Assembly (NCBI GenBank): GCA_017983635.1
Contig: JAGOBA010000005.1
Coordinates: 1-64,000, forward strand
Source of the DNA: Alphaproteobacteria bacterium
GTDB taxonomy: Bacteria; Pseudomonadota; Alphaproteobacteria; Micropepsales; Micropepsaceae
Length of the DNA: 64,000 nt
Direction: 5' to 3'
The notes below the pieces were generated by a model. The model was not told where the DNA came from. It did not search any database and worked only from the letters and a program-made list of their open reading frames with translations. Within the stretch, counting starts at the first letter, position 1; the number at the start of each line of letters is the position of its first letter. Made by a program: the position numbers and the translations under genes. Below are positions 1 through 64,000 of the stretch, piece by piece.

Positions 1-68
1 AAAAACAGCTCGAACCCATCGGTCAGTTCTTCTTCGCGCAGGTAGAGGAGCGGCGCCGCAGCCTTCAT
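1..68 (-). CDS. MarR-family transcriptional regulator, N-terminus only (cut by window edge)
   Basis: Only the first 22 residues are present, read leftward from an ATG at 68-66; the gene runs off the left edge. The fragment contains LYLREEELTDGFELF, which resembles the N-terminus of a MarR-type regulator often found divergent from branched-chain aminotransferase genes in alphaproteobacteria. It is divergent from ilvE here, with a 133-bp intergenic region between them in which I see no strong promoter match. The helix-turn-helix lies outside the window, so the family call depends on a short N-terminal match and on context. Confidence 0.5.
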   Translation of the reverse strand, partial: MKAAAPLLYLREEELTDGFELF

Positions 69-201
69 CGGGAGAGTTGGCCCATGCAAATCGGTTATGG
101 CAGATATGCTGCCAGGATAGGCTGCGCCCTGTACCGCTCGCAAGCGGCACGGCTATACTGGCCGCGAACCTAGCCGCTTAACCACGAGCCCGGAGCCTCT
201 A

Positions 202-1083
202 ATGGCGCTCATACCTTTCGACGATCGCGAAGGCCACATTTGGCTGGACGGAAAACTCGTGCCCTGGCGCGACGCCAAGATCCACGTTCTGACCCACGGA
301 CTGCACTACGGCTCGTGCGTGTTCGAGGGTCAGCGCGTCTACAACAAGAAGGTCTTCAAGCTCGAAGAACACACGGCGCGCCTGTTTGAATCCGCGCGCC
401 TCATGGGCTTCGAAATCCCCTTCACCCCAACGGAGATCAACGACGCCTGCAAACAAGTCGTCGAAGCGCAAGGGCACGACGATGCCTACATGCGCCCGGT
501 TGCCTGGCGCGGCAGTGAGATGATGGCCGTCTCCGCGCAAAAATCGAAGATCCACGTCGCGATCGCCGTCTGGCCATGGCCGTCGATGTTCGACCCGGAG
601 GTCAAAGCCAAGGGCATCAAGCTCGACATCGCCCGCTGGCGGCGCCCCGCCCCCGACACCACGCCGTGGAAGGCAAAGGCCGCCGGCCTCTACATGATCT
701 GCACCCTGTCGAAGCACGAAGCTGAATCGAAAGGTTACGCCGACGCGATGATGTACGACTGGCGCGGCCTGGTCGCCGAGGCGACGGGCGCGAACATCTT
801 CTTCGTCAAAGACAACAAGCTCTTCACGCCTTACGCCGATTGCTTCCTAAACGGCATCACCCGTCAAACTGTGATGCAGCTCGCCCGCAGCCGGCAGATC
901 GAAGTTGTGGAGCAATACATCCAAAGCTCCGACGTTGGCGGCTTCGAACAGTGCTTCTTGACTGGCTCCGCCGCCGAGGTCTCGCCCGTCGGCTCGATCG
1001 GCGACTGGAAGTTCGAAGTGGGCGCGATCACGCGCACGCTGATGGACGACTACTCGAACTTCGTGCGCGGCAAGAAGGTCTAG
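202..1083 (+). CDS. ilvE: Branched-chain amino acid aminotransferase
   Basis: PLP enzyme of fold type IV that transfers the amino group between glutamate and the 2-oxo acids of leucine, isoleucine and valine in the cytosol. The 293-aa product has the usual family length. It contains the N-terminal THGLHYGSCVFEG stretch, the PLP-lysine region WKAKAAGLYM, the EATGANIFFV segment and the C-terminal cofactor-binding part CFLTGSAAEVSPVGSIG. The start ATG follows a GGAG about seven bases upstream. It ends tail to tail with moaE, the two stop codons overlapping in the four bases CTAG. Confidence 0.95.
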   Translation: MALIPFDDREGHIWLDGKLVPWRDAKIHVLTHGLHYGSCVFEGQRVYNKKVFKLEEHTARLFESARLMGFEIPFTPTEINDACKQVVEAQGHDDAYMRPVAWRGSEMMAVSAQKSKIHVAIAVWPWPSMFDPEVKAKGIKLDIARWRRPAPDTTPWKAKAAGLYMICTLSKHEAESKGYADAMMYDWRGLVAEATGANIFFVKDNKLFTPYADCFLNGITRQTVMQLARSRQIEVVEQYIQSSDVGGFEQCFLTGSAAEVSPVGSIGDWKFEVGAITRTLMDDYSNFVRGKKV

Positions 1084-1529
1084 CGCCGCCACCGCGCGGC
1101 GGCTTCATCGTCGCTGTCGCGCGCCTCGACCCAATACTCGCCGGAAGCGCGCAACTCGCGCTTCCAAAACGGCGCGCGCGTCTTGAGATAATCCATCAGG
1201 AAATTTCCGGCATCGAACGCCGCCTGGCGGTGCGTCGCCGCCGTCACGACCAACACGATCCGCTCGCCGGGCTTCAGCTCACCAACCCGGTGCACAACCG
1301 AAACACCCTGCAAACACCAACGCGACAGCGCCTCTTCCGCAATGCGCTCAAGCTCGCGCTCCGTCATGCCGGGGAAATGCTCCAGCGTCATACTGGTCAG
1401 CCGCTCGCCATGGCTCTCGCCCCGCACCAAGCCGACGAAGCTGACGACGGCGCCGATATCGCTCCGCCCATGGTGAAGTCGGGCGATCTCTTCGCCCGGG
1501 TCGAAGTCCTCGCTCTGAACCCGGATCAT
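1080..1529 (-). CDS. moaE: Molybdopterin synthase catalytic subunit
   Basis: Large subunit of molybdopterin synthase; with thiocarboxylated MoaD it converts cyclic pyranopterin monophosphate to molybdopterin. The 149-aa product has the family landmarks GAVVSFVGLVRGE, TLEHFPGMTERELERI, HRVGELKPGE and the catalytic-lysine segment FLMDYLKTRAPFWKRE. The ATG at 1529 overlaps the moaD stop as ATGA, so the two subunits are probably translationally coupled, fitting a 1:1 complex. The frame stays open upstream of this ATG, but the extra residues are arginine-rich shadow sequence. Confidence 0.95.
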   Translation of the reverse strand: MIRVQSEDFDPGEEIARLHHGRSDIGAVVSFVGLVRGESHGERLTSMTLEHFPGMTERELERIAEEALSRWCLQGVSVVHRVGELKPGERIVLVVTAATHRQAAFDAGNFLMDYLKTRAPFWKRELRASGEYWVEARDSDDEAAARWRR

Positions 1530-1777
1530 CCGCCCGTCACCGGCGGGAAGAACGCAACCTCGTCGCCTTGGCGGATCGGTGCCGAGAAATCGACGTGCTC
1601 CTGATTGACCGCCGCGCGCAGGCGCTTCACATCCGCGAACGCGTCGGCATAGCCATCGCCGCGTCCTCTGAGCCAAGCAATGAGATCACCGACGGTGCCC
1701 GCCTCGCGCGGGACCTCGATCGTCTCCTCGCCGCGCCCAATCTTCTGCCGCACCCATGCAAAGTAGAGCAGCTTCAC
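1526..1777 (-). CDS. moaD: Molybdopterin synthase sulfur-carrier subunit
   Basis: Small ubiquitin-like sulfur carrier of molybdopterin synthase. The 83-aa product starts VKLLYFAWVRQKIG and ends FFPPVTGG; the C-terminal Gly-Gly is the residue pair that is adenylated and thiocarboxylated. I chose the GTG at 1777 because it overlaps the pgsA stop as GTGA and gives the family length; the longer open frame upstream does not look like protein. It sits between pgsA and moaE in a tightly overlapped leftward operon. Confidence 0.93.
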   Translation of the reverse strand: MKLLYFAWVRQKIGRGEETIEVPREAGTVGDLIAWLRGRGDGYADAFADVKRLRAAVNQEHVDFSAPIRQGDEVAFFPPVTGG

Positions 1778-2367
1778 GACACCCGCGTCGCCTCGCGCCG
1801 GCGGAGGTCTTCGCCGGCCACATGCGCCACATTGGCGCGAACATAGGAGAACCCGGTGTAGATCGTGAGCACCGCAGCCCCCCAGAGCGCCACGATCCCG
1901 GCACGATGCACCCAGCCCCACACATGCTCGATCGCCGGCGCCAAGATCAGCATCGCGATCGCGATAACCTGCACTACCGTTTTGAACTTGGAGATCGATG
2001 ACACCGGTATCTGCACCGAAATCGTCGCCAAGAACTCGCGCATTCCGGACACCAAAATCTCACGCGAGAGAATGATCAACGCCGGGATGATCACAAAGCC
2101 GCGGATGTCGTCCATGTAAACCAGCATCAACAGCGCCGACGCGATCAAGAGTTTGTCCGCAATCGGATCTAACATCGCCCCAAGCCGGGACACGACGTTC
2201 CGCCGCCGCGCAATCCAGCCGTCTGCGTAATCGGTGACCGCCGCGATCACGAACAACACAAAGGCGACCCATCGCCCGCCCGGCATATCGAGCCAGAACG
2301 CCGCCACGAACACGGGCGTGAGCGCGATACGCGCTAGAGTCAGCAGATTGGGTAGATGGTCGCCCAT
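1774..2367 (-). CDS. pgsA: CDP-diacylglycerol--glycerol-3-phosphate 3-phosphatidyltransferase
   Basis: Integral membrane enzyme making phosphatidylglycerol phosphate, the committed step to phosphatidylglycerol and cardiolipin. The 197-aa protein begins LPNLLTLARI, as is usual for PgsA. Around residues 45-73 it has the CDP-alcohol phosphotransferase signature DYADGWIARR followed by GAMLDPIADK, which supplies the conserved Asp residues (DxxDGxxAR...GxxxDxxxD). Several hydrophobic segments are visible. It lies 21 bp downstream of uvrC, and the uvrC-pgsA-moaD-moaE order is widely seen in alphaproteobacteria. Confidence 0.95.
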   Translation of the reverse strand: MGDHLPNLLTLARIALTPVFVAAFWLDMPGGRWVAFVLFVIAAVTDYADGWIARRRNVVSRLGAMLDPIADKLLIASALLMLVYMDDIRGFVIIPALIILSREILVSGMREFLATISVQIPVSSISKFKTVVQVIAIAMLILAPAIEHVWGWVHRAGIVALWGAAVLTIYTGFSYVRANVAHVAGEDLRRREATRVS

Positions 2368-2388
2368 GGAACTCCGACTTTACGGCGA

Positions 2389-4323
2389 TCAACCCTTGTC
2401 GTGGAAGTGCTCGTAAATCTTCCGCGCCATCGCCTTAGAGATACCCTTAACCGATTCCAGGTCCGAAAGTCCGGCCGTAGTTACCGCCCGCCCGGACCCG
2501 AAATGGTTCAATAGCGCCCGTTTCCGCGAAGGACCGATACCATCGATCTCGTCGATCGGCGATGACGCTAGCGTTTGCGCCCGTTTCGCGCGGTGAGTTC
2601 CGATGGCGAATCGGTGCGCCTCATCCCGCAGGCGTTGCAGGTAGAATAGGACTGGGCTCTTGAACTCGAGGTGAAACGGCTCCCGACCCGGCATGAAAAG
2701 ACGCTCCCGCCCCGCATCCCGGTCCGGTCCCTTGGCAATCGACGCAAGCTTCACGCCCGTGACGCCAAGCCCCGCCATCACCTCAATGGCAACCGAAAGC
2801 TGCCCGGCACCGCCATCGATGAGCACCAAGTCCGGCACGTTCACCTCGTCGAAGTCGTCGTCCACTTTCTCGAACGACACACCGGCATCGGCCTCGGCGG
2901 CCTGGTCGTCTTGCACTTTGACCAACCGCTTGAACCGCCGCGTCAGCACCTCGCGCATCATCCCATAGTCGTCGCCCGGCGTGAGCTCGGTGTTCTTGAT
3001 GTTGAACTTGCGGTACTCTTTCTTGATGAAACCCTCGGGCCCCGCGACGATCATTGCGCCGACGGCGTTCGTGCCCGAAATGTGGCTGTTGTCGTAGACC
3101 TCGATCCGCTGCGGCGCCTCGCTCAAGCCCAGCGCCGTCGCGACACCCTCAAGCAACTGAATCTGCGTCGCGCTCTCCGCCATCCGCCGCGCCAGCGACT
3201 CGCGCGCATTCATCACCGCCTGCGCCATCACCTCGCGCTTCTCGCCACGCTGCGGCATCAGCACCTCGACGCGCCGCTCAGCTTTCACCGACAACGCCTC
3301 TTCAAGTAGCGCCCGCCCGGGCACGTCGTGGCTGACGATCACCAGCTTCGGCGGCTCGCGATCATCGTAGAACTGCGCCAGAAAACTATCGAGCACCTCC
3401 GCCACATCGACCGCCCGATCATGCCGCGGAAAATACGCCCGGTTGCCCCAGTTCTGGCCGGAGCGGAAGAAAAACACCTGAATGCACGTGTGCCCGCCGG
3501 CCTGATGCGCCGCGAACAAATCCGCCTCGTCGATCGTCTCCGGGTTGATCCCTTGGCTCTGCTGCACATGGGCCAGCGCACGAATGCGATCGCGCAGCCG
3601 CGCCGCTTTCTCAAAATCAAGCACTTCGGCCGCCGCTTCCATTTGGTGGCTGAGTTCCCCCTTCACCTCTTGGCTCTTACCGCGCAGGAACCCGACAGCT
3701 TGGTCGACCAAGTGCTGATAGTCTTCGATCGATATCTTGCCCACACACGGCGCCGCGCAGCGCTTGATCTGATGCAACAAGCACGGCCGCGTCCGGCTCT
3801 CGTAGACCGAGTCCGTACAGCTCCTCAGCAAGAACGCGCGCTGCAGCGTGTTCAACGTGCGCGTAACCGAATAAGCCGATGCAAACGGCCCAAAGTATTC
3901 GCCCTTTCGCGACTTCGCCCCGCGATGCTTGATGATCTGCGGTGCGGCGTGGTCGGCGGTGACCAGAATGAACGGAAACGACTTGTCGTCGCGCAGATGG
4001 ACGTTGTAGCGCGGCTTCAACCGCTTGATCAGGTTCGCCTCAAGCAGCAGAGCCTCGACCTCGGACGCCGTCTGCACGAACTCCATCGTCGCGGTGTTCG
4101 CAATCATCCGCGCAATCCGCGCCGGCTGATCGAACGGCTTTGTATAGGCGACAACCCGCTTCTTCAGATTGGCAGCCTTGCCCACATAGAGCACATCGCC
4201 ATTGGCAGCCATCATCCGATAAACCCCAGGCGCATTCGGCAGCCGGGCCAGATAGTCTGCAATAACCGCCGCACCCGTAGCCATAAGCCCGGGCGTGTCG
4301 ATGGTTTCTGGTTCATCGCTCAT
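2389..4323 (-). CDS. uvrC: Excinuclease ABC subunit C
   Basis: Dual-incision endonuclease of UvrABC nucleotide excision repair. The 644-aa protein has the full domain order: N-terminal GIY-YIG nuclease ([24 protein letters not shown], residues about 33-56, for the 3' incision), a cysteine-containing middle part ([22 protein letters not shown]), a UVR UvrB-contact helix near residue 220, the RNase H-like 5' nuclease ([25 protein letters not shown]) and C-terminal tandem helix-hairpin-helix ([28 protein letters not shown]). An 87-bp gap containing a palindromic repeat separates it from upstream folB. Confidence 0.97.
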
Positions 4324-4339
4324 ATCGGCAGAGTGTAGC

Positions 4340-4398
4340 GCTTCTCCCGCTAGCGGGAGAAGCTGGCTCGCCGCACAGCGGCGAGACTGATGAGGGGG
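4340..4398. repeat. Small palindromic intergenic element (RIME/REP-like)
   Basis: Two adjacent inverted repeats fill the folB-uvrC gap. The first is a perfect 24-bp palindrome at 4340-4363 whose half is GCTTCTCCCGCT. The second has 8-bp arms CTCGCCGC and GCGGCGAG (4367-4374 and 4378-4385) around ACA, followed by ACTGATGAGGGGG. The combination of a CTTCTCCCG...CGGGAGAAG stem and a CTCATCAG..CGCCG part recalls the rhizobial intergenic mosaic (RIME) or REP-type elements described in alphaproteobacteria. That assignment is from memory of the pattern. Folded RNA could also act as a processing or attenuation hairpin between the two genes. Confidence 0.6.
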
Positions 4399-4410
4399 CG
4401 CAGCGCCAAG

Positions 4411-4821
4411 CTACCGCCTCGCCTCGCGCTCGATTTCAACGCCGACGGAGTGCGCCTCCGCGATCACTTTCAGCTTTTCGATTCGCACCCGCGCCACCTT
4501 CACCCGCGCGTCCGCCAGACAGTGCGCCGCCACTCTCTCGGCGAGCGTCTCGACCAAGTTCAAATGTCCGCCCGCCAGAATCTGCTTAATGCCGTCAACG
4601 ACCGCGCCGTAGTCGACGACGTTCTCGAGCTTGTCCTCGATATCGCCGTCAGTCTCCTCGACCGTCAGATCGACATTGATCCGCACGGGCTGCAACTGAC
4701 CCTTCTCCCGATGATAGACGCCGATGTTGGCGTTGAGCTCCAAGTCACGCACGAACACGTGCCGGATACGCTTCTGCGCGTCGGCGATGCGCAATGGCTG
4801 AACTTTCGAGCGCTCGCTCAT
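4411..4821 (-). CDS. folB: Dihydroneopterin aldolase
   Basis: Folate pathway enzyme cleaving 7,8-dihydroneopterin to 6-hydroxymethyl-dihydropterin and glycolaldehyde. The 136-aa product shows the family core: IRHVFVRDLELNANIGVYHREKGQLQPVRIN, a central VVDYGAVVDGI and LVETLAERVAAHCL, and the C-terminal VRIEKLKVIAEAHSVGVEIER. A near-ideal GAGGTGAT precedes the ATG at 4821. The gene starts 6 bp after the stop of the SDR gene, so the pair is probably co-transcribed. Confidence 0.93.
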   Translation of the reverse strand: MSERSKVQPLRIADAQKRIRHVFVRDLELNANIGVYHREKGQLQPVRINVDLTVEETDGDIEDKLENVVDYGAVVDGIKQILAGGHLNLVETLAERVAAHCLADARVKVARVRIEKLKVIAEAHSVGVEIEREARR

Positions 4822-4827
4822 ATCACC

Positions 4828-5571
4828 TCACTCGAAGAACTTGTCCGGCGACCACGCCAAATGCTGGCCGCTATCGACCACAATCATCTGCCCCGTCACC
4901 GCCGGCGCCGACAACAGATAGGCAACCGCCCCGGCAATATCCTCGGGCGCCGAAGGTCGCCGCAAAAGCGTCGCCTGCACGTGCGCGTCGAAGTTGGCTT
5001 GGCTCTGCCGCTCCGCCTTCAGCGACGGCCCCGGCGCGACCGCGTTGACCCGAATGCGCGGCGCCAACGCCTGCGCCAACGTTTGCGTCAGCGCCCAAAG
5101 CGCCGCCTTCGATACCGTATAGGACAGAAACTGCGGCGTCAGATTGAGCACCTGCTGGTCGATCAGATTGACGATGCCGCCGTGCGCCCCCGAAGGCAGT
5201 TGCTTCGCGAACGCCTGCGAAAGCACCAACGGCGCGCGCAGGTTCGTGTTAAGATGCTTGTCCCAGCTCGCCCGCGTCGCCGTCTCGACGCGATCGTCCT
5301 CAAACACCGAAGCACTGTTCACCAGCGCCGTCAGAACCCCAAGCGAAGCAACCGCACGCGGCACAATTGTCGCCGTGTCCGCCTCATCACCCAACTCACC
5401 GCCAACCAACGCCGCACGCCGCCCGAGCGCCTTCACTTCGGCGGCCAATATCTCGGCCTCGCCCTTGCTCGCCCTGTAATGGATCGCAATGTCGTAGCCC
5501 TCGCGCGCAAGCTTTACCGCAATCGCGCGCCCGAGCCGCTTTGCCGCGCCGGTCACCAGAACCACACTCAT
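4828..5571 (-). CDS. SDR-family oxidoreductase, pteridine-reductase (FolM)-like
   Basis: A 247-aa short-chain dehydrogenase with the N-terminal nucleotide-binding motif TGAAKRLGRA, the NSAS segment and active-site residues YTVSKAA. The C-terminal DSGQHLAW tail is common in SDRs paired with folate genes. Its position between a class II aldolase (start overlapping that stop as ATGA) and folB (6 bp) allows two readings: a FolM/PTR1-like dihydropteridine reductase working with FolB, or an aldehyde reductase for the 2-methylthioacetaldehyde made by the aldolase upstream. Family membership is clear; the substrate is inference. Confidence 0.75.
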   Translation of the reverse strand: MSVVLVTGAAKRLGRAIAVKLAREGYDIAIHYRASKGEAEILAAEVKALGRRAALVGGELGDEADTATIVPRAVASLGVLTALVNSASVFEDDRVETATRASWDKHLNTNLRAPLVLSQAFAKQLPSGAHGGIVNLIDQQVLNLTPQFLSYTVSKAALWALTQTLAQALAPRIRVNAVAPGPSLKAERQSQANFDAHVQATLLRRPSAPEDIAGAVAYLLSAPAVTGQMIVVDSGQHLAWSPDKFFE

Positions 5572-6287
5572 TTCGCCTTCACCTCGGTTTGCTTCCCGTA
5601 GGTTTTGAACTTCTCGATCACTCGCACCATCTCGCGTCCCGATAGAACCCGCGGCCGGCCGATCATCAGCGTCCGCGCGTACTGCGCGGCAAGCGCCTCG
5701 ACCGCAGCCGCTCGATCATACGCGTGTCGCAGCGTCTCGCCCACCGCGACCGCACCGTGATTGGCCATTAAGCAAGCATATCGCGATCCCAGAGCCTTAA
5801 CCGCGAACCGCGCCAGCTCATCGCTGCCGTACGTCGCATAAGGCGCGCAAGCAATCTTCTCGCCGCCGAACTCCGCGACCATATAGTGAAACGCCGGAAC
5901 GCCGCGATGCAGGCACGCGAGCGCCGTCGCGTTCAGCGAATGGGTGTGTACGATCGCGCCGACATCGCGCCGCGCTTTGTAGATGCCAAGATGAATGCGC
6001 CACTCGCTCGAGGCCACCCGCTGCCCCGGCGCAACGCGACCGTCGAGCCGAACCTCCACAATGTCGGCCGGCCGCATCTCTTGATAGGCGATGCCCGTCG
6101 GCGTGATCAGCATCCCGCCATCGACACGCACCGAAAGATTGCCGCTCTTTCCGGGCGAAAGACCGCTCGACGCCATCCGCTGCCCGACGGCAACGATCTC
6201 AGCCCGCAAGTTCGGCGTCGCGCTGACGACGGCGGCGCGCTTCGACAGAACCCGCGCGACCCGCCGCCGAACCGCCGTGCGCTTCAT
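5568..6287 (-). CDS. Class II aldolase/adducin-family protein, probable 5-methylthioribulose-1-phosphate aldolase
   Basis: The 239-aa protein has the class II (zinc) aldolase pattern: [18 protein letters not shown], the [11 protein letters not shown] catalytic Glu segment, the metal-binding [11 protein letters not shown] and the second ligand region NHGAVAVG. It overlaps the mtnA stop as ATGA and the SDR start as ATGA. Next to MTA phosphorylase and MTR-1-P isomerase, with none of the universal methionine-salvage genes mtnB/C/D beside it, the best fit is the aldolase of the DHAP shunt (Ald2 of Rhodospirillum rubrum), splitting 5-methylthioribulose-1-P to DHAP and 2-methylthioacetaldehyde. A fuculose-phosphate aldolase or an MtnB dehydratase is possible from sequence alone. 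Confidence 0.75.
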
Positions 6288-7378
6288 CGCGCACGCTCCG
6301 GAAAGAGCGACTTCAACCCGTCGCGCGTCGCCTTCGTCACACCGCGCTCCGTGATAAGCCCGGTCACAAGCCGCGCCGGCGTCACATCGAACGCCGGATT
6401 GCGCGCAAGGCTGCCCGGCGCCGTCAGTTCCACCGTCAACACCTCGCCCGCCACGCTACGCCCTTGCACATGCGTGATCTCGCGCCCGGAGCGCTCCTCG
6501 ATCTCGATCTCCTTCACACCGTCCGAGATCGTCCAGTCGATCGTCGACGACGGCAGCGCAACATAGAACGGTACCCCGTTGTCGTGCGCCGCGAGCGCCT
6601 TGAGATACGTCCCGATCTTGTTCGCCACATCGCCCGACGCGGTCGTGCGATCGGTTCCGACGATGCAGAGGTCGACCTCGCCGTGCTGCATGTAGTGTCC
6701 GCCCGCATTGTCGGCCAGGATCGAGTGCTTCACCCCGTGCGCGCCAAGCTCATAGGCTGTCAGCGACCCGCCCTGATTGCGCGGCCGCGTTTCGTCGACC
6801 CAAACGTGAATCGGAATGCTTTTGTCGTGCGCCATATAGATCGGCGCCAGCGCCGTTCCCCAATCGACGCAGGCAAGCCATCCGGCATTGCAATGCGTCA
6901 GCACGTTGACGATTGCGCCCTTTTTCTTGGCCGCGATCCCTTCGATCAGCTTGAGCCCATGCCGCCCGATCGCTTCGTTTGTCGCCACATCGTCGTCGCA
7001 AAGCTGCGCCGCCCGCGTGTACGCCGCTGCCACGCGCCGCTCCGCCGGCTGATTGCGGACGGCCGCCATCATCTCGTCGAGCGCCCATTTCAGATTGATC
7101 GCCGTCGGCCGCGTCTTCACGAGCATGTCGTACGCCCGTTCCAACGCCGCGTCCGATGCGTCGACCCGAAGCGCCATACAGAGCCCGTATGCTCCCGTCG
7201 CCCCAATCAACGGCGCGCCGCGCACGACCATCGACTTGACCGCCTCAGCGGCCTCTTCGGCACTCGCCAATCGCTTCGTCACGAACGCAAACGGCAGCTT
7301 CGTCTGATCGATCACCTCGACCGACCAGCCGTCACCCGCAACCCAAATCGTCCGAAAATGGCGGCCGTGGATCTTCAA
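6284..7378 (-). CDS. mtnA: S-methyl-5-thioribose-1-phosphate isomerase
   Basis: Isomerises 5-methylthioribose-1-phosphate to 5-methylthioribulose-1-phosphate in 5'-methylthioadenosine salvage. The 364-aa protein has the eIF2B-alpha-like fold markers: [16 protein letters not shown], the catalytic-Cys region [32 protein letters not shown] and the Asp-containing [19 protein letters not shown]. It overlaps the apt stop as ATGA upstream and the aldolase start as ATGA downstream, making a chain of coupled genes. Confidence 0.95.
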
Positions 7379-7902
7379 TGCCCGTCGAACTCCACCAACG
7401 AGAGCACCTTCTTGCCCAGCTTTTCCAATCGCCGGCGGCCTTTGAGCTCCGGCAAGTCGATGATGAAGCTGCAGCCGACCACGTTACCACCCGCCTTCTC
7501 GATCAGCTTGATTGCGGCTTCCGCGGTACCTCCCGTCGCGATCAGATCGTCGACCAGCAACACGCTCTCGCCCTTCTGAACCGCGTCCTCGTGAATCTCG
7601 ACCGTGTCGGTGCCGTACTCAAGATCGTAGGTCTGCCCGATCGTCTTCCACGGCAGCTTACCCTTCTTACGCACCGGCACGAAGCCGACCGAAAGTTGGT
7701 GCGCCACGGCGCCCGCAATGATGAATCCCCGCGCCTCGATACCCGCGACCTTGTCGATGCGCGTGCCCGCATAAGGCTGCACGAGCAGATCGACGGTCGT
7801 GCGGAACGCCCGCGCGTTACCGAGCAGCGTCGTCACATCGCGAAACATGATCCCGGGCTTCGGATAGTCGGGGATCGTGCGGATAACGGATTTTATGTCC
7901 AT
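7375..7902 (-). CDS. apt: Adenine phosphoribosyltransferase
   Basis: Converts adenine and PRPP to AMP. The 175-aa product contains [24 protein letters not shown] and the PRPP-binding loop [17 protein letters not shown]. The ATG at 7902 gives the family length; the open frame upstream lies inside mtnP and is a shadow. Its place between mtnP (5 bp) and mtnA (4-bp overlap) makes metabolic sense, because MTA phosphorylase releases adenine that this enzyme recaptures. Confidence 0.95.
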
Positions 7903-7907
7903 GGAAT

Positions 7908-8786
7908 TCAAACCTTTTTCAGAACGCGGCCGGCGACCGCATCGAGTTTCGCAACGAGAGCCGGATCGCGCTTCTCCGGCGCCGTGATCAGCGCTGTGTC
8001 GAGCGTGTTTTCGATATTGAGCGGCGAGTTCGTTCGCCTCGGCCCAAGCTTCGGCGCCACGCGCTTCAACAGCGCCCGCGCGCGATCGGCATTGCCGTTG
8101 AGCACTTTGATGACCTGCTCGACGGTCACATGATCGTGGTCCGGGTGCCAGCAATCGTAATCCGTCACCATGGCGACGATCGCGTACGGCAGCTCCGCCT
8201 CACGCGCGAGCTTGGCCTCCGGCATCGCTGTCATCCCGATCACGCTGCAGCCCCACGAACGGTAGAGATTGGACTCAGCCAGCGTCGAGAACTGCGGTCC
8301 CTCCATCGCGAGGTACGTGCCACCCACCACATGATCGATCTTCGCTTCGCGCGCCGCCTCAGCTAACGCGCCTTGCAACCGCGGACAGATAGGGTGCGCC
8401 AGTGACACATGCGCCACGAACCCCGGTCCAAAGAACGACTTTTCGCGCGCAAACGTCCGATCGATGAACTGATCCGCCAGCACGAACATGCCCGGCGGCA
8501 ATTCTTCCTTGAACGACCCGCATGCCGATACCGAGAGCACGTCGGTCACGCCCGCGCGCTTGAGCGCATCGATATTGGCGCGATAGTTGATGCTTGTCGG
8601 AGAGTGCACATGTCCACGCCCGTGCCGCGGCAGGAACACCATGTCGACGCCATGCAGCCGCCCGAACAAAAGCTCGTCCGACGCCTCGCCCCACGGCGAG
8701 CGCACGCGCTCCCAGCGCGGGTTCTCGAGCCCGTCGATCCCGTAAACGCCGCTTCCGCCGATCACGCCCAGAACGGTGTTTGTCAT
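7908..8786 (-). CDS. mtnP: S-methyl-5'-thioadenosine phosphorylase
   Basis: Phosphorolysis of 5'-methylthioadenosine to adenine and methylthioribose-1-phosphate. The 292-aa product has the MTAP markers [23 protein letters not shown], the ACGSF segment, [14 protein letters not shown] and [19 protein letters not shown], plus MVTDYDCW. An in-frame TTG lies three codons upstream at 8795, but GAGGG sits nine bases before the ATG at 8786 and directly against the TTG, so the ATG is preferred. First gene of the salvage operon. Confidence 0.93.
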
Positions 8787-8867
8787 GCACTTCAACCCTC
8801 GACGAAGATGAACGGCCGGGTTTTAGCATCTACCCTCGCCGCCGCAACGAGTTTCGAACCCCTGGCC

Positions 8868-8901
8868 AAAAACAAAGGGCCGGTTCATGTGGAACCGGCC
8901 C
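8868..8901 (-). terminator. Rho-independent terminator of the petABC operon
   Basis: Read leftward, the stem GGGCCGGTTC/GAACCGGCCC (plus-strand arms 8877-8886 and 8892-8901) with a 5-base loop is followed by TTTGTTTTT. It lies 26 bp beyond the petC stop, oriented to end pet transcription before mtnP. The mtnP operon therefore needs its own promoter in the roughly 80 bp that follow. Confidence 0.9.
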
Positions 8902-8927
8902 TCCAGAATTCAAGACTGCGAGTCTGT

Positions 8928-9719
8928 TCAGTGATCCACGTCGCGCCACAGGCGGCGATAGGCGAGGTAGAGCAGCGCCGACAGGAAGATAAGAAAGATC
9001 ATGACCTTCACGCCCATACGCTTGCGCTCTTCCATCTTCGGCTCTGCAGCCCACGTCAAGAACGCCGCGACGTCCTTGGCCATTTGCTGCTTCGTCGCAG
9101 GCGGGTTACCGGCGTCGGGCGCATAGGTCACTTGACCGTCAGACGTCAGCGGTGCCGGCATCGCGATCTGATGGCCCTGGAAATACGCGTTGTAGTTCAG
9201 TCCCGGCAAAAGCGAGAAATCCGATGGTGGATCCGAATAACCGATGAGTAACGCAACGATGTAGTCCGCTCCACCGTGCCGCGCCTTGGTGACCACCGAC
9301 AGGTCGACCGGATACGCGTTGTTGTTTGCCGCGCGAGCCGCCAGCTCGTTCGGGAACGGAGACGGGAAGCGATCGGCCGGCGTGCCGGGGCGTTGGATCG
9401 TCTCGCCCTTGTCATCGAGTGCATTGACCTGCATCGACGCCGCAATCGCCTTCATCTGCGCTTCCGTAAACTCCGGCCCGCCGGGCTGCGAGAGATTACG
9501 GAAAGACAGCAAGTGCATCGCGTGGCACGCGGCGCAGACTTCCTTGTAGACCTGATAGCCGCGCTGCAACTGCTGACGGTCGAAGTGGCCGAACGGCCCC
9601 TCCCAGGTCCAAGTCTGCGGCTCTGGGTGCTTCGCATCGAGCGCACCCTCAGCCGCGTTGGCGGCGCCGGTAAGGCCCAGCGTCACGGCAAGCGTAAGGA
9701 GAAGTTTGAACTTCGTCAT
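8928..9719 (-). CDS. petC: Cytochrome c1 of the bc1 complex
   Basis: Membrane-anchored c-type cytochrome of complex III that passes electrons from the Rieske centre to cytochrome c. The 263-aa precursor has an N-terminal signal peptide ending near AANA-AEG, the heme-attachment motif CAACH (in VYKEVCAACHAMHLL), the MPAPLTSDGQVTY segment with the axial Met, and one C-terminal membrane helix (VKVMIFLIFLSALLYLAY). Two ATGs are close: 9725 and 9719. GAGGGG abuts the first and is six bases before the second, so I chose 9719. Last gene of the operon. Confidence 0.95.
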   Translation of the reverse strand: MTKFKLLLTLAVTLGLTGAANAAEGALDAKHPEPQTWTWEGPFGHFDRQQLQRGYQVYKEVCAACHAMHLLSFRNLSQPGGPEFTEAQMKAIAASMQVNALDDKGETIQRPGTPADRFPSPFPNELAARAANNNAYPVDLSVVTKARHGGADYIVALLIGYSDPPSDFSLLPGLNYNAYFQGHQIAMPAPLTSDGQVTYAPDAGNPPATKQQMAKDVAAFLTWAAEPKMEERKRMGVKVMIFLIFLSALLYLAYRRLWRDVDH

Positions 9720-9729
9720 GGTCATCCCC

Positions 9730-11022
9730 TCACTTCGCCGCCGCGGAAACGGCGCCGCCGCTTTTCGTGGCCAACACCGCCTTCGATATGCTCTCCGGCA
9801 CCGGCAACGGCGTCTCCATGAGACCAACCATCGGTGTGATCACCAAGAAGTGGAGGAAGTAATAGAACGTGAGGATCTGCGCGAGGATCAGCTTACCGAT
9901 CGGAAGCTCCACACCGAAGAACACCAAGTTCGAGTCGTCCGCCGTCTGTGCACCCAAATAACCGAGCAGGAAGATCACGATCATCAGGATCCAGAACAAC
10001 TGCTTCATGATCGGGCGAAAGTTGTTTGACCGGACGCGTGATGTATCAAGCCACGGCAGCAACGCCCAAACGAAGATCGCGCCGAACATCAAGATCACGC
10101 CGATCAACTTGTCCGGGACCGAGCGCAGGATCGCGTAGAGCGGCAGGTAATACCACTCCGGCACGATATGCGCGGGCGTCACAAGTCGGTTCGCCGGAAT
10201 GTAGTTGTCCGTATGACCCAGCGCGTTTGGATTGAAGAAGATGAAGTAGCAGAAAACGAGCATGAAGATCGCGATCCAGAACGCGTCCTTCGTCGTGTAG
10301 TAGGGATGGAAGGGCACCGTGTCCGCCGGCCCCTTCACGTCGATGCCCAGCGGATTGTTGTTGCCAGGCACGTGCAGCGCCCAGATGTGCAGCACCACCA
10401 CACCCGCAATCACAAACGGCAGCAGGTAGTGCAAGCTGAAGAATCGTTGAAGCGTCGAGTTATCGACCGCAAACGACCCCCACAACCACTGCGTAACGCT
10501 CTCGCCGATCAACGGGATAGCACTGAAGAAGTTCGTGATAACGGTCGCACCCCAGAACGACATCTGACCCCACGGCAACGTGTAACCAAGGAACCCCGTC
10601 GCCATCATCAGCAGATAGATGACGATCCCGAGCAGCCACAGCACCTCGCGCGGCGCCTTGTACGATCCGTAGTAGAGCCCGCGGAAGATATGCAGGTAGA
10701 CCGCGACGAAGAACATCGACGCGCCATTGGAGTGTATGTAGCGCAGCAGCCAGCCGTAGTTCACATCGCGCATGATCCGCTCGACGCTGTCGAAGGCCAG
10801 TGTCTCGTGCGGTACGTAATGCATTGCCAGCACAATGCCGGAGACGATCTGGATCGCCAGCATGAACGTCAGGATGGCGCCGAACGTGAACCACATGTTG
10901 AGGTTCTTCGGCGTCGGAAACTGCAGCATCGTCTCGTCGAGGAGGCGAATGATCGGCAGCCGGCTATCAAGCCACTTCGTGAAGGCGTTCGTCGGTTTAT
11001 AGGAATAGTTGCCCTGCGCCAT
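9730..11022 (-). CDS. petB: Cytochrome b of the bc1 complex
   Basis: Di-heme membrane subunit carrying the Qo and Qi sites. The 430-aa protein shows paired heme-ligand histidines ([13 protein letters not shown] and [19 protein letters not shown]), the [16 protein letters not shown] segment and the Qo-site PEWYY motif ([15 protein letters not shown]). Eight or so hydrophobic helices are evident. It lies 8 bp after petA and 4 bp before the first possible petC start. Confidence 0.97.
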
Positions 11023-11030
11023 AGTCGCCC

Positions 11031-11597
11031 TCAGCCGTGATGTTCAGCAGCCGCGGCACCGGCTTTCGGTGCGGCGCCGATCAGTACTTTGGTGTCCGTC
11101 AAGAACTGGTACGGCGGAACCGCCAAGTTCTTCGGCGCGGGACCTTTGCGAATACGCCCCGACGTGTCGTAATGCGAACCATGGCACGGGCACAACCAGC
11201 CGCCGAACTCGCCCTTCATGTCCTTGCTGGGCACGCAGCCCAAGTGCGTACAGGTCGCAACCAGAATGAGCCATTCCGGTTTTTGCACGCGGTCTTTGTC
11301 CGCTTGCGGATCGCGCAGCTGATCGATCGGAGCTTCTTCAGCCTGCTTCACTTCATCCGGCGTCCGCCGGCGGATGAAGACAGGCTTCTTTTGCCACTCA
11401 ATCGTCACGATCTGTCCGGCCACGATCGGCGATAGATCGAACTCGACTTCTTTCAAAGCCAGCGTATCGGCGGCAGGATTCATTTGATCGATGAAGGGCC
11501 AGAGCGAGGCCGCAAGGCCAACCCCAGCTGCGGCCGCTGAGGCCACGTAGATGAAATCACGCCGCGTAACGTTGGCGTTATCGGTTGTGTGCGCCAA
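11031..11597 (-). CDS. petA: Rieske iron-sulfur subunit of the bc1 complex
   Basis: Ubiquinol-cytochrome c reductase [2Fe-2S] protein of 188 aa. It has an N-terminal twin-arginine-like anchor ([19 protein letters not shown]) and the two cluster-binding boxes CTHLGC and CPCHGSHYD. The only reasonable start is TTG at 11597: there is no ATG or GTG between the upstream in-frame stop and the Tat motif, and a GAGGGGG lies nine bases before the TTG. First gene of the petABC operon; its promoter should be in the 230-bp region to trmL. Confidence 0.95.
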
Positions 11598-11827
11598 GGT
11601 TGAAGGCCCCCTCTTGGGCTATATTCGGGATATGGAAGTGATGCAGTCGAACGGCGACGAGGCGCGCCACCGCAGGCTGGAACCAAGCTCTTGAATTCGC
11701 CCGCAAAATAGAGAGTCGCCCCCACATGGTCTTGCGTCACGATGCCGCATAAATGGCTGAACGCTGCGGCTTCGGTGGATCATTTCATCGCTCGCCCCGC
11801 AGCGGCGTTTCCGGTTGATTGCGATCA

Positions 11828-12286
11828 ATGCGCATTGCCCTGTTCGAGCCCGATATTGCCGCCAACACTGGCACCATCATTCGACTCGGCGCGTGCATGA
11901 ATGTAGCGATCGACATCATCGAACCCTGCGGCTTCCCCTTCGGTGACGCCTCGTTGAGGCGAGCCGGCCTCGACTATCTGCCGAAAGCGACCGTCGTCCG
12001 TCACGCGTCATGGCAAGCCTTCGAATCGCAGCGGCAAGGTCGCCTGATCCTGGCGACGACCAAGGCATCACTGCCCTACACCGCCGTGGGTTATCGCAGC
12101 AGCGACATCCTTCTCTTCGGTCGCGAGAGCGCCGGGGTCACGCCTGACGTCGCCGCTGCGGCTGATGAAAGCGTGTGCGTCCCGATGGCGCCCGGCACAC
12201 GCTCGCTCAATGTCGCTTTGGCCACCGCCATGATCCTCGGTGAAGCCTTGCGCCAAACCAATGCCTTCAAGGAGGTTGCGCAATGA
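11828..12286 (+). CDS. trmL: tRNA (cytidine(34)-2'-O)-methyltransferase
   Basis: SPOUT-class methyltransferase modifying the wobble nucleotide of tRNA-Leu. The 152-aa product starts [20 protein letters not shown] and has the knot-forming motifs [10 protein letters not shown] and [26 protein letters not shown], characteristic of the TrmL/YibK group. A TTG three codons upstream (11819) is in frame, but family proteins start at this ATG. The last bases overlap the hemF start as ATGA. Confidence 0.93.
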
Positions 12287-13152
12287 ATGTGGATATCTCT
12301 GTGGAACGAAAGACCCGTGCCGCGGGCTGGTTCGAAGAACTGCGCAACCGGATCTGCGCCGAGTTCGAGCGCCTGGAAGATGAGCTGACCGGTCAACTAT
12401 CGGATCGCCAGCCCGGCCGTTTTGAGCGAAAAACCTGGAAGCGCCACGCCGAACCAGGCGCGGACGCCGGCGGCGGCACAATGTCGATCCTGCACGGCCG
12501 CGTTTTCGAAAAGGTCGGCGTGAACATCTCGACGGTGTTCGGCACCTTCTCGAAAGAGTTCGCCGCCTCAATCCCCGGCGCTTCTGAGGACCCGCGCTTT
12601 TGGGCGGGCGGCATCTCGCTGGTAGCGCACATGCAGAACCCGCTGGTTCCAGCCGTGCACATGAACACGCGGCACATCGTGACCAAGAAGGCCTGGTTCG
12701 GCGGCGGTGCCGACCTCACCCCGATGCGCCCGAACGATCAGGACACCACCGACTTCCACGCCGCACTGCGCAACGCCTGCGATCGCCACAGCCCGCACTA
12801 CTACAGGGACTTCAAAGCCTGGTGCGACGAGTACTTTTTCCTGGCCCACCGCAACGAACCGCGCGGCATCGGCGGCATCTTCTACGACTATCTCGACACG
12901 GACGATTGGGAAGCCGACTTCGCCTTCACCCGCGATGTCGGCCTTGCATTCTTGAACATCTATCCCCAGCTTGTCCGCCGCCATATGAACAGGCCCTGGA
13001 CCAAAGAAGACCGGGAGCATCAGCTGACGCGCCGCGGCCGCTACGTCGAATTCAACCTGCTCTATGACCGCGGCACGCAGTTCGGCCTAAAAACCGGCGG
13101 AAACGTTGAAGCAATTCTCATGTCCCTGCCGCCGGAAGTCCGCTGGCCCTGA
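12283..13152 (+). CDS. hemF: Oxygen-dependent coproporphyrinogen III oxidase
   Basis: Aerobic heme-biosynthesis enzyme converting coproporphyrinogen III to protoporphyrinogen IX. The 289-aa protein contains the family blocks [33 protein letters not shown] (in part), [33 protein letters not shown]-type sequence and [32 protein letters not shown] inside the end of trmL lies just before the ATG, and the genes overlap by four bases, so they are coupled. Confidence 0.97.
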
Positions 13153-13170
13153 TGAACACACCCCAAAACG

Positions 13171-13202
13171 TTGTCATGGTCGGCGCAGGCGGGCCATGAC
13201 AA
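13171..13202. repeat. Inverted repeat downstream of hemF
   Basis: Perfect 9-bp arms TTGTCATGG and CCATGACAA (13171-13179 and 13194-13202) flank a 14-base GC-rich middle. It starts 18 bp after the hemF stop. No T-run follows, so it is not a standard terminator. The GTCATGG...CCATGAC ends match those of the larger repeat at 30547-30700, suggesting a decayed relative. Confidence 0.5.
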
Positions 13203-13236
13203 TCTATGTGGGAATCGGTCCGCCCCGGAGTCTGAC

Positions 13237-13806
13237 ATGTCGCTCGTTCGTCTCGCAGCAATAACGCTCGCAGCTTTCCTACTCATCACCCCAACCGTAG
13301 CTGCGGCCCCCAAAGTACCTGCGCCCCCACTCTCACTGGACGTCTACTTCGGCGACTGGCAGGGCACGGCGACCGCAATGAGCGAGACTGACGAAGACTT
13401 CCCGACCTCGAAGCGCGACATCGCGGTCTCGATCAACAAGTCCGCCATCGGCGGGTTCCTACTCTCTTGGTCGACACTTCAACGCCAGAAGGGCAACCCC
13501 AAAGCGCCGCTCGAAGTTTTGAAATCGACAACTGTCGAGTTCGTACCCGCACTCAACCCGAACACCTGGCGCGCCAAGGCCGAGTCCGATCCCTACAGCG
13601 GCGGCATCCTCTATTGGGCCCGCCTCGACGGTTCGGGCCTCGTGATCTCAAGCTTCACGATCAACCAGGACGGCAAGCCCGAGTTCCAAACCTACCGCCG
13701 TCGTGTCGAAGGCAAGGACATGCGCCTTGAGTTTTCGAATGTGAAAGACGGCAAGTTTGTCCGTACCGTCAAAGGCAACCTGCGCAAGCTGAAGGGCGCA
13801 CGCTAA
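13237..13806 (+). CDS. Exported protein of unknown function
   Basis: A 189-aa product starting MSLVRLAAITLAAFLLI with a clear signal peptide that would be cut near TVAAA-PKV. The mature part has alternating beta-like segments (YFGDWQGTATAMSET, GLVISSFTINQDGKPEFQTYRRRVEGKDMRLEF), suggesting a small periplasmic beta-rich, lipocalin-like domain; I do not recognise a family. The frame stays open upstream to 13171, but that part covers the inverted repeat and lacks coding character. Its stop overlaps the convergent phosphatase gene by four bases. Confidence 0.8.
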   Translation: MSLVRLAAITLAAFLLITPTVAAAPKVPAPPLSLDVYFGDWQGTATAMSETDEDFPTSKRDIAVSINKSAIGGFLLSWSTLQRQKGNPKAPLEVLKSTTVEFVPALNPNTWRAKAESDPYSGGILYWARLDGSGLVISSFTINQDGKPEFQTYRRRVEGKDMRLEFSNVKDGKFVRTVKGNLRKLKGAR

Positions 13807-14651
13807 GGCTCTACGCGCACCAATAGCGCCGTCGCGTCGTCGCTCTTCTTCATCCGCGGATAACGCTCGCCGTTCGGGTCGTCGTCTTCGATGTGCCTCA
13901 GCTCGCGCGCCAGCGTCGCAAGCCCAATCGTCTGAGCCGTCGCGATCAGCTCCCGATCGCCGTAACGTTTGTAGTCCTCGACAAGCGCATAGAACCCATC
14001 CGTCGCAAGCAGAACCGTCGCCGGTCCCGACAGCGCGAGCGACGTCACCGTCGCGTGCGCCCCAACAGCCGGATCGGCACCCAGCAACCAAAACCCTTGC
14101 GGCGTGTTCACAGTGTTTCGTCCTCGCCGCAACTCCGGCAACACGACGGCCGGACCCAGCGGCTGCCCCTTGCGCTCCGCAATCATCTTCGCGGCCAACC
14201 TCGTCTCGAACGCCGTGCGTGAGGGATTAACGCCGAAGTTGTGCACCTCATCGTCGCTCGTCTCGACGAGAACGCGACTATCGCCGACATAGGCAAGATT
14301 GAGCCGCCCCGCCTCGACCCCGATCAAACTCATTGTCGTCCAGGGCAATTCGTAGCGCTCGCCGACCGGTCTTAGCTTCTCGGCATTGAACCGGTCCGTG
14401 ATTCCCTGCGCGACCGTCGTCACCAGCGCGCGCAAGTCGGCACCGTGCGCTCCGTGCTGCAAGAAGAGATCGCGCGCCACATGCGACGCCCAAGCCGCAT
14501 CGCTCTTACCCGGCATCAACGGCGTATCCGAAAGCGCGGTGACGCCATCAAGCACAAACGCTATCGAATGCGTCGCCCCAAGCGCATCCTCATTCACCCG
14601 CTCAGCCGAGCCGCCGATACTCAACCCCTCGATGACCGTGATCTGTGGCAT
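13803..14651 (-). CDS. PP2C-type protein phosphatase family protein
   Basis: The 282-aa protein follows the PP2C metal-dependent phosphatase layout: an early NEDALG segment, VLDGVT in place of the usual DGMGG, LAYVGDSRVLV, LLATDGFYALVEDY and a terminal KSDDATALLV. The Asp residues of these boxes match the metal ligands. No membrane segment or sensory domain is present, so it is probably a cytosolic Ser/Thr phosphatase of unknown target. It stands alone, with the CCA-transferase operon ending just upstream in the same direction. Confidence 0.8.
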   Translation of the reverse strand: MPQITVIEGLSIGGSAERVNEDALGATHSIAFVLDGVTALSDTPLMPGKSDAAWASHVARDLFLQHGAHGADLRALVTTVAQGITDRFNAEKLRPVGERYELPWTTMSLIGVEAGRLNLAYVGDSRVLVETSDDEVHNFGVNPSRTAFETRLAAKMIAERKGQPLGPAVVLPELRRGRNTVNTPQGFWLLGADPAVGAHATVTSLALSGPATVLLATDGFYALVEDYKRYGDRELIATAQTIGLATLARELRHIEDDDPNGERYPRMKKSDDATALLVRVEP

Positions 14652-14679
14652 ACGCTGCTACCGTCTTTCGTTTCGTAGG

Positions 14680-15918
14680 TTAGATCGTCGCCTGAACGAC
14701 CGCTTTCAGCCGTTCCGCCAGCGAAAACATGTCGTCAGTAAAGTCGCTATCGATCCACCATTCCTCGACCTCGCCCAGCACCTTACCAACAAGTGGGCCC
14801 TGCGGGATGCCCGCAGCCATTGCGTCGGGTCCTTTGAGCGGAAACACCGGCCGCACCCACCCGTCCGCAAGCGCAAGCAACGCGCGCCACTGAACGGCGT
14901 TCGAAGCCTTGGGATCTTCCGCCCAACGCAGCCGTACCCAATCCTTGAACCGCGTCGGCCCAAACCGATAGAGCACGCGGCGAACCTCACGAATGGAGAG
15001 ATACGACACCACTTTTACCGGTGCCGTCAGCATCTCCGACAGCCGGTCGCGATCGCCGTTCGAAAGCCGCCAGCGGGTCGAGATTTCTCCCGCCAGCGCC
15101 GCGTCGCTCATTAACGCGCCTAGGCGCAGCAACCCGTCGGCGGCGAAAAAACAATCACCGTCCGCATCGCACAACCGCTGGAACCGCTCGAAGTGGAGTT
15201 CGCCCGGCAACACCGCGCCAAGCACACCAGAAGCCGCCATCGACCGCAGCACGGGGACCGGCGCATCCGCCGCGAGCAACTTCAGCATTTCCTTTTGAAT
15301 GCGCTCACCCGAGAGCGTCTTCATCTGCCCCCGTGCATCGGCGCACGCGCGCAAACCCGCATCGTCGATCTCGCCGACCCCGTACCAGGCGTGAAAGCGG
15401 AACAACCGCAAAATGCGCAAATAGTCTTCCGCAATCCGCTGTGCCGGATCGCCGATGAACCGCACACGCCGTGCGGTCAGATCGGCAATCCCACCCACCG
15501 TATCAAGCACCGCGCCGGTCATGTCCGCATAGAGCGCATTCATCGTGAAGTCGCGCCGCTTTGCGTCCTCGGCCCAATCATCGGTGAAAGCAACCGTAGC
15601 CCGCCGCCCGTCGGTCGACACGTCGCGCCGCAGCGTCGTGATCTCGAACGGCCTCTTTGCCGAGATTGCCGTCACTGTCCCATGCTCGATCCCGGTCGCC
15701 ACCGCGCGCAAGCCGGCAGCCTCGATTCGCTGCGTCACCTCTTGCGGCGTCAAGGGCGTCGCAATGTCGATGTCTTCGACGGGCACTTTGAGTAGCGCAT
15801 TGCGCACACAGCCACCGACAAAGCGCGCAGCGCCACCGTTCGCAATAAGTACGTCCATCACGGCGCGCGTCTCCGGCGCGTTCAGCCAAGGCTCGTTCTT
15901 GATCGAAGGCGTTGTCAT
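14680..15918 (-). CDS. CCA tRNA nucleotidyltransferase / poly(A) polymerase-family protein
   Basis: Class II nucleotidyltransferase that adds or repairs the tRNA 3' CCA end. The 412-aa protein has the NT-domain start RFVGGCVRNALL followed by the catalytic Asp pair VEDIDIAT, then RRDFTMNALYAD, FIGDPAQRIAEDYLRILRLFRFHAWYG and the C-terminal RNA-binding part. No C-terminal HD phosphohydrolase domain is seen. It starts 3 bp after the upstream Nudix stop (15922), so it is the last gene of a three-gene operon. Confidence 0.9.
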   Translation of the reverse strand: MTTPSIKNEPWLNAPETRAVMDVLIANGGAARFVGGCVRNALLKVPVEDIDIATPLTPQEVTQRIEAAGLRAVATGIEHGTVTAISAKRPFEITTLRRDVSTDGRRATVAFTDDWAEDAKRRDFTMNALYADMTGAVLDTVGGIADLTARRVRFIGDPAQRIAEDYLRILRLFRFHAWYGVGEIDDAGLRACADARGQMKTLSGERIQKEMLKLLAADAPVPVLRSMAASGVLGAVLPGELHFERFQRLCDADGDCFFAADGLLRLGALMSDAALAGEISTRWRLSNGDRDRLSEMLTAPVKVVSYLSIREVRRVLYRFGPTRFKDWVRLRWAEDPKASNAVQWRALLALADGWVRPVFPLKGPDAMAAGIPQGPLVGKVLGEVEEWWIDSDFTDDMFSLAERLKAVVQATI

Positions 15919-15921
15919 CCC

Positions 15922-16551
15922 TCAGCCGTACAGCCGCTCATAGAGATTGACCAGTATCCCTGCAGTCGCTCCCCAGATGTAATGTCGGTCATAGGTCATC
16001 GCATAGTAGCGCCGCTCGCGGCCTTGCCATGTCGACGTCTGCTGCTTCTGATTTGCGGGCTCCATCAAGAACGCCAGCGGCACCTCAAACGCCTCCGCCA
16101 CTTCCCGTTCGTCGACCTTCAGGTCGAACCCCTCGCGCACAAGCGCCACAAACGGCTGTATCGCAAAACCAGTCCCCGTCTCATAACGATCGAGTTCGCC
16201 CCGCACCTCGATGAACGAGCGCGACAGCCCGACTTCTTCCTCCGTCTCGCGCAGCGCCGCAGCGACAGCATCGTCATCCCCGCCATCGACCCGCCCACCC
16301 GGAAAGCTCACCTGCCCAGCGTGGCGCGCCAGATGATCCGCACGCCGCGTGAACAACACGCTGAGCCCATCACGGCGCTCGATGATCGGAATCAAAACTG
16401 CTGCAGGCCTCAGCACCCGGCTCGGCTCAAGTTCGCCGCGCATCGTCGGATTGAGATCAAAGTCGCCGCGTTTCAGCGCGTGCTCGCCACTCTTGAACTG
16501 CACGCGCTGCTGTATACGGCGCTTCAACTCGACATCGAGCGACGCACTCAC
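15922..16551 (-). CDS. CoA pyrophosphatase (Nudix hydrolase)
   Basis: A 209-aa Nudix protein of the coenzyme A diphosphatase type. The box reads GGRVDGGDDDAVAAALRETE then EEVGL, with the REUxEExGU core intact and a CoAse-style GGRxDxxD lead-in; the C-terminal part has YIWGATAGILVNLYERL, typical of CoAse family members. I placed the start at the GTG (16551), which overlaps the DUF1285 stop as GTGA; a longer frame to 16590 lies inside that gene. Confidence 0.85.
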   Translation of the reverse strand: MSASLDVELKRRIQQRVQFKSGEHALKRGDFDLNPTMRGELEPSRVLRPAAVLIPIIERRDGLSVLFTRRADHLARHAGQVSFPGGRVDGGDDDAVAAALRETEEEVGLSRSFIEVRGELDRYETGTGFAIQPFVALVREGFDLKVDEREVAEAFEVPLAFLMEPANQKQQTSTWQGRERRYYAMTYDRHYIWGATAGILVNLYERLYG

Positions 16552-17156
16552 TCGGGCGACCCCAGCGAAAAGAACACGCCTCCACTCCAAACACCAAGCT
16601 CGCGCCCGCTCGCCGTCGCGCGCTCTTCGGCCAACCCGACTAACTCATAAAACACGGCGCGCGACACCAGCGCTTCCAATCCGGCGCGAACATGCAAATA
16701 GGGACGAGGTTCACGATCAGGTCCGCGAAATTCAACCCGCAACATATGCTCAGGACCGGCTACCACGCTGTCGCCGACATTCGTCATGAATGTCAGCTGC
16801 TGCTCTGGTCCGCGCGCTTCCGCATCAACACGGACAGCCGTGAACGGCGCATCCTCGACCGTGAGCCCCACCTTCTCAACCGGCGTGACCAGCACATACC
16901 GCCCGTTCGCCTCACGCTTCAGGATCGTCGAGAACAACCGCACCAGCGCCGGCCGCCCTATCGGCGTGCCCAAATAGAACCAAGTCCCATCGACCGCAAT
17001 CCGCATATCGATGTCGCCGCAGTCCGGCGGATTCCACTTTTCGATTGGGGGCAACTTGCGCGTGTGGGCGGATTCGGCTTGAACCTCGGCAAGCCCGCGC
17101 AGCAAGTCGGGGGCAGGTGCCCCCCAGTGCATCGGATCTTGTGCCGAATTGGACAT
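16548..17156 (-). CDS. DUF1285-family protein
   Basis: A 202-aa soluble protein with the DUF1285 layout: PPIEKWNPPDCGDIDMRIAVDGTWFYLGTPIGR near residues 36-68, then LVRLFSTILKREANGRYVLVTPVEKVGLTVEDAPFTAV. Function is unknown in the family. First gene of an operon with the CoA pyrophosphatase and the CCA transferase, a linkage common in alphaproteobacteria. The upstream 174 bp separate it from the divergent moxR operon. Confidence 0.85.
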   Translation of the reverse strand: MSNSAQDPMHWGAPAPDLLRGLAEVQAESAHTRKLPPIEKWNPPDCGDIDMRIAVDGTWFYLGTPIGRPALVRLFSTILKREANGRYVLVTPVEKVGLTVEDAPFTAVRVDAEARGPEQQLTFMTNVGDSVVAGPEHMLRVEFRGPDREPRPYLHVRAGLEALVSRAVFYELVGLAEERATASGRELGVWSGGVFFSLGSPE

Positions 17157-17330
17157 ACTGGCCCGATTTCAACCCGTTAACGTGATCGTTCAACTGTCGT
17201 TGAGCATAGGACCTTAAGCAGTTCTGTCCATGGCCCGGTATTGGCTATAACTCTCTGCGCGGTGCCTTAGAAAAGCCGCCGAACGCGCATGATCTCCGTC
17301 ATTATCCAAACCTGAAGCGATGGCTGTCGA

Positions 17331-18338
17331 GTGACCAACCCCATGCAAGCCCTAGAAACCTCCGATTCCATCGTCCGCGAAGTCGAGCACGCGGTCGCGC
17401 GCCTCGCCGCGGTTCGCGAAGCCGTCGGCCGTGTCATCTTTGGCCAGCGCGAGGTCGTCGATCAGGTGCTGATCACGATGTTGGCTGGCGGACACGGCTT
17501 GCTGGTCGGCGTCCCTGGCCTCGCCAAAACCCGCCTCGTTGAGGCGTTGGGTGTCGTCCTAGGCCTCGCCACCAAGCGCATCCAGTTCACGCCGGACCTG
17601 ATGCCCGCCGATATCGTCGGCTCCGAAGTGCTCGAGGAGGCCGAAACCGGCCGCCGCTCGTTTCGCTTCATCAAAGGCCCGGTCTTCGCGCAGCTTCTGA
17701 TGGCCGACGAAATCAACCGTGCCAGCCCCCGCACGCAGTCGGCACTGCTGCAGGCAATGCAGGAACACCACGTTACCGTTGCCGGCATGCGCTACGACCT
17801 GCCGCACCCCTTTCACGTTCTCGCGACCCAGAACCCGCTGGAGCAAGAAGGCACCTACCCGCTCCCCGAAGCCCAACTCGACCGCTTCTTGATGCAGATC
17901 GACGTCGGCTACCCCGATCTTGAATCGGAAAAGCGCGTCCTGCTTGCGACCACCGGCGTCGCCGAAGAGCAACCGAAAGAAGTCATCCGCGCCCAAGACC
18001 TAATGTTCTTCCAGCGCCTCGTGCGCGCCATTCCGGTCGGCGAGAAAGTCCTGGACGCAATCCTGGCCCTCGTGCGCAGCGCCCGCCCCGAAGACGGCGG
18101 CGTGCAAGACATCAAAGCGCACGTCGCTTGGGGCCCGAGCCCGCGCGCGAGCCAAGCGTTTTCGCTCGCCGTCCGTGCCCGTGCCTTGGTCGAAGGACGC
18201 TTTGCGCCGTCGGTCGACGACGTTGTGGCGCTGGCCCCGCCAATCTTACGCCACAGAATGGCGCTCAATTTTGCAGCGCGCGCCGACGGCGTGACCATGA
18301 CGGACGTGATCCATCGCTTGACGGGTCCGTTCCAGTAA
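17331..18338 (+). CDS. MoxR-family AAA+ ATPase
   Basis: A 335-aa AAA+ protein with Walker A GVPGLAKTR (residues about 60-68), Walker B LLMADEINR (122-130), the sensor-1 region HVLATQNPLEQEGTYPLPEAQLDRF and a C-terminal lid. MoxR ATPases act as chaperones in maturing complexes, usually with VWA and DUF58 partners, as the next genes suggest. The start is either this GTG or the ATG four codons later at 17343; neither has a strong ribosome-binding site. First gene of a four-gene operon. Confidence 0.92.
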   Translation: MTNPMQALETSDSIVREVEHAVARLAAVREAVGRVIFGQREVVDQVLITMLAGGHGLLVGVPGLAKTRLVEALGVVLGLATKRIQFTPDLMPADIVGSEVLEEAETGRRSFRFIKGPVFAQLLMADEINRASPRTQSALLQAMQEHHVTVAGMRYDLPHPFHVLATQNPLEQEGTYPLPEAQLDRFLMQIDVGYPDLESEKRVLLATTGVAEEQPKEVIRAQDLMFFQRLVRAIPVGEKVLDAILALVRSARPEDGGVQDIKAHVAWGPSPRASQAFSLAVRARALVEGRFAPSVDDVVALAPPILRHRMALNFAARADGVTMTDVIHRLTGPFQ

Positions 18339-18357
18339 CGACGAGGATCTAATCGGC

Positions 18358-19290
18358 ATGGCGAGTGCGGCGTCTTCGCTCTTCGGCGCTTTGGGCGGCA
18401 GCCCCAAGCGCGAGGAGAACCCGCGCGCACAAGCCGAGCGTCTCGGCGCGCGCCTGCCACCTCTGATGATCCAAGCCGAGCGCGTCGCCTCGACCGTCGC
18501 CCAAGGTGAGCACGGGCGTCGCCGCGTCGGCCAAGGCGAAGCGTTCTGGCAGTTCCGTCGCTTTCGCCAAGAAGATCCCTCAACCGCCGTCGATTGGCGC
18601 CAGTCGGCGAAGTCGCAACACCTGTTCGTGCGCGAGCGCGAGTGGGCGGCCGCCGCCAGCATCTGGATCTGGCGCGACACCTCGCCGTCGATGCAGTACA
18701 AATCGCACGTCGCGACCTGCACGAAGGTCGAGCGCGCGACCGTGCTTGCCCTTGCCTTCGCATCGCTCTTGATCCGCGGCGGCGAACGCATCGGCGAACT
18801 TGGCAGTCTCAAACCGCCCGCCACCGGCAAGCCCGGCCTCAACCGCATCGCGCTGCACATGACGGCGCAGATGTCGTCGAAGCAGAGCCTGCCGCCGTTG
18901 CAACCCCTACCGCGCTTCTCGCAACTCATCCTGATCAGCGACTGGCTGACGCCGATCGACGGCGTGATGAGCCTTCTCCGTCACTACGGCTCCCTCGGCG
19001 TGCGCGGGCATTTGATCCAAGTCCTCGACCCCGCCGAAGAAGATCTGCCGTTCGACGGCCGCACCGAGTTCGAAGACGTGGAATCGAAGGAACGCATGCT
19101 CGCCCGCCGTGCCGAAACGCTGCGCGATGCCTATCGCAGCCGTCTAACGGCCTTGCGCAACGAAGTCGCGCAAGCCTGCCGCCGCCAGGATTGGACGTTC
19201 GCCAGCCACCGCACCGACCGTCCGGCGCAAGGCGCGCTGCTCGCCGCCTACGCCGCCTTGTCCGCCCACCGCCCGTTCGAGATGAGGTAA
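18358..19290 (+). CDS. DUF58 domain-containing protein
   Basis: A 310-aa soluble protein with the DUF58 block GQGEAFWQFRRFRQEDPSTA followed by VDWRQSAKSQHLFVREREW and a VWA-like stretch IWRDTSPSMQY (DxSxS-type metal site) near residue 107. DUF58 proteins are regular partners of MoxR ATPases. It begins 19 bp after moxR and ends 4 bp before the next gene. No membrane segments are evident. Confidence 0.9.
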   Translation: MASAASSLFGALGGSPKREENPRAQAERLGARLPPLMIQAERVASTVAQGEHGRRRVGQGEAFWQFRRFRQEDPSTAVDWRQSAKSQHLFVREREWAAAASIWIWRDTSPSMQYKSHVATCTKVERATVLALAFASLLIRGGERIGELGSLKPPATGKPGLNRIALHMTAQMSSKQSLPPLQPLPRFSQLILISDWLTPIDGVMSLLRHYGSLGVRGHLIQVLDPAEEDLPFDGRTEFEDVESKERMLARRAETLRDAYRSRLTALRNEVAQACRRQDWTFASHRTDRPAQGALLAAYAALSAHRPFEMR

Positions 19291-19294
19291 CGGC

Positions 19295-22045
19295 GTGGCA
19301 TCGATTGGTCCCCTCGCGTTTGGAGTCCCTTGGGTTCTATTCGCCCTGATCGCTCTGCCGATCATTTGGTGGCTGTTGCGTGTCACGCCGCCCGCACCAA
19401 AGCGCGTGCCGTTCCCCGCCGTGCGTCTTCTCCTCGGCCTGCAGCAAAAGGAAGAGACCCCCGCGCGTACGCCGCTGTGGTTGCTGCTCTTGCGCATGGC
19501 AGTTGCGGGCCTCGCAATCCTGGCGCTTGCGGACCCATACGTGAACCCACAGAGCGTCGGCCTGAAGCGCAGCACCGTGGTCATCGTTGTCGACAACGGC
19601 TGGGCCGCGGCCGCGCGCTGGGACGACCGCGTCGGTGCGATGCAGACGCTGGCCGCCGAAGCCGAACGCGATGGTCGCCCGCTCGTCGTCGTGCCAACCG
19701 CTCTCAGCGACGCGCCGGTGGTGCTGCGCCCGCTCTCGGGCGCCGACGCGCAAGGCGCCGTCAAGGCCGTCGCCCCGCAACCCTTCGGCGTCGATCGCGC
19801 GAAAGCGCTCGTCGCATTGCAGAAGCTGAGCCTCACCGACAACCCCGACATCATTTGGTTGACCGACGGACTGGAAGACGGCAACGCCGCCCCCTTCGCC
19901 CGCGCGCTCGCCGGCATCGGCTCGCTGCGCGTTCAAACCGATGACTCGCTAAACGCGGCGCTGGCGATTACGCCACCCAAAGCCGACGGCAGCGCGCTCG
20001 TGTTCCGGGTGCTCCGCGGTAAGGACGACGGCGAAGTCAAAGGCACGATTCGCGCCACCGGCACCCAAGGCCGCTTCCTCGCAGCGCAAGAGTTCACGCT
20101 CAACGCCAACCAAGACAGCACAGAGGTAAAGCTCGACCTCGCAACCGAACTCCGCAACGACCTCGCCCGCGTCGAAGTGGCCGACCGCCAATCCGCCGGT
20201 AGCGTCGCCCTGATCGACGAGCGCTGGCGACGCCGCCCGGTCGGTTTGATTTCCGGCCAAACCGTCGACACTGCACAACCGCTGCTCTCCGATCTTTTCT
20301 ATCTGAACCGTGCGCTCGTCCCTTACGCGGAGATTCACACCGGCAAGATCGGTGATCTGCTGAAGTCCGGTCTCTCCGTTCTCGTGCTCGCGGACGTTGG
20401 CCAGATCGTTGGTGACGACAAGCGCGCCGCGACCGAGTGGGTCGCAAAGGGCGGCGTCTTGATCCGCTTCTCCGGCCCTAAGCTCGCCGCCCAAAGCGAT
20501 GACCTCATTCCCGGCAAACTGCGCACCGGCGGCCGCTTGCTGGACGGCGCGCTGTCATGGAGCGAACCGCAGAAGCTAAGCACCTGGACCGAAGAGAGCC
20601 CGTTCTTCGGTCTGCCTATCCCTGAAGACGTCTCAATTAAGCGCCAAGTCCTGACCGAACCCGGCGTCGGCACCGACATCAAGACCTGGGCTCAACTCGC
20701 CGACGGCACGCCGCTCGTGACGGCAACCCGCCTCGAAAAAGGCTGGCTCGTCCTCTTCCATGTGACCGCCAACACCGAATGGTCGTCGCTGCCGATCTCA
20801 GGCCTCTTCGTTGAGATGCTGCGCCGGACGATCGCGCTCTCCTCCGGTGTCGCGATGGACGATTCCAAGCTCGCCGCCACCTCGGCACCGATGCAGCCCG
20901 CCGAAACGCTCGACGGCTTCGGCCGCCTCGGCACACCCTCGGCCTCCGCTCTGCCGATGCGCGGCACCGATTTTGATACCGCTGATGCAAGTCCGCGCCA
21001 CCCGCCTGGCTTCTACGGCGAAGGCGGCGTGCGGCGCGCTTTCAACCTTTTCAAGCCTGACGCAACCTTGAAACCCCTGGCCGCCCTGCCCGCGGGCATC
21101 CCGCTCGCAACATTTGGCCTACGCCAAGCGGTTGAGCTTAAATACGTCCTGATGGCGATCGCGATAGCCTTAGCGCTTCTGGACCTCATCGCAGGCTTGA
21201 TCCTGCGCGGCCTCGTTGCGCTTCCGCGTCTGCCGCTGCGCACGACAACGGCCGTCATTACCATTGCGTTTGGAGCGCTCGCCGCGATTCCCGACCAAGC
21301 CCGCGCCGACGACGCCTTTGCTATGAAAGCGACGCTCAACTACCGGCTTGGTTACGTCGTCACCGGCGACCCCGAAGTCGATGCGATGAGCCGCGCCGGC
21401 CTCAAAGGTCTAACCCGGACGCTCCGCGAACGCACCGCCGTCGAGCCTGGCGATCCGATGCCCGTCGACATCGAGCAAGACGAGCTCGCGTTCTTCCCTC
21501 TGCTCTATTGGCCGGTCACAACCGCGCAATCGCAACTCTCCGCCAACGCGCTGGCGAAAGTCGACGCCTTCATGCGCAACGGCGGCACCATTGTCTTCGA
21601 CACCCGCGACCAGGACACCGCCCTACCCGCGCAAGGCGGGTCGCAAACTTTGCGCCGCCTCCTCGCCGGCCTCGACATCCCACCGCTGCAGCCGCTGGCA
21701 CAGGATCACGTGCTGACACGCGCATTCTATCTGCTGCGCGAATACCCAGGCCGCTGGGCCTCCGGCCGCGTCTGGGTCGAAGCACAGCAGAAGGCCGGCG
21801 ACGGCGCACCGTCGACCACAGCCTCGGATGGAGTCTCGCCGATCATCGTTGGCGGCGCGGATTGGGCGGCCGCCTGGGCGCAAGACGACGCCGGTCGCCC
21901 GCTGGCAGCTGTCGTCCCCGGCGGCACCCGTCAGCGCGAACTTGCGATGCGCTTCGGCGTGAACCTGGTGATGTACACGCTCACCGGCAACTACAAGACA
22001 GACCAAGTGCACGTGCCTGCGATCCTCGAACGCCTGGGCCAATAG
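19295..22045 (+). CDS. BatA-like / DUF4159 large membrane protein
   Basis: A 916-aa protein starting at GTG with GAGG seven bases upstream. The N-terminus (residues 1-80) has two hydrophobic segments around RVPFPAVRLLLGLQQ, the Aerotolerance-regulator N-terminal (BatA) pattern. A long soluble region with a VWA-like IIWLTDGLEDG follows, then membrane segments near residues 610-670, and the DUF4159 domain (about 675-916: MKATLNYRLGYVVTGDPEVD, FFPLLYWPVT, GGTIVFDTRDQD, VNLVMYTLTGNYKTDQVHVP). The function is not established. Position suggests it is a substrate or membrane scaffold for the MoxR/DUF58 pair. Confidence 0.88.
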   Translation: MASIGPLAFGVPWVLFALIALPIIWWLLRVTPPAPKRVPFPAVRLLLGLQQKEETPARTPLWLLLLRMAVAGLAILALADPYVNPQSVGLKRSTVVIVVDNGWAAAARWDDRVGAMQTLAAEAERDGRPLVVVPTALSDAPVVLRPLSGADAQGAVKAVAPQPFGVDRAKALVALQKLSLTDNPDIIWLTDGLEDGNAAPFARALAGIGSLRVQTDDSLNAALAITPPKADGSALVFRVLRGKDDGEVKGTIRATGTQGRFLAAQEFTLNANQDSTEVKLDLATELRNDLARVEVADRQSAGSVALIDERWRRRPVGLISGQTVDTAQPLLSDLFYLNRALVPYAEIHTGKIGDLLKSGLSVLVLADVGQIVGDDKRAATEWVAKGGVLIRFSGPKLAAQSDDLIPGKLRTGGRLLDGALSWSEPQKLSTWTEESPFFGLPIPEDVSIKRQVLTEPGVGTDIKTWAQLADGTPLVTATRLEKGWLVLFHVTANTEWSSLPISGLFVEMLRRTIALSSGVAMDDSKLAATSAPMQPAETLDGFGRLGTPSASALPMRGTDFDTADASPRHPPGFYGEGGVRRAFNLFKPDATLKPLAALPAGIPLATFGLRQAVELKYVLMAIAIALALLDLIAGLILRGLVALPRLPLRTTTAVITIAFGALAAIPDQARADDAFAMKATLNYRLGYVVTGDPEVDAMSRAGLKGLTRTLRERTAVEPGDPMPVDIEQDELAFFPLLYWPVTTAQSQLSANALAKVDAFMRNGGTIVFDTRDQDTALPAQGGSQTLRRLLAGLDIPPLQPLAQDHVLTRAFYLLREYPGRWASGRVWVEAQQKAGDGAPSTTASDGVSPIIVGGADWAAAWAQDDAGRPLAAVVPGGTRQRELAMRFGVNLVMYTLTGNYKTDQVHVPAILERLGQ

Positions 22046-22048
22046 ACC

Positions 22049-24115
22049 ATGGCGCTCGACGTCGTCTTCGTTCCGCACTTGCCGCTGGTCATGATTCTAA
22101 TCCTGACGGTCGCTTGCGTCGCAATTGTCGGAGCAAGCTTGATCCTGCGCGCGCCCGGCGCCCTCTGGCGCGCCGGCGCGATGGCGGCGGCGCTGCTCGT
22201 GCTGGCAAACCCCGCGATCGTCGAGGAAGAACGCAAAGGCCTGCCCGACGTCGCCGTGATCGTCGCCGACCAGACACAAAGCCAGGCGATCGGTGACCGT
22301 TCGAAGACCGTCGATGACGCCGTGACAAGGCTTCGCGCGAAACTCGCCGAACACAAAGACATAGACGTCCGCCTCATCACCGTCACCGAAGACCGCGCAG
22401 TACAGAACGGCGGAACGGCCCTCTTTGGGCCACTGAGCGAGGCCTTCGCCGACGTGCCGCCTGACCGCATCGCGGGCGCGGTTCTCGTGACCGACGGCCA
22501 GGTCCATGACATTCCGACGGGCGCCGCCGCCAAGCTGCAATACCCGTTGCACGCTCTGCTGACCGGCGCGCCAAACGAGCAAGACCGCAAGCTCACGATC
22601 GAACAAGCCCCGCGCTACGGCATCGTCGGCGAACCGCTGCGCTTCGTCGTGCGAGTCGACGACTTCGGCCTTGAGGGGCAAACCGTCGCCGACCTCGAAA
22701 TCCGCATCGACGGCAAGGTCGTGCTGAACGAGCAGGCGAAGACCGGCGAACCCACCAGCCTCGAACTGACCCTCCCGCACGGCGGCGAGAACGTGATCGA
22801 GATCGAGGCAGGCGCCGGCCCGAAGGAACTCACGCTCCTGAACAACCGCGCCGCCGTCGTGACCACCGGCATCCGCGATCAGCTGCGTGTGCTCCTCGTC
22901 TCCGGCGAACCGCACGCTGGCGAGCGTACGCTGCGCAATTTGCTGAAAGCCGACCCCTCGGTGTCACTCGTCCATTTCACTATTCTGCGCCCACCCGAAA
23001 AGCAGGACGGCACGCCCGTCGACGAGCTCTCGCTGATCGCCTTCCCGACCCGCGAGCTGTTCGATGAGAAGCTGAACGACTTTAACCTCATCATCTTCGA
23101 CCGCTATCAGCGTCGTGGCGTGCTCCCGCTCGCCTACTACGAAAATGTCGCCCGCTACGTCGAGAACGGCGGCGCGTTGCTCGTGACCTCGGGGCCGGAG
23201 TTCTCCTCGCCGTTGAGTCTCTATCGTTCGCCGCTCGCCTCCGTACTGCCGGCCGAACCGAGCGAGCGCGTCTTCGAGGAAGGCTATCGCCCGCGCCTCT
23301 CCAGTGCCGGCGAGCGCCACCCGGTCACCTCCGGCCTGCCCGGCGCCAATACGGCAACCAAAGATCCGACTTGGGGCCGCTGGTTCCGCCTCGTGCAAGC
23401 GCAAGTGCTAAGCGGCCAAACGCTGATGAACGGTGCCGAAGGCCAGCCGCTGCTCGTGCTCAACCGCGTGCAGCAAGGCCGCGTCGCGCTCTTGCTCTCC
23501 GATCACGCCTGGCTCTGGACTCGCGGCTTCGAAGGCGGCGGCCCGCAAGCCGAACTGCTGCGCCGCCTCGCGCATTGGCTGATGAAAGAGCCGGAGCTCG
23601 AGGAAGAACGCCTAACCGGCTCGATCAACGGCAACCGCTTGATCGTCACCCGCCGCACGATGGCCGAGCGCGCCGCGACGGTCGAAGTGACCTACCCTTC
23701 GGGCCGCCTTGAGAAGGTGACGTTGACGCCGACGGAAGATGGCGCCTTCTCCGGCACGATCAAAGCCGAAGAGATGGGCCTCTACCGCCTGCGCGACGGC
23801 AACTTGAGCGCCGTCGCGGCCGCAGGCCCCTTGAACCCGCGCGAACTCTCCGACGTGCGCGCAACAGACAAGCTCTTGAAGCCGATCGTCGACACCGCGA
23901 AAGGCGGCATCGCCTGGATCAAGCGCGACGGCATCCCCGACATCCGCCGCACCAAACCCGGCCGCGCCGCCGCCGACGACGGCTGGATCGGCATGCGCGC
24001 CAACGAAGCCTACGCAGTCCGCTCAACACGGCAAACGCCACTCTTCCACCCAGCCCTAGCGCTGGCCCTCATCATCGGCGGCCTCATGCTGGGCTGGCGC
24101 CGCGAGGGACGGTAG
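22049..24115 (+). CDS. Large membrane protein with a GATase1-like domain
   Basis: A 688-aa protein with two N-terminal hydrophobic helices (LPLVMILILTVACVAIVGASLIL and AGAMAAALLVLANPAIV), a soluble VWA/glutamine-amidotransferase-like region (ENGGALLVTSGPEF, LLSDHAWLWTRGFEGGGPQAELLRRLAHWLMKEPELEEE, residues about 370-515) and one C-terminal helix (LALALIIGGLMLGW). The amidotransferase catalytic Cys is not evident. It begins 3 bp after the DUF4159 gene, closing the operon; its last 60 bp overlap the convergent amidohydrolase gene. Confidence 0.85.
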   Translation: MALDVVFVPHLPLVMILILTVACVAIVGASLILRAPGALWRAGAMAAALLVLANPAIVEEERKGLPDVAVIVADQTQSQAIGDRSKTVDDAVTRLRAKLAEHKDIDVRLITVTEDRAVQNGGTALFGPLSEAFADVPPDRIAGAVLVTDGQVHDIPTGAAAKLQYPLHALLTGAPNEQDRKLTIEQAPRYGIVGEPLRFVVRVDDFGLEGQTVADLEIRIDGKVVLNEQAKTGEPTSLELTLPHGGENVIEIEAGAGPKELTLLNNRAAVVTTGIRDQLRVLLVSGEPHAGERTLRNLLKADPSVSLVHFTILRPPEKQDGTPVDELSLIAFPTRELFDEKLNDFNLIIFDRYQRRGVLPLAYYENVARYVENGGALLVTSGPEFSSPLSLYRSPLASVLPAEPSERVFEEGYRPRLSSAGERHPVTSGLPGANTATKDPTWGRWFRLVQAQVLSGQTLMNGAEGQPLLVLNRVQQGRVALLLSDHAWLWTRGFEGGGPQAELLRRLAHWLMKEPELEEERLTGSINGNRLIVTRRTMAERAATVEVTYPSGRLEKVTLTPTEDGAFSGTIKAEEMGLYRLRDGNLSAVAAAGPLNPRELSDVRATDKLLKPIVDTAKGGIAWIKRDGIPDIRRTKPGRAAADDGWIGMRANEAYAVRSTRQTPLFHPALALALIIGGLMLGWRREGR

Positions 24116-25618
24116 GCCCGTCTCGATGACTGGCTTGAGCGGCGGAGTCACAGCCCCCTCACCGTCGTGCTCGTTCGCGTGCCCTTTGTTGGCACCGGCA
24201 ACATCCGCGGCTAGCGACATCGCAAACGAGTAGAGAGCTGACCGGAAATGCTTGCGGTAGTTGTCAAGCCAGGCATCGACCACTTCCCGCTCGTATCGAC
24301 GCCCATTCGCAAATTGCGTCTTCCACGCGCGCAGCGCCGCAAGATCCTTGGTCGGATCGGTCGGCAGCAACAGAATGTCCGCTCGCGCGCCCGGTGAAAT
24401 CGTCCCGATCTCACCGCTGGCCATATGACGGCCGTTGACGGTGGTTGCAGCCGCGAGCGCCGCCTCGTTGTCGCCGAACGCCAACGCCAACTCCTCGATC
24501 TCCAACAGCAATGCTTCGCCGGGAACCACCCACGGCATCAGCGTGTCGGTTCCGGCAAGAACATCGATTCCGCGATCTCGTGCCAACTTCGAGATCTTCA
24601 ACGTCATCGGATTGCGCGCGACGCGCCTGGCGACATCGGGGCCCGTCGGATGCCCGGCGACAGCATTCGAGTTCCAGATATTGACCCAAATAAGCGGCAA
24701 GTACGCCGCACCCGGTGTCGGGGGATAACGTAGCGGATCGGACGCGACCAAACGCAGACGTCCATTCGCTAACGTCGGCAAGTAGGAGAATCGGTGCGCT
24801 CTAGCCATGTCGAGCGCCGCGGAGATGTCGGCGTCTGTCATGGTCAAGAAATCTTGGTCGTTGAAGTCATATGTCAGCGCCGGCCGACCGCCGCGCAGAT
24901 ACGGCATGCCGGTGAAGTGCTGCGACTCGAAGTCGAACACGTTCCTCATGCCGACCTTGTGAGGCACGTGCCCAATCACCGGGATTCCATGCCGTGCAGC
25001 CGAAGCACGGATCGCTTGATAGGCCTCCATGCCGATCTCATTGTAGATCTTGATGCAGTCGACCTTCGACGCCGCCAGTTCATTCACCGCCGTCGTTGCC
25101 TCGGCCGCAATCACGACCTTTCGTGCCGCCCCCCAGCTGACTGGATCGCCATCAAGCACCGGACCGCAACGGTACATGTATGGCCCGACCAACTCACCCC
25201 GATTGAGCCGCCCCGCAAGCACGGCAACGCTATCCTCCGATTGTCCGACGTCGCGGACGGAGGTCACGCCATAGGCTAGGTACATCAACGAGAACAGTTC
25301 CTGGCTACCGAACGCCAGCTGCGGCGGGGTGTGCACGTGCGCATCGATCAAGCCCGGCATCGCAATGCAACCGGGGCAATCCGACGCGGGATCGCTCGCC
25401 TGGGTCGCCCGGACTTCAACCATCTTGCCGGCGCGAATGACGATCGTCTGGTTCTCCGCCCGCGAGACGCTAGGGTTGAGAACGGTGACCCCGGAAATGA
25501 CTGCATCCGCCTGCGGCGGCACCGGTATCGACGGCGCAGAAATCCCGATCTGGAACGTCAGATATCCGGCAACGGCCAGAACCAAGATGACAGCCGCCGC
25601 GACGAGAACGATTCGCAT
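24056..25618 (-). CDS. Membrane-anchored amidohydrolase
   Basis: A 520-aa metal-dependent hydrolase of the amidohydrolase superfamily. An N-terminal anchor (MRIVLVAAAVILVLAVAGYL) precedes the domain, which has PGLIDAHVHTP (HxH metal ligands), IGHVPHKV, a late DVLAGTDTLMPW (Asp ligand) and the closing ISPGARADILLL. The likely site is the periplasmic face. GGAGG sits seven bases before the ATG at 25618. The last 20 codons overlap the convergent membrane-protein gene (24056-24115), a long overlap that leaves the exact C-terminus worth checking. Substrate unknown. Confidence 0.85.
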   Translation of the reverse strand: MRIVLVAAAVILVLAVAGYLTFQIGISAPSIPVPPQADAVISGVTVLNPSVSRAENQTIVIRAGKMVEVRATQASDPASDCPGCIAMPGLIDAHVHTPPQLAFGSQELFSLMYLAYGVTSVRDVGQSEDSVAVLAGRLNRGELVGPYMYRCGPVLDGDPVSWGAARKVVIAAEATTAVNELAASKVDCIKIYNEIGMEAYQAIRASAARHGIPVIGHVPHKVGMRNVFDFESQHFTGMPYLRGGRPALTYDFNDQDFLTMTDADISAALDMARAHRFSYLPTLANGRLRLVASDPLRYPPTPGAAYLPLIWVNIWNSNAVAGHPTGPDVARRVARNPMTLKISKLARDRGIDVLAGTDTLMPWVVPGEALLLEIEELALAFGDNEAALAAATTVNGRHMASGEIGTISPGARADILLLPTDPTKDLAALRAWKTQFANGRRYEREVVDAWLDNYRKHFRSALYSFAMSLAADVAGANKGHANEHDGEGAVTPPLKPVIETGLPSLAAPAQHEAADDEGQR

Positions 25619-25722
25619 ACCTCTCCCTCCGATCAACGCTGGAGAAGAGTTGCCCGGGCGAACGGCCGGACGCTTCCTCGTGGCGAAAAATCGACCGCCG
25701 ATTCCAGAATTGGCGAGAGATT

Positions 25723-26763
25723 CTAGGAATCGGCGGCTCCCTCGCGCCACTCACTGGGCGACTTCCCTGTTGCCTCCCGAAAGGCCCGATTGAACGGCCC
25801 GAGCGAGGCGTAGCCCAGATCGAACGCTATAGTCGAAATCTGATCCCCCGCCTTCGTAGGATCGCGCAACTCGATCTTGGCAACTGAAATTCGCCTTTCG
25901 TTCAGGAAGTCGGAAAAGTTCCGGTAGCCCAGGCCCCGGTTGATTACCTGACGAAGCCGATACTCGGGCAACCCGAGCCGCTCGGCCATAGCCCCGATGG
26001 TAAGCCCCGACTGTCTCCAAAAGTCGGTCTCGTCCATCAGCTTCTTGAGGCGGTCAAGCTGATCGCGATCCGCGGCATCGGCAACCGGAGTCCGGGCAGA
26101 GGTCGGCGCGGCAATGGCGCGGCGTTCAACGGTTCGTTCGAACATCGCCTCCCGCGCCTGATTGAAGGCCCATGCCCCCGTCAACGCCATCAACGTAAGC
26201 AAAGCCGCTTGCAATTCCTTCACCCAAGGGTCCCGAAATCCCAGCGACCATGCGACATCAAACGCCGACAGCATGATGCAGAAGAGTGCAACGCCAGCCA
26301 TCAACGGTATGCGCATCACGCGACGCTCATCGACAAGGTCGTCGCCGCGACGCCGCCAAATCTCGATCAGCACATGTCCTACCAGGAGAACCTCAAACAG
26401 ATTATGCACCACCTCGGTCCCAACGCCGCCGCCGGGGGGAAGCAGACGTCCCACCACGCCAATCGATGTCATGACAACAATCGGTAGGGCGTGCACCGCA
26501 CGCACCCTCGGGACCACAAAAAGCGCCATCGCAAACAGCCAGAAATAAGCCGTTCCTCCCGCCGAGAAGATCCAAGCCACATGCCGCACCGGACCAATCA
26601 ACGCCGGAATTGTCGCGCTTGTGTGAGCGACAAATCCAGCTGTAGCCAGGCAGAGCAGCGCCCCCGACCAGCGCGCACTGTTCAGGGAACCACCGCGCAA
26701 CATCGTCAGTCCGGCCGCGAGCAAGACCCCTATCGCAACGCCACGAGTCAGAAGCTCAAGCAT
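25723..26763 (-). CDS. AraC-family regulator with membrane-embedded sensor domain
   Basis: The 346-aa protein has about seven hydrophobic segments in residues 1-205, followed by a C-terminal AraC/XylS DNA-binding domain (LTIGAMAERLGLPEYRLRQVI, then FSDFLNERRISVAKIEL and IAFDLGYASLGPFNRAFREATGKSPSEWR). Such 7TM-HTH proteins sense a membrane or periplasmic signal directly. It lies 105 bp upstream of the amidohydrolase in the same direction, so it is a candidate regulator of that gene. The ATG at 26763 places the first helix at the N-terminus. Confidence 0.88.
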   Translation of the reverse strand: MLELLTRGVAIGVLLAAGLTMLRGGSLNSARWSGALLCLATAGFVAHTSATIPALIGPVRHVAWIFSAGGTAYFWLFAMALFVVPRVRAVHALPIVVMTSIGVVGRLLPPGGGVGTEVVHNLFEVLLVGHVLIEIWRRRGDDLVDERRVMRIPLMAGVALFCIMLSAFDVAWSLGFRDPWVKELQAALLTLMALTGAWAFNQAREAMFERTVERRAIAAPTSARTPVADAADRDQLDRLKKLMDETDFWRQSGLTIGAMAERLGLPEYRLRQVINRGLGYRNFSDFLNERRISVAKIELRDPTKAGDQISTIAFDLGYASLGPFNRAFREATGKSPSEWREGAADS

Positions 26764-26772
26764 CGGCCTTCG

Positions 26773-27273
26773 TCACGTCTTGCTAGTTCCCTTCACCACA
26801 ACGCCCCTCATCGCTTCGACGGCGCCCTCGGCCAGCGACAACCCGAGCAGCCGCGCATAGTCGACCGGCCCCGGCATCGTGATCCGGCCCCGCGGCTCGA
26901 TCCGCCTGAACCCGGCACGCCCATAGTACGGCTCATCGCCCACCAGGATAACGGCGCGGTGACCTTCGGCCTTTGCTGCAGCCAAACTCGTCTGCATCAG
27001 CGCGAGCGCAATCCCCTGACCCTGCCGGTCCGCGACAATCGCGATCGGACCTAACATCAGCGCGCGCTCGCCACCGATCGTGACCGGCCAGTACCGCACC
27101 GTTCCAACGATCCGGCCCGCCTCTTCAGCCACGAAGGAGAGCGACGCGAGGCAACCCACGCCTTCGCGCAATCGGTAGGCGCTCTTCGCAAAACGCCCCG
27201 GACCGAAGGCGGCCGCTACGATCGCATCTGCAGCCGCCTCATCCCGAGCTTCTTCGTGCCTGACAGTTGCCAT
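26773..27273 (-). CDS. GNAT-family N-acetyltransferase
   Basis: A 166-aa acetyltransferase with the acetyl-CoA-binding motif A LGPIAIVADRQGQGIALALMQ (R/Q-x-x-G-x-G/A) and the C-terminal ILVGDEPYYGRAGFRR. The protein resembles the YhbS-like group. An in-frame GTG two codons upstream (27279) is less likely, because GAGGGG abuts it and is well spaced to the ATG at 27273. Ends 9 bp before the AraC gene start. Substrate unknown. Confidence 0.88.
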   Translation of the reverse strand: MATVRHEEARDEAAADAIVAAAFGPGRFAKSAYRLREGVGCLASLSFVAEEAGRIVGTVRYWPVTIGGERALMLGPIAIVADRQGQGIALALMQTSLAAAKAEGHRAVILVGDEPYYGRAGFRRIEPRGRITMPGPVDYARLLGLSLAEGAVEAMRGVVVKGTSKT

Positions 27274-27308
27274 CCGCACCCCTCACGCCCGTCTCGGGCG
27301 CACCGGCA

Positions 27309-27857
27309 TCACCCCTTTGCCTTCACGAGTTCGGTCAGCAGCTTTATCTGCTCCTCGTGCTTGGCCAGCATTTGTGTCAACTGTTCGTTGCGCAGATGAT
27401 CGACCTTCTCGTGCAGCGCCATAATTTCGAGCTCTGCCTTCAAGTTCACCTCGTAATCGTGTTGGGCAGTCAGACGGTCCTTCTGCGACTGCCGGTTCTG
27501 CGACATCATGATGATCGGCGCCTGCAGCGCGGCCACCATAGACAGCAGTAAATTCAGAAAGATGAAGGGATAGGGATCAAGCGCTCCCGTCACCAGGATG
27601 ATCGTGTTCAGCAACGCCCACGACAGCAAAAACGCGACGAAGATCATGATGAAAGTCCACGATCCGCCGAACTCCGCCACCTTGTCGGCGAGCCAAACGC
27701 CGAAGGAGTCCTTCTCGCCCCTCTCACTGGCGAGATCGCGGCTGACAACGGTACGCTCTGCGACGTGTTTCAGAATCTTCCGCTTGCGGTCGGACGCTGC
27801 ATCCGCGCCTAATCCGAGCTTCTTCTCCAGCGTCTGAAGCAAGTGTTGCGTGTTCAT
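27309..27857 (-). CDS. DUF1003 membrane protein
   Basis: A 182-aa protein with a basic N-terminus, two membrane helices (SWTFIMIFVAFLLSWALLNTIIL and PFIFLNLLLSMVAALQAPIIMM, residues about 66-115) and a charged C-terminal tail that may be coiled coil (LKAELEIMALHEKVDHLRNEQ). The block FGGSWTFI...YPFIFLNLLLS...QAPIIMMSQNRQ is the DUF1003 signature. Function unknown in the family. The ATG at 27857 precedes the conserved part; the open frame upstream is not coding-like. Confidence 0.9.
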   Translation of the reverse strand: MNTQHLLQTLEKKLGLGADAASDRKRKILKHVAERTVVSRDLASERGEKDSFGVWLADKVAEFGGSWTFIMIFVAFLLSWALLNTIILVTGALDPYPFIFLNLLLSMVAALQAPIIMMSQNRQSQKDRLTAQHDYEVNLKAELEIMALHEKVDHLRNEQLTQMLAKHEEQIKLLTELVKAKG

Positions 27858-27999
27858 GCCTATCTCATTCCTCTTGCCGCGCCGGTCGCGAGTCGACCGA
27901 TAGTATAGGCTGACTCCACCGCCGAAACGGGCCAAATTTGGCGATGCGACGACGCCGGGCGTAATTTTGCACTCCGACGGTTAATTCGAACGCGCGCTC

Positions 28000-29538
28000 A
28001 TGAGATCTTTAGGCAAGATTGGCGAAGCAATCGGGGCGCTGCTAGCAATCCCGCTCACGATCCTCTTCTTCTATCTTGCGTATCTCGTCGTTGCTTGGTC
28101 CTGGGACCTCTTGCTGTGGGCGGCGGGTATGGTGGTTCTGGGCTTAACCCTCTTCGGCATAGCAGGCGCGTTCGACGAAGCAAAGGCAGAGGGAACCAAG
28201 CGCGGCTCGTCTGCCCTGATGCGACTTCTTCAGACGATCGGCGGACACGTCGCGCGCAGCTTATCGGTCACGTGCTTCGCAATCGCCGTCGGCTTGGTGC
28301 TGGCAGCGATTTTTCAAGGCGTTGTGTTATCGCGCACCGGCGACATCTACTGGAACAGATTGAAAGAATTCGAAGAGGGACTGCTCTACACGAAGACGTG
28401 GCTGGATCGCGCCCTCGGACTCGATGTGTTGGCCGGCATACTGGCCGTCATGGTTGCTCTCTCGCTCCTCTTTCCTCTTAGGAGCCTGATCGAGCGCACG
28501 CTCTCGGTGCGGCGCGTGTTCTCGTTCGTCTACGTCGCGCTCCTGACGCTGACGAGCTTCACGTTCTTTTCCGGCATGCTGCTTGATCGCTACGAACTGA
28601 TGCTCCGCCAGCCCCTGCGGGTTCAAGCCATCGCCAGTTTCGAGAGACAGAACCTCGACGAGCGCAAGCGTCTGGTCGCGATCGCCTGGATCATCGACAG
28701 CCTCAACGATCCGAACAGTCCGCCCCTGCCCGATACCGAAAACATCGCGCGCTACATGAAGGACATCGGCTACTACGATGCGATCAACGCTGCGGCGGCG
28801 CACATCGCCGGCATCTCGACCGCCGAATTCTATCGCGAGGACAAGAGCCGTACCGACGGCCGGCTCGAACGCGAAGTCGACATCCATGCGGAGCAGATGG
28901 CGCCGAACGAGGGCGCTGCCTCGACGGCGTTCGCGCCACTGCGCGATGCAATGCGCAGCCTCCTCGGCGACACGTTTGCCGCACTGAAAGCCGACGATAA
29001 GCCCGGCGCATGGGCCTATTTGAGACTGACGCGCACGGTTGAGCCGGTCGAACGCCAAGGCGGCGAACGCTCGCCACTCCTCCAGGCACGCATCGGCGCA
29101 ATGGAGATACTTTCCTCGCTCGTCGCCGAGAAAATCGGCCACGCCGTCACCTCCAACGAGGTCGCCTATCAATTCGTCGGTTCGCTCGTCGAAGCGGTTG
29201 TCATGCCGCTCTGGGACGTCGTCCTCCCGCTCGACATCGACAGCCTCGACACTGCGCGCGGCTTCATCGCTAGCCAGCAACTGAGCCGCGCCACACCGCT
29301 CGCTTGGTCGAAGATCGCCGAGTTGCCGGAACACGCCGAACTGGCGGCGCCAACGCCGCCGCCGGACACTGGAACCGGCAACGTCCCTACGGTCGGCACT
29401 CTAGGGGCCAGCATCAGCAACGCGTTGCCCATGCCGGTTGCCCCGTCATGGGAACAGTTCAGCGGCACCGCCTTTGTCCACCGCCCACAGCCCGGAACAC
29501 CGGAGGTCTATACCCGCCCCGTCTTCCGCGTTCGCTGA
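28000..29538 (+). CDS. Membrane protein of unknown family
   Basis: A 512-aa protein I do not recognise. Five hydrophobic segments are visible in residues 1-200 (near 12-33, 36-56, 86-108, 139-161 and 170-196), with a short soluble loop after the third (TGDIYWNRLKEFEEGLLYTKTWLDRAL). The remaining 300 residues are soluble and mainly helical, ending in a proline-rich tail. No enzymatic motif is seen. Codon use matches neighbours and the reading frame is intact, so it is a real gene. It stands alone, divergent from the DUF1003 gene. Confidence 0.8.
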   Translation: MRSLGKIGEAIGALLAIPLTILFFYLAYLVVAWSWDLLLWAAGMVVLGLTLFGIAGAFDEAKAEGTKRGSSALMRLLQTIGGHVARSLSVTCFAIAVGLVLAAIFQGVVLSRTGDIYWNRLKEFEEGLLYTKTWLDRALGLDVLAGILAVMVALSLLFPLRSLIERTLSVRRVFSFVYVALLTLTSFTFFSGMLLDRYELMLRQPLRVQAIASFERQNLDERKRLVAIAWIIDSLNDPNSPPLPDTENIARYMKDIGYYDAINAAAAHIAGISTAEFYREDKSRTDGRLEREVDIHAEQMAPNEGAASTAFAPLRDAMRSLLGDTFAALKADDKPGAWAYLRLTRTVEPVERQGGERSPLLQARIGAMEILSSLVAEKIGHAVTSNEVAYQFVGSLVEAVVMPLWDVVLPLDIDSLDTARGFIASQQLSRATPLAWSKIAELPEHAELAAPTPPPDTGTGNVPTVGTLGASISNALPMPVAPSWEQFSGTAFVHRPQPGTPEVYTRPVFRVR

Positions 29539-29616
29539 TCCAATCAGGCCTGGAAGCTGATCCGCACGAGCGCTAACGTGCGCGCCAAGAACACCACTAA
29601 ACCCTTGGAGAACATC

Positions 29617-30534
29617 ATGGGAATGCTATCGGGAAAAGTCGTCTTGGTGACCGGCGGTGCGAACGGCATCGGCAAGGAGTGCGCGCTCCTGGCCGCGAAG
29701 GAAGGCGCGAAAGTCGTGGTCAACGACCTCGGCGGCTCGACCTCGGGCGGCGACGAAGGCTCCGCCGGCCCCGCCGAAATGGTCGCGCGCGAAATCAAGG
29801 CCGCAGGCGGCCAAGCCGTCTCGAACTCCGACTCGGTAACAAATCGAACCGCCGTCAAGCGCATGATCGAGCAGGCAAAGGACACGTTCGGCGGCCTACA
29901 CGCTGTCATCAACCCCGCAGGCATTCTCCGAGACACGATGTTCCACAAGATGACCGATCAGGACTGGGACCTGGTGATCGACGTGCATCTGAACGGCGCC
30001 TACAACGTCTGCCGCGCGACGATCGAACATTTCCGCGAGCAGCAAGACGGCGCCTACGTGCTGTTCACATCAACCAGCGGCATCATCGGAAACATCGGCC
30101 AAGCGAACTACGCGGCCGCCAAGATGGGCGTCGCCGGCCTCTCGCGCATCATCGCCATGGAAGGCGTGCAGAAGAACGTGCGCTCCAACATCATCGCCCC
30201 GTTCGCGTGGTCGCGTATGATCGCGACCATTCCGATCAAGGACGAAGCCTCCGCCAAGCGCGTGGAGCGCATGAAGAACCACATGCGCGCCGATCAGGTT
30301 GCGCAACTGGCCGTGGCCCTCTGCGCCCCGCAGTCAAAAGACGTCACCGGCCAAATCTTCACCGCAAGAGGCAACGAAATCTTCCTGATGTCCCAATCCC
30401 GCCCCTTGCGCGGCATGGCCAAAATGGAAGGCTGGACACCCGAGACCATCTGCAACCACGCCTTCCCGGCCATGAAAACGATGATGTACGACAGCGGCGC
30501 AACAACCTCCGTCTTCGGCTGGGACCCGGTGTAG
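29617..30534 (+). CDS. SDR-family oxidoreductase, hydroxyacyl-CoA dehydrogenase (HSD17B4)-like
   Basis: A 305-aa short-chain dehydrogenase with the nucleotide-binding motif VTGGANGIGKE, VVVNDLGGS and the catalytic STSGIIGNIGQANYAAAKMG (Ser, Tyr-x-x-x-Lys). The VVNDLGG pattern and the extended C-terminus are seen in dehydrogenase modules of peroxisomal-type multifunctional beta-oxidation enzymes, so a 3-hydroxyacyl-CoA substrate is possible but not shown. I chose the ATG at 29617, preceded by GGAG at six bases, over a GTG at 29578. Confidence 0.85.
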   Translation: MGMLSGKVVLVTGGANGIGKECALLAAKEGAKVVVNDLGGSTSGGDEGSAGPAEMVAREIKAAGGQAVSNSDSVTNRTAVKRMIEQAKDTFGGLHAVINPAGILRDTMFHKMTDQDWDLVIDVHLNGAYNVCRATIEHFREQQDGAYVLFTSTSGIIGNIGQANYAAAKMGVAGLSRIIAMEGVQKNVRSNIIAPFAWSRMIATIPIKDEASAKRVERMKNHMRADQVAQLAVALCAPQSKDVTGQIFTARGNEIFLMSQSRPLRGMAKMEGWTPETICNHAFPAMKTMMYDSGATTSVFGWDPV

Positions 30535-30546
30535 TCGCCCCCGTTT

Positions 30547-30700
30547 GTCATGGCCGGGCTTGACCCGGCCACCCAGTGCGCGCACGTCTGTGCGCGCGAG
30601 AGTCCGTATGAGATCGCTACGAACCGCACTGACAAAGAATGAGTCTCCCCGCCGCGCCGACGCGCGGCGACTGGGTGGCCGGGTCAAGCCCGGCCATGAC
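30547..30700. repeat. Large inverted repeat with internal hairpins
   Basis: Perfect 31-bp arms (30547-30577 and 30670-30700) face each other across 92 bp; the left arm begins GTCATGGCCGGGCTTGACCC and continues GGCCACCCAGT. Two smaller hairpins sit inside: GCGCGCAC/GTGCGCGC at 30578-30598 and CGCCGCG/CGCGGCG near 30650-30668. GTCATGGCCGGGCTTGACCCGGCCA-type sequences are familiar as dispersed alphaproteobacterial palindromes. There is no open frame inside, so this is a non-coding repeat, possibly a mobilised pair or a REP-like element. It fills the gap between two oxidoreductase genes. Confidence 0.85.
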
Positions 30701-30711
30701 GGTGTTGGGTT

Positions 30712-31854
30712 ATGACCACCGCCTTCACCTACGACGCCCTCCCGCAGGAGCGGGTCCACTTCGGCAAAGCGGTGCGCGAAGCCCTCGGCGACGAAGTCGA
30801 ACGTATGGGCGCCAAACGCGTCTTCGTCGCGACGTCGAAGACACTACGCGAAAAGACCGGTGCGATCTCACTCATCGCGACCACTCTTGGAAACAAATGC
30901 GCCGCGATCTTCGATAACATCGCCGAACACTCGAAACTCGACGGCGTGCTCGAAGCCGTCCACGCCGCGCGCAAAGCGAACGCCGACCTGCTCGTCGGCG
31001 TCGGCGGCGGCTCGATCATCGACGGCTTGAAGGTCGTGCAACTCGCGCTCAGCGAAAACGTCGAAACGATGGATCAACTCCTAGCGCTCGCGAACAAGCG
31101 CCACATGAAGCCAACGCCCATCCGCCAGGTCGCGATCCCAACTACGCTCTCCGGCGCCGAGACGACGCCCGCCGGTGGCGGCACAGACGCCGGCTGCGGC
31201 CAGAAACTCGGCTTCATGAACCCATTCCTCGTGCCCCGCGCAATCATCTACGACCCCGCCCTCGGCGCGCTCACGCCCGAATGGCTCTGGCTCTCGAGCG
31301 CTATCCGCGGCGTCGATCACTGCTGCGAAGGCTACCTCGCGAAAAACGTGACACCTGTCTACGAAGCAGGCCTCCTGCATGGCCTCGCGCTGTTCGCCAC
31401 CTCGCTACGCCGCACGAAAGAAGTCCCCGGCGATCCCTTCGCGCGCATGGAAAGCCAAATGGCGAGCTACCTCGCCTGCTCGAACTCCGCTCGAGCCGGC
31501 TCCGGCGCCAGCCACGGTATCGGCTACATCCTGGGCGGCCGCTACGGCCTGCACCACGGCCACGCAAGCTGCATCATGCTCCCGCAGGTCCTGCGCTGGA
31601 ACGAGAAGACAACCGCCGACCGCCAAACGAGACTTGCCACCACCATGGGCCGCCCCACCATGAGCGCCGGCGACGCCGTCGCCGAACTCGTGAAAGACCT
31701 AGACCTCCCATCGCGCCTGCGCGACGTCGGCATCAAACAAGACCAACTCCAAGCGATCGCCGACGAAGCCGCCAAACACCCCGTCGTTCTCTCGAACCCA
31801 AGACCGGTCACTGGCGCAACGGAGGTATTGGAGATGCTTCGAGCCGCTTGGTGA
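30712..31854 (+). CDS. Iron-containing alcohol dehydrogenase-family protein
   Basis: A 380-aa group III (Fe) dehydrogenase. The nucleotide site VGVGGGSIIDGLKVV lies near residues 95-110, IPTTLSGAE follows, and metal-ligand regions are AIRGVDHCCEGYL and the pair SGASHGIGYILGG and GLHHGHASCIMLPQVLRWN. The N-terminal layout resembles maleylacetate-reductase-like members. The start follows the inverted repeat by only 11 bp, so any promoter must lie in or before the repeat. The substrate cannot be read from sequence. Confidence 0.88.
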   Translation: MTTAFTYDALPQERVHFGKAVREALGDEVERMGAKRVFVATSKTLREKTGAISLIATTLGNKCAAIFDNIAEHSKLDGVLEAVHAARKANADLLVGVGGGSIIDGLKVVQLALSENVETMDQLLALANKRHMKPTPIRQVAIPTTLSGAETTPAGGGTDAGCGQKLGFMNPFLVPRAIIYDPALGALTPEWLWLSSAIRGVDHCCEGYLAKNVTPVYEAGLLHGLALFATSLRRTKEVPGDPFARMESQMASYLACSNSARAGSGASHGIGYILGGRYGLHHGHASCIMLPQVLRWNEKTTADRQTRLATTMGRPTMSAGDAVAELVKDLDLPSRLRDVGIKQDQLQAIADEAAKHPVVLSNPRPVTGATEVLEMLRAAW

Positions 31855-31855
31855 G

Positions 31856-32212
31856 CTAATTCATCACCATCCGCTGCCAAAAATACGCCGGCCGATACTC
31901 ATCGTAGCGCGCGTGAAACGGCAGCGCGTTGTGATAGGCGACCAGCGCGCCATCCTCGGACGACCGCATCGCGCTCTCCGCTTGCCCGATGATGCAGGCC
32001 CGCGTCTGCGCCGACCGCGAGCCGAACCCGCCCTCGCCCGAATGCCAACACTGCGCCCCGGCGCGCCGCACGATCCGAAGCTGCGCATTGTCGAGCGCGC
32101 GCAGCGAAACCTCGTCACGGGGAAAGCCGCCCGGCTGGTACGCCACTGGCTCCGCCGACACAGCAGACCCAACCACCAACGCGGCCAATGCCGCAAACAC
32201 AATCGCACGCAT
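31856..32212 (-). CDS. Small exported protein, UrcA-like
   Basis: A 118-aa precursor with a signal peptide (MRAIVFAALAALVVGSAVSA-EP). The mature 98 residues hold two cysteines (RRAGAQCWHSGEGGF and QTRACIIGQAESA) spaced as in UrcA-family periplasmic proteins, but the match is loose. It ends next to the convergent alcohol dehydrogenase stop and is divergent from pirin. Function unknown. The frame is open further upstream, but the signal peptide fixes the ATG at 32212. Confidence 0.7.
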   Translation of the reverse strand: MRAIVFAALAALVVGSAVSAEPVAYQPGGFPRDEVSLRALDNAQLRIVRRAGAQCWHSGEGGFGSRSAQTRACIIGQAESAMRSSEDGALVAYHNALPFHARYDEYRPAYFWQRMVMN

Positions 32213-32382
32213 GAAAGACCTCCACGGGGGAATGGAATTGGTGACCATGATACGCCCACGAACGTGCGCTTGCATGAACGGCTGTTCACAAACACGGCAT
32301 AATTGTGTCTCTTGCCGCAGAACAAACCGGCCACCACCTCCCACGCAACATTGTTACTCACCCCTTGCGAGGAGACTCGACC

Positions 32383-33084
32383 ATGATCGACATCCGCCCC
32401 TTCGAAACCCTGGGCAGGTTCGAAAACGATTGGCTCAAGGCCCACTACCACTTCAGCTTTTCCGGCTACCGCGATCAGGCCCGCGACAACTGGGGCGCGC
32501 TGCGCGTGTGGAACGACGACACGATCAAGCCCAAAACCGGCTTCGATCGCCACGGCCACAAGGACATGGAAATCATCACCTACGTCCGCCGCGGCGCGAT
32601 CACCCACCGCGACCACCTGGGCAACGAAGGCCGCACCAATGCCGGCGACGTGCAGGTGATGTGGGCCGGTCGCGGCATCCTGCACGAGGAACAGAACCTC
32701 GAGAACGAGCCGACGCAGATATTCCAGCTTTGGATTTTCCCGAATGAGAACGGGATCTCCCCCGGCTGGGAAGCCCGCGCCTTCCCCAAGGGCGACCGCG
32801 CCGGCTCACTGGTGACGCTCGCGTCCGGCCGAAAGCAAGACTCAGGCGTACTCCCGATCCACCAAGACGCGGCCATTCTCGCCGCAACCTTGCGGCCGGG
32901 CCAAACCGTCGAGCACATCTTGGAGCCCGGCCGCTACGTTTACATGGTGCCGGCCGTCGGCAAACTGCTCGTCAACGGCCGTGAAGCGAAAGCACGTGAC
33001 GGCATCGCCGTTCACGGCGAAGATAGGATCGAGCTGAAAGCGATCGAGGACACCGAAATCCTCATCGCCGACATACCGAAGTAA
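32383..33084 (+). CDS. Pirin-family protein
   Basis: A 233-aa bicupin of the pirin/YhhW type. The metal-binding motif is in the N-terminal cupin: FDRHGHKDMEIITYVRRGAI with RDHLGNEG, then GRGILHEEQN (His/His/His/Glu ligands). Bacterial pirins are reported as quercetin-dioxygenase-like or as regulators of metabolic enzymes; the role here is unknown. GGAG six to ten bases before the ATG at 32383 supports this start. It is 18 bp upstream of the amidase gene in the same direction. Confidence 0.92.
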   Translation: MIDIRPFETLGRFENDWLKAHYHFSFSGYRDQARDNWGALRVWNDDTIKPKTGFDRHGHKDMEIITYVRRGAITHRDHLGNEGRTNAGDVQVMWAGRGILHEEQNLENEPTQIFQLWIFPNENGISPGWEARAFPKGDRAGSLVTLASGRKQDSGVLPIHQDAAILAATLRPGQTVEHILEPGRYVYMVPAVGKLLVNGREAKARDGIAVHGEDRIELKAIEDTEILIADIPK

Positions 33085-33102
33085 CCAACCGCGCGAGGGC
33101 CA

Positions 33103-34530
33103 ATGCTGAGCTTCACAGACTACCGCAAACACGACGCCCTGGCCCTCGCCGATCTCGTTCGCACCAAACAAGTCACCGCACACGAACTGCTCGACACCGC
33201 CCTCGCGCGTTCGCGCGAGGTGAACCCAAAAATCAACGCCATCGTTCTCGACCACGAAGACGTTGCGCGCAAAGCACTGAAGGACGGTCTGCCGCAAGGC
33301 CCGCTCACCGGCGTGCCGTATCTGCTGAAGGATCTAGGCGCGGCGTTGAAAGGTACGGTCACCACCGGCAGCCTGAGCTACGCCCGCGAAACCGTCGCCG
33401 CCGCGGACTCGACCTATGTCGAGCGCGTCAAGACCGCCGGCCTCGTCGTCTTCGGCAAAACCCATTCGCCGGAACTGGGCCTGAGCCCCTCGTCCGAGTC
33501 GCGCATGTTCGGCGCCACACGTAACCCCTGGAACCTGAATCATATCGCCGGCGGCTCGTCCGGCGGCGCGGCAGCAGCGGTCGCAGCGGGGATCGTTCCC
33601 GTCGCGCACGCAACCGACGGCGGCGGCTCGATCCGCATCCCGGCGAGCTGTTGCGGTCTCTTCGGCTTGAAGCCAACGCGCGCCCGCACGCCGATGGGTC
33701 CAAAGCGAGGCGAAGGCTGGGGCGGCGCGTCCGTCGGTCACGTCGTCTCGCGCAGCGTGCGCGACAGCGCCGCCTTCCTCGACGCGACGCACGGCCCCGC
33801 GCCCGGTGACCCCTACGTCGCGCCACACGCACCGCGCCCGTTCCTCGAAGAAGTGAAGGCCGCACCGGGCCGCTTGCGCATCGCGTTCTCGACGAAACCC
33901 GCGATCCCGACGGACGTGCACCCCGACGCGATCGCCGCCGTGCGCGAGGCAGCCAAACTCTGCGAAAGCCTCGGCCACCACGTCGAAGAAGCAGCGCTCG
34001 ATATCAACGGCATGGAGATCATGGCCGCCCAAGGCATCGTGATCAGCGCCAACGTCGCCTTCACCGTCGATGAGGCAGCGGAAGCGCTCGGCCGCACAGC
34101 GCGCCTCGAAGACGTCGAGCGTGCCACCTGGTTCCGCGTCGAGAACGCCCGCAAGACGGACTCGAGCGCCTACGCCCGCGCGATGAACACGCTCCACCTG
34201 CTCGGACGCACCGTCGCAACCTTCATGACCAACTACGACGTAGTCCTGCAACCGACCGCAGCCCAACCGCCGCTGCCCATCGGCATCCTGAACATGGACC
34301 GCGAAGATTTGCAGCAGATGTTCCGCGAGATGATCAGCTTCATCCCCTACACCGGCATCTACAACCTCACCGGCCAACCCTCTGCGAACATCCCCCTCTA
34401 TTGGAATGCAGCCGGCCTCCCCATCGGCACCATGTTCACCACCCGCTACGGCGACGAAGCCACCCTCTTCCGCCTGGCCGCGCAAATCGAGCAAGCGAGG
34501 CCCTGGAAGGACAAGTACGCGCCGCTCTAG
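33103..34530 (+). CDS. Amidase (amidase-signature family)
   Basis: A 475-aa hydrolase of the amidase-signature family. The catalytic triad is visible as the Lys in [10 protein letters not shown], the cis-Ser in [13 protein letters not shown] and the nucleophilic Ser region [17 protein letters not shown]. Length and order match 6-aminohexanoate-cyclic-dimer-hydrolase-like and GatA-like stand-alone amidases. No gatB or gatC lies nearby, so it is not the tRNA amidotransferase subunit. Probably co-transcribed with pirin. Its stop is immediately adjacent to the convergent Nudix gene. Confidence 0.9.
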
Positions 34531-35016
34531 TCACCACGCAGCCCCCGGTGCGGCGTCGCCAGCAAGCTCCGCCAGCCGCCGCCGCGTGCCGCTGGTGGTG
34601 CCTTTCGGCAATTCGTTCACCGGAAAGAACGCAGCTTCCGCGATCTCAAGCGGACGCTTCTTGCCCTCCACGCGGCGCCACTCTCCGGCCTCAAAGAGAA
34701 TGACGTGGTCAGAGCGCTTCTGCACCAAGCTCAAATAGACGCCGACAAGACGAGGCGGCGTCACCGCTTCAATGAGCGCTTCTTCGCGCAACTCCCGCAC
34801 GGCCGCATCGGCCGCTGTCTCGCGCCGGTCGACAGCGCCGCCCGGAAAGTGCCAACCGGGTGTGTAGGTATGGCGGACCAGCAGAACCGTGTCCGCCTTC
34901 CGCACGATGATCCGTACACCAATCGTTAAGGGCCAGCGCCCGGTTCGCGCCAGTTTCGCGACGCGCTGATAGGCTTGGATGGATGAGCCGACGATGCGGC
35001 CAAATCGATGGGTCAT
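34531..35016 (-). CDS. Nudix hydrolase
   Basis: A 161-aa protein with the Nudix box at residues about 59-82 (GGAVDRRETAADAAVRELREEALI); the final Gly of the consensus is replaced by Ala, a tolerated change. The N-terminus includes a basic region before the fold (PLTIGVRIIVRKADTVLLVRHTY). Substrate unknown. Its stop begins in the base after the amidase stop; the upstream 102 bp separate it from the divergent flagellin-like gene. Confidence 0.85.
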   Translation of the reverse strand: MTHRFGRIVGSSIQAYQRVAKLARTGRWPLTIGVRIIVRKADTVLLVRHTYTPGWHFPGGAVDRRETAADAAVRELREEALIEAVTPPRLVGVYLSLVQKRSDHVILFEAGEWRRVEGKKRPLEIAEAAFFPVNELPKGTTSGTRRRLAELAGDAAPGAAW

Positions 35017-35118
35017 GGCAACCGAGCTTTAAGCGCAATCTTGGGCGCCGGGTAAAGCGTTCCCTAACCCCTGCGCGCCTAAGCTCCGCGCAACAAAGCC
35101 TCAAAGGTGGGGGAAGTC

Positions 35119-35784
35119 ATGTCCGTCGAACAAAAGCGCGTGGACGCGCAGAGCCTATTCGCTTACGCGCGCCGCGTGCTCTCCGGAAAGGAAGCGCCGG
35201 TCGAAGCGCCCGTCGAGCCCGTCGACATCCGTTCCGGCATCGACCGCGCACTGCGCCAGGCACGCCGCGGCGCATTCATGTCGGGCACCTTGGCCGAAAC
35301 CGCCGCCCGCGCGATCTCAACCGTTGAAGGCACCCTGGTCGCCATCGACACGATCGACACCTATCTCTCCGAAGCGCTGGAACTGACCGCCGATGCCTTG
35401 ACCGATGCCGACGCCACGAAGCGTGCGATGATCGCCGACCGCTACGAAGAACTTCGCTCGCGGATCGACACCGTCGCCGCCGGCGCTACCTTCGAAGGCG
35501 TGAACCTGATCGACGCCGCCCGCGGCGCGATTGAAGTGACGCTGCCAGACGGCGGTCAACCGCGCCACGCTATCGGACACATCACGCTCGTCGCCGGTGA
35601 ACGCGGCCTGTCGCTGAAAGCACCGTCCGAACTCTTCGCATCGAACGATGAGATCGAAGCCGCTCGCATGTCGTTGTTCGCCGCGCGCCAGCGCCTCGAC
35701 CGTGCGGCGGAGACGTTCCTGAACCAAGCAAGCATCCTCGCCCCGCATCTGGGCGTGACGCCGCAGCTCGGCGAAGTCGCGTAG
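35119..35784 (+). CDS. Flagellin-like helical protein
   Basis: A 221-aa, mostly helical protein. Residues about 35-135 follow the flagellin N-terminal pattern, with the ending SRIDTVAAGATFEGVNLIDAA matching the flagellin LRxxIDxIAxxTxFNGxNLL motif. A short central part (about 135-165) replaces the variable domain, and the last 50 residues (NDEIEAARMSLFAARQRLDRAAETFLNQASIL) resemble the C-terminal coiled-coil helix. No signal peptide is seen. GGTGGGGGAAGTC precedes the ATG at 35119. It is remote from the flagellar cluster. It may be a minor flagellin or an FlgL-like secreted protein; only family resemblance is claimed. Confidence 0.7.
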   Translation: MSVEQKRVDAQSLFAYARRVLSGKEAPVEAPVEPVDIRSGIDRALRQARRGAFMSGTLAETAARAISTVEGTLVAIDTIDTYLSEALELTADALTDADATKRAMIADRYEELRSRIDTVAAGATFEGVNLIDAARGAIEVTLPDGGQPRHAIGHITLVAGERGLSLKAPSELFASNDEIEAARMSLFAARQRLDRAAETFLNQASILAPHLGVTPQLGEVA

Positions 35785-35788
35785 AGCC

Positions 35789-36451
35789 TCAGTGATGATG
35801 GGCATGCGCACCGTGCGCGTGCCCATGACGGTCGGGATCGACCACCGCCTCACCGCGCAATTCGGCCAACGCACGCGCGATCGACTGAAACGACGCGCTC
35901 AACGCCAGCGCCGCCATCGCCGCCGCCACCGCGACATCCGGCCAAAGCGTTCCCGTCCCGAACACGCCCAGCGCCGCAACCATCACCATCACGTTTCCGA
36001 TCGCGTCATTGCGCGTGCAAAGCCACACTGACCGCATGTTCGCGTCACCGTCGCGGTATTGATAGAGCAACACCGCCACGCCCACGTTCGCAAGCAACGC
36101 GAGAAAGCCGATCGCCCCCATCGTCCCCGCATGCGGCGTGGCGCCGGTGAGCACGTTCATGGCGGCCGAAGCGATAACCCAAATGCCAAACAGCCCCATG
36201 CTCGCCCCCTTCACCAACGCCGCCCGTGCCCGCCACGCGAGCGCCATCGAGGCCACCGAGAGACTCAAGGCGTAGTTCGCCGCATCGCCAAAGAAGTCGA
36301 GCGCATCCGCCTGCAGCGAGGCCGATCCCGCCGCAACTCCCGCCACAACTTCAACAAAGAACATCGCCGCATTGACGAAAAGCGCGATCCAGAGCACCCG
36401 GCGATACGCCAGCGACGCACTGGGCGGCGGTGCGGGGCAGCAATGATCCAT
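35789..36451 (-). CDS. Cation diffusion facilitator-type transporter, short form
   Basis: A 220-aa membrane protein with six predicted helices. Metal-site residues are in helix 2 (LQADALDFFGDAANY, DxxxD) and helix 5 (TRNDAIGN). The N-terminus MDHCCP and the C-terminal histidine-rich tail (DRHGHAHGAHAHHH) suggest metal capture. The cytoplasmic C-terminal domain of classical CDF proteins is absent. The ATG at 36451 follows the MerR-controlled promoter, and the gene is divergent from the merR-type gene. Likely exports Zn, Cd, Co or Pb from the cytoplasm. Confidence 0.88.
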   Translation of the reverse strand: MDHCCPAPPPSASLAYRRVLWIALFVNAAMFFVEVVAGVAAGSASLQADALDFFGDAANYALSLSVASMALAWRARAALVKGASMGLFGIWVIASAAMNVLTGATPHAGTMGAIGFLALLANVGVAVLLYQYRDGDANMRSVWLCTRNDAIGNVMVMVAALGVFGTGTLWPDVAVAAAMAALALSASFQSIARALAELRGEAVVDPDRHGHAHGAHAHHH

Positions 36452-36476
36452 CGGCTGATTCCTTCTTCCCGCCCTG

Positions 36477-36507
36477 AATCTACATGCTACAGTGGCTGTA
36501 GCTTCAA
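36477..36507 (-). promoter_or_regulatory. MerR-type operator within the CDF gene promoter
   Basis: Read leftward: -35 TTGAAG (36507-36502), a 19-bp spacer whose first 15 bases are the dyad CTACAGCCACTGTAG, then CATG and -10 TAGATT (36482-36477). An over-long 19-bp spacer with a dyad directly after the -35 is the hallmark of MerR-family activated promoters (compare PbrR and ZntR promoters), where the regulator realigns the two boxes on metal binding. The dyad also lies 16 bp before the merR-type ATG and could serve autoregulation. Confidence 0.85.
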
Positions 36508-36517
36508 GGGTCAAAGA

Positions 36518-36955
36518 ATGGCGCAAGACCTGACCATCGGCGCGCTCGCCAAGAGGGCGGCGACCAAAGTCCAAACAATCCGATTTTACGAGCAGGAAGG
36601 CCTCATGCCCGCCCCCGCACGCACCGAGGGCGGTCAGCGGCGCTATGCCAAGGTCCACGCCGACCGGCTCGCCTTTATCCGGCACGCGCGCGAACTAGGC
36701 TTCCCACTCGACGCGATCCGCGAGCTACTGCACCTCGTCGACGAGCCGGATCAATCCTGCGCCCGCGTCGACCGCGTGGCGAGCGACGTGCTGGCCGACG
36801 TCGAAGCCAAGATCGCGCGCCTCGAAAGCCTCCGCGGCGAGCTCCAACGCATGGTCCGCCAATGCCGCCATGGCCGCGTCGCCGAATGCCGCGTGATCAA
36901 AGTCCTCGCCGACCACTCCCACAGCCACTGCCTCTCCAGCGACCACGGACATTGA
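36518..36955 (+). CDS. MerR-family metal-responsive regulator (ZntR/CadR/PbrR-like)
   Basis: A 145-aa MerR protein: winged HTH LTIGALAKRAATKVQTIRFYEQEGL at the start, the wing GGQRRYAK, a dimerisation helix (DVLADVEAKIARLESLRGEL) and metal-site cysteines at the SCARVD position before the helix and in QCRHGRVAECRVIKVL, plus a His/Cys tail (HSHSHCLSSDHGH). This arrangement matches Zn/Cd/Pb sensors. It should bind the dyad upstream and activate the divergent CDF gene. The methyltransferase 12 bp downstream may be co-transcribed. Confidence 0.92.
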   Translation: MAQDLTIGALAKRAATKVQTIRFYEQEGLMPAPARTEGGQRRYAKVHADRLAFIRHARELGFPLDAIRELLHLVDEPDQSCARVDRVASDVLADVEAKIARLESLRGELQRMVRQCRHGRVAECRVIKVLADHSHSHCLSSDHGH

Positions 36956-36967
36956 TCGAGAAACCCC

Positions 36968-37804
36968 ATGACGCAAACGAACGCAGATCAGATCGCCTAT
37001 TGGAACGGTGAAGCCGGCAAACGCTGGGTCGAGCAGCAAACCCGCCTCGACGCGATGCTGGCCCCCATCGGGGAGGCGATCCTCTCCACCGCTGCCACCA
37101 AACCCGGCGAGCGCGTGCTCGATATCGGCTGCGGTTGCGGTGAGACATCGCTGAAGCTGGCCGCCGCCGTCGGCGCCAGCGGCCGCGTGCTTGGCGCCGA
37201 CGTCTCGGCACCGATGTTGGCATTGGCAAAACATCGCGCCTCCGCGAACCAAGCCCTCACCTTCACCGAAGCAGATGCCGCCACGCACGGCTTCGAACCG
37301 AACGCATTTGATCTTCTCTTCTCCCGCTTTGGCGTGATGTTCTTCGCCGATCCGGACGCCGCCTTCGTGAACATGCGCAAAGCGCTGAGCAAGACCGGTC
37401 GCGTCGCGTTCGTTTGCTGGCGCGACTGGCGCGAGAACGAATGGGTCCGCGTGCCCATCATGGCCGTCCGCCCCCACGTGCCCCCGCAACCGCAACTCAG
37501 TCCTGAGGATCCAGGCCCGTTTTCGTTCGCTGACCCCGCCCGCCTGCGCCGCATCTTGGCGAACGGCGGCTTTGACGCGATCACGCTGCGCCCATTCGAT
37601 ACCAAGGTTGAGATCGGCACCTCGCTCGACGATGCCACGAATTATCTGCTGGAATTCGGCCCCGTCTCCCGCGCCCTCGCCGATGCTTCTCCGGCGCAAA
37701 AGCAACAAGCGATCGCTGCCCTGCGCGAGGCGCTAACCCCGCATGCAACGGCGAGCCCAATCAAACTCGGCGCCGCCGTCTGGCTCGTCACCGCAAAGGC
37801 CTGA
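36968..37804 (+). CDS. Class I SAM-dependent methyltransferase
   Basis: A 278-aa Rossmann methyltransferase: motif I VLDIGCGCGETSLKLA (residues about 50-65), motif II LGADVS, and FDLLFSRFGVMFFADPDAAF at motif IV/V. The N-terminus DQIAYWNGEAGKRWVEQQ is typical of a common class of small bacterial methyltransferases of unknown substrate. It follows the merR-type gene by 12 bp and precedes the NTF2-like gene by 5 bp, so the three may form one transcript. Confidence 0.9.
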   Translation: MTQTNADQIAYWNGEAGKRWVEQQTRLDAMLAPIGEAILSTAATKPGERVLDIGCGCGETSLKLAAAVGASGRVLGADVSAPMLALAKHRASANQALTFTEADAATHGFEPNAFDLLFSRFGVMFFADPDAAFVNMRKALSKTGRVAFVCWRDWRENEWVRVPIMAVRPHVPPQPQLSPEDPGPFSFADPARLRRILANGGFDAITLRPFDTKVEIGTSLDDATNYLLEFGPVSRALADASPAQKQQAIAALREALTPHATASPIKLGAAVWLVTAKA

Positions 37805-37809
37805 ACCCC

Positions 37810-38289
37810 ATGAACGCGCAAAACTTCAAAGCCCTACTCGCCCGCTTCTCCGACGCCGCGACGCGCGGCGATGGCAAGACGTTCTCGGAATGCTTCACCG
37901 AAGACGGCGTCTATCACGACTACATCTACGGACCCCACGCTGGCCGCGCCTCGATTGAGGACATGTTGGTGAACCTCTTCCACCGCGACGCCGCGAACTA
38001 CGACTGGCGCATGTTCGATCCCGTCATCGACGGCAACATCGGCTACGCTTGGTCGCTTTCGAAGTTCAGCTCCACGATTCCGCAATTCCAAGGCAAAGAG
38101 GTCGTGATCGACGGCATGAGCCGCTTTGTCGTGCGCGACGGCCTGATCGCCGAGTACCGCGAAAGCGTCAACGGCGGCGTCGCCATGGCCCAGCTGGGCG
38201 TTGAGCCCGCCCGCATGGCGAAAGTCATGACTCGCTGGTCGACATGGCTTCGCGAACGTCCCGAGGTCAAAGCGTATCTGAAACGTTAA
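37810..38289 (+). CDS. SnoaL/NTF2-like protein
   Basis: A 159-aa protein of the NTF2 fold. The start (FKALLARFSDAATRGDGKTFSECFTEDGVYHDYIYGPHAGRASIEDM) matches SnoaL-type polyketide-cyclase and ketosteroid-isomerase-like small enzymes, with a central cavity Tyr/His/Asp cluster. No catalytic proof is possible from sequence. It lies 5 bp after the methyltransferase and probably shares its transcript. A 167-bp gap follows before motA. Confidence 0.8.
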   Translation: MNAQNFKALLARFSDAATRGDGKTFSECFTEDGVYHDYIYGPHAGRASIEDMLVNLFHRDAANYDWRMFDPVIDGNIGYAWSLSKFSSTIPQFQGKEVVIDGMSRFVVRDGLIAEYRESVNGGVAMAQLGVEPARMAKVMTRWSTWLRERPEVKAYLKR

Positions 38290-38456
38290 ATCGCCAGCCT
38301 TGCGCGGCTCAGTCGTGAACGTGCATTCACCCACCCTACCGCCGGGTTAAGCGAAAAAGCGCAATCGTTTCAACGATCCTTAAGCGCGGCTAGCCATACT
38401 GTCCCCAATCTCGAAGCGCACTCACGCGCCGAGAAAGCAGTAGTTGCGCGCGTCCA

Positions 38457-39323
38457 ATGTTTCAAATCGGCGGCATCATCTTCGTCTTTGTGACTGTGTT
38501 CGGCGGCTATGTTCTGGCCGGCGGCAAGTTCGACGTGATTTTGCACGCGCTTCCCTACGAAGGCACCCAGATCTTGGGCGCGGCGATCGGCGCGCTCTTG
38601 ATCGCCTCATCCGTCCCCGCGCTCAAAGCCGTCGGCGGCTCGTTCGGCAAGATCATGGGCGGGTCGAAGTGGAAGCAGAAGGACTACACCGACCTCCTGA
38701 CGTTGCTCTTCGTGCTGACCAAAACGATGAAGTCGAAGGGCATGATCGCGCTCGAGCAGCATATCGAGAAGCCGGAAGAGTCCACGATCTTCAAAAACTA
38801 CCCGCGCATCATCCACGACCACTTCGCTATCGACTTCATCTGCGACACAATCCGCATGATGACGATGAGCTTGGAAGACCCGCATCAGGTCGAAACCGCG
38901 ATGGAAAAGCAGCTCGAGAAGCACCATCACGAAGCGCTGAGCGCAGCGAACTCTTGGCAGAGCATGGCCGACGGCATGCCTGCCCTCGGCATCGTCGCCG
39001 CCGTCTTGGGCGTTATCAAAACCATGGGCTCGATCACCGAGCCGCCGGAAATTCTGGGCGAAATGATCGGCGGCGCGCTTGTCGGTACGTTCTTCGGGGT
39101 GTTCGTCGCGTACGGCTTCTTCGCACCATTCGCGAGCCGGCTCAAAGCGACGGCGGAAGAAGAGTCGCAGTTCTATCACGTGATCCGCGACGTCCTGGTG
39201 GCGCATCTGCACGGCAACGCCGCGCAGGTCTCGGTCGAAATCGGCCGCGGCAGCGTGCCCTCACACTTCCAGCCGAGCTTCGCGACACTTGAAGAGGCGC
39301 TAAACGCCGCGCCGCAGGCCTAG
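38457..39323 (+). CDS. motA: Flagellar motor stator protein MotA
   Basis: Proton-channel subunit of the flagellar stator. The 288-aa protein has four hydrophobic helices; the first starts IGGIIFVFVTVFGGYVLAGG, a charged cytoplasmic loop follows, and the third and fourth surround the conserved Pro in GMPALGIVAAVLGVIKTMGSI. motB is not in the window, and this locus is 9.6 kb from the flagellar cluster, so stator genes are dispersed. The upstream 167 bp contain a TTAA-rich region but no complete CtrA site. Confidence 0.95.
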   Translation: MFQIGGIIFVFVTVFGGYVLAGGKFDVILHALPYEGTQILGAAIGALLIASSVPALKAVGGSFGKIMGGSKWKQKDYTDLLTLLFVLTKTMKSKGMIALEQHIEKPEESTIFKNYPRIIHDHFAIDFICDTIRMMTMSLEDPHQVETAMEKQLEKHHHEALSAANSWQSMADGMPALGIVAAVLGVIKTMGSITEPPEILGEMIGGALVGTFFGVFVAYGFFAPFASRLKATAEEESQFYHVIRDVLVAHLHGNAAQVSVEIGRGSVPSHFQPSFATLEEALNAAPQA

Positions 39324-39469
39324 CGCCGGCGCTGCAGATAGGTCGAGACGGCGAAAGTCGCAAATGCGCCCGCCATCATCGCGCTGAATACAAGCCAGTC
39401 GACCGGCAGATCGACCCACACGATCACCGCCACCGTCGTCGCCAGCCCGGCCAGTTGAGGCGCCTGCAT
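39320..39469 (-). CDS. Small membrane protein, 49 aa
   Basis: Convergent with motA, stops overlapping as CTAG. The product starts MQAPQLAGLATTVAVIVWVD and has two hydrophobic segments (residues about 7-20 and 25-43) ending in QRRR, an arrangement of a two-helix inner-membrane miniprotein. AAGGAG nine bases before the ATG at 39469 is a better start signal than that of the ATG at 39541, which would add 24 residues. The family is unknown, and the gene could be spurious. Confidence 0.5.
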   Translation of the reverse strand: MQAPQLAGLATTVAVIVWVDLPVDWLVFSAMMAGAFATFAVSTYLQRRR

Positions 39470-39594
39470 CGGCCGCCGCTCCTTTTTCCCCAAGCGCCAT
39501 ACTAGCAAATCGGATCCCACCCGCAGGTCACCCGTTGGCATTAGGGTTAAGTCGCCTTATGCCTGAACGCGACAACTGATTTGAGGGTGCCGCG

Positions 39595-40257
39595 ATGCTG
39601 CTCGTAATCAAGGATGTGCTGACCGCCGACGATATCGCCAAGGTCACCGACCGCATCGCTGCCATGCGCTATGTCGACGGCACCACCACGGCGGGATGGC
39701 ACGCGAAGCTCGTCAAGAACAACCAGCAGATCGACCGTGCGCAAGTCGACTACCAGCCGCTGAACAAAGCGGTGACCGACGCAATCATGCGCAACCCGAT
39801 ATTCCGCATGGCCGCCCGCCCCCGCCACGTCACGCCGCTCCTCTTCAGCCGCTACCGCGACAGCATGGAGTACGGCACGCATGTCGACGATCCCATCATG
39901 CAAGGACTGCGCAGCGACATCTCCTTCACGCTGTTCCTTGCCGACCCCGCTTCATACGACGGCGGCGAACTCGTCATGGAGGCATCCGGCGGCGAGCAAG
40001 CCTACAAACCAGCTGCCGGTCAGATGATCATTTACCCCTCGACCACCCTGCACCGCGTAACGCCAGTGACCAAGGGCGAACGCCTTGCCGCCGTCGGCTG
40101 GTGCCAAAGCTACGTCCGCGACGCCGCCCAGCGCGAAATCCTCTACGACCTCGACATCGCCAGACGCGGCATCTTCGAACGCGAAAAGAAGTCGCGAGAC
40201 TTCGACATTATCTCCAAGAGCCACGCGAACCTGTTGCGCCTGTGGGCGGATGGGTAG
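39595..40257 (+). CDS. Fe(II)/2-oxoglutarate-dependent PKHD-type hydroxylase
   Basis: A 220-aa enzyme of the YbiX/PiuC family. The 2-His-1-Asp iron triad is visible as THVDDP and TLHRVTPV, the Arg that binds 2-oxoglutarate is likely in KGERLAAVGW, and the start MLLVIKDVLTADDIAKV is typical. In other bacteria these genes lie next to TonB siderophore receptors and are iron regulated; no such neighbour is present here. The ATG follows GAGGGTGCCGCG. Confidence 0.92.
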   Translation: MLLVIKDVLTADDIAKVTDRIAAMRYVDGTTTAGWHAKLVKNNQQIDRAQVDYQPLNKAVTDAIMRNPIFRMAARPRHVTPLLFSRYRDSMEYGTHVDDPIMQGLRSDISFTLFLADPASYDGGELVMEASGGEQAYKPAAGQMIIYPSTTLHRVTPVTKGERLAAVGWCQSYVRDAAQREILYDLDIARRGIFEREKKSRDFDIISKSHANLLRLWADG

Positions 40258-40260
40258 AGA

Positions 40261-41760
40261 TCAATCCACGTCGAACTTGATCCCCTGCGCCAGCGGCAGT
40301 GCGTTCGAATAGTTCACCGTCGCCGTCTGCCGCCGCATATAGGCTTTCCACGAGTCCGAGCCCGACTCACGCCCGCCGCCCGTTTCCTTTTCGCCGCCGA
40401 ACGCGCCACCGATCTCAGCCCCGCTAGGCCCGATATTGACGTTGGCGATGCCGCAGTCACTGCCTGCGGCAGCGACGAAGCGCTCCGCCTCCTGCATGTC
40501 ACGCGTGAAGATGCATGACGACAATCCCTGCGCGACGCCATTCTGCAGCGCAATCGCCTCATCAAAGTCACGATACGTGAGCACATAGAGGATCGGCGCG
40601 AACGTCTCGTGCTTCACGACCTCACTCTGCGCCGGCATTTCAACGATCGCCGGCTGCACGTAATAGGCGTTCGGAAACTGCCCCGAGAGCGCCCGCTCGC
40701 CGCCGGTCACCTTGCCGCCCTGCGCCCGCGCCTGCGTCAGCGCGCTCTGCATCCCGTCAAACGACGCCTTGTCGATCAGCGGTCCCACCAGCGTCCCCGC
40801 CTCCAGCGGGCTGCCGATCTTGATCGCGCCGTAAACAGTCCTGAGGCGCGCCACGAGCTTCTCCCGCACGCTCTCATGCGCGATCAGCCGCCGCAGGCTC
40901 GTACAACGCTGCCCCGCTGTGCCCACCGCCGCGAACGTGATCGCACGTTCCGCCAACTTTAAGTCCGCCGACGGCGCCACGATCATCGCGTTGTTGCCGC
41001 CGAGTTCCAGCAACGACCGTCCGAGCCGCGCCCCCACGACCGGCGCCAACGCCCTGCCCATCCGCGTCGAGCCGGTGGCTGAAATCAACGGCACGCGCGC
41101 GTCCGCCGCCAACCGCTCGCCGACGTCGCGTCCGCCCTGCACGACCTGCGACAGCGCTTTCGGTGCGTCGCCGAACCTCGCTACCGCGCGTTCGAACAGC
41201 TTCTGCGTCGCCACCGCCGTCAGCGGCGTCTTCTCCGACGGCTTCCAGAGCACGCTGTCGCCGCACACGACGGCGAGCGCCGCATTCCACGCCCACACCG
41301 CGACCGGAAAGTTGAACGCGCTGATCACGCCGACGGGCCCTAGCGGATGCCACGTCTCCATCATGCGGTGCCCCGGCCGCTCGGACGCGATCGTCAGACC
41401 ATAAAGCTGCCGCGATAGACCGACCGCGAAGTCGCAGATGTCGATCATTTCCTGCACTTCACCCAGCCCCTCTTGCAGGATCTTGCCCGCTTCCAGCGTG
41501 ACCAGCCGTCCGAGCGCGTCCTTGTTCGCGCGCAACTCCTCGCCGAACAAGCGCACGAGCTCGCCTCGCCGCGGCGCCGGCACTTCGCGCCAAACGTGGA
41601 ATGCGGCAACCGACGCCGCGATTTTCGCATCGACCTCGGCCGGCGTGTCGCTACGCACGCGCCCGATCTCCGCCCCGTCGATCGGGCTCCGAACGACGAT
41701 GTCGCCCCGCGAGACGTCTTCCTGCGAAAGGCCGAGCGCCTTCAACGTGTCGGAAAGCAT
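40261..41760 (-). CDS. ALDH7-type aldehyde dehydrogenase, probable L-piperidine-6-carboxylate dehydrogenase
   Basis: A 499-aa NAD(P)-dependent aldehyde dehydrogenase of the ALDH7/AmaB (antiquitin) group, converting 2-aminoadipate-6-semialdehyde (cyclic P6C) to 2-aminoadipate. Markers are SERPGHRMMETWHPLGPVGV, NFPVAVWAWNAALA, LELGGNNAMIV (Glu) and the catalytic Cys in TAGQRCTSLRRL. The ATG at 41760 follows GGAGGAC; a longer upstream frame extends into the TPP gene. Last gene of the cluster with the TPP enzyme and lysine dehydrogenase. Confidence 0.85.
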   Translation of the reverse strand: MLSDTLKALGLSQEDVSRGDIVVRSPIDGAEIGRVRSDTPAEVDAKIAASVAAFHVWREVPAPRRGELVRLFGEELRANKDALGRLVTLEAGKILQEGLGEVQEMIDICDFAVGLSRQLYGLTIASERPGHRMMETWHPLGPVGVISAFNFPVAVWAWNAALAVVCGDSVLWKPSEKTPLTAVATQKLFERAVARFGDAPKALSQVVQGGRDVGERLAADARVPLISATGSTRMGRALAPVVGARLGRSLLELGGNNAMIVAPSADLKLAERAITFAAVGTAGQRCTSLRRLIAHESVREKLVARLRTVYGAIKIGSPLEAGTLVGPLIDKASFDGMQSALTQARAQGGKVTGGERALSGQFPNAYYVQPAIVEMPAQSEVVKHETFAPILYVLTYRDFDEAIALQNGVAQGLSSCIFTRDMQEAERFVAAAGSDCGIANVNIGPSGAEIGGAFGGEKETGGGRESGSDSWKAYMRRQTATVNYSNALPLAQGIKFDVD

Positions 41761-41774
41761 GGCATGTCCTCCAT

Positions 41775-43445
41775 TTATTTCGTTTGAGCTGCCTTGCGGA
41801 TCCCCGACAACGTGGCCGTCGGTGAGATCGCGTCGGGCGGCGTTATGATTTCGATCAACGCGGGCTTGCCGCTTGCGAGCGCTGCTTCGAACGCTGGTTT
41901 GAACGCATCGGTCGCGCGCACCGTCGCACTCCAAAACCCGAACGCCTTCGCATAGGCCGCAAAGTCCGGATTGACGAGATCGGTGCCGACAACGCGCGCC
42001 GGATACTCACGCTCCTGATGCATGCGGATTGTGCCGTACATCCCATTGTTGAAGACCAGGATGATGACGTTGAGCCCGTACTGCGCCGCGGTCGCGAGCT
42101 CCTGCCCGTTCATCAGAAAGCAGCCGTCACCCGCGCACCCGATAACGATGCGATCCGGATGCACGGCCTTCGCGCCGATCGCCGCCGGCACCCCATACCC
42201 CATCGCGCCGCTTGTCGGCGCGAGCTGCGTGTTGAATCGCCGGTGCAAATGAAACCGATGCAACCAGCCTGCATAGTTGCCTGCGCCGTTTGTCAGAATG
42301 GCATCTTCCGGCAGCCGCTCGTTCAGCCAGGCAAATATCTCAGAGGGATTTACATCCCCCACCACCGCAACCGGCTTCACGAACGCCTCATAGTCGGCAC
42401 GCGCCGTCTTCGCCCACTCGCGCCAGCGAATAACCGCCGGCGGCTTCGTTACCGCGGCCGCCTTCGCAAACGCCTCAATCCCCGAAACGATCCCGAGTTC
42501 CGCTTGATAAACCCGGTTCAACTCCTCAGCCGCCGGAAAAACATGCACCAGCCGCTGCGCTGGCACCGGCGGTACGACCCGCGTGTAACCGTTCGTCGTC
42601 ATCTCGCCGAGACGAGGACCAATCACGACCAACACATCCGCCTGCGCAATCCGCGCGCCAAGCTTCGGATCGATCCCGATCCCCATATCGCCCGCATAAA
42701 GACTATGCCGGTTGTCGAGCCGGTCTTTGCCGCGGAACGATGTTACCGCTGGCAAATTCCAAACCTCCAGAAAGCGCCGAACCTCGTCGCATGCCTTCGC
42801 CGTCCAGCCGCCACCGCCGAGCACGGCGATTGGCCGTTCCGCCGACGAGAGAATCTCGGCAAGCCGCGCCATGTCTTCCGCCCGCGGCGCCGCTTCGACG
42901 CGCTGATAGGGCCGGCTGTCGACCGCCGCCATCCGCTCGGTCAGCATGTCTTCGGGCAACGCCAGCGCCACCGGCCCCGGCCGGCCGCTCACCGCCGTAT
43001 GAAAGGCGCGCGAGATGAACTCCGGCAGACGATCGGCGGACGGCACCTCCGCCACCCACTTCGTCAGCGGCCCCAGCATCCGGCGATAGTCGATCTCCTG
43101 AAACGCCTCGCGCTCCGTTTGATCGCGCGCGACCTGCCCGATGAAAAGGATCATCGGCGTCGAGTCCTGAAACGCCGTGTGCAACCCGATGCTGGCATGC
43201 GTCGCCCCGGGTCCGCGCGTGACGAAGCAGATCCCAGGCTTCCCGGTTAGCTTGCCATAGGCCTCCGCCATGTTCGCCGCCCCCGCCTCATGCCGGCAGG
43301 TGATGAGCCTGATCTGATCGCGCCCATCGTAGAGCGCATCCAGCACCGCGAGATAACTTTCCCCCGGCACGCAGAACGCAAGATCGGCGCCGTGAATCTT
43401 CAACTGGTCGACCAGAATCTGCCCGCCGGTCCGAAGATTGCTCAC
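41775..43445 (-). CDS. Thiamine-pyrophosphate enzyme, acetolactate-synthase-like
   Basis: A 556-aa three-domain TPP enzyme of the acetohydroxyacid-synthase superfamily: a Pyr domain with the catalytic Glu in CRHEAGAANMAEAYGK, a central domain, and a PP domain with the metal site GDGCFLMNGQ...NNGMYG (residues about 443-472). No ilvN-type small subunit is adjacent. It starts at GTG (GGGAG eight bases upstream). Situated between lysine dehydrogenase and ALDH7, it is a candidate 2-oxo acid decarboxylase (for example acting on 2-oxoadipate) rather than a branched-chain biosynthetic enzyme; this is inference. Confidence 0.82.
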   Translation of the reverse strand: MSNLRTGGQILVDQLKIHGADLAFCVPGESYLAVLDALYDGRDQIRLITCRHEAGAANMAEAYGKLTGKPGICFVTRGPGATHASIGLHTAFQDSTPMILFIGQVARDQTEREAFQEIDYRRMLGPLTKWVAEVPSADRLPEFISRAFHTAVSGRPGPVALALPEDMLTERMAAVDSRPYQRVEAAPRAEDMARLAEILSSAERPIAVLGGGGWTAKACDEVRRFLEVWNLPAVTSFRGKDRLDNRHSLYAGDMGIGIDPKLGARIAQADVLVVIGPRLGEMTTNGYTRVVPPVPAQRLVHVFPAAEELNRVYQAELGIVSGIEAFAKAAAVTKPPAVIRWREWAKTARADYEAFVKPVAVVGDVNPSEIFAWLNERLPEDAILTNGAGNYAGWLHRFHLHRRFNTQLAPTSGAMGYGVPAAIGAKAVHPDRIVIGCAGDGCFLMNGQELATAAQYGLNVIILVFNNGMYGTIRMHQEREYPARVVGTDLVNPDFAAYAKAFGFWSATVRATDAFKPAFEAALASGKPALIEIITPPDAISPTATLSGIRKAAQTK

Positions 43446-43456
43446 GCGAAGCTCCC

Positions 43457-44530
43457 TTATGCGTAGACGCGGCCGAACCGGTTCGCCAGAAACGCCTTCA
43501 AATCCGCCTGCTCTTGCCGCACGAAGCCTTTCTTCGGCAGCTTGCCGGCGATCATCATATCGACCATCGCGCAGATGCCCGCCGCCGTCGTGATCTGAAT
43601 GGCGCTCATCAACTTGCCCTCGATCTCTTGCGCATAGACCTTCTTCGCATAGCTTTCTTGCGTCAGGTTGCCGTGCTGCTGTCCCGACACCGTCACGAAC
43701 ACCAGCACCACGTCTTGATACGTGATCGGGATCGCCGTCTCCAGCACGTCTTTCAAGATGTCGCGCCGCTGCCCCAGCCGCAAGTCGCGCACTAACGTCT
43801 TGATGATATCGCGGTGACCGGGGTAACGCACGGTCTTATAGTTCAAATTCTCGACCTTGCCCTCAAGCGTCTCGCACAACGTGCCCAACCCGCCCGAGGT
43901 GTTGAATGCCTCATAGTCGATCCCGTCGAGCGAGAAATGCTCCTGCTCTTCCAAAGCCGGCATCTCGCGCAAGTGCCCGTCGACGATCGCCTCGCAGGGA
44001 TTGCAGTATTCGTTGATTAGGCCGTCCGTCGACCAGGTCAGGTTGTACTTCAACGCATTCGTCGGATAGACCGGCAACGCACCGACGCGCATGTTCACGT
44101 CGCGCAAGCTCTCGAACTTCTTCGTCATGTCGTGCGCGACGATCGAAATGAAGCCCGGCGCCAAGCCGCACTGCGGCACGAACGCGGTATCGGCCCCCTT
44201 CGCCAGTTGCTTCACGACCCGCGTGCTCTCGACGTCTTCCGTCAGGTCGAAATAGTGCGCACCCACATCCTTCGCCGCCCCCGCGATCACCGGCGTCAAG
44301 TGATAGGGCATCGCCGACACGACGATCTCGTGCCCCTTCATCGCCGCGCGCAGCGCCATCGGATCGGAAACGTCCAGCACCATCGTGCGTGCGTTCTTCG
44401 TCGGCAGCCGTTTCAGACTCTCAGCGTCCTTATCGGCAACGGTGATTTGATAGTCGCCCGTGCCGCCCAGCATCGCCGTAATCGCGCTGCCAATCTTGCC
44501 GCCGCCGAGAAGAATGAGCTTCGTCGCCAT
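43457..44530 (-). CDS. Saccharopine-dehydrogenase-family protein, probable L-lysine 6-dehydrogenase
   Basis: A 357-aa NAD(P)-dependent dehydrogenase with the nucleotide-binding start KLILLGGGKIGSAITAML and the segments CGLAPGFISIVAHDM, GALPVYPTNALKYNLTWS, EAFNTSGGLGTLCETL and YKTVRYPGHRDI. These are shared, as far as I recall, with the lysine 6-dehydrogenases of Geobacillus and relatives, which oxidise lysine to the 6-semialdehyde (P6C). The next enzyme, ALDH7, is in the same operon. The ATG at 44530 sets the family start; the extra frame to 44632 is upstream noise. A saccharopine dehydrogenase is the alternative. Confidence 0.78.
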   Translation of the reverse strand: MATKLILLGGGKIGSAITAMLGGTGDYQITVADKDAESLKRLPTKNARTMVLDVSDPMALRAAMKGHEIVVSAMPYHLTPVIAGAAKDVGAHYFDLTEDVESTRVVKQLAKGADTAFVPQCGLAPGFISIVAHDMTKKFESLRDVNMRVGALPVYPTNALKYNLTWSTDGLINEYCNPCEAIVDGHLREMPALEEQEHFSLDGIDYEAFNTSGGLGTLCETLEGKVENLNYKTVRYPGHRDIIKTLVRDLRLGQRRDILKDVLETAIPITYQDVVLVFVTVSGQQHGNLTQESYAKKVYAQEIEGKLMSAIQITTAAGICAMVDMMIAGKLPKKGFVRQEQADLKAFLANRFGRVYA

Positions 44531-44661
44531 GAGGTTCCGCCTTTTGAATTCGCCTGGATCGGCCAACCCTAGGCCTACTTTCCGCCGATTTGCAGCGGTC
44601 AAACCGTCGAAAGTCGCTAAAGTGAGTGGCAAATTAACGCCAGAGCCGTCATATTGCCGGA

Positions 44662-45096
44662 ATGACGACCCTCGACGACACCGACCGCAAGCTTGTGAAC
44701 CTGCTCCGCACCGACGCCCGCGAGAGCGTCTCGGCTCTCGCCCGCAAGCTCGACCTTGCCCGGTCGACGGTGCAGGAGCGGATCGCGCGACTTGAACGAG
44801 CCGGCGTCATCGCCGGCTACACGATCCGAAGCGGCGCAGACTTTGCCGAACGCCAGATCGCCGCCCACGTAATGATCAGCGTCGATCCCAAGATGGCGGC
44901 AAGCGTCACAAGCGACCTGAAAAAGATGCCCGAAGTCCGCTCCCTCGCCGCCATCAGCGGCACCTTCGACATGATGGCCGAAGTCGCCGCCGAAACCACC
45001 GCCAAGATTGATGCCGTCCTCGACGCCATCGGCCATCTGAAAGGCGTGCAGAAGACAATGTCGTCGATCGTGCTCAGCGTGAAATTCGAACGCTAA
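44662..45096 (+). CDS. Lrp/AsnC-family regulator
   Basis: A 144-aa leucine-responsive-type regulator: AsnC-type HTH (LDDTDRKLVNLLRTDARESVSALARKLDLARSTVQERIARLE) and a C-terminal RAM (ACT-like) effector-binding domain (residues about 65-144). It is divergent from the lysine dehydrogenase cluster, 131 bp apart, so it is a natural candidate to sense lysine or an intermediate and control the operon. ATG is the only reasonable start. Confidence 0.92.
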   Translation: MTTLDDTDRKLVNLLRTDARESVSALARKLDLARSTVQERIARLERAGVIAGYTIRSGADFAERQIAAHVMISVDPKMAASVTSDLKKMPEVRSLAAISGTFDMMAEVAAETTAKIDAVLDAIGHLKGVQKTMSSIVLSVKFER

Positions 45097-45127
45097 CGCC
45101 GCCGTCAGAGCGAAGGTCGTCGATCTC

Positions 45128-45362
45128 TTAGTCCGGCCACCATCGCGCCACGTCAGCATCGCGCATCAGACGATCGAGATCAGGCAAAATCCCCCGCCGT
45201 CACGGCAACAAGCGCAACCGACGCTGGATCACCAATCAAGCGATCGGCGAGACGCGACGCGAACGGAAATGGCAGACGCAAACTCAAGGCTCGCCGCACC
45301 TCTCTCGCAATTGGCGGTCGAAGGTTTGCGCAGCGCCGCTCATCAGGCAAGTCACATCGTCG
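45128..45362 (-). pseudogene. Possible decayed N-acetyltransferase (GNAT) fragment
   Basis: This roughly 265-bp non-genic gap holds, read leftward, coding-like sequence interrupted by a stop and a frameshift. One frame ends ADRLIGDPASVALVAVTAGDFA then TGA (45182-45180). In the next frame the sequence continues PDLDRLMRDADVARWWPD and then stops (45130-45128). The joined sequence resembles the start of a GNAT acetyltransferase (compare motif ...DLxxLxRWxxDPxVARWW). It lies in frame with, and downstream of, the VOC gene stop. Low confidence; it may be chance. Confidence 0.3.
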
Positions 45363-45719
45363 TCAGGTTCGCTTCCGCCACACCGCAAACGACATCCCGT
45401 TCGGATCGTGCAGCACCGCCATCTCGTCGCCTTCCGGTAGCACGGTAGGCGGTATGAGAACCTTCGCGCCGATCGCCTGCGCCTCAGCCACCTTCGCTTT
45501 CACGTCACTGACGGCGACGAAGAGTTGAACGAAATCCGGCGCCTGCGGCGGTGCCGGCCAAATGCCGCCTTGGATACCTTCCTTCGAGCCCGTGTCGATC
45601 TGGCGATAACCCATGGGGTTGTTCGCGTCGATCCGCCAACCGAAAAGGCGACCATAGAACGCCGCCGTGTCATCTGGCCTCTTTGACAGAATTTGAAATT
45701 GCGTCACGGGGTCTCCCAT
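45363..45719 (-). CDS. VOC-family protein (glyoxalase/dioxygenase-like)
   Basis: A 118-aa vicinal-oxygen-chelate fold protein, two beta-alpha-beta-beta-beta modules: FQILSKRPDDTAAFYGRLFGWRID and FVAVSDVKAKVAEAQAIGAKVLIPPTVLPEGDEMAVLHDPNGMSFAVW. It is of the PhnB/bleomycin-resistance-like type without a recognised substrate. AAGGAG seven bases before the ATG at 45719 supports the start. It lies 2 bp after the HTH gene stop, so the pair is a coupled unit. Confidence 0.85.
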   Translation of the reverse strand: MGDPVTQFQILSKRPDDTAAFYGRLFGWRIDANNPMGYRQIDTGSKEGIQGGIWPAPPQAPDFVQLFVAVSDVKAKVAEAQAIGAKVLIPPTVLPEGDEMAVLHDPNGMSFAVWRKRT

Positions 45720-45721
45720 GC

Positions 45722-46279
45722 TCACTCTCCTTTGTGCTGCAACGGATTGGGAAGGCGCTCGGCGATGAACTTGCGGAAGCCGGCGGACGTTATCTCGCGC
45801 AGACCCGTTCGATCGCGCCATATCCCTTTCGCGTCCGCTTCCAGAAGACCAAGACGCAACATCCGGCTCAGCGCAATGTTGACGTCGTCAACGTTCGAGC
45901 CGGTTTGCGCCGCGATCCACCGGCTCTCGCTCTTGAACGTGGCCGTCCGTGACAAGCGCAATATCTCTTGATGCACCGGCATCGAAAGCAGGCTGAGCAC
46001 CTCGGTCGACCAATGCCTCAACGCCTCCTGCGCGGCCTGCACCTGCGCATCGACGACGCGAGCGACGGCGGAATAGACCGCAACTTCCTCGCTCGAAAGC
46101 TTCAGCTTCCGCGCCCACGGCCCGATGCGCTCAACCGGGACAGGCCGCTTGCCACGCATAATCTGCGAAAGCGACGCGTGGTCGGCCCCCAACAGTTTTG
46201 CCATCGCGCGCAGCGAGTATCGCGCGTTGGCCGCGCGGCGCCGCGCGTACTCCTGCCTCAAACGATCTCGAAACGTCAT
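45722..46279 (-). CDS. DUF4423/TIGR02147-type HTH regulator
   Basis: The protein starts MTFRDRLRQEYARRRAANARYSLRAMAKLLGADHASLSQIMRGKRPVPVERIGPWARKLKL, an XRE-like HTH (SLRAMAKLLGADHASLSQIM) of the type named TIGR02147 or DUF4423, followed by a C-terminal winged-helix-like half (TGSNVDDVNIALSRMLRLGLLEAD). Two ATGs upstream (46288 and 46291) add 3-4 residues; none has a clear ribosome-binding site, so I took the ATG matching the family start. Probable regulator of the VOC gene downstream. Confidence 0.7.
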   Translation of the reverse strand: MTFRDRLRQEYARRRAANARYSLRAMAKLLGADHASLSQIMRGKRPVPVERIGPWARKLKLSSEEVAVYSAVARVVDAQVQAAQEALRHWSTEVLSLLSMPVHQEILRLSRTATFKSESRWIAAQTGSNVDDVNIALSRMLRLGLLEADAKGIWRDRTGLREITSAGFRKFIAERLPNPLQHKGE

Positions 46280-46362
46280 GGCCAGCATCATGGCGATGCC
46301 CGGCGGCCGCTCAAGACAGTATTGGCACCGAGCGCAACGTTTTGGGGCAAACCGGCGCCCCG

Positions 46363-47583
46363 CTAATGATGCGCCGTCGAACCCAGCACGCGCACGCCGT
46401 AGCCCGCGTCGCGCACCGCCTGGCAGATCGCCTGCGCGTGGCCGGAGTCGCGGGTTTCCATGCTGACGCGCAACTCCGCCGCTTTCGCCGGCACGTCCGT
46501 CAGCATGCGGTTGTGCGAGACCTCGATGATATTGCCGCCGGCCTCGCCCACAATGGTCGCGACCCGCGCCAAGATGCCCGGTCGGTCTTCGATTTCGACC
46601 GCGATCGTGAGAATCCGCCCCTCGCGCTGCAGCTCGCGCATGATCACGTTCGAGAGCAACCGGGGATCAATGTTTCCACCGCAGAGCACCAACCCAACCT
46701 TGCGCCCCGTGAACTTAGACGGATGCTGCAGCAGCGCCGCAAAGCCCGTCGCCCCCGCACCCTCAACGACGGTCTTTTCGACCGAGAGCATCAACGCGAT
46801 CGCGCGCTCGATCGATTCCTCCGACACCAGCAGAATGTCGTCGAGTAAGTGCGCGCAAAAATCCTTCGTCCGAACGCCCACGTTCTTGACCGCGATACCT
46901 TCCGCGATCGTCTGTCCGCCGATCGGCGCATTGCCGCCTTTGAGCGCGTTGTACATCGAGGGATAAAGTTCCGTCTCGACGCCCACGACCCGGATCGTGG
47001 GTTTGATCGCCTTGGCGGCAATCGCGATCCCGGAGATCAATCCGCCGCCGCCGACCGGAATGACCAGCGTGTCGAGATCGGGAAAATCCTCAAGCATCTC
47101 GATCGCGATCGTGCCCTGCCCTGCGATGATCCTGTCGTCGTCGTAAGGATGCACGAACACGAGCCCGTCCTTCGCCGCCATCTCGTGCGCGATCCGGTCG
47201 CTGTCGGCGAGCGTCGCCCCCTGCTGCACGACGCGCGCGCCGTGACCCATGGTGTGCTTCACCTTCACGAATGGCGTCGACTCCGGCATCACGATCGTAG
47301 AGGGTATGCCGAGCCGTGACGCATGATAGGCGACCCCTTGCGCATGATTGCCCGCCGACATTGCGATCACGCCGGCTTTGCGCTCCGACGCCGAGAGCGA
47401 CAGCAACTTGTTCAGCGCCCCCCGCTCCTTGAACGACGCCGTGAACTGCAAGTTCTCGAACTTCAGATAAACATCCGCGCCGGTGAGCTGGGACAAGGTG
47501 CGCGAATGATGACAAGGCGTCCGCTCAACCGCGCCCTTAATCGCCTCGGCCGCGCGCTGCACGTCTGCGAGAGTTACGGCCAT
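46363..47583 (-). CDS. ilvA: Threonine ammonia-lyase with ACT domain
   Basis: PLP-dependent enzyme deaminating threonine to 2-oxobutanoate, first step of isoleucine synthesis. The 406-aa protein has the PLP lysine in FTASFKERGALNK, MSAGNHAQGVA, the phosphate-binding GGGGLISGIA and a C-terminal ACT domain (LTIAVEIEDRPGILARVATIVGEAGGNIIEV). The single ACT domain and the length fit either the catabolic or the biosynthetic type. The ilvA symbol is by function, since tdcB would also fit. It follows the tRNA-Met gene in the same direction. Confidence 0.9.
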   Translation of the reverse strand: MAVTLADVQRAAEAIKGAVERTPCHHSRTLSQLTGADVYLKFENLQFTASFKERGALNKLLSLSASERKAGVIAMSAGNHAQGVAYHASRLGIPSTIVMPESTPFVKVKHTMGHGARVVQQGATLADSDRIAHEMAAKDGLVFVHPYDDDRIIAGQGTIAIEMLEDFPDLDTLVIPVGGGGLISGIAIAAKAIKPTIRVVGVETELYPSMYNALKGGNAPIGGQTIAEGIAVKNVGVRTKDFCAHLLDDILLVSEESIERAIALMLSVEKTVVEGAGATGFAALLQHPSKFTGRKVGLVLCGGNIDPRLLSNVIMRELQREGRILTIAVEIEDRPGILARVATIVGEAGGNIIEVSHNRMLTDVPAKAAELRVSMETRDSGHAQAICQAVRDAGYGVRVLGSTAHH

Positions 47584-47616
47584 CGGCTGTTTCCTGAGGG
47601 GCGATCACGCCGGGAT

Positions 47617-47691
47617 TGGTAGCAGCGGACGGATTTGAACCGCCGACCAAGGGATTATGATTCCCCTGCTCTACCACTGAGCTACGCTGCC
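47617..47691 (-). tRNA. tRNA-Met (anticodon CAT, elongator)
   Basis: A 75-nt tRNA, read leftward, with CCA encoded. The acceptor arms GGCAGCG and CGCTGCT pair (with a G-T first pair), the D stem is AGCTC/GAGC, the T loop is GGTTCAAATC and the anticodon loop is ATCATAA, giving CAT. The first pair is G-T, not the unpaired C-A expected of an initiator, so this is an elongator; the ...GCTACCA 3' end is common in elongator Met tRNAs. A lysidine-modified Ile2 tRNA (also CAT) cannot be excluded by sequence. Confidence 0.88.
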
Positions 47692-47709
47692 AAACCAAAA
47701 GAGGGCGGG

Positions 47710-47738
47710 ATGTAAGGCGGGGGGCTCAAGCCTGTCAA
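47710..47738 (-). promoter_or_regulatory. Sigma-70-type promoter of the tRNA-Met gene
   Basis: Read leftward: -35 TTGACA (47738-47733), exactly the consensus, a 17-bp spacer, and -10 TTACAT (47715-47710). The expected start point is about 10 bases before the tRNA 5' end. It lies just beyond the mnmA stop (47753), so the tRNA has its own promoter. Confidence 0.85.
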
Positions 47739-47752
47739 GGCAAAGCACTAGC

Positions 47753-48898
47753 TCAGGCCGCCAGCGCCGCCTCGCCCTTCACGATCCAGCCGCCGCCGAG
47801 CATGTGCGTTGGCTCAAGCGCGTCATAAAGCACGCAGGCCTGCCCCGGCGCGACGCCTTCTTCGTGGGTGAGCAGTTCGACCTCGACGCCCTTGGCCGTT
47901 GCTCGGATTTCCGCACGCACCGGTTCACGCGTCGAGCGCACGCGCGCGAGTACAGCGCGCGGGGCATCACTAAGCGGCGTATCCAGCCAGTTCATATCGC
48001 GTAAGCTAACCTGTCGCGTCGCCAACGCCTCACGCGGCCCCACCACGACCCGCCGCAAAGCCGCATCGATGCGGATCACGAACAGCGACTCGTGATGACC
48101 GAGGCCCAGGCCCTTTCGCTGCCCGACCGTGAAGTTGATCACGCCCTCGTGCCGACCCAGCACCTTGCCTGAAAGATCCACGATCTCCCCCGGCTCGATC
48201 GCGCCGGGCTTCAGCTTCTGCACGATATCGCTGTACTTGCCGTTCGGCACGAAACAGATGTCCTGGCTGTCCGGCTTGTCGGCAAGCCCGAGCCCAAGCT
48301 CCGCCGCAATCGCGCGCGTCTCGCTCTTTGGCATCCCGCCCAGCGGAAACCGCACGAACTCAAGCTGCGCCCGCGTCGTCGCAAAGAGGAAGTAGGACTG
48401 ATCGCGCGATGCATCGACCGCCCGATGCAACGCCGGCCCATTCGCACCTTCGACGCGCCGAATGTAGTGTCCCGTAATGAGCGCGCTCGCGCCCATATCC
48501 TTCGCCGCGTTCAACAGATCGTGAAACTTGACGGTTTCATTGCAGCGCACGCACGGGATCGGCGTCTCGCCGCGCGCGTAGGACGCTGCAAAATCTTCCA
48601 TCACCGACTTCCGGAACCGCTCCGCATAGTCGAGCGTGTAGTGCGGAACGCCGATCCGCTCCGCCGCCACCTTCGCGTCATAAATGTCTTGGCCCGCACA
48701 GCACGCCCCCTTGCGCTTCGGCTGCCCGTCGCTGGCATAAAGCTGCAGCGTTACGCCGACGACGTCATAACCGGCACGCTTGGCCAGCGCCGCCGCGACC
48801 GCACTGTCAACGCCGCCCGACATAGCCGCGACGACACGCGTCCGCGCCGGCTCGCCGGGCAGATTCATAAGCGCGCGAATATCGTCGGTACTCATCAT
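47753..48898 (-). CDS. mnmA: tRNA-specific 2-thiouridylase
   Basis: Thiolates U34 of tRNA-Lys, -Glu and -Gln. The 381-aa product has the PP-loop [13 protein letters not shown] (residues about 24-36), the catalytic cysteine in [16 protein letters not shown] (Cys near 114-117) and the second Cys in [15 protein letters not shown]. It starts at ATG 48898 or 48895 (adjacent). A plausible promoter lies 9 bp upstream, leaving a transcript with almost no leader. It shares its neighbourhood with a tRNA gene. Confidence 0.95.
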
Positions 48899-48907
48899 GG
48901 CGGCGCG

Positions 48908-48935
48908 AATATAGGGAGCGCCGCCGCCCGCGCAA
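48908..48935 (-). promoter_or_regulatory. Putative mnmA promoter giving a leaderless mRNA
   Basis: Read leftward: -35 TTGCGC (48935-48930), a 16-bp spacer and -10 TATATT (48913-48908). Only nine bases separate the -10 from the ATG at 48898, so the first transcribed base would be about two to four bases before the start codon. There is no ribosome-binding site there, consistent with leaderless translation. Box matches are 4/6 and 5/6; not proven. Confidence 0.5.
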
Positions 48936-48959
48936 GCAAAACGCCTGCGACAATCAGGG

Positions 48960-49889
48960 TTAGCGCATGAAATCGAGCAGCGACATCTGGCTGATCTGCG
49001 CGATCATCCGCCCCGCCGCTTGCGCTGCGACCTGGTCCTGATTAAGCCGCGCCACCGCTTCCGACAGGTCCACGTCTTCGATGTCGCCGATGAACTTGGT
49101 GAAATAAGCCGACATGCTCTCATGCCGGTCGCGCGCGGCGGTGACCTGCGCATGCCGTGTGCCATTGATCGCGGCATAGGTGTTCACATCCGCCTGCACG
49201 GCAGGCATCGACGCGTGCTCGGCAATCAGGAACGTGGTTTGCGCCGCCGTGGACGTGAACCCGAACGGACCGTTCACGCTGGCATCGAACGTGCCGATGT
49301 CCTTGAATGTCTGCATCAGGCCAAGTCCGATATCGCTGGCCAGCATTCCGGTCTCGATCACTTCGTTCTCGTCGATCCGCTGCCTTTGCTTGACCGCCGT
49401 GTTGTCGAACGCATCGAACACCGTCGGCACGCCCACGAGCGACGCCAGATCCGGCGTGTTCACCGGCGGCTGATCCGTGCGCGAGCCGCCATAGACATAC
49501 TTGCCATCGACCCGCGCATTCAGAATGCTCACCGTTTCGTTGTAGAGGTTTTTGACCTCCTCCATCATCGCCGGCGCATGGCCCGTCGAGATCGCATCGC
49601 CGATCGCCGCGCGTAGCCGCCCGGCAATATCGCTCAGCTGCTGCAAATGCAGATCCTGAATATCGAGCTTGTTCAGCACTTCCTTCGTCGTCGCCGAATA
49701 GGACTCGATCGCCGCCGACTTCAGCTTCGCCGAAGCCAAGACGCCCGCCTTGTCTTTCACGTCGGCGAACTGATCGCCGACCTTACCGGTCGAAATCTGC
49801 TGCTGCGCGGTCAGCATGCGCGTTTGAATGCGCGAATACTCGTTGACCAAACCCTGGCCGAACGTCCACGTGCCTACGCGATCAAGCAT
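48960..49889 (-). CDS. flgL: Flagellar hook-associated protein 3 (hook-filament junction)
   Basis: Joins the hook to the filament together with FlgK. The 309-aa protein starts with the flagellin-like helical region [32 protein letters not shown] and has a C-terminal coiled coil ending [20 protein letters not shown]; the [15 protein letters not shown] stretch marks FlgL (compare GxYxFaGs). It lies 14 bp after flgK in the same leftward operon. The ATG at 49889 follows GAGG. Confidence 0.93.
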
Positions 49890-49903
49890 GGCGTATCCTC
49901 ACC

Positions 49904-52030
49904 CTATCTCATAACTTCAAAAAGCGTGTCGTACATCTGTTGAACGACGGACATCATGCGGGCGGAGGCGTTGTACGCCTGCTGAAAGACCATCATGTTG
50001 GAAAGTTCTTCGTCGATATTGACACCTTCGACCGACGACTTGCGCGTCGCGATCTCTTCGCTCACGTCCTGGCGGTAGATCTGATCGGCCTTGACCGAGT
50101 TGAGCAGATCGGACTGCGAGCCCATGACCTGAGCCACATAGTCGCCGATCGACATCGTACCCGAACCAAGCCCACCGGCTGCGCCCCACGAATAATTCGC
50201 GTTCGCGATACCCGCCAAACGAAGCGCCCCGCGGTTGTCGCTGACACCGAGTACCACATCGCCCGGCGACGTCGTCGGCAACAAATCGAGCTGCGCAAGC
50301 CCAAGCCTCGCCGCATTCGCAGTGATGTCGCTCCTGACCGAAAGCGCCGCAGCCTGGTTCTGCCGCATCGCCGTGCCCAAGCCGAAGAACTGGCTCATGC
50401 TGAGGCCCGTGGTCCCGCGCGCCGTCGTGTCGTTCGTCACCTCAAGCCGCGCCCCGGGATAGGCCCCCGCTGGCGTCATCGTCATTTGCCCGCTCGCATC
50501 AAGAGCGAACGTCGCCATGCCGCCGGCCGCCGTGTTCAGGCTCGTGATCATGTCGTTCACGGTCGTGCCGCCCACCGGCACGCTGAACGACCGCAGGATC
50601 TGCCCCGATGCGCTGCGCAACACGAAGTCGGCCTGGCCGCCACCGTTGAACCCATGTGCATCGCCGCCGGCAACACCGGTCGCGAAGCTCGACGGGCTGG
50701 CACTCGTGACCAGGTCGTTCAAGCCGAAGAACTGCGACAAGCCCCGTCCGCCGCGTGAAGCCGGCGCCGCCGGATCTTGCAGCATCGCCACCCCGTTGCC
50801 CGGGCTTGCACTGATCGAAAGCACGCCGTTCGTAAACGTCGCCGATCCGTTCGCGCCCAACCCGGTATTGATCGCGGTCACCAGATCGTTGACCGTCGCA
50901 TAGCTCGCCAAGTTGAGATCGAGCCGCTGCACCAACGCCCCGCCGCCGTCGACGATCGCGATCGTCGCGTTGCCGGTGAAGTTAAGCGGATCGCCGCCGG
51001 CAAGCCCCGTATTGCGTCCGGTCAGACTCGCCGGCGCTGGTACCGCGGCACTATCGTTGTGAACGGCGTTGAGCTGTTCGACCAGCGTCGAGCCGATCAA
51101 ACCCAACTGCTCCGCCAAATCCGGCAGCGCCTTGTCGCGCATATCGAGCAAACCGCGGATCGAGCCGCCCTGGATACGTCCCTCAAGCGCCACCGGCGGA
51201 CCGACGTCGTTGCCGCCCTCGGGATTCGTCCGCTGCAAAGTCAACGACGGAAAGGACGTCGTCGCCCCGACGGCCGAAGGTCCCGGATAGCGAAATTCAG
51301 AGCTCAAGTCCGAAACCAGCGCCGTTCCGTCGCCCAAGGAAACGAACACACGCCCATCGACCTGCTCGTAAGAACGAATATCGACGAACTTCGCCAGATC
51401 GCTGATCGCCCGGTCGCGCTGATCGAGCAGTCCGCTCGCCGTGTCGCCGTTCGCAACCGCCCCTTTGATCGACTTGTTGAGGTCGTAGATCTTCGAGATC
51501 AGATCGTTGACGTTCGCGACATTCGTCTTGAGCTGCGTGTTCGCATCTTGCCGCAAACCCTGCAGGTTGGAAGCAATTCCAGAAATCGCGCTCAAGGCGG
51601 CGGTGATCGACGACAACGCCGAGTTGCGTCGCGCCAACGACGAGGGATCGACGCTAAGCTGGGTCAGCGCCGACATCGCGCTGGAAATCCTCGAATCGAG
51701 CGATGAGCCGCCGTTCAGCGAACCGATCAGGTCCTGCGCCCGCGAGAAGAAGTCTTTCAGAACTTCCGCTCTGCCCAACGCCCCTGCCGACGTGCTCGCC
51801 TCGCGCGCCAAGAATTCGTCGGCAATGCGGCGAATCTGATCGACCGAGACGCCCGTCAGCTGCCCGGCCGTGAGCCGCGGCCCGAAGTCGACCAAGCGCC
51901 GGTGATAGCCTTCCGTATTGACGTTCGCGATGTTGTTCGACGTGACGCGCAGTGCCGTCTGGTTAGACTGCAACCCGCTCGTCGCCGTATTCAAGATCGC
52001 GTTCAACGACATGGCCGTGTTGAGCGACAT
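49904..52030 (-). CDS. flgK: Flagellar hook-associated protein 1
   Basis: A 708-aa hook-filament junction protein. The N-terminus MSLNTAMSLNAILNTATSGLQ leads into SNQTALRVTSNNIANVNTEGYHRR, the FlgK/rod-hook motif (NIANxNTxGY), and the C-terminus EGVNIDEELSNMMVFQQAYNASARMMSVVQQMYDTL is its helical partner. GGAG six bases before the ATG at 52030 supports the longer start over the one six codons later. Promoter: a sigma-54 site about 180 bp upstream. Confidence 0.95.
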   Translation of the reverse strand: MSLNTAMSLNAILNTATSGLQSNQTALRVTSNNIANVNTEGYHRRLVDFGPRLTAGQLTGVSVDQIRRIADEFLAREASTSAGALGRAEVLKDFFSRAQDLIGSLNGGSSLDSRISSAMSALTQLSVDPSSLARRNSALSSITAALSAISGIASNLQGLRQDANTQLKTNVANVNDLISKIYDLNKSIKGAVANGDTASGLLDQRDRAISDLAKFVDIRSYEQVDGRVFVSLGDGTALVSDLSSEFRYPGPSAVGATTSFPSLTLQRTNPEGGNDVGPPVALEGRIQGGSIRGLLDMRDKALPDLAEQLGLIGSTLVEQLNAVHNDSAAVPAPASLTGRNTGLAGGDPLNFTGNATIAIVDGGGALVQRLDLNLASYATVNDLVTAINTGLGANGSATFTNGVLSISASPGNGVAMLQDPAAPASRGGRGLSQFFGLNDLVTSASPSSFATGVAGGDAHGFNGGGQADFVLRSASGQILRSFSVPVGGTTVNDMITSLNTAAGGMATFALDASGQMTMTPAGAYPGARLEVTNDTTARGTTGLSMSQFFGLGTAMRQNQAAALSVRSDITANAARLGLAQLDLLPTTSPGDVVLGVSDNRGALRLAGIANANYSWGAAGGLGSGTMSIGDYVAQVMGSQSDLLNSVKADQIYRQDVSEEIATRKSSVEGVNIDEELSNMMVFQQAYNASARMMSVVQQMYDTLFEVMR

Positions 52031-52209
52031 AAACGTCTCCTAAACCTTCGCAGCGACCGGCAGCTTTTGCCCGCCGATGCCGCAATTTCTGCCCGCACGC
52101 ATGCGCACGCAAAGAAGCCGAGCGCAGAAAAACCCGCGCAATTCCTCTGTTCCGAGCGACACGACACACATGGAGGCGTGAACCTGATCTGTTGCTTCGC
52201 CATTGAGTC

Positions 52210-52225
52210 TGCAACGCCGGTGCCA
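52210..52225 (-). promoter_or_regulatory. Sigma-54 promoter for flgK-flgL
   Basis: The 358-bp flgK-fliK intergenic region (52031-52388) carries no gene. Read leftward, TGGCACCGGCGTTGCA (52225-52210) has GG and GC exactly 10 bases apart and matches the consensus TGGCACG-N4-TTGCA except at one base. It points toward flgK, whose start is about 180 bp downstream. Confidence 0.8.
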
Positions 52226-52326
52226 GCCCGAGAGCGGCAGTTTTCGCGCGGTCGAATCTGCCGGACGAGCGTGCAAACTCTGCCGTGCATCGAACGCGAC
52301 GCGAGGAATTCCGCGGTGATTTTCTT

Positions 52327-52342
52327 TGGCAAGACCCTTGCT
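52327..52342 (+). promoter_or_regulatory. Sigma-54 promoter for fliK-flgD-flgE
   Basis: TGGCAAGACCCTTGCT in the plus strand (52327-52342): GG and GC exactly 10 bases apart, with TTGCT at the -12 element. It lies 47 bp before the fliK ATG. FlbD, the sigma-54 activator encoded 8 kb away, is the likely partner; I did not find its enhancer sites. Confidence 0.8.
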
Positions 52343-52388
52343 AGCAACACTCGCGACGCCATGCGTGCGTCGAACAACAGCGAGTGCC

Positions 52389-53666
52389 ATGACCGATATC
52401 GCCGCCTTCTTCGCACCGACTGCCCTGCCCGCCGTGGCGGGCGCGGTCGTTGCTGCGAACGCGCAAGGCACCCAGAGCGTTCAAGGCGACGCGTTTGCGG
52501 CATTGCTGTCGGAATTCGAAACCGCGGTCGGTCTGACCACCGGTCAGCTACCGAACGGCAAAGCCACAACCGCACCGGCCGTCGAAGGCAAAACGACTCA
52601 AGGCGACATTCAACCGTCACCCGTCGCCATTCTCGCAAACGGCGGCGACGCCCCAGCCGTCAACCCCGATGCGACGCTTACGGCCCAACTCGCGGCGATG
52701 CAGGCCGCACTCCAGGCCTTGCAGGTCCAACCGGCGACGACAGCCGCTGTAACGGCAGTCAACGACGTTCAAACGAAGCAATCTGCGGTCACTCAACTCG
52801 GCCTGCGCGGCACCATCGTTGTGGTGGAGGCCGATCAGACCGCCGCACAGCCGAAGGCAGATGCCGTCGTCACCGCAGCCGCAACCGGACAACAAGCGCT
52901 ACCGCCCGAACTGTTGGCCGCACTGAACAATCAAAAGCCGAACGTGACGTCGCAAGCGCCGCACGCAAAGAAGACCGAGCTCAAGAGCGCGACCGCTCCG
53001 GCGCAAACGGATACAGCGCCGCTGCTTCAACCCGCGGCCGTCGATCACGCCGCCAAGACCGTGGAAAACGGTTCGGGCAACGCCTCGTTCCAGTCGAATA
53101 CGAACGCCGGCACCCTGGCGCAACAGCCGACGAACCAGAACACGACGGCGCCGGCCGCAAACCCGCAAGCATTCGCCGTCGCCGCTGCACCGGCTCAAGC
53201 CGTCATCGACACGCCTAAGGTCACGATGACGATGGCGCCCACGCCGCAAACCCCGGTGCCGCTGGACGCACTCGCCGTCAACATCGCGCGCAAGGTCGAG
53301 GCCGGCGTCAGCCAGTTCGACATCACCCTTCACCCGGCCGAACTCGGCAAGCTCGAGATCTCGCTGAGCGTCGCCGACGACGGCCGCATCCATGCCGCGC
53401 TTCGCGCCGAACGTCCTGAAACCCTCGACCTGCTGCAGCGCGACGCCCGTCAGCTCGAGTCTCAGCTGCGTCAAGCGGGCCTCGATGTCGGCTCAAATTC
53501 GCTGAGCTTCTCTTTATCGCAGGGGAACGGTCAGCAACGTCATCAGCCTTTCGTCGGATGGCCGGCCTTCGCGGACGCACAAGCAGCCGCCGGCGCCGCC
53601 AAAGAACAAGCCCTCACCGCCTATGTCACCGTTCGCGACCGCGACGGCGTCGACATTCGCGTCTAA
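52389..53666 (+). CDS. fliK: Flagellar hook-length control protein FliK
   Basis: A 425-aa protein with the FliK layout: a long, low-complexity Ala/Gln/Thr-rich N-terminal two thirds, then the C-terminal Flg_hook domain (residues about 290-385) with ISQFDITLHPAELGKLEISL-type sequence and HAALRAERPETLDLLQRDARQLESQLRQAGL. The C-terminal domain controls export specificity. An ATG exists upstream in a longer frame, but MTDIAAFFAP follows the promoter at a good distance. First of the fliK-flgD-flgE unit. Confidence 0.88.
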   Translation: MTDIAAFFAPTALPAVAGAVVAANAQGTQSVQGDAFAALLSEFETAVGLTTGQLPNGKATTAPAVEGKTTQGDIQPSPVAILANGGDAPAVNPDATLTAQLAAMQAALQALQVQPATTAAVTAVNDVQTKQSAVTQLGLRGTIVVVEADQTAAQPKADAVVTAAATGQQALPPELLAALNNQKPNVTSQAPHAKKTELKSATAPAQTDTAPLLQPAAVDHAAKTVENGSGNASFQSNTNAGTLAQQPTNQNTTAPAANPQAFAVAAAPAQAVIDTPKVTMTMAPTPQTPVPLDALAVNIARKVEAGVSQFDITLHPAELGKLEISLSVADDGRIHAALRAERPETLDLLQRDARQLESQLRQAGLDVGSNSLSFSLSQGNGQQRHQPFVGWPAFADAQAAAGAAKEQALTAYVTVRDRDGVDIRV

Positions 53667-53680
53667 CCGGATAGAGCACC

Positions 53681-54331
53681 ATGACCGTTGACGCAGTCGG
53701 AGCAGCCGCCGCAGCCGCACAAACCAAAGCGCAGAAGTCGCTGAGCGGCAACTTTGACACGTTCCTGAAGCTGCTGACCACACAGCTGCAGAACCAAGAT
53801 CCGCTGGAGCCGCTCGACTCGACGAAGTTCACCGAGCAGCTCGTCTCCTATTCGCAGGTCGAACAGCAGATTGGAACGAACGCAAACCTGGCATCGCTGA
53901 TCGCGCTCTCAAAGTCCGCGGCGGGTGCCAACGCTGTGGGCTATCTGGGCAAGACTGCATTGACTGCGGGCGACGCGACGTCGCTCGACGGTGGTTCGGC
54001 GGCCTGGCGCTACGCGCTGCCGAAGGACGCAGCAACGCTCGAGCTCGCCGTCACCGATTTGAACGGCCGCGTCGTACGCACGCTCTCGGGCGGCGACAAG
54101 ACTGTCGGCACGCACGAGATCACGTGGGATGGCAAGAACAACGCCGGCACGGCCGTCGCCGACGGCACCTATCGCCTCTCCGTCATCGCCAAGACGGCCG
54201 ACGGCAAAGCGATCGATAAGGGTGTCTGGGGCATCGGCCAAGTCAAGGAAGTCGACATGTCTGGCGCCGAACCGCTGGTCTTGATCGGCAAGCGCGCCGT
54301 GAAGCTCGGCGACATCGTCGGATTGAAGTGA
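53681..54331 (+). CDS. flgD: Flagellar hook-capping/assembly protein FlgD
   Basis: Scaffold cap for hook polymerisation. The 216-aa protein has the FlgD N-terminal block LSGNFDTFLKLLTTQLQNQDPLEPLDSTKFTEQLVSYSQVEQQIGTN, followed by the FLG-FnIII-type domain (EITWDGKNNAGTAVADGTYRLSVIAK). It lies 14 bp after fliK and 94 bp before flgE. Confidence 0.95.
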   Translation: MTVDAVGAAAAAAQTKAQKSLSGNFDTFLKLLTTQLQNQDPLEPLDSTKFTEQLVSYSQVEQQIGTNANLASLIALSKSAAGANAVGYLGKTALTAGDATSLDGGSAAWRYALPKDAATLELAVTDLNGRVVRTLSGGDKTVGTHEITWDGKNNAGTAVADGTYRLSVIAKTADGKAIDKGVWGIGQVKEVDMSGAEPLVLIGKRAVKLGDIVGLK

Positions 54332-54425
54332 ACGAACGCGCGTCGCAAAGCGGCGCGCATGACGAAATGAACGAGGCGGCCAACTCGAAGAGTCCCGCTT
54401 CTCGCCGCAAAACAGGAGTGAAGTC

Positions 54426-55721
54426 ATGAGTCTCTATGGTGCGCTTTACACGGGCGTTGCAGGTCTCGCGGCGAACAGCCGCGCAATGGCCACAACCTCG
54501 ACGAACATCTCGAATGTCAACACCGTCGGCTTCAAGTCGACAAAGGCAGAGTTCTCCACGCTGTTGAGCTCGACCGGCACGCAAGGCGACTTCGCCGCGG
54601 GCGGCGTGAAGGCAATCGCGGTCCCCGAAATCACGGGCCAAGGCAACTTGCTCCAGACGAGTTCGGCAACGGATCTCGCGATCTCGGGCCAGGGTTTCTT
54701 TGTCGTCACCGACACGGCTGTGCAAAACCCGGGCGTGAGCGAATTGCTCTACACCCGCGCCGGCGCCTTCCAGAAGGACGCGAACGGCTTCCTGCGCAAT
54801 GCCGGCGGTTATTTCCTTCAAGGCTGGGCGCTGGACGTGAACGGCAACCCGCCGACCAACGCTGCCGATATGACCCTGATCAACCTCGGCCAGGTCACCG
54901 GCACCGCCTTACCGACGACGACCGCCGAGCTGCGCGCCAATCTGCAATCGAGCACGATCCCTGTCGGCGCCTACACCGCCGGCGACTTGAACTCAGGCGC
55001 CGTCCCCCCGCAGTTCGAGACCTCGATCGAAATCTACGACAGCCAGGGCTCCGCCCGCCCGGTTCGCATGGCCTTCGTCAAGACCGCGGCGAACACCTGG
55101 GCCTATGAAGCGATCTACGACGGCAACCCGGTCGACATCGGCGGCGCCAACCCGATCGCCACCGGCGCCATTACCTTCAACACCGACGGCACCGTCGCGA
55201 CGCCCACGCCCCCGACTTCGATCACGATACCGTTCGTCGCCGCATCCGGCTTGGCATCGCAGGCGATCGACTTCGACTTCGGCACGCCGGGGCTAGCCGA
55301 TGGGTTCACCCAGTTTGACACGACATCGACGCTCTACGGCACCAATATCAACGGCACGCTGTTCGGCGGCCTGAGCGGCGTTCGCGTCGACGAGCAGGGC
55401 TTCGTTATCGCCTTGTTCACGAACGGCATCGAAAAGAAAATGTACAAGCTGCCGATCGCGACCTTCCAAAACGCGGACGGCGTGAGTGCCCTGAACGGCA
55501 ACGCCTATCGCGCGTCGGTCGAATCCGGCGGCCCGTCCTTCAAGGCGGCAGACGTCGGTGGCGCAGGCTCGATCTCGAATCTCGCTTTGGAACAGTCGAC
55601 GGTCGACATCGCGCGTGAGTTCTCGAACATGATCGTCATTCAACGAGCGTACAGCGCAGCGTCGAAAATCATAACGACGGCAGACGAAATGCTCGACGAA
55701 CTCACGCGTTTGAAGCGCTAG
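54426..55721 (+). CDS. flgE: Flagellar hook protein FlgE
   Basis: Hook subunit, 431 aa. The N-terminus SLYGALYTGVAGLAANSRAMATTSTNISNVNTVGFK has the rod/hook motif, and the C-terminus LALEQSTVDIAREFSNMIVIQRAYSAASKIITTADEMLDELTRLKR is the usual helix. AGGAG lies seven bases before the ATG. A hairpin-type terminator follows (55728-55758). No separate sigma-54 site was found in the 94 bp upstream, so it depends on the fliK promoter or on a promoter I could not identify. Confidence 0.95.
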   Translation: MSLYGALYTGVAGLAANSRAMATTSTNISNVNTVGFKSTKAEFSTLLSSTGTQGDFAAGGVKAIAVPEITGQGNLLQTSSATDLAISGQGFFVVTDTAVQNPGVSELLYTRAGAFQKDANGFLRNAGGYFLQGWALDVNGNPPTNAADMTLINLGQVTGTALPTTTAELRANLQSSTIPVGAYTAGDLNSGAVPPQFETSIEIYDSQGSARPVRMAFVKTAANTWAYEAIYDGNPVDIGGANPIATGAITFNTDGTVATPTPPTSITIPFVAASGLASQAIDFDFGTPGLADGFTQFDTTSTLYGTNINGTLFGGLSGVRVDEQGFVIALFTNGIEKKMYKLPIATFQNADGVSALNGNAYRASVESGGPSFKAADVGGAGSISNLALEQSTVDIAREFSNMIVIQRAYSAASKIITTADEMLDELTRLKR

Positions 55722-55727
55722 TGACGG

Positions 55728-55758
55728 TGGGGCGTTCATACAAATGAATGCCCCATTT
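55728..55758 (+). terminator. Hairpin downstream of flgE
   Basis: A 12-bp stem TGGGGCGTTCAT/ATGAATGCCCCA with one G-T wobble and an ACAA loop (55728-55755) starts 7 bp after the flgE stop. Only TTT follows, so termination strength is uncertain. It separates the hook genes from sciP. Confidence 0.65.
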
Positions 55759-55886
55759 CGACTGGCATAGGAGTTGCTGAGAACACGGCAACGCCACGCT
55801 AACCGTTTTCCTGAACCTCGAATTCATGGGGGTTCGGTACGCTTCGTGGCAATGGGGTGTCTAAGTTTGCGAGTGCAGGAGGGCTT

Positions 55887-56168
55887 ATGGTGATGAGCGA
55901 AGAACGGCATGGCCGCGTGACGTACGTGATCGGACCCGACGGGAGTCCGTTGACGATTGCCGATTTGCCGCCGCCCAGCACAAAGCGGTGGGTAATCCGC
56001 CGCAAGGCTGAGGTCGTCGCCGCGGTCCGTGGCGGTCTGTTGAGCCTGGAAGAGGCTTGCACCCGCTATACGCTGACGGTCGAGGAATTCCTCGCCTGGC
56101 AGCGCGCGATCGACAAGTACGGCCTGGCGGGCCTGCGCACGACGCGGGTTCAGCAATACCGCAATTAG
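55887..56168 (+). CDS. sciP: SciP-type CtrA inhibitor (DUF1153)
   Basis: A 93-aa HTH protein. The sequence VTYVIGPDGSPLTIADLPPP then STKRWVIRRKAEVVAAVRGGLLSLEEACTRYTLTVEEFLAWQRAIDKYGLAGLRTTRVQQYRN matches Caulobacter SciP, which binds CtrA and stops it from recruiting RNA polymerase, restricting CtrA-activated genes to part of the cell cycle. GGAGG lies four bases before the ATG at 55887; another ATG two codons later (55893) is possible. It sits alone between two hairpins, so it has its own promoter. Confidence 0.93.
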   Translation: MVMSEERHGRVTYVIGPDGSPLTIADLPPPSTKRWVIRRKAEVVAAVRGGLLSLEEACTRYTLTVEEFLAWQRAIDKYGLAGLRTTRVQQYRN

Positions 56169-56192
56169 TCCGTAAACGGATTATTGAAATGC

Positions 56193-56228
56193 AAGGCCGG
56201 GCGTGGGTTTTCCACCGCCCGGCCTTTT
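56193..56228 (+). terminator. Rho-independent terminator of sciP
   Basis: An 11-bp stem AAGGCCGGGCG/CGCCCGGCCTT (56193-56203 and 56216-56226) extended by TGG/CCA around a bulge, followed by TTTTATGTTTT. Strong match, 24 bp after the sciP stop. Confidence 0.92.
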
Positions 56229-56369
56229 ATGTTTTGGTCACTTCTCACTAACCCGAACTTTACCGCGGCATGGGTAATTTTTGCCTATGCCAAACCGCAA
56301 GAGGCGCTCCACGCGCGTCTGTGCAGATTTGGCGCACAAGACGAATAAAGCGGTGCGGGAGCAGTTGCC

Positions 56370-58007
56370 TTGTCCGAGATACTAAAGACGATTGGCGTCG
56401 CGAGACTGTTCGCGATGGCTGGCCTCACGGCCGTCGCCGTCGGCGTGCTCATGTACGTGTCCGGCGGCATCTCCGATACGCCGAAAGCCCTGCTATTCTC
56501 GAACCTCGACCCGCGCGACTCCTCCGAGATCGCCACCCGCCTCGACGCAATGAAAGTGCCCTACGAGCTGCAGGCCGAAGGCTCGACCGTGCTCGTACCC
56601 TCCGACCAAGTGTTGAAGCTGCGCATGCAGTTTGCCGGCGACGGTCTCCCCGCCGGCGGCTCGGTCGGCTACGAAATCTTCGACCGTTCCGATACCTTCG
56701 GTCAAACGAGCTTCGTCCAGAACGTCAATCTAATCCGCGCGCTGGAAGGCGAACTCGCCCGCACAATCCGCTCGCTCTCGTCGATTTCGAACGCGCGCGT
56801 GCACTTGACGATCCCCAAGCGCGAGCTCTTCAGCGAGAAGAACCCGGAACCTGCGGCCTCCGTCGTCATCCGCGCGCGCGGCACGATCGCGGCGGCTCAA
56901 GTCCAAGCCATCCAAAACCTGATCGCCTCGGCCGTTCCCGGCATGAGCGCGAACGCCGTCACTGTCATTGACGAAAAAGGTGTGATGTTGGGCGGTGGCG
57001 CCGCCCCGGCGGGTTCGACGATCGCTCACGACGAGCGCATTGCAAGCTTCGAAGATCGTATGCGCGCCCAAGTCGAAGACATCGTGACCAGCGTCGTCGG
57101 TCCTGGCCGCGCCCGCGTGCAGATCTCGGCCGACGTCGACTACAATCGCATCACCAAGGAAAGCCAGACCTTCGATCCGGACGGTCAGGTAATCCGTTCG
57201 ACGCAATCGACCCAGGCCCAGGCCAGCAATCAAGACGGTAAAAGTGGCGGCGGCGTGACCGTGACGAACTCCCTGCCGGGCGGCGACGGCGCCGCCGGCG
57301 GCGCGAACGCCTCGTCCGACAACCGCAACGAAGAGACCATCAACTACGAAATCTCCAAGACGACCTCGACCGAGGTCCAAGAGGGCGGCCGCATCAAGCG
57401 TCTTTCCGTGGCAGTTGCCGTCGACGGCAACTACACGACCGATGACAAGGGCAACCGCACTTACCAAGCGCGCGCCGCCGAGGAAATGCAGCAGATCGAG
57501 CAGCTCGTGCGCTCGGCCATCGGCTACGACGAAAAGCGCGGCGACCAGCTGAAAGTTGTGAACCTGCGTTTCAGCCAGCCGGAGGCCGAAGTCCTGCCAC
57601 CCGCCGAAGAACCGTTCATGGGCCTCGTCAAAGAAGACTATTGGCGCATCGCGCAGTACGGCGGTCTGGGCTTCATCGCTCTGCTCCTGATCTTCTTCGT
57701 GATCCGTCCGTTGATCAAAGCACTGACCTCGCCGCAACAAGGTGGCCTGCTCGCCTCGCAAGCATTGCCCGCACCCGCGGGTGCCGCCGGCGCGCTACCC
57801 CAAGGCGCCACGATGGACGCGTTGGGCGCGCCGATCTCTGCCGGCGCTTTGCCCGCGCCGAGATCCGGCGTCCAACAGATGATCGACATTTCGCAGGTCG
57901 AAGGTCAGGTGAAGGAATCCTCCGTCCGCAAGGTCGGCGAGATTGTCGCCAAACACCCCGACGAAGCGACGTCGATCATGCGCCAATGGCTGCATGAGAC
58001 GGCATGA
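56370..58007 (+). CDS. fliF: Flagellar MS-ring protein FliF
   Basis: Forms the MS ring around the export gate. The 545-aa protein has an N-terminal membrane helix (IGVARLFAMAGLTAVAVGVLMYVSGG), the secretin-like/YscJ domain (YELQAEGSTVLVPSDQVLKLRMQFAGDGLP), RIDxxARV-type periplasmic parts and a C-terminal helix (IAQYGGLGFIALLLIFFVIRPL) with a FliG-binding tail. The start is TTG at 56370, with GGGAG eight bases upstream; the first in-frame ATG is inside the helix. First gene of the basal-body/export operon. Confidence 0.93.
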   Translation: MSEILKTIGVARLFAMAGLTAVAVGVLMYVSGGISDTPKALLFSNLDPRDSSEIATRLDAMKVPYELQAEGSTVLVPSDQVLKLRMQFAGDGLPAGGSVGYEIFDRSDTFGQTSFVQNVNLIRALEGELARTIRSLSSISNARVHLTIPKRELFSEKNPEPAASVVIRARGTIAAAQVQAIQNLIASAVPGMSANAVTVIDEKGVMLGGGAAPAGSTIAHDERIASFEDRMRAQVEDIVTSVVGPGRARVQISADVDYNRITKESQTFDPDGQVIRSTQSTQAQASNQDGKSGGGVTVTNSLPGGDGAAGGANASSDNRNEETINYEISKTTSTEVQEGGRIKRLSVAVAVDGNYTTDDKGNRTYQARAAEEMQQIEQLVRSAIGYDEKRGDQLKVVNLRFSQPEAEVLPPAEEPFMGLVKEDYWRIAQYGGLGFIALLLIFFVIRPLIKALTSPQQGGLLASQALPAPAGAAGALPQGATMDALGAPISAGALPAPRSGVQQMIDISQVEGQVKESSVRKVGEIVAKHPDEATSIMRQWLHETA

Positions 58008-58025
58008 GCACGCGGATAATCGATC

Positions 58026-59063
58026 ATGTCTAAGACACCCACACCCAAATCAGCCCGCGACGACGTCAAGAGCCTCACCGGCCCTGAGCGCGCCGCCGTG
58101 CTTTTGCTCGCCCTCGGCGACGAGCATGGCGCGCCGATCTGGAAGTCGCTCGACGACGACGAAGTCAAAGAGGTCTCCCAGGTCATGTCGAACCTGGGCA
58201 CCGTGTCCGCCTCACTCACTGAGCGGCTGATGGTCGATTTCGTTTCGCAGATCTCCTCGACCGGTTCGGTCATGGGCTCGTACGACACGACCGAGCGGTT
58301 GCTGCAGAAGTTCCTGCCCAAGGAACGCGTGGGCACCGTCATGGAAGAAATCCGTGGCCCTGCCGGCCGCACGATGTGGGACAAGCTCTCGAACGTGAAC
58401 GAGCAGGTGCTCGCAAACTACCTGAAGAACGAGTACCCGCAAACAGTCGCCGTCGTTCTGACCAAGATCAAATCCGAGCACGCCTCGCGCGTCCTCGCCG
58501 CCCTGCCGGAAGACTTCGCGCTTGAGTGCGTAGGTCGCATGCTGCGGCTCGAGTCGGTGCAAAAGGACATCCTGGACAAGGTCGAGCATACGCTGCGGCA
58601 GGAGTTCATGACGAACCTCGCCCGCACCGCCAAGCGCGACTCGCACGAACTGATGGCCGAGATCTTCAACAACTTCGACCGCCAAACCGAAGGCCGCTTT
58701 ATGACGGCACTTGAAGAGCGTAACCGCGAGGCCGCGGAGCGGATCAAGGCGCTGATGTTCACCTTCGAGGATCTTGGCAAGCTCGACTCGGGTTCGATCC
58801 AAACGCTGCTTCGCGCGATCGACAAGGACAAGCTCGGCGTCGCTCTCAAAGGCGCGTCGCCGACCCTGCGCGATCTCTTCTTCTCGAATATGTCCGAGCG
58901 CGCAGGCAAGATCCTCAAAGATGACATGGAAGGCATGGGCCCGCTGCGCTTGAAAGACGTCGATGAAGCCCAGATGGGCATGGTCAATGTCGCCAAGGAC
59001 CTCGCTGCCAAAGGCGAAATCATGATCGCTAAGGGTAACAGCGAAGACGAGCTGGTGTACTGA
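58026..59063 (+). CDS. fliG: Flagellar motor switch protein FliG
   Basis: C-ring protein converting stator force to rotation. The 345-aa protein has [20 protein letters not shown], the middle EHPQT-type motif ([27 protein letters not shown]) and the C-terminal charged-residue helix region with [26 protein letters not shown]. It lies 18 bp after fliF. Confidence 0.96.
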
Positions 59064-59065
59064 TC

Positions 59066-59692
59066 ATGAGCCAGCTCCGCCCCGTCAAATTCAACTTCGA
59101 CAACGTGTTCGGCACCAAGGGTTCCGCGCAAGGCGCCGCTCCGCGCGCCCGCAGCACATACTCGTCCGACGAAGTCGAAGTAATCCGCAAGGAGACCTTT
59201 GCGCAGGGCAAAGCCGACACCGAAGCACAGGCGGGCGCGTTGCGCGCAGCCACGATGGGCGCGGTCGCGCAACGTTTGAACGCCTTGATCGGCGGCATGG
59301 ACGGCACGCTACTGACGCTACGCCAGGAAAGCGCGGCACTCGCGCTGCAAGTCGCCCGCAAGTTGGCCGAATCCGCGCTCGCCGCGTTCCCCGAGAAAGA
59401 GGTCGAAGCGCTCGTCGCCGATTGCCTGCACAAGTTGCATCGCGAGCCGCGCCTTGTCGTTCGCGTGTCGACCGCCTGCGCCGAAGCGCTGCGCGCCGAC
59501 ATCGACGCCTTGGCCGAGCAACACGGCTACACCGGCCGCGTTGTGATCCTTGCCGAACCCGCATTGACCGGCGCCGACTGCCGGGTCGAGTGGGCTGACG
59601 GCGGCATCGAACGCGATCTCGCCGAAACCTTTGCCACGATCGAACAATGCGCCGAACGCTGGCGCTCCTCCAATTCGAGTGAAGAGAGCTGA
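59066..59692 (+). CDS. fliH: Flagellar export-apparatus ATPase regulator FliH (FlbE-like)
   Basis: A 208-aa protein with a variable N-terminus (RPVKFNFDNVFGTKGS), a long coiled-coil-like middle and a C-terminal FliH/HrpE-type domain (ALQVARKLAESALAAFPEKEVEALVADCLHKLHREPRLVVRVS). It corresponds to FlbE of Caulobacter by position between fliG and fliN. It starts 2 bp after fliG and ends 2 bp before fliN. The sequence family is weakly conserved, so the call rests partly on position. Confidence 0.85.
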   Translation: MSQLRPVKFNFDNVFGTKGSAQGAAPRARSTYSSDEVEVIRKETFAQGKADTEAQAGALRAATMGAVAQRLNALIGGMDGTLLTLRQESAALALQVARKLAESALAAFPEKEVEALVADCLHKLHREPRLVVRVSTACAEALRADIDALAEQHGYTGRVVILAEPALTGADCRVEWADGGIERDLAETFATIEQCAERWRSSNSSEES

Positions 59693-59694
59693 CG

Positions 59695-60033
59695 ATGTCA
59701 CAAACAACCGACGTCACCCTGCCCGACCTGCAAACGACCGCGCCCGTCGCGGTCGATCAGCCGGTCGAACCCGAAGTTAAGCGCACGGCGAGCGATCTCG
59801 ACGCGGTGTTCAACGTCGCGGTCAACGTCTCGGCTGTGCTCGGCAAGTCGACGATGGAAGTAAGCCAACTCTTGAAGCTCGGCCGCGGCTCCGTCGTCGA
59901 ACTCGATCGCAAGATCGGCGAAGCAATCGATATCTACGTGAACGACCGCCTGGTCGCGCGCGGCGAAGTGGTTTTGGTGGAAGACAGGCTCGGCATCACC
60001 ATGACGGAAATCGTCAAGGGCGACCGGACTTAA
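59695..60033 (+). CDS. fliN: Flagellar motor switch protein FliN
   Basis: A 112-aa SpoA-domain protein of the C ring. Residues 40-112 carry the conserved block AVFNVAVNVSAVLGKSTMEVSQLLKLGRGSVVELDRKIGEAIDIYVNDRLVARGEVVLVEDRLGITMTEIV. It starts 2 bp after fliH; a 34-bp gap separates it from flbD. Confidence 0.95.
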   Translation: MSQTTDVTLPDLQTTAPVAVDQPVEPEVKRTASDLDAVFNVAVNVSAVLGKSTMEVSQLLKLGRGSVVELDRKIGEAIDIYVNDRLVARGEVVLVEDRLGITMTEIVKGDRT

Positions 60034-60067
60034 AGAACAGAAGAACGAATAATCGAAAGAACAAGCT

Positions 60068-61447
60068 ATGCGTCTTCTCATTGTCGGACAACTGAACGGC
60101 CAGATCGGCGCGGCCACCAAGATCGCGATCGCGAAGGGTGCGAAAGTTGCCCATACGACCACGATCGAACAGGCCATGGCGGAACTCCGCGACGGTCGCG
60201 GCGCCGATCTCCTGATGGTCGACGTCGCGCAACCGATCGCAGAGTTGTCGGCACGGCTTCAGGCCGAACGCATCCACGTGCCGATCGTCGCGTGCGGCAT
60301 CTCGACCGACCCGACGGCCGCCGTCGAAGCCATCAAAGGCGGCGCCAAAGAGTACATCCCCCTGCCTCCCGATGCGGCGCTCATAGCGGCGGTCCTTGCC
60401 GCCGTCGCCGAAGATAGTCACACGCTGATCTTCGAAGACAAGGCGATGGCCAATGTCATCGCGCTCGCCGAGCAGGTCGCACCCAGCGAAGCCTCGATCC
60501 TCATCACCGGTGAATCCGGTACGGGTAAAGAGGTGCTCGCCCAACATGTGCACCGCAAGTCGAATCGCGCCGACAAGCAATTCATCTCCATCAACTGCGC
60601 CGCGATCCCAGACAACCTGCTCGAGTCCGAGTTGTTCGGCCACGAAAAGGGAGCTTTTACCGGCGCCGTGGCGCGCCGCATCGGTAAGTTCGAAGAGGCC
60701 GACGGCGGCACCCTGCTGCTGGACGAAATCTCCGAGATGGACGTCCGCCTGCAGGCGAAGCTGTTGCGCGCGCTGCAAGAGCGCGTCATCGACCGCGTCG
60801 GCGGCGGCAAGCCGATCAAGGTCAACATCCGTGTCATCGCGACCTCGAACCGCGACCTCGCCCAAGCCGTACGCGACGGAACGTTCCGCGAAGACCTGCT
60901 CTATCGCCTCAACGTCGTGAACCTGAAAATTCCGCCGTTGCGCGAGCGGCCGGCCGACATTCTGGCGTTGGCCGAACACTTCACCCGCAAATATGCCGAG
61001 ACGAACGGCGTCGCGCCGCGCCCGCTGGCTGCCAGCGCCAAGACCGCGCTCGCCTCGCACAGCTGGCGCGGCAACGTCCGCGAACTCGAAAACACGATGC
61101 ATCGTGCAGTGCTGCTCGCCCAGGGCCCCGAGATCACGGAAGCAGCCATCCGCTTGCCTGACGGCTCGAAGGTCGGCGACATTGTCCCGATCACGACCCC
61201 GGCCGCGATCGCGCGCGCCGCGCAAGCCGCCGAAGCGGTCAACCGCGAAATGGTCGGCCGCACCGTCGCCGATGTCGAGCGCGACTTGATCATCCAGACG
61301 CTCGACCACTGCCTTGGCAATCGTACGCATGCCGCGAACATTCTTGGCATCTCGATCCGCACGCTACGCAACAAGTTGAAGCAGTACACCGAAGAAGGTG
61401 TGCGCGTGCCCCTGCCCGGCGGCGGTGAAGCCCGTCTCGCCTACTGA
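60068..61447 (+). CDS. flbD: Sigma-54-dependent flagellar transcriptional activator FlbD
   Basis: A 459-aa bacterial enhancer-binding protein. The N-terminal 110 residues form a receiver-like domain (MRLLIVGQLNGQIGA; ADLLMVDVAQPI). The AAA+ domain has Walker A GESGTGKE, the sigma-54-contacting GAFTGA loop and Walker B GGTLLLDEISEM. The C-terminal Fis HTH is ERDLIIQTLDHCLGNRTHAANILGISIRTLRNKLKQY. Location after fliN and before flhA copies Caulobacter flbD. It should activate the sigma-54 promoters in the fliK-flgK gap. Confidence 0.93.
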   Translation: MRLLIVGQLNGQIGAATKIAIAKGAKVAHTTTIEQAMAELRDGRGADLLMVDVAQPIAELSARLQAERIHVPIVACGISTDPTAAVEAIKGGAKEYIPLPPDAALIAAVLAAVAEDSHTLIFEDKAMANVIALAEQVAPSEASILITGESGTGKEVLAQHVHRKSNRADKQFISINCAAIPDNLLESELFGHEKGAFTGAVARRIGKFEEADGGTLLLDEISEMDVRLQAKLLRALQERVIDRVGGGKPIKVNIRVIATSNRDLAQAVRDGTFREDLLYRLNVVNLKIPPLRERPADILALAEHFTRKYAETNGVAPRPLAASAKTALASHSWRGNVRELENTMHRAVLLAQGPEITEAAIRLPDGSKVGDIVPITTPAAIARAAQAAEAVNREMVGRTVADVERDLIIQTLDHCLGNRTHAANILGISIRTLRNKLKQYTEEGVRVPLPGGGEARLAY

Positions 61448-61462
61448 GTTAGAGGTCCTTAA

Positions 61463-63577
61463 ATGGCCGAAGCAACTGCCGCAGTAAGACCTCCCGTCTC
61501 CGGCGGAGTCATCGCCGTCAGCCTTGACATGTTCAAGCGCGGCGACCTGTCGCTCGCGATTGGCGTCATGGCGATCATTGCCGTGCTGCTGTTCCCGTTG
61601 CCGACGGTCCTGCTCGACATGGCGCTCGGCCTGTCGATCGCGCTCTCCGTGCTCATCTTAATGACAGCTCTGTTCATCGAGCGGCCCCTGCAGCTCTCAA
61701 CCTTCCCGACCATCCTCGTCATCGCGACGATGCTGCGCCTGTCGTTGAACCTGGCCTCGACCAAGCTGATCCTGAGCGCCGGTCACGAAGGCACGGCCGC
61801 TGCCGGCCACGTGATCGAAGCGTTCGGCAACTTCCTGATGACCGGCAACTTCGTCATCGGCATCATCGTCTTCATCATCTTGGTGATCGTCAACTTCGTC
61901 GTCATCACCAAGGGTTCTGGCCGCATCGCCGAAGTCGCCGCTCGCTTCACCTTGGACGCGATGCCCGGCAAGCAGATGGCGATCGACGCCGACCTGTCGG
62001 CCGGCCTCATCAACGAAAAAGACGCGCGCGAGCGCCGCAAGAAGCTCGAAGACGAAGCAAACTTCTACGGCACCATGGACGGTGCCTCGAAGTTCGTGCG
62101 CGGCGACGCGGTCGCGGGCCTCGCGATCACATTCATCAACGTGATCGGCGGCATGATCATCGGCGTCGGCCAGCACGGAATGAGCTTCGGCGATGCGGCA
62201 CACACCTACACCCTGCTCACCATCGGCGACGGCCTGGTCACCCAGTTGCCGGCCCTGCTCGTCTCGATCGCGGCAGGCTTCATGGTCTCGAAGGCCGGCA
62301 TCGACGGTTCCGCAGAGAAGGCAATCGTCCACCAGTTGACCGACTATCCCCAGGCGCTCGGCATGGCCTCGTTCGTCATGGGCGTCATGTCGTTTCTGCC
62401 CGGCATCCCGACGCTGATCTTCTTGGCCCTGGCCGGCGGCGCGGGAAGCCTCGCCTATGTCGCGACGCAACGCAAAGAGGGCGTGCGCGAAGCGACCGCA
62501 TCCGCCGCACACGCCGCCGCCGAGAAAGCAAAGCCTTCTGGTGACGAACCGATCCAAACCGCACTGGCGATGGACTACCTGAAGGTCGAGATCGGCTACG
62601 GCCTCTTGCCGCTGATCAACGACACCAAGGGTCATCGCCTGACCGACCAGATCAAGTCGCTGCGTCGCCAGATCGCCTCCGACATGGGCTTCGTGATGCC
62701 CTCCGTTCGCATTATCGACAACATGCAGATCGCACCGAACGACTACGTGATCCGCGTGAAAGAAGTGCAAGCCGGCAAGGGCGAACTGATGCCCGGCCAC
62801 TTGCTCGTCATGGATCCGCGCGGCGGTCAGATCGACCTGCCCGGCCGCCCGACGCGCGAACCGGCGTTCGGTCTGCCGGCCGCCTGGGTCGAAGAGCGTC
62901 ACCGCGACGAAGCCTCGTTCCGCGGCTTCACCGTCGTCGATCCGGCGACGGTGCTGACCACGCACCTCACCGAACTCTTGAAGGAAAACATGGCAGAGCT
63001 TCTTTCCTACGCGGAAACGAAGAAGCTGCTCGACGACCTCGCGCCGGAGCACAAAAAGCTTGTCGAGGATCTCATCCCCTCGCAGATCACGATCACCGGC
63101 GTCCAGCGCGTGTTGCAATCGCTGTTGGCCGAGCGCGTCTCGATCCGCGACCTGCCGACGATCCTCGAAGGCATCGCCGAGGCCGCCTCGCGCGCCGCGA
63201 CGACCGTCCAGATCACCGAACACGTGCGCGCTCGCCTCGCCCGCCAGATTTGTGCCGCGAACACGGCGCCAGCCGGCTATCTGCCGTTGATCGCGATGTC
63301 GCCGAACTGGGAGACCGCGTTCATGGAAGCGTTGATAGGTCAGGGCGAAGAGAAACAACTCGCGCTCGCACCGTCGAAGCTCCAGGAGTTCATCCAAACC
63401 GTGCGGGGCCGCTTCGACGCCGCCGCCAACGAGGGCGAAGCACCGGTTCTGCTGACCTCGCCGGTCGCGCGCCCCTATGTGCGCTCGATCATCGAACGCT
63501 TCCGCCCGCAAACATTCGTCATGTCGCAAAACGAAATCCACCCGACGGCGCGCCTGCGCACGCTGGGCCAAGTCTAG
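61463..63577 (+). CDS. flhA: Flagellar export-gate protein FlhA
   Basis: A 704-aa inner-membrane component of the flagellar type III export gate. The N-terminal half has about eight hydrophobic helices; the FHIPEP-type motif region is at TMLRLSLNLASTKLIL, VVITKGSGRIAEVAARFTLDAMPGKQMAIDADLSAGLI and DGASKFVRGDAVAG. The C-terminal 300 residues are soluble (VGYGL-type ...HHLTDQIKSLRRQIASDMGF). AGAGGTCC precedes the ATG at good spacing. Follows flbD by 15 bp. Confidence 0.96.
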   Translation: MAEATAAVRPPVSGGVIAVSLDMFKRGDLSLAIGVMAIIAVLLFPLPTVLLDMALGLSIALSVLILMTALFIERPLQLSTFPTILVIATMLRLSLNLASTKLILSAGHEGTAAAGHVIEAFGNFLMTGNFVIGIIVFIILVIVNFVVITKGSGRIAEVAARFTLDAMPGKQMAIDADLSAGLINEKDARERRKKLEDEANFYGTMDGASKFVRGDAVAGLAITFINVIGGMIIGVGQHGMSFGDAAHTYTLLTIGDGLVTQLPALLVSIAAGFMVSKAGIDGSAEKAIVHQLTDYPQALGMASFVMGVMSFLPGIPTLIFLALAGGAGSLAYVATQRKEGVREATASAAHAAAEKAKPSGDEPIQTALAMDYLKVEIGYGLLPLINDTKGHRLTDQIKSLRRQIASDMGFVMPSVRIIDNMQIAPNDYVIRVKEVQAGKGELMPGHLLVMDPRGGQIDLPGRPTREPAFGLPAAWVEERHRDEASFRGFTVVDPATVLTTHLTELLKENMAELLSYAETKKLLDDLAPEHKKLVEDLIPSQITITGVQRVLQSLLAERVSIRDLPTILEGIAEAASRAATTVQITEHVRARLARQICAANTAPAGYLPLIAMSPNWETAFMEALIGQGEEKQLALAPSKLQEFIQTVRGRFDAAANEGEAPVLLTSPVARPYVRSIIERFRPQTFVMSQNEIHPTARLRTLGQV

Positions 63578-63587
63578 GGTCTAACCG

Positions 63588-64000
63588 ATGCACGTCCGCA
63601 CCTTCGTCGCCGACACCGCCCACCTCGCCATGGCCCAAGTCCGTGAAGAGTTGGGACCGGAAGCCGTCATCATTGCGATGGACACCGCCGCCCGCGGTCG
63701 TGGCGTCGTCATCCGCGCGGCGTTGGATCAGGTCGAAGCCGAGATCGCCGAACCCGTGCAGGAAGAGGAGGTCACACCCTTCGAGCAGCGCTTGGAACAA
63801 ATGCTCGCCGCACGTCTGCGTACCCCCGTGCCCGTTCGAATGGCGCCGCCGGCATTCTCGGTCCAGGAGCTCACCGCCGCCCTCGCCTTCCACCGCTTGC
63901 CGGAAGCGTTGGTGCAGTCGCTCGCGCAAACGGCGGCCGCGTTCGAGGCCAGCGACATCGAGCTTTCGCTCGCTCGCGCGCTCGAACGCCATATCACGCT
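63588..64000 (+). CDS. flhF: Flagellar GTPase FlhF, N-terminus only (cut by window edge)
   Basis: The first 137 residues are present. The start MHVRTFVADTAHLAMAQVREELGPEAVIIAMDTAARGRG matches the FlhF N-terminus (compare MRVKxFxAxxMxEAMxxVRxELGxDAVIL). A helical B/N-domain-like region follows. The GTPase domain lies past the window edge. The ATG is 10 bp after the flhA stop, continuing the operon. The call is from the N-terminal block and position. Confidence 0.82.
   Translation, partial: MHVRTFVADTAHLAMAQVREELGPEAVIIAMDTAARGRGVVIRAALDQVEAEIAEPVQEEEVTPFEQRLEQMLAARLRTPVPVRMAPPAFSVQELTAALAFHRLPEALVQSLAQTAAAFEASDIELSLARALERHIT

Follow-up and report, generated by a model that had tools for sequence, protein, structure and literature searches.

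Flagellin is usually seen as the protein of the flagellar filament, useless without the export machine. Its D0 ends build the filament core, and without them a flagellin D1 unit is not expected to form a filament. The gene considered here lies at positions 35119–35784 of the window, that is, of the whole stretch of 64,000 nucleotides that was analysed, and FLP is the name used for the conserved alphaproteobacterial family to which it belongs. Among the known systems, the Caulobacter flagellins FljK, FljL, and FljM (PDB 6xl0, 8uxk, and 8uxn) share the D1 fold with FLP residues 55–221 (Z 16–18). Unlike these flagellins, FLP is devoid of both D0 segments, does not adjoin FlaF/FlbT, and persists in genomes where the searches gave no flagellar markers. 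FljJ, another flagellin homologue of Caulobacter, has a regulatory role according to an excerpt of PMC7591256, which makes it similar to FLP if the latter is read as a regulator; in the same excerpt, however, FljJ is exported and becomes part of the filament close to the hook, and FLP is without D0. The protein of PDB entries 2zbi and 3k8v, a cell-surface flagellin by title, has the flagellin fold in common with FLP (Z 18) but is longer, with 265–323 residues in the solved chains.

Finally, Cle proteins, which are c-di-GMP-binding CheY-like motor regulators, appear to resemble, in their receiver domain and arginine-rich motif, the products of genes adjoining FLP in families f9 and f121 and motA in genus g6 (labels f1, f4, f9, etc., denote families and g1, g2, etc., genera, the window's own being f1 and g1). 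This likeness is a feature of the neighbour proteins and not of FLP, and the second repeat of the neighbours departs from the published motif. In the open PMC literature, the range of the search (subscription papers lay outside it), no description of a D0-less flagellin homologue of the FLP kind was found. The accessory protein described in PMC11580411, which was consulted on surface-sensing genes, is a FliN homologue unrelated to FLP.

The features of the window to which the text refers are as follows.

29578–30534, plus strand: SDR gene (Pfam adh_short), conserved in the gene block of FLP and present in 18 of the 21 loci compared
34531–35016, minus strand: Nudix hydrolase gene (Pfam NUDIX, E 4e-18), divergent from FLP
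35051–35070, no strand assigned: conserved 20-bp block GGTAAAGCGTTCCCTAACCC, from an alignment of 11 upstream regions
35119–35784, plus strand: FLP, D1-only flagellin homologue of 221 aa; residues 55–221 correspond to the D1 fold, residues 1–54 are not flagellin-like
35789–36685, minus strand: cation-efflux gene flanking FLP on the side opposite to the Nudix gene
38457–39323, plus strand: motA, stator gene (Pfam MotA_N, E 2.1e-27), 2.7 kb downstream of FLP

The 221-aa reading frame of the preliminary description is indeed present, between a Nudix gene and a cation-efflux gene, with an ATG at 35119 and a stop codon at 35782–35784. Pfam Flagellin_N matches FLP below the curated cut-off (E 3e-4, 21.2 bits against 26.6) and over profile positions 58–136 only, and two NCBIfam flagellin subfamilies match it far below theirs. 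A profile built from 16 relatives places Caulobacter flagellins first among PDB sequences (E 7e-8 for FljL). The profile of 32 family members, compared with a flagellin-type set of eight (seven flagellins and FlgL), aligns FLP 54–219 with flagellin 59–224 of 274 at a probability of 99.1 and E 2e-18.

The first structure model, based on 16 sequences (pLDDT 68.6), was too weak for detail, and the AlphaFold2 model from the 32-member alignment (mean pLDDT 82) was used instead. Its best-predicted parts are three long helices, 58–95, 99–122, and 176–211, with a weaker stretch at 141–150. All 24 Foldseek matches of E up to 0.001 are flagellins, and VIA-align superimposes FLP residues 55–221 on residues 61–229 of Caulobacter FljL (Z 18.3). 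The preliminary description had chosen in advance the pairing of the terminal helices as the point on which its flagellin proposal turned; in the model, the N- and C-terminal helices of FLP are paired as in flagellin D1. Its statement that both helical ends of flagellin are kept holds for the D1 parts and fails for D0 at either end, the alignments spanning flagellin from about 59–62 to about 224–231. Both the profile and the structure alignments begin beyond the N-terminal D0, in whose place FLP has some 54 residues that are not flagellin-like, and they end before the C-terminal D0 of the 270–274-residue flagellins. Nor is there room for an N-terminal D0 in the open frame, which comprises 233 codons, and the next gene starts 5 bases past the FLP stop. 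FLP is a D1-only flagellin homologue, since the profile matches and the predicted fold all correspond to flagellin D1.

No signal peptide is apparent by eye. Many members of the family open with a short hydrophobic and basic stretch; as an N-terminal membrane anchor it was rejected, the hydrophobic moment exceeding that of same-residue shuffles (p < 0.05) in only 5 of 32 members. A pattern search revealed no sigma-54-like site in the gap between the Nudix gene and FLP, in agreement with the preliminary description, and over the window the pattern occurs at the chance rate (27 found, 26.3 expected). Scans for sigma-70 promoters and terminators around the FLP gene likewise gave nothing above chance.

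The distribution of FLP was followed in a survey of 96 f1 genomes searched with FLP. Each of the 11 g1 genomes gave a strong match (one of them truncated at the end of a contig), and strong matches were obtained in four other f1 genera, g3 (1/1), g4 (1/2), g5 (5/5, one with an internal stop), and g7 (1/1); g6 and g2 gave only weak matches of the kind that true flagellins give. The in-frame stop in the g5 copy (L023:1492–2094, G014:C32) reflects either a decayed gene or a sequence error. In a class-wide sample, 24 of 385 genomes, the window's own among them, match FLP at E up to 1e-9. Twenty of the other 23 loci were fetched (G194, G418, and G176 were left out and are unclassified); 15 encode a short FLP protein, and 5 encode true flagellins with adjoining FlaF and/or FlbT. 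FLP is thereby recorded outside f1 in families f4, f9, f91, f116, and f121. A plasmid protein search with one f9 member returned no match.

The FLP proteins of the window's genus are 65–82% identical, and each of the 45 pairs formed by ten copies has a dN much lower than its dS, so FLP is more than a chance reading frame. When 32 FLP proteins were placed in a tree with seven flagellins and FlgL, all seven flagellins grouped in a single supported clade (100/99). The tree does not establish that the family arose once: the branch of FlgL is very long, and members from f116 fall on the flagellin side with moderate support.

The fate of FLP where flagellar genes are missing is read with the reservation that most compared genomes are draft assemblies and that absences are read from profile searches of these drafts. 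FlhA was not found in two genomes of the window's genus, G094 (99% complete) and G087 (94%); at the loci examined, motA is missing in both from between its usual neighbours, as is the flagellar cluster beyond the tRNA methyltransferase gene. Taken together, this suggests that the flagellum has been lost within the window's genus. Gene order is otherwise conserved around the missing motA and flagellar cluster (G087:C230, L184; G094:C2, L057 and L183). A missing FlhA alone is no proof of flagellar loss, since G091 (86% complete), where FlhA was not found, keeps motA. The family profile detects only FLP in G087 and G094; flagellin-like genes also match it in 7 of the 11 genomes of the genus.

FLP is intact in both genomes, with dN 0.055, dS 0.74, and a ratio of 0.074 by the simple NG86 method, a measurement of selection after flagellar loss that concerns this pair only, and the two genomes may share one loss event. 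By the same method, the ratio is 0.108 for FLP in G088/G093, both of which have FlhA, and 0.171 for the Nudix gene in G087/G094. FLP is under purifying selection in G087/G094. For the f116 FLP pair dS is saturated, and the f4 pairs come close to this. Further, none of MotA_N, FlhA, and Flagellin_N was found in four other FLP-carrying genomes, G098 and G233 of f4 (97% and 91% complete) and G313 and G401 of f116 (87% and 83%). In G463, MotA and FlhA were not found, and this genome (77% complete) is too incomplete to count. A role as a filament subunit is unlikely because FLP persists in genomes that yielded no flagellar markers.

The commonest neighbours of FLP are the Nudix and SDR genes, the former being present in 17 of the 21 compared loci and, as a rule, transcribed divergently from FLP. 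In the window, the divergent gap between the Nudix gene and FLP is 102 bp, and the block around GGTAAAGCGTTCCCTAACCC is common to most of the 11 aligned FLP upstream regions. It is possible, judging by its position and conservation, that this block is a site regulating both genes. The 20-bp block is kept across the genus, including the two genomes without flagellar genes. It has one copy in the genome at up to 3 mismatches, and no regulon can be read from it because there is no second copy within that limit.

On the other side of FLP lie genes of motility. The preliminary description put FLP 13 kb from the flagellar operons, which is correct for flgL (48960–49889); it missed motA. In three of the five loci of genus g5, motA comes directly after FLP (gaps of 98, 134, and 141 nt), and the FLP–motA gap is near 0.9 kb in the remaining two. 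In f9 and f121 loci, genes for a CheY-like receiver and an Hpt-like protein come after FLP, their order varying, in one locus behind a methyltransferase gene; in G403 the Hpt-like reading frame was detected by profile alone. These Hpt-like proteins match the profile of g6 Hpt-like proteins (E 7e-9 to 3e-18), and Pfam gave no Hpt call for the three that were scanned.

Genus g6 has no FLP. A CheY-like receiver is encoded upstream of motA in 8 of its 11 examined motA loci, and in 5 of the 11 an Hpt-like protein comes between this receiver and motA, with the Nudix gene on the other side of the CheY-like/Hpt genes from motA; Pfam confirmed one Hpt and one receiver at these loci. In most of the g6 genomes examined and in one g2 genome, the place directly upstream of motA is taken by a CheY-like receiver with a Cle-type arginine-rich tail, often together with an Hpt-like protein (L091–L096, L098–L100). 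Several reading frames upstream of motA in g6 and g2 are CheY-like receivers and Hpt-like proteins, and an FLP homologue overlooked at this place was sought with the family profile among reading frames of at least 80 aa and not found.

The arginine-rich motif is the c-di-GMP-binding element of the Caulobacter Cle proteins in the excerpt of PMC5677366. The neighbours were compared with the Cle type by a receiver domain plus a tandem [YF]xGP[DE][RK]R motif. Pfam finds the receiver domain in all three neighbour receivers scanned. The first repeat is strict in 8 of the 9 receivers upstream of motA and, near FLP, in 3 of 7, or 6 of 7 with N allowed for D/E; in the second repeat, W, F, or Y usually replaces D/E. 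The CheY-like/Hpt pair does not adjoin FLP in loci of the window's genus, f4, f91, or f116, and Hpt was found in none of the 10 tested genomes of g1, g3, g4, g5, and g7. Since FLP is also kept where neither this pair nor motA adjoins it, the neighbours do not fix its function; moreover, the Nudix gene, among the commonest of them, is no motility gene. Nonetheless, the CheY-like/Hpt/motA surroundings in several lineages, as read from gene order and protein families, point to a module controlling motility or surface behaviour.

The distance between FLP and flhA, worked out by hand, is 25–75 kb in all 12 genomes with both genes on one contig (G000, G088, G095, G012, G011, G013, G103, G236, G403, G318, G215, and G210), which fits an origin of FLP beside the flagellar cluster. 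As for the co-occurrence of FLP with FlaF and FlbT, proposed earlier as a check, in the window's genome both sit with two true flagellins on another contig, away from FLP. Beside flbT, flaF, and two flagellin genes there is also a gene for a TPR-like repeat protein (L054:12724–14427, G000:C32), which by eye is like the Caulobacter flagellin glycosyltransferase FlmG.

Several functions may be weighed against these data. As a minor flagellar subunit, in the filament (one of the three guesses of the preliminary description) or at a junction, FLP would owe its D1 fold and its recurrent distance from flhA to a place in the organelle; however, D0 is absent at both ends, the gene is under purifying selection in G087 and G094, and it is kept in four genomes without any of the three flagellar markers, so that this role is disfavoured to the point of being very improbable. 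Secretion or display on the cell surface, as for the cell-surface flagellins of solved structures, would agree with the match to 2zbi, titled “bacterial cell-surface flagellin” (Z 18.3), but ordinary filament flagellins score the same, the FLP N-terminus is not that of flagellin and shows no evident signal peptide, and flagellar export is no available route in genomes without FlhA. This makes a surface protein quite improbable, and the secreted helical rod suggested earlier found nothing in its favour beyond the fold. FLP might also be a regulatory flagellin like FljJ and either act with FlbT to control the translation of flagellin or keep the secretion chaperone FlaF occupied. Caulobacter does have a regulatory flagellin acting with FlbT (excerpts of PMC7591256 and PMC9812332), and FlbT, FlaF, and two flagellins are present in the window's genome. 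Yet FljJ is assembled into the filament, at least in the excerpt of PMC7591256, and FLP has no D0; moreover, FLP is kept where flagellin, FlhA, and MotA were not found, and genus g6 has flagellins and no FLP. We consider this function unlikely.

A task unrelated to motility, housekeeping or nucleotide-related, in which FLP would act with the divergent Nudix hydrolase from a shared promoter, is doubtful. It draws on the frequency of the Nudix neighbour, on the conserved block in the shared gap, and on the retention of FLP in genomes where flagellar markers were not found. Against it, in g6, a genus without FLP, the Nudix gene is still a neighbour of motA, f91 loci have FLP without a Nudix neighbour, and divergent neighbours are often unrelated in function. 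Of the three guesses of the preliminary description, a regulator with a flagellin fold fares best, since the gene neighbours point there.

It can be held with high confidence that FLP is a D1-only flagellin homologue and not a filament part, and it is probably a reused flagellin fold with another job inside the cell. The full explanation, in which a flagellin domain that does not polymerise has been reused as an adaptor inside the cell, within a module of motility and signalling, is put forward tentatively, at slightly less than even confidence. FLP would then be a cytoplasmic flagellin descendant, unable to polymerise, that has kept the D1 helical unit and parted with both D0 segments. It would work as a protein-binding adaptor or regulator instead of a filament subunit; the predicted fold points to such an adaptor. 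Its likely setting would be a module for the control of motility and surface behaviour consisting of a Cle-type CheY-like c-di-GMP regulator, an Hpt phosphotransfer protein, and motA, and FLP would probably bind whatever flagellin D1, or a member of the module, binds. In some lineages FLP appears to have outlived the flagellum and would therefore also need a flagellum-independent role.

The chances are evenly balanced that a widespread alphaproteobacterial D1-only family acts inside the cell, was once wired to a c-di-GMP/phosphorelay motor-control module, and is selected for after the flagellum is lost. If this is true, a D1-only family surviving flagellar loss would mean that the flagellin fold is reusable as an intracellular module, and FLP would be a handle on the wiring of stator genes, Cle-type c-di-GMP regulators, and Hpt proteins in alphaproteobacteria outside Caulobacter. 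It is also a warning that proteins called “flagellin” in genomes lacking flagellar genes may be real and serve a different function.
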